Shown here: positions 1 through 22,714 of the stretch, in pieces
How positions within the stretch are numbered: the first letter of the stretch is position 1
How the letters are laid out: each line of letters starts with the position of its first letter
DNA from: a virus
Length of the DNA: 22,714 nt
Strand: one strand, 5' to 3'
Virus record (IMG/VR): IMGVR_UViG_3300036939_000001
Coordinates: 1 to 22,714 of that record
Made by a program: the position numbers and the translations under genes
The notes under the pieces: generated by a model
Told to the model about the DNA's origin: nothing
The model's input: only the letters and a program-made list of their open reading frames with translations
Databases searched by the model: none

Positions 1-758
1 GTTTCGGCTATGCGGCTGTCGGCTGGGTTGCCGTTACGGTATACTTGTTTACGCCCATAGCGAAGATCAATTGTATAGTAATCGCCTTGCGGTATCGTAT
101 AGCCTTGAAACGATATTTTATCGCCTGTCGTGTTGTTACGTATGATCGGGTTTATTATCGGTCCGTATAAGATCATTACTGGGAATTCACGATACGTACC
201 AGCGTATGTGATAACTACTGTTTGATCTAATGTCGATCCGCCGAAGAATGTCGGTATCACAGTCGGTACAGTAAACGCCGATGAACCCGCCGCAATACCA
301 AAGTTAACCGATACGGCATTCGGATCATAGAACGTCGGCGTACCAGCACGCAACACAACGCCGAAGCGAAACGCGGGCAAGCTGGCGATAGTTAACGGCA
401 ACTTTAACCCGCCGACGCTTTGCGTATCGATCTGGCGCACTTTGCCGCTGGGGAACGTTAGCCGCAGTATAATGGGCGTGTTCGTCGCTTTGAACAATTT
501 ATTCGCTAGTTCGCGGTTCGCTTCGTACGAATACGTCGGGCTAGACTGGGCTTGCAAGACTAACCCCATTGTACGCGGTTCTAGTACGAAGTCTATATCG
601 CTATCGCCATCTTGCGCCGGGCCGCGTTCAGTTATACGCGTCGCTTCGCTGGCGCCTAGATTATCTAGATCGATAACTTCGAAGGGCGCGCTATTCGATA
701 GGTTATACGTCTTCGCGCCGATAATAGCTTCTAGTACGAAGTTCTGATCGACTGTCAT
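1..758 (-). CDS. Distal tail (Dit-like) protein, 3' part cut by window edge
   Basis: An open minus-strand frame runs from ATG at 758 to the left edge without a stop, giving at least 252 residues beginning MTVDQNFVLEAIIGAKTYNL. It starts three bases after the tape measure stop, with AAGG about 11 bases upstream, so the two are translationally linked. The early part contains TERGPAQDGDSDIDFVLEPR (about residues 43-62), a pattern I associate with siphovirus distal-tail proteins that follow the tape measure. The middle is beta-rich with many Thr, Val, Gly and Pro residues, and the end reads DLRYGRKQVYRNGNPADSR. The family predicts a hub joining the tail tube to the baseplate or fibre. Position and composition support the call; the remote fold cannot be checked by eye. 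A tail-fibre-like structural protein is the alternative. Confidence 0.6.
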   Translation of the reverse strand, partial: MTVDQNFVLEAIIGAKTYNLSNSAPFEVIDLDNLGASEATRITERGPAQDGDSDIDFVLEPRTMGLVLQAQSSPTYSYEANRELANKLFKATNTPIILRLTFPSGKVRQIDTQSVGGLKLPLTIASLPAFRFGVVLRAGTPTFYDPNAVSVNFGIAAGSSAFTVPTVIPTFFGGSTLDQTVVITYAGTYREFPVMILYGPIINPIIRNNTTGDKISFQGYTIPQGDYYTIDLRYGRKQVYRNGNPADSRIAE

Positions 759-761
759 ATG

Positions 762-3404
762 TTACCCAGCCTTACCGTTCATCATTGCGCGCATACGAAG
801 ATCGTCACGCAATGTGCGTTCGCTCTGGTACTGATCGTAATGGGCTGTGATGTTATACGTGTCGCCAGACACACCAGCGCCCGCGCCCATTGCATCGTAC
901 GCGGCGCCTTGCCCAGCCGCCGCCGCCGCGCCGACTTGTAGCGCGCCGACGCCGACTTGCGCGCTATCAGTAAGATCGCTAGCCATCGCCCGCACAGCGT
1001 CGCTAGCGACGTACGCATAGTCGTATACTGCATTCGCAGTACCATACGGGATCATCTTGCCAACTTCGGCGTAAAAGACTTTCGACGGGCTGGCGATCCC
1101 TAGAAAGTCTTTCGCCGCGTTTAAGGCAGCGTCGGCGGCGCCTTGCACAGCCGATACAAGCGCGTTAACGCCGCCTTTTACGCCGTCGATAATGCCATTA
1201 ATGATCCCAGAGCCTAGCCCGTTACTATCGCCGACGAAGCCAAGAAATAGGGATCGTACGCCTTCTAGCGCTAGGTTGAATAGCCCTTTTACGGTATCTA
1301 GTCCAGCGCCGAAGACTGTTTCTAGCCCTTGTATCACGCCGCTAGCGATCTGTTTCAGCCCGTTAAGCGCTTGATCCCAGTCGCCGCGAATGATCCCTAG
1401 CGCGACGTTAATGATCCCTTGTATGACTTGCATTACGGCGCCCAGCATACCCGCAATGTACGCCCAGCCCGACGCCAGCACGCCGCCGATCTGATCCTGA
1501 TGTGCCGTTATAAACCCAGCGACCGCGCCAAAGACGCCCATAACTATAGCGCTGATTAGGTTTACAAAAGAGCTAATCGTTTGGTATGCCTGTTGCCACA
1601 GCGCCATAGCGTCGCTTACGATACGTTCGCCGTTCGACGTCCAAAACGCTTGAACCGCCGACATAACCGACAGTACAACAGCACTTATCGACGACATTAC
1701 GCCATCGATCAGATCGCGTATACCAAAGAAATTATTTTGATACGCGGCGTACATTGCGCCGACAATAGCGACAGCCGCCATTATAGGCGCCGCTATTGTT
1801 AGTACGCTGGCGATCATCGATCCGATAGCGCCGACAACGATAACGCCTAACACTGTTGCAACGGCAAGTAAGATAGGTTGCCAGTTATTCGCGATCACGG
1901 CGCCGATCTGGGTTATGATCGGCGATAACGGCGATACGAACTGTATAAAGCGCATTACGGCGGCGGCGGCGTCGACGCCGATTACTTTCGTTAGCCCGCC
2001 AAACAATTGCATTGTATCAGCGACCGACACCGTACCGCCTTGTAACAGCGTAAACAACGTATTCAGCGGTATTGTGCCGTTCGCTATTGCGGTCGCGAAT
2101 TCAGTAACGCGGCTAATCGCTGGCGTAAGCACATCGTTAACGAATGCTGTCAAGACGGGCAACAGCAAGCCGCCTAGAATAATCTGTAATGTTTCGATAC
2201 CGCCTAGCAAGCTGTCTATAGCGAACTTAAAGCCTTGATTTTTATACGCCGCCTGATCAGCCGCCGTACCAGCGCCAGCCATCGCCGCGCCGACAGCGTT
2301 AAAGCCATCGGCGCCAGCCGTCGATAGGGCGACAGCGGCGCCCATAGCATCATTACCGAAGATAACTTGTAGCGCGGCTGTCTTTTCGGCTTCGCTTAAA
2401 CCGCTTAACGCATTCTGTAACAGCGCCGCCGATTGTTCCATACCGACGAACGCGCCAGCCTGATCATAGAATACGCTAGTATCAAAGCTAGAAACGAATT
2501 CGGCGGCTTTTTCGGCGCTTTGCCCTTCGGCTAACGCTAGCTGCATTAACTTTGTCTGTAAGTCTTGCGTCGAATATCCAGCCGTATCTATACCTTCGGT
2601 CGCTAAATAATCCATAGCTTTCTGAGTATTAAAACTCATTAAGCCTAAATCTTGCATTGCGTCGATAGCTGGTTGCGTGCTGGGCTGTATACGAAGTAAG
2701 AAGTTATTTAACGACGTACCAGCCGTCGACGCGCTGGCGAAATTCGGCGCTAAAAGCGCCATCGTTTGAATAAGATCGGTATATTCAACGCCCGCCGTTT
2801 CGGCGGTCCCCTGTGCGTTCGCTAAGCCCGCCGCCAGTTCGTCGACGTCAACAGTCGACGCGTTCGCGGCTTGCGCTAATAGGTTGCTAACGTCGGTCGC
2901 GGTTACGCCTTGATCAGCCCATACCCCTAATTGTTTTGCAACGATCCCAGCCGCCGCCGCCAGATCAAGCCCGCCAGCCGACGCTAGATCAAGCGTTGCG
3001 CTTGTCGCATCGTTCATAATCGACGGGATCGCGACGCCGCCTTTAGCTAGTTCTATGGCGGCTTGCTGGGCTTCGGCGGCGCTAAAAGCTGTTGTCGCGC
3101 CTAGTTCTAAGAACTTGCCTTCGAAGTCGTCTAACGTATACCCAGCGTCGGTTATAGCCTTGCCTGTAACCGATCCGAAACTGAGCATACCCGCTTCGAA
3201 GTCGCTGGCGGCGTTCACGCTGGTAACAGCGAATGCACCAGCAGCCAAGCCCATAGCAGTAAACCCAGCCGCGACCGCTGGCGCCGCCGATGATACGACA
3301 GTACTAGCAAAGTTATCGGCACGTTCAGCCGCGCGGGTTATACCGCTATCGTATTCGCCCGCGTCAATACCTAACGCGACTAGTAATTTCGCAATTGTAC
3401 CCAT
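762..3404 (-). CDS. Tail tape measure protein
   Basis: This 880-residue protein is the longest in the window and lies directly after the tail chaperone, the standard place for a tape measure. It sets tail length and is packed inside the tube before ejection. The N-terminal half resembles the core region of phage minor tail/tape measure families: Ala/Gly-rich helices, with ASDFEAGMLSFGSVTG near residue 67 and motifs such as TAFSAAEAQQAAIELAKGG. The middle (about 400-620) holds several long hydrophobic stretches, for example ILLAVATVLGVIVVGAIG, typical of tape measures that meet membranes. The C-terminus has the familiar FLGIASPSKVF motif. At about 1.5 angstrom per residue the tail would be roughly 130 nm. 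The ATG at 3404 lacks a strong Shine-Dalgarno (GGCTGGGC only). Confidence 0.93.
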   Translation of the reverse strand: MGTIAKLLVALGIDAGEYDSGITRAAERADNFASTVVSSAAPAVAAGFTAMGLAAGAFAVTSVNAASDFEAGMLSFGSVTGKAITDAGYTLDDFEGKFLELGATTAFSAAEAQQAAIELAKGGVAIPSIMNDATSATLDLASAGGLDLAAAAGIVAKQLGVWADQGVTATDVSNLLAQAANASTVDVDELAAGLANAQGTAETAGVEYTDLIQTMALLAPNFASASTAGTSLNNFLLRIQPSTQPAIDAMQDLGLMSFNTQKAMDYLATEGIDTAGYSTQDLQTKLMQLALAEGQSAEKAAEFVSSFDTSVFYDQAGAFVGMEQSAALLQNALSGLSEAEKTAALQVIFGNDAMGAAVALSTAGADGFNAVGAAMAGAGTAADQAAYKNQGFKFAIDSLLGGIETLQIILGGLLLPVLTAFVNDVLTPAISRVTEFATAIANGTIPLNTLFTLLQGGTVSVADTMQLFGGLTKVIGVDAAAAVMRFIQFVSPLSPIITQIGAVIANNWQPILLAVATVLGVIVVGAIGSMIASVLTIAAPIMAAVAIVGAMYAAYQNNFFGIRDLIDGVMSSISAVVLSVMSAVQAFWTSNGERIVSDAMALWQQAYQTISSFVNLISAIVMGVFGAVAGFITAHQDQIGGVLASGWAYIAGMLGAVMQVIQGIINVALGIIRGDWDQALNGLKQIASGVIQGLETVFGAGLDTVKGLFNLALEGVRSLFLGFVGDSNGLGSGIINGIIDGVKGGVNALVSAVQGAADAALNAAKDFLGIASPSKVFYAEVGKMIPYGTANAVYDYAYVASDAVRAMASDLTDSAQVGVGALQVGAAAAAGQGAAYDAMGAGAGVSGDTYNITAHYDQYQSERTLRDDLRMRAMMNGKAG

Positions 3405-3445
3405 ATGCCCAGCCTAGCATAAAGCCGCCGAACCGCCTAGCAGAA

Positions 3446-4200
3446 CTAGACGGCGGGCGGCCTATGTTTGCGCTTGTCGACGCCGCCTAGTTCAGTGTTA
3501 AGCGCTTCGACTAGGGCTAACATATCTTGCCAGCCCATACCAGCACGTACACGATCTTCGTACTGTGGAAAATATTGTTGCCAGCGTAGCGGCGGCTTGC
3601 CCTTCTTACGGTATAGGTTAGCATTCGCCGACGCGATTACGCCCGCGCGCATATCGGCACGCGTTTCGCCGAACGGTTCTATCTCTGCATACGCCATCCA
3701 TTCGGCGAATTCGCGGGCGCTTATATCACGCTGGGCGTGTCGTACGCTTCTATGCCCTAACGCTAGGGTTAATCTGAACCAGAAGCGCCGTTCGCGTCGG
3801 CTGGCAAGTTTTTTGTTAACTCTTTAACGTCTTCGTCTGTTAGCCCGTTGATCTTCTGGCATTCTTGAAAGACTAGGTTTAAGCCGTTCGCGTCTAGTTC
3901 GCCTAGTTCGCGTACGTCGCTGGCGCTTCGCCAGTCGAATAAGTTTTCGCCATCTTCACCAATTAAGCACATAGCAACCAGCCGCGCGCGAATGTTCGAT
4001 AAGTTCAGCTTACGCGGTCCAGCGTCGCGACCGCGCGAAGGCGCCGTGCTACCCGTTATCGACGCTTCGTACGCGTCGCGTTCGGCGCCCGACATTACAC
4101 GTAATAGTACCGTACCGTTCCACGGTGGTACGTCTAGTTCGAACCGCTGGGCGGCTTTTTCTGTCTTGATCCTGTTTAAGTCGGCGCGTGTTAAAGCCAT
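3446..4200 (-). CDS. Tail assembly chaperone, -1 frameshifted (gpGT-like) fusion
   Basis: Ribosomes that slip back one base at A AAA AAC (3808-3814) leave the short chaperone after residue N131 and read CTT GCC AGC and onward without a stop to 3446, giving about 251 residues. The joined part reads LASRRERRFWFRLTLALGHR, then AQRDISAREFAEWMAYAEI and EPFGETRADMRAGVIASANA. This is the typical second chaperone domain, with its EF(A)EW-AY-EPFG-R-D-R signature. The downstream frame has no Shine-Dalgarno of its own, and the internal Met of MAYAEIEPFG lies in the middle of this domain, so separate initiation would cut a conserved motif. Slippery site, open frame and domain content agree with the lambda G/GT arrangement. 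Frameshift efficiency cannot be read from sequence. Confidence 0.85.
3769..4200 (-). CDS. Tail assembly chaperone, short (gpG-like) form
   Basis: This frame encodes 143 residues from MALTRADLNR. The ATG at 4200 has AAGGAG nine bases upstream, so I prefer it to the longer frame opening at 4239. The middle and C-terminus show the pattern of phage tail assembly chaperones: MSGAERDAYEAS (about 36-47), LVAMCLIGEDGENLFDW and QKINGLTDEDVKELTKN, close to residue 131. Such chaperones coat the tape measure and recruit tail tube protein, and are absent from the virion. It sits directly before the tape measure as expected. The ending NLPADANGASGSD follows a slippery A AAA AAC, where part of the ribosomes should change frame into the longer product listed separately. 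Confidence 0.85.
   Translation of the reverse strand: MALTRADLNRIKTEKAAQRFELDVPPWNGTVLLRVMSGAERDAYEASITGSTAPSRGRDAGPRKLNLSNIRARLVAMCLIGEDGENLFDWRSASDVRELGELDANGLNLVFQECQKINGLTDEDVKELTKNLPADANGASGSD
3808..3814 (-). other. Programmed -1 ribosomal slippery site A AAA AAC
   Basis: On the minus strand the codons ACA AAA AAC (Thr-Lys-Asn) of the chaperone create the canonical -1 heptamer A AAA AAC in the correct phase. The zero frame stops about 40 bases later, while the -1 frame stays open to 3446 and continues into the conserved second chaperone domain. Lambda-like tail chaperones use this type of site. Confidence 0.85.
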
Positions 4201-4240
4201 TGTCGTACACTCCTTGCAATGAATATTACAATTTTGCAAC

Positions 4241-4263
4241 TAAGCGCATATCGTATGCGCTTA
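4241..4263. promoter_or_regulatory. Perfect 10+10 bp palindrome, candidate operator
   Basis: TAAGCGCATA and TATGCGCTTA are exact reverse complements separated by TCG. The palindrome ends three bases before the -35 box of the plus-strand promoter and lies 41 bases upstream of the chaperone start on the other strand. It could bind a dimeric regulator controlling the lone gene at 4346, or both directions. The binding protein is not identifiable here. Confidence 0.7.
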
Positions 4264-4266
4264 CGC

Positions 4267-4295
4267 TTGACAATTCCCGTATGCGGGTATATACT
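4267..4295 (+). promoter_or_regulatory. Sigma70-type promoter of the lone plus-strand gene
   Basis: TTGACA (4267-4272) is followed after 17 bases by TATACT (4290-4295), a near-consensus vegetative promoter with ideal spacing. The spacer contains the inverted repeat CCCG-tatg-CGGG (4276-4287), and CGTATGCG occurs both here (4278-4285) and in the palindrome just upstream (4252-4259). Transcription should begin near 4302 and read only the gene at 4346, given the terminator at 5246. Confidence 0.85.
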
Positions 4296-4319
4296 TCGTA
4301 CATAGGTTAGAGTTAATTA

Positions 4320-4337
4320 CGGCATTCGCCGAAGGAG
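4320..4337 (+). promoter_or_regulatory. Leader hairpin plus Shine-Dalgarno, shared with 21293-21310
   Basis: CGGC-attc-GCCG forms a small hairpin ending directly at AAGGAG (4332-4337), eight bases before the ATG at 4346. The 20-base string ACGGCATTCGCCGAAGGAGC recurs exactly in front of the first gene of the other plus-strand unit. In both places it lies about 25 bases after the -10 box. It may expose the ribosome site or stabilise the 5' end of the transcript. Confidence 0.7.
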
Positions 4338-4345
4338 CCATCGCA

Positions 4346-5230
4346 ATGATCAAGCTAACAGCCGCCCAGCTTACAAAGTTCGTCAAAGTCGTTACCCGCG
4401 CCAGCTATAACGCCATCATTAGCGACGCCGCCGCGTACTTTCAAGTCGACGTCGCCGACGTCGCCATCGTTGAATACAAGAACCCGTCAAACGTCGCATA
4501 TGTTCAGATCGGCGTACGCGGTTCAGCGGCGAACGTGCGAACATACGGGATCGTTAAGTATCGTTCGTGCTGGTTAGGACATAGCGGTTACGTGTTCACG
4601 GCTGGCGGCAAACTTGTGCAACCAGTCGCGCCGAAAGTTGACGACGAAGGGCGCTTGATCGATCAGTGCGAACAGTCGGCGCCAGTCGCCGACGTCGCGC
4701 CCGAAGCCCAGACGATCCCAGCATACCCAGTCCCGAAGAACGCGTACGCCGTCGAAATTAACGCCGATAGCGTAACAGTTTTTGCGCCGCTAGAAGGTGA
4801 CTTTTACGGCACGGCGTCACATCTTGCGACGAACTATAGCGGCGTCGACGTCGAACGCGGCTTGCGCTGGGCGCTTCGCGACGTCGATACCGTTCACGTA
4901 CTGATCGGCGCTGATCGTCCTAACGTCGAAGCATTCATCGCCAGCCTAGCCCGCATTGTTGCCCGGTTTGACGCTGTTACATACCGCCCGTTACCAGCCG
5001 TCGAACCCGCGTACGATCTGGCACCGCTGGCGCAACTAACGCCAGATCAACAAGCCAACGCTATTAGACGCTATGCGCGTTCGGCTGGGTTCAACGTTGC
5101 CACAGTTCGCAATAGTCCAAATATGCAAGCGAAAGCCTTCGCCGAATACCGTATTTATGTATTGCAACAGCCCGCCGCCGTCGTGTTAAAGTATTACGAT
5201 TTAACGCCCAGTACGCCAGCCGCAATCTAG
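4346..5230 (+). CDS. Moron-like gene of unknown function
   Basis: This 294-residue protein begins MIKLTAAQLTKFVKVVTRAS. The ATG is fixed by AAGGAG eight bases upstream. I do not recognise a family. It looks soluble: no signal peptide or membrane helix, and only two Cys (one in YRSCWLGHSGY, near residue 75). A Pro/Ala/Val-rich stretch around 110-135 could link two domains: an N-terminal part and a second alpha/beta-looking part (VEINADSVTVFAPL, then VHVLIGADRPNVEAFIASLA). The C-terminus has helical PDQQANAIRRYARSAGF. It is the only plus-strand gene inside the minus-strand structural operon and has its own promoter, palindromes and terminator. This is the classic layout of a moron expressed independently of the late genes. 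Superinfection exclusion, host alteration or anti-defence roles are possible but unproven. Confidence 0.85.
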   Translation: MIKLTAAQLTKFVKVVTRASYNAIISDAAAYFQVDVADVAIVEYKNPSNVAYVQIGVRGSAANVRTYGIVKYRSCWLGHSGYVFTAGGKLVQPVAPKVDDEGRLIDQCEQSAPVADVAPEAQTIPAYPVPKNAYAVEINADSVTVFAPLEGDFYGTASHLATNYSGVDVERGLRWALRDVDTVHVLIGADRPNVEAFIASLARIVARFDAVTYRPLPAVEPAYDLAPLAQLTPDQQANAIRRYARSAGFNVATVRNSPNMQAKAFAEYRIYVLQQPAAVVLKYYDLTPSTPAAI

Positions 5231-5245
5231 CCCAGACAAGCCAAC

Positions 5246-5276
5246 AGCGCCCAGCCGACAAGCTGGGCGCTTTTTT
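5246..5276 (+). terminator. Intrinsic terminator of the lone plus-strand gene
   Basis: AGCGCCCAG and CTGGGCGCT form a 9 bp GC-rich stem around the 8-base loop CCGACAAG, followed by six T. It begins 15 bases after the TAG stop. The T-run lies only on the plus-strand side, so it should stop rightward transcription while late leftward transcription passes. Confidence 0.92.
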
Positions 5277-5281
5277 GCGTA

Positions 5282-5728
5282 CTATGCTAACGTCGGGCGC
5301 CCGGCTACCTTAACCGTTATAGTCGCTTGTAGCTTGTCGTCGGGCGTAATGTCGCCCGGTTCGTACCCAGTAATAATACCGGGAAAAGACCATACCGTAT
5401 TATCGGCGTCGGGAAAAACAATTTCCCATTGATCTTTCGGGATCGTACCAGTACCAGCGAACGCCGATAGCACACCAGCCGCCGCGTTATGCGTTGGGTT
5501 CGACAAGATCAAGTTTACGTTAAACGATAATTCGCCGCCGTCCTTTAACCCGCCGATATGTTCGCGCCAGAAGCCCGGCGAACGCAAGTGCGTTACTTCG
5601 ACAGTATCGGCACTAAAGCCGGGCGGCGTTATGCTGTCAACTTCGGCTATTTCTACCCCATTACGCCGAAGATACGTACCCATTGATAGCATTGCTTCGC
5701 TATCGCCGTACACAATCGGATCAGACAT
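5282..5728 (-). CDS. Major tail tube protein
   Basis: The 148-residue protein starts MSDPIVYGDSEAMLSMGTYL, with AAGGAG nine bases before the ATG. The block ITPPGFSADTVEVTHLRSPG at about residues 33-52, then GLKDGGELSFNVNLIL, matches the siphovirus tail tube pattern (the loop and strands of the gpV-like beta-sandwich). The second half, GTIPKDQWEIVFPD, WSFPGIITGYEPGDITPDD and LQATITVKVAGRP, is also typical. Monomers polymerise as rings around the tape measure. It follows the tail terminator and the small protein at 5741 and would be followed by the chaperone, but the antisense gene at 4346 separates them. Confidence 0.88.
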   Translation of the reverse strand: MSDPIVYGDSEAMLSMGTYLRRNGVEIAEVDSITPPGFSADTVEVTHLRSPGFWREHIGGLKDGGELSFNVNLILSNPTHNAAAGVLSAFAGTGTIPKDQWEIVFPDADNTVWSFPGIITGYEPGDITPDDKLQATITVKVAGRPTLA

Positions 5729-5740
5729 TGGTTAAACTCC

Positions 5741-6106
5741 TTAAATGCGTAACGCGGCGATATGAACAGCGGCGTTATTAGCGTTAACGTGTAGATCGCC
5801 GTCAGGCTGGCGCCAGCCTGTACGTTCGAACAAGAATACGGCTATATCGCCTTGCGTCAATTCGTACGCGCTTATATCGCCTTCGCGGTTCAGCGCATCG
5901 GGCGCACTGTCGAACGAAATAGTATACGCGGTCGCGGCGGCGGTATTGCGTACTATTACCAGCAAGCGCGACGACGAATTAAACGCGATAGCGTTACCGT
6001 TCGCAACGTCGGCGGCTGTTAGGGCTAGATCGGCTTCGTTCGCTGGTAGGGGTAGTACCGGGTATGGTCCTATCGGCGCAACGACAGGGATCGACGTTCT
6101 GGGCAT
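5741..6106 (-). CDS. Small structural-type protein, function unknown
   Basis: The 121-residue protein opens MPRTSIPVVAPIGPYPVLPL, and AAGGAG stands nine bases before the ATG. It is Ala- and Asn-rich and mostly beta-like, without membrane segments or Cys. Its place between the tail terminator and the tail tube suggests a minor tail or neck component. The Pro-rich start and the SRLLVIVRNTAAATAYTISF stretch resemble small beta-sandwich structural proteins. I cannot assign a family. The 274-base structured non-coding stretch lies immediately upstream, so its expression may be separately controlled. Confidence 0.75.
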   Translation of the reverse strand: MPRTSIPVVAPIGPYPVLPLPANEADLALTAADVANGNAIAFNSSSRLLVIVRNTAAATAYTISFDSAPDALNREGDISAYELTQGDIAVFLFERTGWRQPDGDLHVNANNAAVHIAALRI

Positions 6107-6380
6107 TGCGATAGCTCCTTGTAAAAAATATCGGCTATTTTGGGGTTATTTTATGGCGTCCTAATGCAGCGACCTTCTGTAAACCGCTTACACCACTTTC
6201 GCCGCCGCTGATATACCGCATTAGGACGCCATATACGCCGCCCGCATCGTTGCGGGTATGGCAATATACCAGATCGGGCGGTTCAGCCTAGCCCAGCGAA
6301 GCCCAGCTAGCGCGTACACGCTGTTCGCTTGCCCGATCCGCACGCGCCGAACAGAACGGGCAAGCCGCCCAGCCGTCGCG
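6107..6380 (-). other. 274-base non-coding stretch rich in inverted repeats
   Basis: No convincing gene fits here; the open frames are short, carry no Shine-Dalgarno and run through the repeats. The stretch holds a 16 bp inverted repeat (6152-6167 with 6218-6233), a nested hairpin TGTAA/TTACA (6178-6192), a hairpin CCCGCA-tcgt-TGCGGG (6241-6256) and two mutually exclusive pairings: GCTTGCCCG with CGGGCAAGC (6327-6335, 6357-6365) and CTGTTCG with CGAACAG (6321-6327, 6348-6354). In the direction of transcription it ends with AT-rich sequence and AAGGAG for the gene at 6106. Confidence 0.7.
6152..6233. repeat. 16 bp perfect inverted repeat around a 50-base loop
   Basis: TATGGCGTCCTAATGC (6152-6167) and GCATTAGGACGCCATA (6218-6233) are exact reverse complements. 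The loop contains its own hairpin TGTAA-ACCGC-TTACA (6178-6192). No T-run follows on either strand, so it is not an ordinary terminator. It could be an RNA structure, a cruciform, or a recombination or protein-binding site. Confidence 0.85.
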
Positions 6381-6818
6381 CTAACTGGCATTATGATAGA
6401 CAAACACATCTATAAACCGCTGGTTATTCGTACTATCTGGTTCGAACTGATCGCGGGCGCTGTCATCTATCGTGATCGCGATTGACACATCGCCGACGAC
6501 GCCGCGATACCCAGCTAACCCGCCTTCGTCGGCGCGCGGGTTGCCCGACTTTAAGATACCAGCCGCGACGCGCGATACATTGAGATACGATTGATCCCAG
6601 ATGGTAAGCTGAACCCGCGCCCGCGTTAGTGCGTTCGAACCGGATACACGCTTGCCGACTTGCGGCGCGTCGATTACTTGATAGCTAATCGCGGGCTTGC
6701 TGGCGCCTTGCGGTATACGGTTCGGGTGCAACCAGACACGCGAACCCGCGTTCGGCACAGCGGCTACAATAGCCGGGCGTGACTTGACTAGTTGTACGAA
6801 CGCTTCTTCGAATAACAT
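6381..6818 (-). CDS. Tail terminator / tail completion protein (DUF3168-like)
   Basis: The 145-residue protein begins MLFEEAFVQLVKSRPAIVAA. The pattern RVWLHPNRIPQGASKPAISY (about 27-46), followed by VQLTIWDQSYLNVSRVAAGI, matches the DUF3168/tail terminator type of minor tail protein that caps the tail at the head-proximal end. The ending IDVFVYHNAS is beta-like. It follows the HK97 gp10-like gene and precedes the tail tube, the usual place. The ATG at 6818 directly abuts the 97-base repeat element and has no visible AAGGAG, which is unusual here. Translation may depend on that element or on coupling. Confidence 0.8.
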   Translation of the reverse strand: MLFEEAFVQLVKSRPAIVAAVPNAGSRVWLHPNRIPQGASKPAISYQVIDAPQVGKRVSGSNALTRARVQLTIWDQSYLNVSRVAAGILKSGNPRADEGGLAGYRGVVGDVSIAITIDDSARDQFEPDSTNNQRFIDVFVYHNAS

Positions 6819-6819
6819 A

Positions 6820-6916
6820 GTTAATGCTGTGAACGCTTCGGCGAACTATACGTAAAGATAAAATTTATAACTTTTTTTCGATCCGCGTAATTGAAAATAC
6901 CCTTAACAGCTTTAAC
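6820..6916. repeat. 97-base dispersed repeat, copy A
   Basis: This copy fills the gap between the genes at 6912-7316 and 6381-6818, overlapping the stop of the first and abutting the start of the second. It matches copy B (21120-21216) at 83 of 97 positions by my count, without gaps. Two cores are invariant: ATACGTAAAGATAAAATT, and GATCCGCGTAATTGAAAATA (6880-6899). The ends GTTAATGCTGT and ACAGCTTTAAC are inverted repeats with one mismatch. It is markedly more AT-rich than its surroundings. Confidence 0.9.
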
Positions 6917-7316
6917 TTACAGCCTTGATCGCGTCGGCTAGTGCGTCGCTAGCAGCTTGTATGGCGGCGCCGCGCTGTTCGTCGTACGCTGGGCGCATAT
7001 ATGGGCGCGCGGGCTGGTGATACTCACGCCCTAGCGCGTCGACACCTTCGAAGCCGAATTCTTGCCGCGCGGCGTAATCGACGTCTGTACCTGTCGCGGC
7101 TTCGGCGTATGTGCTTTGCCGTTCGACTAGTTCAGGATGAATTGATCGGCGAAGATTACCAGTCAAGTACGGCGCCTTCGCTTGCGCCGCATTATTGATC
7201 GGCAAGATACCAGCATATGCAGCTTGCGCTAGTACTTCGTCGCGCGCGGCGGCTTGCACACGCTTAAATGCTGCGCGAAGTTGATCGCTACCCTTAACTG
7301 TGATCTTCGCTTTCAT
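6912..7316 (-). CDS. HK97 gp10-like tail completion / neck protein
   Basis: The 134-residue protein begins MKAKITVKGSDQLRAAFKRV. It carries the HK97-gp10 family signature: AKAPYLTGNLRRSI (about 46-59), then VDYAARQEFGFEG and PARPYMRPAYDEQR near the C-terminus. Family members act at the head-tail joint or in tail completion. It overlaps the end of the head closure gene by 23 bases, showing tight coupling. Its stop codon lies within the end of repeat copy A. No strong Shine-Dalgarno is seen before the ATG. Confidence 0.88.
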   Translation of the reverse strand: MKAKITVKGSDQLRAAFKRVQAAARDEVLAQAAYAGILPINNAAQAKAPYLTGNLRRSIHPELVERQSTYAEAATGTDVDYAARQEFGFEGVDALGREYHQPARPYMRPAYDEQRGAAIQAASDALADAIKAVS

Positions 7317-7704
7317 CTGGTGGTATTCTTTCGGTCGCTAGCATTGTGATCGTACGCGTGTCGTCGTGCGATACGGCGGTAATATTATGCACGTCGCTAT
7401 CGTTCACGATCAAGCGATCTTGTATGGTAATGGTAGGATAGAACCCGAATATCGTTACGTTATAGTTCGTACTAGCGAATACTTGCGCTTCGCGTCGATC
7501 TTCGCCGCCGCCCGCCGCTGGTTCTACATAGCCGCGAAGTTCGCCCAGCGGTAACGGGCGCCAGTCGATTACTTCTTCGTTAACGCTGTTAACGGTTTTA
7601 TAACCGTGATCTATTCGCAATGCACTAGCGAAGTGCGTATCGAACCCGCGCCGCCCGCGCCGAAGCATAAATCGCGTATGTACTAACGGTGATCTAGCTG
7701 GCAT
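7294..7704 (-). CDS. Head closure / head-tail adaptor protein
   Basis: The 136-residue protein begins MPARSPLVHTRFMLRRGRRG. The central region is beta-rich: ELRGYVEPAAGG, then DRREAQVFASTNYNVTIFGF and ITIQDRLIVNDSDVHNITAV. This fits the Phage_H_T_join/SPP1 gp16-like group of head closure proteins that plug the portal channel and receive the tail. Gene order (connector, closure, gp10-like, terminator) supports it strongly. It overlaps both neighbours (7694-7704 and 7294-7316). Assignment rests on pattern and position; closure and stopper proteins diverge fast. Confidence 0.75.
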   Translation of the reverse strand: MPARSPLVHTRFMLRRGRRGFDTHFASALRIDHGYKTVNSVNEEVIDWRPLPLGELRGYVEPAAGGGEDRREAQVFASTNYNVTIFGFYPTITIQDRLIVNDSDVHNITAVSHDDTRTITMLATERIPPDESEDHS

Positions 7705-8092
7705 AGCGCGCCGCCCAGCTTGTGATATATTCGCGTTCGTTAAATACCGTATACACTTGTTCGGCTATGTCGAACCCGCTATCGGCGCCGCCGCCAGTAC
7801 TGGCACCGCTGGCATACTGGGCGCGAAGTAACGCCGCATTCGCCCGCAGTTCGGCGGCTATTTTCGCGCCATCTGTCGACAGCGAACCCAGCCGTATAAC
7901 CTTCTGAACTAGCACTTCGTCGGCGGCGATTGTTTCAAGTGCCATAGCTGCCGCCAGCAAGACGCTAGTATTGTTAAAGAGTAAGAACGCGTCTAGTTCT
8001 TCGTCACGAAAGATCGGATCGTCGGCGTACTTATCATTGATACGTAACCGGATCAAGCCGATGTTCGTCGATAGATCGTACGTGAATGCCAT
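7694..8092 (-). CDS. Head-tail connector (gp6-like adaptor)
   Basis: I start this at ATG 8092 (MAFTYDLSTNIGLIRLRIND, 132 residues), because AAGGGATC stands just upstream; a longer frame to 8134 has no ribosome site. The N-terminal pattern GLIRLRINDKYADDPIFRDE, then ELDAFLLFNNTSVLLAAAMA, is that of helical gp6-type connectors that form a ring under the portal. The rest is helical and Ala-rich with a Gly-rich patch (STGGGADSG) near residue 104. It lies between the gene after the major capsid and the closure protein, as expected. Confidence 0.78.
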   Translation of the reverse strand: MAFTYDLSTNIGLIRLRINDKYADDPIFRDEELDAFLLFNNTSVLLAAAMALETIAADEVLVQKVIRLGSLSTDGAKIAAELRANAALLRAQYASGASTGGGADSGFDIAEQVYTVFNEREYITSWAARYAS

Positions 8093-8148
8093 TATGATCC
8101 CTTCGCGTAAGCGCGTATAGCCCAGCGTACGCAACGCTGGGCTAGTTA

Positions 8149-8592
8149 TTACTTCTTGTCGGCTGGCTTCGTCGACTTGTCGGGCGTCGACGTCTGGGCG
8201 GCTGTCTGGGCGTTGGTTGCGTCGCTTGTTTGATTGTCGCCGCCGTCAATCGTTAGACGCGTCTGATCAGTGCTTGACGGCATATCTAGCCCAGTCGTAC
8301 CAGACTGGGCAACGTCGGCGCCCGTGCCTTGCTGCGACTGGGCGGCGCGCGTTTCGGGCTTCTTATTCATCTGATCGGCGGGTACGGCGCCGCTGTCGGC
8401 GTTCTGGGCGGCGATCATTTCTTCGACGTTGCGAAGTTGTGACGTAAGCGTTGTAATCGACTGGTTCAGCGTGTCACGCAAAGCGGTTAGATCAGACATT
8501 AGCTTTAAGCTCCTTCTATACTGGCGTGCGTTGTCGTATATTTCTTGTATCGACGTCGCCGCCGTGCCGATAATTGGGCGCGTTTTGTTCAT
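8149..8592 (-). CDS. Small hydrophilic protein after the capsid, two possible starts
   Basis: The frame from ATG 8592 encodes 147 residues (MNKTRPIIGTAATSIQEIYD) with only a weak AGGG site. An in-frame ATG at 8499 (MSDLTALRDTLNQSITTLTS, 116 residues) has AAGGAG at 8510-8515, ten bases upstream. As AAGGAG otherwise marks starts almost exclusively in this window, 8499 is probably the main start. The N-terminal part is a predicted coiled coil (LTSQLRNVEEMIAAQNAD); the C-terminal half is a low-complexity Gln/Thr/Ser/Asp tail ending KSTKPADKK. No family recognised. A minor capsid or assembly role is plausible from its place directly after the major capsid gene. Confidence 0.75.
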   Translation of the reverse strand: MNKTRPIIGTAATSIQEIYDNARQYRRSLKLMSDLTALRDTLNQSITTLTSQLRNVEEMIAAQNADSGAVPADQMNKKPETRAAQSQQGTGADVAQSGTTGLDMPSSTDQTRLTIDGGDNQTSDATNAQTAAQTSTPDKSTKPADKK

Positions 8593-8607
8593 AGCCGAAC
8601 CCTAGCG

Positions 8608-9807
8608 CTAGACGCCCGTACCGTTCGACGCCAGCGTACCGCGCGGATCAAGATACCCGCCGCCGAAGATGTGCCGTACTTTATAGTCGATTGCGTCGTG
8701 ATCGAAGTCGCCTTGCATCGGATCGCTTGCGCCGCCGCCTACGCGGATCGCATTCGGCGCCCGCATAAATAGCTGCGGCTGTTCGAACCCGCGCAAGAAG
8801 TCGAATTCGATAGCTGGGCGTTCGCTGTTTGCTGGCGCGAATAGATACCAGCTAGTATCGCCGTTCGCCGTGCTACTAATGATCGGCAAGTACGGTTCAA
8901 CATTAACCCGAACTTTGTTTCGAAGATAGTTTGCGGATCGTTCTTCACGATCACCGACAGTTACCGTTATTTCTGTCGTGTTCAGCACGCGCAAGGCTTC
9001 GAATTCTAGCGCGGGCGGTACGACTAGTTCGGCCATTTCGACGACAATCGGTTCGCCATCGCTGTCAACCATTGATCCTAGTTGCCGCAACGCCGCCGCC
9101 AGCGCGTCGAAGGAGAAAGCCGGATTGCCTGTAATAATGTTCTTGTTGCCAACAGTATATAGCGTCGACTTCGGACCGCTAGGCCCAGCATACAACGCGA
9201 CCGCGAAGCGCTGTTCGGATCGGCGGCTGGCACGCGCAAAGCGTTGCGGCGTCTGGGTTAGCTGGTTCTGATCGTCGTTAATCATACTTTCGAAGCTGAA
9301 CGGCATACGCCGCCCGTACTTCTTAACCTGTCGGCTGTATTGTCCTTCGCGTAAGTTCGACGCCTTATATTCGGCTAGTTCTTTTACTTCGTCTAGAACC
9401 GCTTCGCCGCCTTCTAAGTACGTGTTGCGCGCTGGGCGAAAGTCGCGTACGGTTCCCTGTCGAATATAGTTGCGCCACGTGCTAGGCGCTTCGGCATAGT
9501 TGCCCAGCATTGTACGGTCGATCACATCGCCGAACAGGATCGGAAAGTCGCTAGTACTCATTGCTTCGCGAAGCCACAGATCAGGCAACGCGCCAGATCG
9601 TACACGATCAATAAGCCGAACGCATTCGACTAGCGCGCGCTTATACGCGTCTTGCTGGCGCGGGTTACGTATATTTTGGCGCACTTGCCGCCCGCTAGTG
9701 ATTGACGTACCGTACTCTGGTTCGTCGCGCGTCCAAAGATTACGCGCGCTAAGATCGCGGCTAATGTCGATAGCTTCGATCACGTCTAAAAATTCTTCGA
9801 ACGCCAT
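8608..9807 (-). CDS. Major capsid protein
   Basis: The 399-residue protein begins MAFEEFLDVIEAIDISRDLS, with AAGGAG nine bases before the ATG. Position (after protease-scaffold and decoration protein, before connectors), length and content fit a HK97-fold major head protein of the Mu gpT-like group. Features include a helical N-arm, VRDFRPARNTYLEGGEAVLD (about 119-138), then EYKASNLREGQYSRQVKKYG, matching the E-loop region with its KKYGRRMPFSFE hinge. Later come LVVPPALEFEALRVLNTTEI and VNVEPYLPIISSTANGDTSW. The final region DAIDYKVRHIFGGGYLDPRG is typical of such capsids. It would form the icosahedral shell. Confidence 0.93.
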   Translation of the reverse strand: MAFEEFLDVIEAIDISRDLSARNLWTRDEPEYGTSITSGRQVRQNIRNPRQQDAYKRALVECVRLIDRVRSGALPDLWLREAMSTSDFPILFGDVIDRTMLGNYAEAPSTWRNYIRQGTVRDFRPARNTYLEGGEAVLDEVKELAEYKASNLREGQYSRQVKKYGRRMPFSFESMINDDQNQLTQTPQRFARASRRSEQRFAVALYAGPSGPKSTLYTVGNKNIITGNPAFSFDALAAALRQLGSMVDSDGEPIVVEMAELVVPPALEFEALRVLNTTEITVTVGDREERSANYLRNKVRVNVEPYLPIISSTANGDTSWYLFAPANSERPAIEFDFLRGFEQPQLFMRAPNAIRVGGGASDPMQGDFDHDAIDYKVRHIFGGGYLDPRGTLASNGTGV

Positions 9808-9853
9808 TGCTATACACTCCTTGTATGTTCGTCTTGCGCGCGTATACCCGTTA

Positions 9854-10183
9854 CTAGCCTAACAGCTTAACGGGTAACTTACCTGTACCAGCTTGCGCCG
9901 CTAGTGCCGTACCAAAGCGCGTATTATTAGTCGCGCTAGTCGTCAAGCCCGTAACCAGCCCGCCAGCGACAATCGCATAGATCGCGGCGCCCAGCGTTAC
10001 GGCGCCCGTAACGGTTAGTTCGTACGCGCCTTGCGTTTCAAGCGTTATCGTGCCGTCGTCTTGTCGACTGTTCAGCGCGACGCCCGCCAGTTCGCCAACG
10101 ACAACGGGATCGCCCGACACCACGCCAACAGGTACGGGTACGGGAAAACGCCGCGCTTCGTGGTATACTTGGTTTTTCGCCAT
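9854..10183 (-). CDS. Capsid decoration protein (DUF2190-like)
   Basis: The 109-residue protein begins MAKNQVYHEARRFPVPVPVG, with AAGGAG nine bases before the ATG. The pattern PVGVVSGDPVVVGELAGVAL, followed by TITLETQGAYELTVTGAVTLGA in the middle and RFGTALAAQAGTGKLPVKLLG at the end, is that of DUF2190 capsid cement proteins. These bind the outside of the shell and stabilise it. It sits between the protease-scaffold gene and the major capsid gene, which is the usual order. It is strongly beta and lacks Cys and Trp. Confidence 0.85.
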   Translation of the reverse strand: MAKNQVYHEARRFPVPVPVGVVSGDPVVVGELAGVALNSRQDDGTITLETQGAYELTVTGAVTLGAAIYAIVAGGLVTGLTTSATNNTRFGTALAAQAGTGKLPVKLLG

Positions 10184-10230
10184 TGTGGTATAACTCCTTG
10201 ATCACAACGCTATATCGTACGCAGCGAATA

Positions 10231-10707
10231 CTAGCCGCGTAAGTTCATACGCCCAGCCGCCGCAACCTTCGCGGCGCCTTCGCTTAAACCCCAGCCGCGA
10301 AACGTTTCGTTCAATTCATCTTCGATATTCGTACCCTTCGCCGCTGGGCTGCCTTCGGTATCGCCCGCGCTACCCATACCACGTACAACGCCTAAATGCC
10401 CAGCGCCAGCTTCGACAAGGTAATTAATTTCGGCGTCGATCACGGCTTGCGCGCTTTCGGTTAGCTTTACCATATCAATAGCGCCCGCTTCGTTCAGCGT
10501 GAATTGTGCGGCGGCTTTCTGGGCGATCCGTTCTTTGGCGGCGACTGGCACCGGATCATAACGCGTATCGGCTAGAATGCGTTCGACGGCGCCGCGCGCT
10601 TCGCGCAAGTTAATTGCTTCGCGTAGCTGGGCGTTTTGACTTGCTAGCGGCGCGACCGCTTCGCGTACGCTCTTTTCGATTAAAGCCGCGATCTGTTCTG
10701 GCGTCAT
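10231..10707 (-). CDS. Probable nested scaffolding protein from an internal start
   Basis: Inside the protease gene, AAGGAG (10716-10721) stands eight bases before an in-frame ATG at 10707 (residue M338 of the long protein). Initiation there gives a 158-residue product beginning MTPEQIAALIEKSVREAVAP: helical, charged, then a Gly/Ser/Ala region (GMGSAGDTEGSPAAKG) and a helical end (FRGWGLSEGAAKVAAAGRMN). This matches scaffold composition and the lambda C/Nu3 scheme, where scaffold is made from the 3' end of the protease gene. The argument is strengthened because GAG is almost absent from this DNA except in ribosome sites, so a chance AAGGAG at ideal spacing is very unlikely. Confidence 0.75.
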   Translation of the reverse strand: MTPEQIAALIEKSVREAVAPLASQNAQLREAINLREARGAVERILADTRYDPVPVAAKERIAQKAAAQFTLNEAGAIDMVKLTESAQAVIDAEINYLVEAGAGHLGVVRGMGSAGDTEGSPAAKGTNIEDELNETFRGWGLSEGAAKVAAAGRMNLRG

Positions 10708-11718
10708 TTCGAATACTCCTTCTTCGTCTGATGTGATAACAGGCGTACGCGTTGCCGCGCTTTCGAATAGCTGTAAGACTTTACCGCCCGCGCCCGGTAT
10801 AGTTACAAAGTCGACGCTTTTAGCTGCTGTAAGTTCTTTGATAATCGGCCCGCGCTTGCCTTCGGCTTCGCCCATAACGGCACGCCCAGCCGCGCGGATC
10901 GATGTGCCAATATGCGGCGCCAGATCGTTGATCGCTGGCGCGAACCCTTCGAACGCTTTTATCTTTGCGTATAAGCCTTCGCCGTGCTTTGGATCATTAC
11001 GGTATTCGGCGTCTGTTTCTAGCACACCAGCTAGACGCGCTAGCGATCCTTCAGGCTGCGCGGCTTCTTCGGCGGCTGTCTGATGATCCCAGAACATTTT
11101 CGTACCAGCCGTAAATATCTTCGGTCCGTCGCGCTTTAGTACGTCGGCGGGATAGTAACCGCTAGAACCCCAGCCCGGCGCAATGATCTTTACACGCCCG
11201 GTATTGTCGCCCGCTAGCGCGGCTTCTAACAACGGTATGATCTGGGCTTCGGGCGTATGCAGTTCGCCAGCTTCGGCGGCTTCGACTTGTTCGCCGCTGT
11301 TGCCGCCCGGCTGTATGTATTGCACTTTACGCACAACAAGCGCTGGTACGCCTAGCGTAACAACGCCTGTTTCATCTACAGTATACCCGACTTGAAAGAA
11401 CGAACCAGCCCAGCCTTCGCGATATACTAGCGTGTCGTCGAACACGTCGACAAGTTGCGGCGCTTTGCTATAGCGGTATTCGCTGTCGGTTGTCGGTACG
11501 TACAAGCCGTCTAGCGCCGATTGTAGCAGTACGCCCAGATCGCTTATGCTAAAGCCGCCCGCTTCTTTCGCCGTCGTCTTGTCGTCGTCTGTTTGTTCTG
11601 GTTCGTCTTCGGGTATACCCGCGTTCGTGAACACGTCTTTCAACGCCCGCAAGATTGCGCGCAAGCGCGCTTCGTTCTTGCCGTTCAGTACGCGCCCAGC
11701 TTCTAGTATCTTTACCAT
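10231..11718 (-). CDS. Prohead protease with C-terminal scaffold region
   Basis: I start at ATG 11718 (MVKILEAGRVLNGKNEARLR, 495 residues). GAAGGG stands eight bases upstream and the ATG overlaps the stop of the previous gene as TAATG; a longer frame to 11748 needs TTG. The protease region shows a His-Ser-Asp arrangement of S78-like prohead proteases: FWDHQT (H202), GTSIRAAGRA (S263), SVDFVTIPGAGGKVL (D303). The first 150 residues form an extra domain (DVFDDTLVYREGWAGSFFQV). From about 338 the protein turns helical and charged (EQIAALIEKSVREAVAPLAS), as in scaffolds. The enzyme should cleave scaffold during head maturation. A nested start inside is listed separately. Confidence 0.87.
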   Translation of the reverse strand: MVKILEAGRVLNGKNEARLRAILRALKDVFTNAGIPEDEPEQTDDDKTTAKEAGGFSISDLGVLLQSALDGLYVPTTDSEYRYSKAPQLVDVFDDTLVYREGWAGSFFQVGYTVDETGVVTLGVPALVVRKVQYIQPGGNSGEQVEAAEAGELHTPEAQIIPLLEAALAGDNTGRVKIIAPGWGSSGYYPADVLKRDGPKIFTAGTKMFWDHQTAAEEAAQPEGSLARLAGVLETDAEYRNDPKHGEGLYAKIKAFEGFAPAINDLAPHIGTSIRAAGRAVMGEAEGKRGPIIKELTAAKSVDFVTIPGAGGKVLQLFESAATRTPVITSDEEGVFEMTPEQIAALIEKSVREAVAPLASQNAQLREAINLREARGAVERILADTRYDPVPVAAKERIAQKAAAQFTLNEAGAIDMVKLTESAQAVIDAEINYLVEAGAGHLGVVRGMGSAGDTEGSPAAKGTNIEDELNETFRGWGLSEGAAKVAAAGRMNLRG

Positions 11719-12542
11719 TATCGCGCCCTTCGATATTGTGCCGTACAACGACAGCCGGGAAAACGTAACGGGCGACTATGCCCGCTAGGAAAGTCGGCGT
11801 CAAGCGCTATCCAGCCCGCGTTACTATTCGTACGACAGCCGGGCGACACGCGCCGATCCCCTACAGAAAGCCATTGTTTTTCAATCTTGATCCCGCTGGC
11901 GACAAGCTGGTACGCGCCAGCTTCGGCGCCCGCCGCATACCCGTTGCCCAGTTCAGTAACGGCGATCAGTTCGGCACGGCTTCTGATATGCTGTTGTGGC
12001 ACGCCCGCCGCGTATCGCTGGTACTTCGTCTTGATCTGGCGGGCAACTTCGGCATAGCTTGTGCCGTTTTCGACGCCCGCCAGTATTATACGGCGAATGT
12101 CGGTTCGTGTCAGATCGTCGATCTTTGTGATCATATCGGCGGCGTTATTGCGAATATATTCGACGGCGCGCGGGTTCGTCAAGCTGAAAACTAGATCAGC
12201 ATTGAACGCGCGTATCACAGTTTTACCGCCTAACATAACCGCAATCTTAGCGTATCGTTCGATCACGTCGAACATATCGCTAGAACTGTCGGCTATGGCG
12301 TTGTCGATCAACTTGTTTACGTCGTCTTCTTGCGTTTCGAACAGCCCAGCACGGCGCCGCTGTAACGCCCGAATAACCGCGCGCGATTGCTTCTTAAAGA
12401 TACGGGCTAGTTCGGCGATCATCTTGCCTTCGTACCCAGCTAACACGTTCTGTGCTGTTACCTGTTTCGCCTTACGGCGTGCTTCGTCGAACCGATCTAG
12501 CTGGGCTTCTATGCTATTTAGTTGCGCGTGCGTTATTGCCAT
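11718..12542 (-). CDS. Mu F-like phage head morphogenesis protein
   Basis: The 274-residue protein begins MAITHAQLNSIEAQLDRFDE, three residues of spacing after the portal stop (TGA-T-ATG). The N-terminal two thirds is helical. A segment RIILAGVENGTSYAEVARQI precedes ELIAVTELGNGYAAGA. The C-terminus carries the Mu F/SPP1 gp7 signature: SPGCRTNSNAGW (C236), FPSGHSRPLRFPGCRCTAQY (C264, C266), a Cys/His pattern that may bind metal. Such minor head proteins enter the prohead with the portal. The order portal, Mu F-like, protease is the standard one. Confidence 0.9.
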   Translation of the reverse strand: MAITHAQLNSIEAQLDRFDEARRKAKQVTAQNVLAGYEGKMIAELARIFKKQSRAVIRALQRRRAGLFETQEDDVNKLIDNAIADSSSDMFDVIERYAKIAVMLGGKTVIRAFNADLVFSLTNPRAVEYIRNNAADMITKIDDLTRTDIRRIILAGVENGTSYAEVARQIKTKYQRYAAGVPQQHIRSRAELIAVTELGNGYAAGAEAGAYQLVASGIKIEKQWLSVGDRRVSPGCRTNSNAGWIALDADFPSGHSRPLRFPGCRCTAQYRRAR

Positions 12543-12543
12543 A

Positions 12544-14160
12544 TCATACCCGCATACTAGCTTCGGCGGCTGGCGTCGGCTTCGCCAGTGTTTCGCGTAA
12601 GCTGTTTATACCGTCGCGCAAGGCTTCGGCGGCGGCGGCTAGATCGGGATCAAGCTGGGCAAGCGGATCGGCGCCGTCGTCGTCGTCTGGTTCGTCGGTA
12701 TTGCGTGCTGGTTCATCTGGGTACATAGCGCTGATCAATTCGTCGACGTCGTTTTCGCCTAGCGCCGTCAAGATCATACGTGCCAGTTCGCGATCATCGG
12801 GCAACAGCGGGCGCGCTTGCATAACCGTAGCGACGTAGCCCGCCATATCCTGCTCAACAATCGCGGGAAAGTCGACGTCGATATGTGCGTTCACGTCGTC
12901 GTCGAATGCGATCACGTCTTCGCCGTATTCGTTCTTAATCACATCGCCGTACGCACGTAAGGCGCCGCCCGGAGCCTTGATCGCCCAGTATACGACGTAT
13001 TCTAGAATTTCGTGGTATACATCAGCCCAAAACTGTTGACGGTTCTTGATCATAAGTTCTGTCGGGCGATCTAGGCTTTTTGCGGTCGCTAGCGTTCCTA
13101 CAGACACATCGCCGAAGAATGTTTCGGGTATGCCGAAGCCCGCCGTAACCATAAGTAACAGTCGTCGACCATCGTTTGCGCTAGTTGTGGCACCGCTGGT
13201 ACGTATCGGCGACAAGTCGACGTCGGGATCGACAACGATTGTTGATCCGGCTATCGGCGCGGGGTTCGCTGGGCTTTCGCCCGGCTGGGCGGCGGCTAAC
13301 TTCTTAACGGCGGCTTGCCTAGCTTGCGGCCCGCCTTTACTTGTCATCTTGAACGCGAACCGCGCGTATGCGGCAACAATAGTAGCCCAGTTTTCTAAGA
13401 ACGATTTATACGCCTTCGCCCAGTCTAACGGGCTATATATCTCACTAACGCCGAAGCGCCAGTTCGAAAAGCCGCCAACTTTGATATGATATACGTACGC
13501 ATCTTGCACAACGGGTATAGAGCCGATACGCGCTGGTGCATTAGGCGCCACGTACCGCCAGTCGCGATAGTATACGGTTACGCGTTCTTCTTGCGCTTCG
13601 TCGGTTAGCAAGCTACGTGTACGCTTTGTGTATTCACGGCGATAATACCACGGTTCTTTCGCGTCTTCTGGGTTCGTTACTATGTCGGTTATTTCGTCGG
13701 CGTCGATTGTGCGAACCCGAATGCGCCCGGTTAACGGATGCACAAAGAATACGAAAAACACGTTGCCGTCTGTCGTAAGTTCACGTTCTTTTTGTATGCG
13801 GGCTGTTTGGCTGGTAAGTTCGGCGCGATTACGGCGATCATCTAAAAATTCCTGTATAACGTCGTTAATCTGTTCATCTTTCGCACTGATATTCACGCCG
13901 CGCCCGAACACGTAATCAGCCTTAACATTTACGCCGCGCTGTATTAGCGGATTTTTTAGCCAAAAAAGCCGGGCTAGTCGCGTAATTGTGCCGATAAACG
14001 GGCGTGAAAATTCGAAGTCATCGCCGCCCGAACCTAGCCGTAACCAGCCTTGATCGTCGGCGGCTAGTTCTAGTTCGGCGATCCGTTCGGTTAGCTGAAC
14101 GTGCGAACCGCTGTTCGGTACTGCGATCCCGCTTTCGCGTACGACGTAATCGACTGTCAT
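12544..14160 (-). CDS. Portal protein
   Basis: The 538-residue protein begins MTVDYVVRESGIAVPNSGSH; AGAAGG stands about nine bases before the ATG. Portal features include a helical clip entry (RLFWLKNPLIQRGVNVKADY at about 64-83), then ELTTDGNVFFVFFVHPLTGR, the basic beta region RVTVYYRDWRYV, and VSEIYSPLDWAKAYKSFLEN. Later PETFFGDVSVGTLATAKSLD, followed by RPTELMIKNRQQFWADVYHE, is a highly recognisable portal stretch. The C-terminal tail is acidic (DEPDDDDGADPLAQLDPDLA). The protein forms the dodecameric channel for DNA entry and exit and binds the large terminase. It is separated from the lysis genes by a 256-base non-coding gap. Confidence 0.93.
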   Translation of the reverse strand: MTVDYVVRESGIAVPNSGSHVQLTERIAELELAADDQGWLRLGSGGDDFEFSRPFIGTITRLARLFWLKNPLIQRGVNVKADYVFGRGVNISAKDEQINDVIQEFLDDRRNRAELTSQTARIQKERELTTDGNVFFVFFVHPLTGRIRVRTIDADEITDIVTNPEDAKEPWYYRREYTKRTRSLLTDEAQEERVTVYYRDWRYVAPNAPARIGSIPVVQDAYVYHIKVGGFSNWRFGVSEIYSPLDWAKAYKSFLENWATIVAAYARFAFKMTSKGGPQARQAAVKKLAAAQPGESPANPAPIAGSTIVVDPDVDLSPIRTSGATTSANDGRRLLLMVTAGFGIPETFFGDVSVGTLATAKSLDRPTELMIKNRQQFWADVYHEILEYVVYWAIKAPGGALRAYGDVIKNEYGEDVIAFDDDVNAHIDVDFPAIVEQDMAGYVATVMQARPLLPDDRELARMILTALGENDVDELISAMYPDEPARNTDEPDDDDGADPLAQLDPDLAAAAEALRDGINSLRETLAKPTPAAEASMRV

Positions 14161-14416
14161 CTATTCGCCTTCTTAATTACAACAATGATACGCGACGCGT
14201 TGCTAGACTGTAAAAGATTACGCGTATCTAACGCAATTATGCCCGCATACGACTGTAAAGTGTTTTCGTCAACTTGACAGATTATAGCCCATTGCAATCA
14301 ATCGTTAGGCGTCGATCCATCCTAAAGCCCGACAGCGACCGAAGGCATACAATCTAGCGTACGCGGTTCGAATACCGCTAGAACCGCGTACGCGACCTTC
14401 TGGCGCGTTATACACA
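14161..14416 (-). promoter_or_regulatory. Non-coding gap before the portal gene, with hairpin and -10-like box
   Basis: No gene is evident. The gap holds a 13 bp hairpin (14357-14393), two copies of GACTGTAAA (14206-14214 and 14251-14259) and, on the minus strand, a perfect TATAAT (14281-14286) without a good -35 box. On the plus strand TTGACA (14274-14279) overlaps the same place but lacks a matching -10. The gap may carry an activator-dependent late promoter for the head genes and an RNA element at the end of the lysis transcript. Confidence 0.5.
14357..14393. repeat. 13 bp perfect hairpin with a competing inner hairpin
   Basis: GCGTACGCGGTTC (14357-14369) and GAACCGCGTACGC (14381-14393) pair exactly around an 11-base loop. 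A smaller hairpin GCGGT-tcgaat-ACCGC (14363-14378) uses part of the same arm, so only one can form at a time. Outer GAAGG (14341-14345) and CCTTC (14396-14400) could extend it. No T-run follows, so it is not a standard terminator. Confidence 0.8.
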
Positions 14417-14905
14417 TTACCCGCGATCAGACGGTGTTAACGGTTCGGCATACATATGATCGGCTTCTGTCGGCGCCGATCCAAACGACGCGCGCTTACT
14501 GTTGTCAATAATCGACGCTGTTAACGAAGTCATCGCCGCGCCATACCCTAAACTTGCTAGCGTGTTCGTAAATACTTCGGGTAGTACGCCGTCAAGCCCA
14601 AAGATCGTTATACAGTAGAACAGCAAGTAACCCAGCACATAGCGTAATATGTTCGTATCGAAGAACGCGCCAGTTCGCTGGGCGTCGGCTGTTCCCATAC
14701 GCGACGCGCCGATAATACCCGTAACGACGTCGACTAGAATAGCGAACAGTAGTATACGGGTACGATTGTCTTGTGAAAACTGAATAAGAATATCGCCAAA
14801 AGTTAACGGCGCTAGTTCTGGCGGGCGCCCGAACCATAAACCGACAAGCGCGAACACGACAACGCCCGCAACAATGAACACATAATTCGTACGGTTCTGA
14901 ACCAT
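14417..14905 (-). CDS. Holin
   Basis: I start at ATG 14905 (MVQNRTNYVFIVAGVVVFAL, 162 residues) because AAGGAG stands nine bases upstream; the longer frame to 14968 has no such site. Four hydrophobic segments are visible: VFIVAGVVVFALVGLWFG, RILLFAILVDVVTGIIGA, ILRYVLGYLLFYCITIFGL and ASLGYGAAMTSLTASII, followed by a hydrophilic tail ending PLTPSDRG. The DVVTGIIGASRMGT motif resembles the Phage_holin_4 type. Two bases separate it from the endolysin stop, so the pair forms a lysis cassette in which the holin opens the membrane for the amidase. Confidence 0.8.
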   Translation of the reverse strand: MVQNRTNYVFIVAGVVVFALVGLWFGRPPELAPLTFGDILIQFSQDNRTRILLFAILVDVVTGIIGASRMGTADAQRTGAFFDTNILRYVLGYLLFYCITIFGLDGVLPEVFTNTLASLGYGAAMTSLTASIIDNSKRASFGSAPTEADHMYAEPLTPSDRG

Positions 14906-14907
14906 AG

Positions 14908-15684
14908 CTATAAACTCCTTGCGGCTGATATGTGAACGAAGCCGACGTGATCGGCACGATGTAACCACGTACGCGATCCGCCGAATTCTTCGCCGTCTTC
15001 TATAATCTGATCAACAGGGAATTGAACGCCAGCCGCCCAGACAGCCATACCGCCTAACGCTATCGGCGCGCGAATGCTGGGCGCTTCGCGCGTGTTTGCG
15101 CGATAGGTTGTTACGAACCATTGCACCGCGCCCGGCTGTTCGACTTCGGCGCGCCCTTCGCGATAGTCTAATACGATTGCGCCGAACGCGTTACCGGGAC
15201 ATAGCGTATGCTTAAACTCCTTATGCCCGCGTACGTTAGCTATAATAATTTTCGGGTATACTTTGCGCGCGGCGGCTATTGCTAGAAAGACGCCGATCCG
15301 CTGTTTTCGTGTCGGCGTCTGGTTGCCGCCTAGTGGTACGTGCCACGCTAATCCGTATTCGTTCGCTTCGAAATTACCCGCGTGCCATAGCTTCGCCGCC
15401 CAGTCGCGAAATTGCCAGTTCGATCCGTCGCTGAACGTACCGCCGTGATACTGTAAGCCGTCGCCGCCACGCGGCGAACCCAGCGCGCCCGCGCGCATAT
15501 GATAGCGGGCGTCGAAGATCATTTGATCCCGTTCGGCGCGCGGGTTGCCGAACCCAGCAACAGCCGGACCGTTATAATGCAACACGAAGAACCGCGTATC
15601 GGTTCGTGTGCCGATAGCCCACAGCGCACGCGGTATGCTAGCGCGTATATCAGTCGCGCGGGCTAGATCGTTAAGTGTTAGCAC
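14908..15684 (-). CDS. Endolysin, N-acetylmuramoyl-L-alanine amidase
   Basis: The 258-residue protein begins at a GTG (15684), with AGGAAA six bases upstream and overlapping the previous gene by 14 bases; no ATG lies near. It has the amidase_2/PGRP fold signature: FFVLHYNG (H36), GLAWHVPLGG (H115) and GHKEFKHTLCPG (H154, C162), with the H-x7-C zinc spacing known from T7 lysozyme and Thr in the PGRP-type position 160. The enzyme cuts the amide bond between muramic acid and the stem peptide. From about residue 200 there is an SH3-like wall-binding module ending TWLHRADHVGFVHISAA. No signal peptide is present, so it needs the holin encoded next. Confidence 0.9.
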   Translation of the reverse strand: MLTLNDLARATDIRASIPRALWAIGTRTDTRFFVLHYNGPAVAGFGNPRAERDQMIFDARYHMRAGALGSPRGGDGLQYHGGTFSDGSNWQFRDWAAKLWHAGNFEANEYGLAWHVPLGGNQTPTRKQRIGVFLAIAAARKVYPKIIIANVRGHKEFKHTLCPGNAFGAIVLDYREGRAEVEQPGAVQWFVTTYRANTREAPSIRAPIALGGMAVWAAGVQFPVDQIIEDGEEFGGSRTWLHRADHVGFVHISAARSL

Positions 15685-15940
15685 GCGTTTTTCCTAGCAT
15701 TGCTAGCAAGGCGTTTATACTGTCGGCTGGGTTCGCTGTTTTTGCGGCGGCGGCTTGTGCTTGTGCCATCATTAGCTTATACGTGTTGTCGATATAGCTT
15801 TCGGTTAGCTTGATTGCGACGTGTTCTGGCACGCCGTCACGTATCAGCCCGTTATAGAATGCACTAATAATAAGCGCAAAGCCTTCGACTTGCGCTTGAT
15901 TATCGGCTATTGATCGCCCGTTCTTGTCGTTGGCTGCCAT
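15671..15940 (-). CDS. Small helical protein, unknown
   Basis: The 89-residue protein begins MAANDKNGRSIADNQAQVEG, with AAGGAG eleven bases before the ATG. It is helical, with FALIISAFYNGLIRDGVPEH (about 21-40), IKLTESYIDNTYKLMMAQAQ and an Ala-rich stretch, then LLAMLGKTRANT. No membrane segment is long enough to be sure. It precedes the endolysin and overlaps both neighbours (33 bases upstream, 14 downstream). A helix-rich regulatory or accessory lysis role is possible; nothing proves it. Confidence 0.75.
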   Translation of the reverse strand: MAANDKNGRSIADNQAQVEGFALIISAFYNGLIRDGVPEHVAIKLTESYIDNTYKLMMAQAQAAAAKTANPADSINALLAMLGKTRANT

Positions 15941-16146
15941 CGGCGTGCATACTCCTTATTTTGTTCGAATACCCATACAATATACACGTGCGACGCGGCA
16001 CGCTGATCAAGCGTTCGCCAGTATTCGGTTATAGCTTCGTCTAGTGTATCGAAGTCGCGTACTAACCAGCCCGCGAACGAATACAGAAGAACAGCATACG
16101 GCTTTAGCGGCGCCGCCAGTACTTCGGGCTTTTGTCTGGGCTGCAT
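15907..16146 (-). CDS. Small protein, unknown
   Basis: The 79-residue protein begins MQPRQKPEVLAAPLKPYAVL. It contains LLYSFAGWLVRDFDTLDEAI, then TEYWRTLDQRAASHVYIVWV and basic FEQNKEYARRW, with many aromatic residues. The ATG has only an A-rich upstream region with no AAGGAG and overlaps the previous gene by 43 bases, so it is probably translated by coupling. It resembles the small alpha/beta proteins common in phage accessory clusters. No family recognised. Confidence 0.65.
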   Translation of the reverse strand: MQPRQKPEVLAAPLKPYAVLLYSFAGWLVRDFDTLDEAITEYWRTLDQRAASHVYIVWVFEQNKEYARRWQPTTRTGDQ

Positions 16147-16613
16147 AATGCTTTCTTTTTCTTGCCGTACTTCGCCGCCCGCCGTTCGTGTCGGTTCGGA
16201 AGTGGTAAGACGTCGGCGCCCGTTACTATCTGATCGACAATCGAACGCCCAGCACTAGCGACCGCTTCGGCGGCGCTTTGGGTTGCGTCTATTAGCATAC
16301 GTAAGCTATCGTTCGTCGTTTCTAGCTGGCGCTTATACTGGGCAACGTCGGCAAGCGACAGCCCAGTACGCGCGGCTGTTTCTTCGGCGTCGCGTACCCA
16401 GTCTTCGCCGTAACGGTTCACGAGCGCTTCACGTTCGGCGGCGCGCTGGGCGTCTAGTAACAGCGTCGCTAGCATTGCTTCGGCGTTATCGAAGCCGAAT
16501 GCTTGCGCGTAACTATCGTTCGCGGCGCCTTGTAAGCCCGCGTTAATGGCTACGCGAAGCTGTTCGCGTAATTCGTTGAACCCTTTAATCGTTATTGTCG
16601 GCTGGTTTACCAT
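16104..16613 (-). CDS. Helical protein with C-terminal NRHERRA motif, unknown
   Basis: I start at ATG 16613 (MVNQPTITIKGFNELREQLR, 169 residues), since AAGGAG lies eight bases upstream; the frame extending to 16730 has no site. It is mostly helical (QYKRQLETTNDSLRMLIDAT suggests a coiled coil). The tail LPNRHERRAAKYGKKKKALC is basic and contains the NRHERRA motif, seen at the C-terminus of a number of small phage proteins. The motif suggests contact with nucleic acid or a partner, without defining function. It overlaps both neighbouring genes. Confidence 0.75.
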   Translation of the reverse strand: MVNQPTITIKGFNELREQLRVAINAGLQGAANDSYAQAFGFDNAEAMLATLLLDAQRAAEREALVNRYGEDWVRDAEETAARTGLSLADVAQYKRQLETTNDSLRMLIDATQSAAEAVASAGRSIVDQIVTGADVLPLPNRHERRAAKYGKKKKALCSPDKSPKYWRRR

Positions 16614-16884
16614 TGTCGAAGGCTCCTTCGTTAAAGCTGATCGACACATCAGCGAACCCGAAGTCGATAGATACGTACTTCGGTAACGTACCAAAATACG
16701 CCAGCACATCAGCGACCATATCGCTAGCAATGCGGGCGCCTTCGGGATCGCTTTTAATGGGTAAGCGTGCTTCGACTGGTACGTGAAGTTCGCGTGTATC
16801 GGGATCGACTTTGGGCGCGCCGACTGTTATTTCTGGGCGTATATTGCTAGCGTTTACGTCGATGTCTATTTCGCGTTCTTGCAT
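16585..16884 (-). CDS. Small acidic protein, unknown
   Basis: The 99-residue protein begins MQEREIDIDVNASNIRPEIT. The ATG overlaps the stop of the previous gene as TAATG, with AAGGAT about ten bases upstream. It is acidic, with alternating beta-like stretches (RELHVPVEARLPIKSD, KYVSIDFGFADVSISF) around a central helix (GARIASDMVADVLAYFGTLP). It ends with the hydrophilic PADNND, where the next gene's start overlaps by 29 bases. I do not recognise it. Confidence 0.72.
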   Translation of the reverse strand: MQEREIDIDVNASNIRPEITVGAPKVDPDTRELHVPVEARLPIKSDPEGARIASDMVADVLAYFGTLPKYVSIDFGFADVSISFNEGAFDNGKPADNND

Positions 16885-17402
16885 TATCTTGATCCTTCTA
16901 GGATAGATACCACTAGCGACGGGCGGCGACCACTAACCGTACAATCCCAACTAAAATAGTACACGCCGCGCGACGCGAAGCCGTATGCGGGCGCGCCGCG
17001 ACAATCGCTTATCGGCTGGGCTTGCGGTTCGGCTGATGTGCTGGCGGGCTTGACAACGTTGATCGGGCTTGCCCGCGTTTCGCCTTCGCGCCAATATACT
17101 GGCGCCGCGCCCGATCCTTCGGCGCTGTCGATCCGAAAACAATTTACTACCCAGCCGCCGCTAGCATCTTGCACAGCTATGGGCGTGTCGCCGCCCAGAC
17201 AGGCGTACGGCATAGCGACATTCGCCAGAATGCGAAATGTCGGCGGCTGGTTCGGCTGGGCTGCATACGTCGTGATAACGGGCAAGGCAATAGCGTTCTG
17301 GGCTGTCTGGGCTAGAACCCGATTACCATAGGCGATCACAAGCACAAGCGCTAGTAGTATGCCTATGATAATCAGTACAATTCGTCGGTTAGCTTTCGAC
17401 AT
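16884..17402 (-). CDS. Membrane-anchored protein with four cysteines, unknown
   Basis: The 172-residue protein begins MSKANRRIVLIIIGILLALV; AAGGAG stands ten bases before the ATG. Residues about 8-27 form one strong membrane helix after a basic start, so the rest is probably outside the cytoplasm. The exported part has four Cys (C68, C88, C134, C154) that could form two disulfides (AMPYACLGGD, WVVNCFR, ISDCRG, SWDCTVSG) and ends beta-like (RPSLVVSILEGSR). It may be a lysis accessory, exclusion or lysogenic conversion protein. Its location near the endolysin and holin favours an envelope role. Confidence 0.78.
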   Translation of the reverse strand: MSKANRRIVLIIIGILLALVLVIAYGNRVLAQTAQNAIALPVITTYAAQPNQPPTFRILANVAMPYACLGGDTPIAVQDASGGWVVNCFRIDSAEGSGAAPVYWREGETRASPINVVKPASTSAEPQAQPISDCRGAPAYGFASRGVYYFSWDCTVSGRRPSLVVSILEGSR

Positions 17403-17418
17403 AGCGCGTTAACTCCTT

Positions 17419-17613
17419 CTATACGGATCGGGCTGGTTCGATACGTTTATGCGTGCCAGCCTTGATCGCTTCGTCGGCGTGTTCTTTGCACATCGTTTGT
17501 GCTGGCGCTGTATTCGGTTCAGCGACAGCGCGTACATATACGATACCCGTCGTACGGCTATCTAACAGCTTCGCGCAATACCCGTTCGCACAATACAGCA
17601 AGGGCTTAACCAT
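17419..17613 (-). CDS. Small Cys/His protein, possible metal binding
   Basis: The 64-residue protein begins MVKPLLYCANGYCAKLLDSR, with AAGGAG about ten bases before the ATG. Three Cys and a His are placed as C8-x4-C13 ... C42-x2-H45 (MCKEHADEAI), which could form a small zinc site. It has a basic end (THKRIEPARS). It lies directly after the large terminase gene. No family can be named; small zinc-ribbon-like proteins often sit here in phages. Confidence 0.7.
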   Translation of the reverse strand: MVKPLLYCANGYCAKLLDSRTTGIVYVRAVAEPNTAPAQTMCKEHADEAIKAGTHKRIEPARSV

Positions 17614-17629
17614 AGGTCGCTACTCCTTC

Positions 17630-19279
17630 TTAGAACGGCGAAATAACTAGCGGTTCTTCGTACGTTACGGTATATTCTTGATCCCAGCCTAGCGACAGCT
17701 TATTAAAGCTAATCGCGCTAGCGTCTGTTTGATCTTTGTACTTACCCGCAGGGAAACGCGTCAATTCGTTTAAGTACGGTTCGTTCCACTCACCTTCGAC
17801 TAGCGCAACGTTACCCGCTTTAACCTGTATACTGAACGGGCGCGCGCGGGCTTCTTTGTTGCCTTCGCCCGCCGCTGGTTCGGCATACACTTCGAAGCCC
17901 GCTAGCGTCACGCGTACGGTATTCTGGGCGCTTTCTTTGCCGCCGCTGGCGGGTTCTTGTTCGACAAACGTAGCAATAAACCCATAGCGCCCACGATCAA
18001 CGCCCGCCGTCGTGCGTATTAACTTTTCGCGTGCTAACGCTTCGTACTGTACGCGCTGAACGTCGCATACAATAAAATGTACGCCGTATCGGGCTTGCGG
18101 ATCGAAGCACATAAGCACACCAGCGCTAAATGCGCCGCCGCCTTCTGTGCCTGCTTTATCCCAGCTTCGCACGAATAGCATATCTTCGAAAACTAAGAAT
18201 TCGTCGTATGGGATCGTTTTGAACTTTTCGCGCGGGAACATACCGCCGCCCGGCTTGACTGGGCGCTGTTGTTGCAAGGCTTCGAAGTCGGCGGGGTTAT
18301 TCGCCCGCATAGCTTCTAATCGTTCACGCGGGTATTTTTCAGCCCAAAGAACCGTATCTAGTTCTGTTCGCTGTTCGAACTTCGTATACGCTTCGAAGTG
18401 TTTCGGCGCCGTAACCGGATCGGGTATTTCGTCAAGGATAGCGGGAAAATTAATCAGTAACCAGCGATCCGCTTTCGGGTTCGTGCGTTCTAGTTCGAAT
18501 AACCAGCCTAGTAAGTCGTCATCGTGCCAGCGTGTCATCATAATAACAATAGCGGCGCTAGGATCGTCTAGACGGGTATAAAACGTACTGCTATACCAGT
18601 CTTGCACCGTCGTACGCCACGCTGGGCTATCGGCGTCCTTACGATGCTTATACGGATCGTCAATAATACCCAGAAGGGCGCCCATACCCGTAATACCGCC
18701 GCCGATACCCGCCGAACGATACGTACCTTCGTGATCGACTATTTCGAATATATCGTTATTGCGAAGATACGATCCGCTAGCATCGGCGCGTATGTTCTTA
18801 TCGTTCAATCGCACATCAGGAAAAACATTTCTATAGCGTTGACTGTCGATAATGCGTTGAACGTCGCGGTTCATCATTGACGCCAGATCAGCACTATACG
18901 ATGCGCTAATGATCTTTAGGTCAGGTATACGCCCGAACGCGAAGGCTGGTAAGCGCCGACTAGCCAATTCGCTCTTACCATTTCGTGGCGGCTGGCATAT
19001 TGCGACGCGCTTCGGCGCATTCTTGCCCGGTATATATTCGCTAGCGCCGTATACGGGCGGCAACCAGTCGGGATCGCTGGGTGGTAATAGCCCGCGTACG
19101 ACGTCGGTTAGCACTTGGCACGTTACCGCGTGGTGCCAGTTAACGCGATACTTCGGCATTGTGTAACGCGTAAATGCTAATAGATCACGCTGGGCGGCGT
19201 CACGTGCCAGCAGTTCGATAGCAGCATCGCGCGGCGTTAACGGCGGCGCCTTAGTTGTCGTCGGCTGGGCGTGAAGCAT
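17630..19279 (-). CDS. terL: Large terminase subunit
   Basis: The 549-residue protein begins MLHAQPTTTKAPPLTPRDAA. It is the DNA packaging motor ATPase with a C-terminal RNase H-like nuclease. Seen motifs are: adenine-binding/Walker A RVAICQPPRNGKSE (about 91-104, a deviant P-loop with GKS at 101-103), Walker B LLGIIDDPYK (D207/D208), coupling motif IVIMMTRWHDDDLLG (244-258), and nuclease VRSWDKAGTEGGGAFSAGV (first catalytic Asp D374). The IIDDPYKHRKDADSPAWR segment is typical of Terminase_6-type enzymes. The ATG lies inside the preceding 51-residue gene with no strong ribosome site, suggesting coupling. It pairs with the small subunit upstream. Confidence 0.95.
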   Translation of the reverse strand: MLHAQPTTTKAPPLTPRDAAIELLARDAAQRDLLAFTRYTMPKYRVNWHHAVTCQVLTDVVRGLLPPSDPDWLPPVYGASEYIPGKNAPKRVAICQPPRNGKSELASRRLPAFAFGRIPDLKIISASYSADLASMMNRDVQRIIDSQRYRNVFPDVRLNDKNIRADASGSYLRNNDIFEIVDHEGTYRSAGIGGGITGMGALLGIIDDPYKHRKDADSPAWRTTVQDWYSSTFYTRLDDPSAAIVIMMTRWHDDDLLGWLFELERTNPKADRWLLINFPAILDEIPDPVTAPKHFEAYTKFEQRTELDTVLWAEKYPRERLEAMRANNPADFEALQQQRPVKPGGGMFPREKFKTIPYDEFLVFEDMLFVRSWDKAGTEGGGAFSAGVLMCFDPQARYGVHFIVCDVQRVQYEALAREKLIRTTAGVDRGRYGFIATFVEQEPASGGKESAQNTVRVTLAGFEVYAEPAAGEGNKEARARPFSIQVKAGNVALVEGEWNEPYLNELTRFPAGKYKDQTDASAISFNKLSLGWDQEYTVTYEEPLVISPF

Positions 19280-19406
19280 TGTCGATCCGTTCGTTTAAGC
19301 GTGCCAGTAATAACGCTAGCGTACGGGTTAACGCAAGTATCAGCGTTTCGGCTTCGGCTAGTTGCCGTTTTAATTCTTGTATTTCAGCTTGTGTTGGGCG
19401 TGCCAT
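19251..19406 (-). CDS. Small coiled-coil protein between the terminase genes
   Basis: A 51-residue frame begins MARPTQAEIQELKRQLAEAE and ends SRPADDN. AAGGGT stands six bases before the ATG, and the start comes four bases after the small-terminase stop. The end overlaps the start of the large terminase by 29 bases. Residues 6-41 keep a heptad-like Leu/Ile spacing (QELKRQLAEA, LILALTRTLALLLARL), so a coiled coil or amphipathic oligomer is likely. It may help terminase assembly, or translation across it may feed the large subunit. It is short but well placed and shares the local codon bias (only GAA for Glu). Confidence 0.75.
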   Translation of the reverse strand: MARPTQAEIQELKRQLAEAETLILALTRTLALLLARLNERIDNASRPADDN

Positions 19407-19410
19407 TATC

Positions 19411-20037
19411 TTACCCTTGTATGATAATGTTAGGATTGTCTAGATCGGGATCGTCGTCGTCGAATAGCGGTGTATCATCGTATAGTACGTCACCCGCGCC
19501 GGGCGGTATCGCTTGTTCTTCGGCGTGCTGGGCTTCGACTTCGGCGCTAATGTCGCGCCCGTCGCCCATAAGCGCCGACGCCGCCGCTATACGCAATAAA
19601 TCTTCGCGCGTAAGCTGGGCGGCGTCGTTTTGTGTTGCGTTCGGCTTGACGTTCAGATCGACATTGCGCCGAAACATATCGGGCAAGCGTCCTTCTAGCA
19701 AGCGTACCATAAGCTGATCGCTGTATTCAGTCTTTTCTATCTCACGCACTAGTACGCCCGTCTTCGGATCATACTGGCGCGTTACTGTTGTTACACCTTC
19801 GACAGCGCGGCGTGTCGCTTCGCCTAATAGTATATCTTTGTGCTGTTGTATTGCTTCGCGCCAGCGTTCAGCGAACACCGGATCGGTATCGCGTAAGCGG
19901 TATGCGCTAGCGTAGCTTATGCCGGACACGCTACAGGCGAACGTAACCGTACCGCGCTGGACTAGCCCAGCAAAGAACGCGCGACGCTTTGCGGCGGTTA
20001 TGCTAGGCTGGTTGCCGTTTGGGTTGCCCTTGCCCAT
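19411..20037 (-). CDS. terS: Small terminase subunit
   Basis: The 208-residue protein begins MGKGNPNGNQPSITAAKRRA. It recognises the phage packaging site and hands DNA to the large subunit. The N-terminal helix-turn-helix is visible in RGTVTFACSVSGISYASAYR (about 28-47), followed by LRDTDPVFAERWREAIQQHK, then EATRRAVEGVTTV and the conserved YSDQLMVRLLEGRLPDMFRR (about 126-145). The C-terminus is acidic (YDDTPLFDDDDPDLDNP), as in many TerS tails that touch the motor. It lies directly upstream of the terminase pair. The ATG has only AGGG upstream. Confidence 0.87.
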   Translation of the reverse strand: MGKGNPNGNQPSITAAKRRAFFAGLVQRGTVTFACSVSGISYASAYRLRDTDPVFAERWREAIQQHKDILLGEATRRAVEGVTTVTRQYDPKTGVLVREIEKTEYSDQLMVRLLEGRLPDMFRRNVDLNVKPNATQNDAAQLTREDLLRIAAASALMGDGRDISAEVEAQHAEEQAIPPGAGDVLYDDTPLFDDDDPDLDNPNIIIQG

Positions 20038-20078
20038 ACGCTAATACCCTATCTTATTACACATCATATGCGACTATC

Positions 20079-20588
20079 TTATTGACGGGCTAGAAGAAAC
20101 AAAATCACGCCGATAAGAACCAGCACAACAAACGCCGCGAACAGTACACGCACGAAGAACCATTGTACGGTGTTTATCTGGGCGCGAATATCAGCGCGAA
20201 GCTGTTTAGCATCTTCGTTAAATTCTTCGCGAAGCTGTTCGACAGCGGCGGCAAAGTCGGCGCGCGCTTCGCCGATACTTTCAGCGGTATGTACTTTTAC
20301 GTTCGCAACTTCGCCGACTGTCGCCATAATCGTAGCGATCATCGTATGCAAGCGCTGTTCTATCTGGGGATCGCGCCTGTCTAGAATAGCGTCGGGCGTC
20401 GTTTCTTGATACTCACGAAGCCCAGCTATAACCGCCTTGATCTGTTCGACTTCGATAGTCTTTTCGGGCGGCGCGTCTAGCCCAGTACGCGCGATCTGAA
20501 TTTCTAGCGCTTGTAAGCGTCTGGTGTATATGCCGATAAGCTGTTCGGCGTGCTGTTTTGGCTCAACTTGTTTAATCCGATCCGGCAT
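20079..20588 (-). CDS. Coiled-coil protein with C-terminal membrane anchor, unknown
   Basis: The 169-residue protein begins MPDRIKQVEPKQHAEQLIGI. Residues up to about 138 are helical and charged (RRLQALEIQIARTG, VEQLREEFNEDAKQLRADIR), compatible with a coiled coil. The last 30 residues hold one strong membrane helix, FFVRVLFAAFVVLVLIGVIL, then FLLARQ: a tail-anchored topology. It overlaps the end of the previous gene by 17 bases, with AAAGG before the ATG. The pair may act together. Similar layout occurs in haemolysin XhlA-like and superinfection exclusion proteins, but no clear family match is visible. Confidence 0.75.
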   Translation of the reverse strand: MPDRIKQVEPKQHAEQLIGIYTRRLQALEIQIARTGLDAPPEKTIEVEQIKAVIAGLREYQETTPDAILDRRDPQIEQRLHTMIATIMATVGEVANVKVHTAESIGEARADFAAAVEQLREEFNEDAKQLRADIRAQINTVQWFFVRVLFAAFVVLVLIGVILFLLARQ

Positions 20589-21009
20589 TTTGATCGCCTT
20601 TAGGCGTAAGCGCTTCGCCTATCGCCCGCATTCGTAGATCGTGCGCGTCTAACGTTGCGGCTATGCTAGTACATAGTTCGACGACTTCGTGTAATTTCGC
20701 TTCTAGTAACGCTATATGGTTCGCGTTCGAATGTACTTTATCGCCGACACGCTGGCGAAAGTCTTCGTAGCTAGCTGTTAAGTCATTTACGGCACGTTCA
20801 AGACGCTGTAAAGATTGTTCGACGCCTTGCACTTCGCGATCTAGTTCGTCTGTTTCATTGATGATCGTTTCGGTTACGATACCGCGCGATCTGTTAAATT
20901 CGGCGTCAATTTCGCGCCCTAACCGTATTAGCACAGTACGTACCGTAAGATCGGTACTTGTAAGATCGGCTATTTCGGCTAACGTACGCTGAATTGTGCT
21001 AGATGGCAT
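20572..21009 (-). CDS. Coiled-coil protein, first gene of the leftward operon
   Basis: I choose ATG 21009 (MPSSTIQRTLAEIADLTSTD, 145 residues), as AAGGGA stands eight bases upstream; an upstream GTG at 21030 has no ribosome site. The protein is helical throughout, with a long coiled coil in the middle (ELDREVQGVEQSLQRLERAV, ALLEAKLHEVVELCTSIAAT), and one Cys. No membrane segment is seen. As the first gene behind the divergent control region it should be the first late or operon-proximal product. Function unknown; assembly with the tail-anchored protein encoded next is a reasonable guess. Confidence 0.75.
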   Translation of the reverse strand: MPSSTIQRTLAEIADLTSTDLTVRTVLIRLGREIDAEFNRSRGIVTETIINETDELDREVQGVEQSLQRLERAVNDLTASYEDFRQRVGDKVHSNANHIALLEAKLHEVVELCTSIAATLDAHDLRMRAIGEALTPKGDQNAGSD

Positions 21010-21066
21010 TACGACGATCCCTTGTGACACTAGTGTAACCCGTTAGGCGCGCGCGTACGCATTACC

Positions 21067-21075
21067 AGTATAGCA
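21067..21075 (-). promoter_or_regulatory. Extended -10 promoter candidate for the leftward operon
   Basis: On the minus strand TGCTATACT forms a TGnTATACT extended -10 box, so a good -35 may not be needed. It lies about 57 bases upstream of the ATG at 21009 and downstream of repeat copy B, which could serve as an activator site. No convincing -35 box is present. Confidence 0.5.
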
Positions 21076-21119
21076 CATAGGGCAAGTACCGCGCCCAGTA
21101 TTACGAACCAGCCTAGAAC

Positions 21120-21216
21120 GTTAATGCTGTGAAACGTTCAGCGATCTATACGTAAAGATAAAATTCAAATTTTTTTCTTGATCCGCGTAATTGAAAATAC
21201 GCTTAACAGGATTAAC
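21120..21216. repeat. 97-base dispersed repeat, copy B
   Basis: This copy lies in the divergent control region and matches copy A (6820-6916) at about 86% of positions without gaps. Invariant cores are at 21146-21165 and 21180-21200. The ends GTTAATGCTGT and ACAGGATTAAC are inverted with one mismatch, at a different position from copy A. It ends 22 bases before the -35 box of the rightward promoter and sits upstream of the leftward extended -10 box. Confidence 0.9.
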
Positions 21217-21238
21217 ACTGATCAAGCTGTTAATGGTA

Positions 21239-21267
21239 TTGACTTCGCTTTAGCTAGCGATTATAAT
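21239..21267 (+). promoter_or_regulatory. Near-consensus sigma70 promoter of the rightward operon
   Basis: TTGACT (21239-21244) and TATAAT (21262-21267) are separated by exactly 17 bases. The -10 is a perfect match and the -35 differs at one base. Transcription should begin near 21274 and read the GIY-YIG-like and TOPRIM genes. It is likely an early promoter served by host RNA polymerase. Confidence 0.88.
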
Positions 21268-21292
21268 ATAGACGGTTCACACCTTTAACGTA

Positions 21293-21310
21293 CGGCATTC
21301 GCCGAAGGAG
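21293..21310 (+). promoter_or_regulatory. Leader hairpin plus Shine-Dalgarno, second copy
   Basis: CGGC-attc-GCCG followed directly by AAGGAG (21305-21310), eleven bases before the ATG at 21322. The sequence from ACGGC to GGAGC is identical over 20 bases to the leader of the lone gene at 4346, and is placed at the same distance (about 25 bases) from its -10 box. Confidence 0.75.
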
Positions 21311-21321
21311 CTAACCCGATA

Positions 21322-21768
21322 ATGGCTGGCGTATACCTGTTGCACTTCTTCGACAAGATTAACCCAGATCGCCCAGCCCGACATTACTTAGGCTATGGCG
21401 CCGACATAGCCGCGCGTACCGAATGCCAGCTAGCTGGGAATGAACGCGCCGCCGCCTTGCCATACTTCGCCGCCCAGCGGGGTATACCGGGCGTCGTTGC
21501 GCGGGTATGGGGTCACGCAACACGCCGCGACGAATACCGCTTGCGCCAACTAAAAAACAACCCGAAGTTATGCCCGATCTGTAACCCAGCGCTAGCGCTT
21601 CGCACTGTTAAGACGAAGCGCGGGTACTGGGTTACGTTACGTATCGGCGACCGCACGCAACCCAGATATGGCGATCTGGCGACGTTGCCGCCGTTCAAGT
21701 ACCGTCCGAAAGCCCGTATTCGTCTAGACGGTTCGCACAATTACAAGGAGTTAGAACACAATGGCTAA
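21322..21768 (+). CDS. GIY-YIG-like nuclease domain protein
   Basis: The 148-residue protein begins MAGVYLLHFFDKINPDRPAR. It fits the phage group of short GIY-YIG-like proteins: VYLLHF (GIY-equivalent, Y5), ARHYLGYGADIAART (YIG-equivalent HYLGYG at 21-26, with R32 as candidate catalytic Arg), VARVWGHATRRDEYRLRQLK (E71 as candidate metal ligand) and a Cys pair CPIC (84-87). The C-terminal third, GYWVTLRIGDRTQPRYGDLA, is basic and beta-like, perhaps for DNA binding. Its stop overlaps the start of the TOPRIM gene by eight bases. Whether it cuts DNA as a homing, recombination or defence enzyme, or has lost activity, cannot be told by eye. Confidence 0.75.
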   Translation: MAGVYLLHFFDKINPDRPARHYLGYGADIAARTECQLAGNERAAALPYFAAQRGIPGVVARVWGHATRRDEYRLRQLKNNPKLCPICNPALALRTVKTKRGYWVTLRIGDRTQPRYGDLATLPPFKYRPKARIRLDGSHNYKELEHNG

Positions 21769-22690
21769 ACAACTTTTTCAAGCATTTAACTTTCGGCGGG
21801 ATACGCTGGCGTTGATCGAACACGCGAACGCAATCATAGCTGCATATCAAGCGCAAGGCTATACGCTTACGCTTCGACAGCTTTACTATCAGTTCGTGTC
21901 GCGCGACTTGCTGGCGAATAACCAGCAAAACTATAACCGACTAGGCGAAACGATCAGCAACGCCCGTCTAGCTGGGCTTATTGACTGGGCGGCTATCGAA
22001 GATCGAACACGTAACCTTCGGTCGCTAGCGTACTGGGATAGCCCAGCGTCGATTATGTATTCGGCGGCGTATTCATTTCGGATCGACAAATGGGCGCGCC
22101 AGCCGAACCGGATCGAATGCTGGGTAGAAAAAGACGCCTTGATCGGCGTGCTAGAACGCGTATGTAATCGGCACGAAGTACCGTACTTCGCGTGTCGCGG
22201 CTATGTGTCACAATCCGAAATGTACGGCGCCGCCGAACGGATCGCCCGGTATATTGAAAACGGGCAAGACGTCACGATCTTACATCTAGGCGATCACGAT
22301 CCTAGCGGGATCGATATGACACGCGATATGATCGACCGCTTCGAACTGTTCTTATCGGGTATGTCGTACGGCGCTAGTGTTAACGTCGTACGGCTGGCGC
22401 TGAACTATGATCAAGTCATAAGCTATAACCCGCCGCCGAACCCAGCGAAAGCGACCGATAGTCGTTTCGAAGACTATCGGCGAACGTATGGTAATGAAAG
22501 CTGGGAACTAGACGCACTAGAACCAGCCGTTATTACGGAACTGATCGACGTCAATATTTTAACGTTACGCGACGACGATCTATGGTACGAAGCCCAAGCC
22601 GAAGAAAGAACGCAAAAAGCGACGCTACAAGCCGCCGCGCGCCGCTGGGCTGATGTGTCGGCGTACTTGAACAATTCAGAAGGAGCATAG
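21761..22690 (+). CDS. TOPRIM protein, TopoVI-A/Spo11-like
   Basis: The 309-residue protein begins MAKQLFQAFNFRRDTLALIE; AAGGAG lies inside the previous gene ten bases before the ATG. An N-terminal winged-helix-like part contains TLTLRQLYYQFVSRDLL, where Y42-Y43 resemble the catalytic Tyr motif of topoisomerase VI A/Spo11. The TOPRIM part shows ECWVEKDALIGVLE (E123), GYVSQSEMYGAAERIARY and ILHLGDHDPSGIDMTRDM (D178, D180): the Glu and DxD metal ligands. The C-terminus has YNPPPNPAKATDSRFEDYR and ESWELDALEP, conserved in phage members as far as I recall. It may nick or break DNA in recombination or replication initiation. No B subunit is seen in the window. Confidence 0.82.
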   Translation: MAKQLFQAFNFRRDTLALIEHANAIIAAYQAQGYTLTLRQLYYQFVSRDLLANNQQNYNRLGETISNARLAGLIDWAAIEDRTRNLRSLAYWDSPASIMYSAAYSFRIDKWARQPNRIECWVEKDALIGVLERVCNRHEVPYFACRGYVSQSEMYGAAERIARYIENGQDVTILHLGDHDPSGIDMTRDMIDRFELFLSGMSYGASVNVVRLALNYDQVISYNPPPNPAKATDSRFEDYRRTYGNESWELDALEPAVITELIDVNILTLRDDDLWYEAQAEERTQKATLQAAARRWADVSAYLNNSEGA

Positions 22691-22693
22691 CGA

Positions 22694-22714
22694 ATGCACG
22701 GCGAACACGCGCTA
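22694..22714 (+). CDS. Start of a further rightward gene, cut by window edge
   Basis: AAGGAG (22680-22685), overlapping the end of the TOPRIM gene, stands eight bases before ATG at 22694. Only MHGEHAL can be read before the window ends. It continues the rightward operon; product unknown. Confidence 0.65.

Follow-up and report, generated by a model that had tools for sequence, protein, structure and literature searches.

The window, the whole 22,714-base IMG/VR fragment, contains a leftward structural operon (terminases, portal, Mu F-like protein, capsid, cement, tail tube, chaperone, T protein, and tape measure) and a rightward gene pair at its right end. Between the tail tube and chaperone genes, the leftward operon is interrupted by a plus-strand open reading frame of 294 codons, as reported in the first-pass annotation (Table 1). 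The start of the chaperone gene was corrected from TTG 4239 to ATG 4200 on the minus strand, which is preceded by AAGGAG, so the spacer upstream of the antisense gene comprises positions 4201-4345. The frame at the antisense gene is open for 319 codons, versus a longest frame of 262 codons when the region was dinucleotide-shuffled 1000 times. The minus strand across it contains 14-16 stops per frame, and the gene is thus no shadow ORF. Both its codon fit (0.134 per codon) and its GC content by codon position (0.63/0.44/0.61) are typical for genes of this phage.

Table 1. Features of the cassette, its flanking genes, and the rightward operon used for comparison.
Feature	Position	Strand	Remarks
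Tail assembly chaperone	3769..4200	-	phrog_344, 5e-19; left boundary of the cassette
Proposed operator, perfect inverted repeat TAAGCGCATA-TCG-TATGCGCTTA	4241..4263		10+10 with a 3-nt centre
Predicted sigma-70-type promoter TTGACA-17-TATACT	4267..4295	+	11 of 12 consensus match
Second palindrome of the first-pass annotation, CCCGTATGCGGG	4276..4287		4+4 around 4; weak, probably chance
Leader element TACGGCATTCGCCGAAGGAGC, including ribosome site	4318..4338	+	identical to 21291-21311
Antisense gene	4346..5230	+	294 aa, pI 6.8, predicted soluble; ORF and codon statistics
Intrinsic terminator, one-directional	5246..5276	+	10-bp stem then T6; z -4.4
Major tail tube protein	5282..5728	-	Pfam PF16461, 2e-14; phrog_158; right boundary of the cassette
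Promoter TTGACT-17-TATAAT and second leader copy	21239..21311	+	5' of the topoisomerase operon; regulatory comparison
Rightward operon: 148-aa protein and DNA topoisomerase VI A-like protein	21322..22690	+	phrog_6247, 1e-109

Most of the control elements that had been annotated for the antisense gene were found again. The promoter was recovered with a single deviation from the consensus, and transcription is expected to start near position 4302. The gene has its own ribosome site, AAGGAG, located 8 nt before the ATG, and the terminator is followed by a U-tract in the plus direction only. The perfect 10+10 palindrome next to the promoter is rare by chance, since a 10+3+10 palindrome arose in only two of 2000 spacer shuffles. 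No further copy of it occurs within the window even when three mismatches are allowed, and neither the exact palindrome nor the exact leader was found in other viral contigs. On the other hand, the second palindrome claimed for the spacer did not hold up as a comparable element. Seven short repeats of the size of CCCGTATGCGGG occur in the spacer versus 3.9 in shuffles, and a direct repeat of 8 nt, the length of the word that it shares with the first palindrome, turns up in 274 of 2000 spacer shuffles. The argument for a cooperative repressor or activator at two equivalent palindromes fails on these frequencies and was rejected.

The leader TACGGCATTCGCCGAAGGAGC has only two copies in the window, one before the antisense gene and one before the rightward topoisomerase operon, and a 21-nt match with the intergenic region around 21291-21311 was reached in none of 2000 spacer shuffles. 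The possibility that the leader forms a stable RNA hairpin was tried and rejected (z 0.5 and 0.1). The topoisomerase VI A-like protein has its best phage match in Pseudanabaena phage Pam3 (55%), and the 148-aa protein encoded 5' of it is basic (pI 10.2) and has no family match. Judging by this gene content, the rightward operon would be of the early type.

A second shared word was observed in a relative of the phage, L003, whose terminase is 77% identical. An opposite-strand gene of L003 encodes a DNA polymerase processivity factor, i.e., a sliding clamp (phrog_947, E 1e-16), and its promoter region reads TAAGCGCATATCGTA-G-TTGACA-17-TATACT. The first 15 nt of the cassette palindrome recur upstream of this promoter, and the -35 and -10 hexamers as well as the 17-nt spacing are identical in both. 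The distance from the 15-nt word to the -35 box is 26 nt in the cassette and 16 nt in L003, a shift of exactly 10 bp or one helical turn. Against the corresponding intergenic region of L003, the match was attained in 0 of 2000 shuffles; against the whole of L003 it is unexceptional (the longest match in 500 shuffles was 16 nt), so its weight rests on its position. Six copies of the half-site TAAGCGYAT are present in the window and L003 together, five of them in intergenic DNA, which makes up 7-11% of the sequence; because three of the six copies defined the motif, this count is supporting rather than independent evidence. The sites include the portal leader of L003 and a site 33 nt upstream of the rightward promoter in the window, where the window's own early promoter has only a diverged half-site (21197-21205). 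When 2.9 million viral contigs were scanned for the combined pattern of operator and promoter, only L003 and one unrelated coding match, common to three contigs of an unrelated phage, were found. Since the leader and the operator-promoter unit are both shared with early or replication operons, it is likely that the cassette carries control signals of the early regulon rather than those of the late operon. Expression early in infection, one of the two options of the first-pass annotation, thereby gains strong independent support from two different words.

The tube/chaperone junction was surveyed by running profiles for the tube, chaperone, and T proteins over all fetched loci, and the 75 loci with a tube gene plus a chaperone or T gene were counted, some of them near-duplicates. 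The junction is closed in 68 of these, with gaps mostly below 150 nt and at most about 235 nt, so the statement that it is normally uninterrupted was borne out, and the interruption is unusual though not unique. The junction is also closed in the prophage-like relatives L038, from a Chloroflexi MAG, and L040, from an Anaerolineaceae MAG. The remaining seven loci carry inserts unrelated to the cassette: a sense HNH endonuclease (L069), a sulfotransferase-like gene (L075), an antisense gene for a 385-aa HTH/HNH-type endonuclease (L083), an antisense HNH endonuclease gene together with methyltransferase- and glycosyltransferase-like genes (L090), methyltransferase/glycosyltransferase-like genes (L105 and L106), and two small genes (L122). 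Thus, the junction appears to behave as an insertion hotspot for accessory genes (7/75), which makes it worth mining. The insertion is not datable because L002 and L003, which are closest to the phage (69-77% in capsid and terminase), end before the junction; a search via the tail T gene for the missing junction yielded no closer relative.

A virion or tail-assembly protein required at this position might be considered from the location between two tail genes, as might an assembly artefact fusing unrelated fragments in a metagenome contig judged without reads. Both are very improbable. The gene runs against the tail genes, ends at a terminator of its own, and carries early signals, and it was found at this place in none of the relatives, being absent from the 75 other tail loci. 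An artificial fusion, for its part, is opposed by the uniform composition and codon use, by the collinearity of both flanks with relatives, and by the 21-nt leader, whose second copy lies at the other end of the contig. Another candidate is a homing endonuclease of the free-standing type, or a decayed and diverged remnant of one, that invaded the junction, where relatives have HNH-family genes in antisense (L083 and L090) and in sense (L069) orientation. The L083 and L090 genes have the same orientation against the tail operon as the antisense gene; however, they encode recognizable nucleases, and no promoter of 10/12 or better was found for either of them. Whereas the endonuclease inserts of relatives match their families at E 1e-26 to 1e-73, the 294-aa protein matches no endonuclease family, including the HNH, GIY-YIG, LAGLIDADG, PD-(D/E)xK, and Vsr-type nuclease domains of Pfam and PHROGs. 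Its charge is near neutral (27 K/R and 27 D/E), it has only two cysteines, and an early-regulon leader is not usually brought by homing genes. An endonuclease origin is therefore distinctly unlikely.

The first-pass annotation described the protein as matching nothing known and called for structure prediction and a remote homology search; the outcome agrees with its description at the level of sequence, family, and fold. No homologue was found in Pfam, PHROGs, NCBIfam, PADLOC, or PDB sequences, in phages and plasmids (tblastn), in IMG/VR, in GTDB species genomes, or in the 17 records behind the related loci. The 400 genomes of the phylum of L038 (Chloroflexi MAG, G011) contained no accepted relative; four matches at E 6e-4 to 6e-3 (15-20 bits), which fall in different parts of the protein, were taken as chance. 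AlphaFold without an alignment gave a pLDDT of 37 for the full length and 63 for the last 80 residues, with a few helices around residues 226-273, and a fold search with this C-terminus returned no match. A likeness to helices of the Lsr2/TilS type was also considered, and the TilS similarity (E 0.02-0.13) was too weak for use. The N-terminal part is basic, residues around 100-130 form an acidic linker, and the C-terminal part is helical with basic residues. No stretch qualifies as transmembrane (highest hydropathy over 19 residues, 1.37). The protein thus looks soluble and without nuclease motifs, and nothing in its predicted features marks it as a nuclease, a membrane exclusion protein, or a known defence protein. 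The proposed exclusion or anti-defence function found no backing in its sequence, as the PADLOC, Pfam, PHROGs, and structure searches were all empty and no PADLOC-DB family matched even at E up to 10. As a guess, a role in host takeover or counter-defence is favoured, with prophage exclusion in second place. Alternatively, the gene could be an early replication or regulatory gene that a rearrangement brought in from a related phage's early region and that acts in replication or gene control instead of host conflict. The regulatory kit that it shares with the topoisomerase and clamp operons and the basic, helical C-terminus would fit such a role, but the protein resembles no family of replication or regulatory proteins and the fold search with its C-terminus was empty, which leaves this explanation unlikely.

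Morons are defined as usually independently expressed genes that a comparison of related phages reveals as insertions in an operon (PMC2629481). The cassette has a predicted promoter and a terminator of its own and lies between genes that adjoin in 68 of 75 surveyed loci, none of which carries the antisense gene, and by this definition it would count as a moron. An antisense position within late genes has previously been noted as a typical feature of accessory loci (PMC7067206). A documented example is Tab of Pseudomonas phage JBD26, which lies opposite to the late operon under its own promoter (PMC10884400). Like the cassette gene, Tab is inserted between structural or packaging genes and is unlike any protein of known function in sequence. 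It differs in its location between the terminase genes, in its length of 83 residues, and in being a prophage-provided defence paired with an anti-Tab gene (PMC10884400), whereas the cassette encodes 294 residues at the tube/chaperone junction under early-type control signals. The ant moron of the P22 family is independently expressed and likewise sits at a variable late-operon site that is closed in some relatives, and it bears sites for its own regulators (PMC2629481). Unlike the cassette, it encodes regulators that are known (mnt, arc, ant), and its place is in front of the tailspike gene (PMC2629481). The two show no homology. The leader resembles the SAS/ESAS elements of Cluster K mycobacteriophages, in which a short word over the ribosome-binding site is repeated before a subset of genes (PMC3203893). 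The SAS consensus is GGGATAGGAGCCC with 11-19 copies per genome (PMC3203893), whereas TACGGCATTCGCCGAAGGAGC, at the equivalent place, is a different sequence with two copies in the fragment; the SAS consensus itself was not found there.

The likeness to Tab brings up a classical prophage moron, expressed constitutively from a silent prophage and protecting or altering the lysogen by exclusion or defence. The shared architecture (PMC10884400), the antisense orientation to lytic genes, which has been named as a hallmark of such loci (PMC7067206), and the near-consensus promoter speak for it. However, the promoter and leader match early or replication operons, which are normally kept off in a prophage, and the early operator that the cassette has in common with a relative speaks against expression without a regulator. 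In addition, neither an integrase nor a repressor is present within the 22.7-kb fragment, which has no lysogeny genes, the protein has no PADLOC match, and it lacks the transmembrane segment seen in many exclusion proteins. We consider constitutive prophage expression unlikely.

We hypothesize, with a probability of about 60%, that the locus is a self-contained, moron-like accessory cassette of ~1.05 kb between the tube and chaperone genes, provided with control signals of an early or replication regulon. Its architecture, its insertion relative to other tail operons, and its two shared regulatory words are read directly from the DNA. Against this explanation, the composition is native and there is no sign of recent foreign origin (56.3% GC in the gene versus 53.8% in the window). 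A foreign base composition is frequent among morons but does not define them. We infer the regulator, the timing, and the late silencing of the cassette as follows. A regulator of the phage family would bind TAAGCGYATA beside the cassette promoter, just as it would at the relative's replication operon. Early in infection or upon induction, the host sigma-70 polymerase would produce a transcript of ~975 nt from about 4302 to the terminator at about 5276, and the shared leader with its built-in ribosome site would give the cassette the translation behaviour of an early operon. The one-way terminator would shield the tail genes from this transcript and let the late leftward polymerase read through, which would have to cross the cassette on its way to the chaperone and tape measure genes. 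In the late phase, opposing polymerases and tail mRNA complementary to the cassette transcript would tend to shut the antisense gene down, so that its expression would be confined to the early phase. The product would be a soluble cytoplasmic protein, most likely directed at the host or its defences. It is also conceivable, if rather doubtful, that operator, promoter, leader, gene, and terminator move jointly between the early region and late operons of one phage family, bringing early control with them, and that the reverse orientation serves as a timer through shut-off by collision with, and annealing of, late tail transcription. Accessory cassettes of this kind are already known; what is new is the early-regulon kit that this one shares. 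Extra genes in late operons are one of the main sources of functions that act against phages or change the host, and they are unrecognizable by sequence. The timing of this antisense gene is indicated by its control signals and not by its protein, and early-regulon words copied into a tail operon could offer a way of finding similar genes in phages without a cultured host.

The host phylum is probably Chloroflexota, to judge solely from the relatives L038 (Chloroflexi MAG) and L040 (Anaerolineaceae MAG). At 40-50% identity, the structural module is common to viruses of methanogenic archaea, Chloroflexi, and Actinobacteria, examples being L033 (a Methanoculleus virus), L038, and L040. Several other sequence elements were observed in the window. 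An inverted repeat with perfect 11-bp arms, TAGCCCAGCGT/ACGCTGGGCTA, and a loop of 5 nt is located at 8118-8144 near the start of the gene 7694-8134. The word TATGCGGGYATA occurs just twice, at 4280-4291 on the plus strand across the spacer/-10 region of the cassette promoter and at 14238-14249 on the minus strand in the portal leader, and may be a shared site for another regulator. The portal gene is preceded by a 256-nt gap (14161-14416) with a perfect 13-bp inverted repeat at 14357-14393, and the minus-strand sequence TAACGATTGATTGCAA...TATAATC.GTCAAGT (about 14307-14271), a candidate second late promoter, is conserved in L003 at about 6817-6852.
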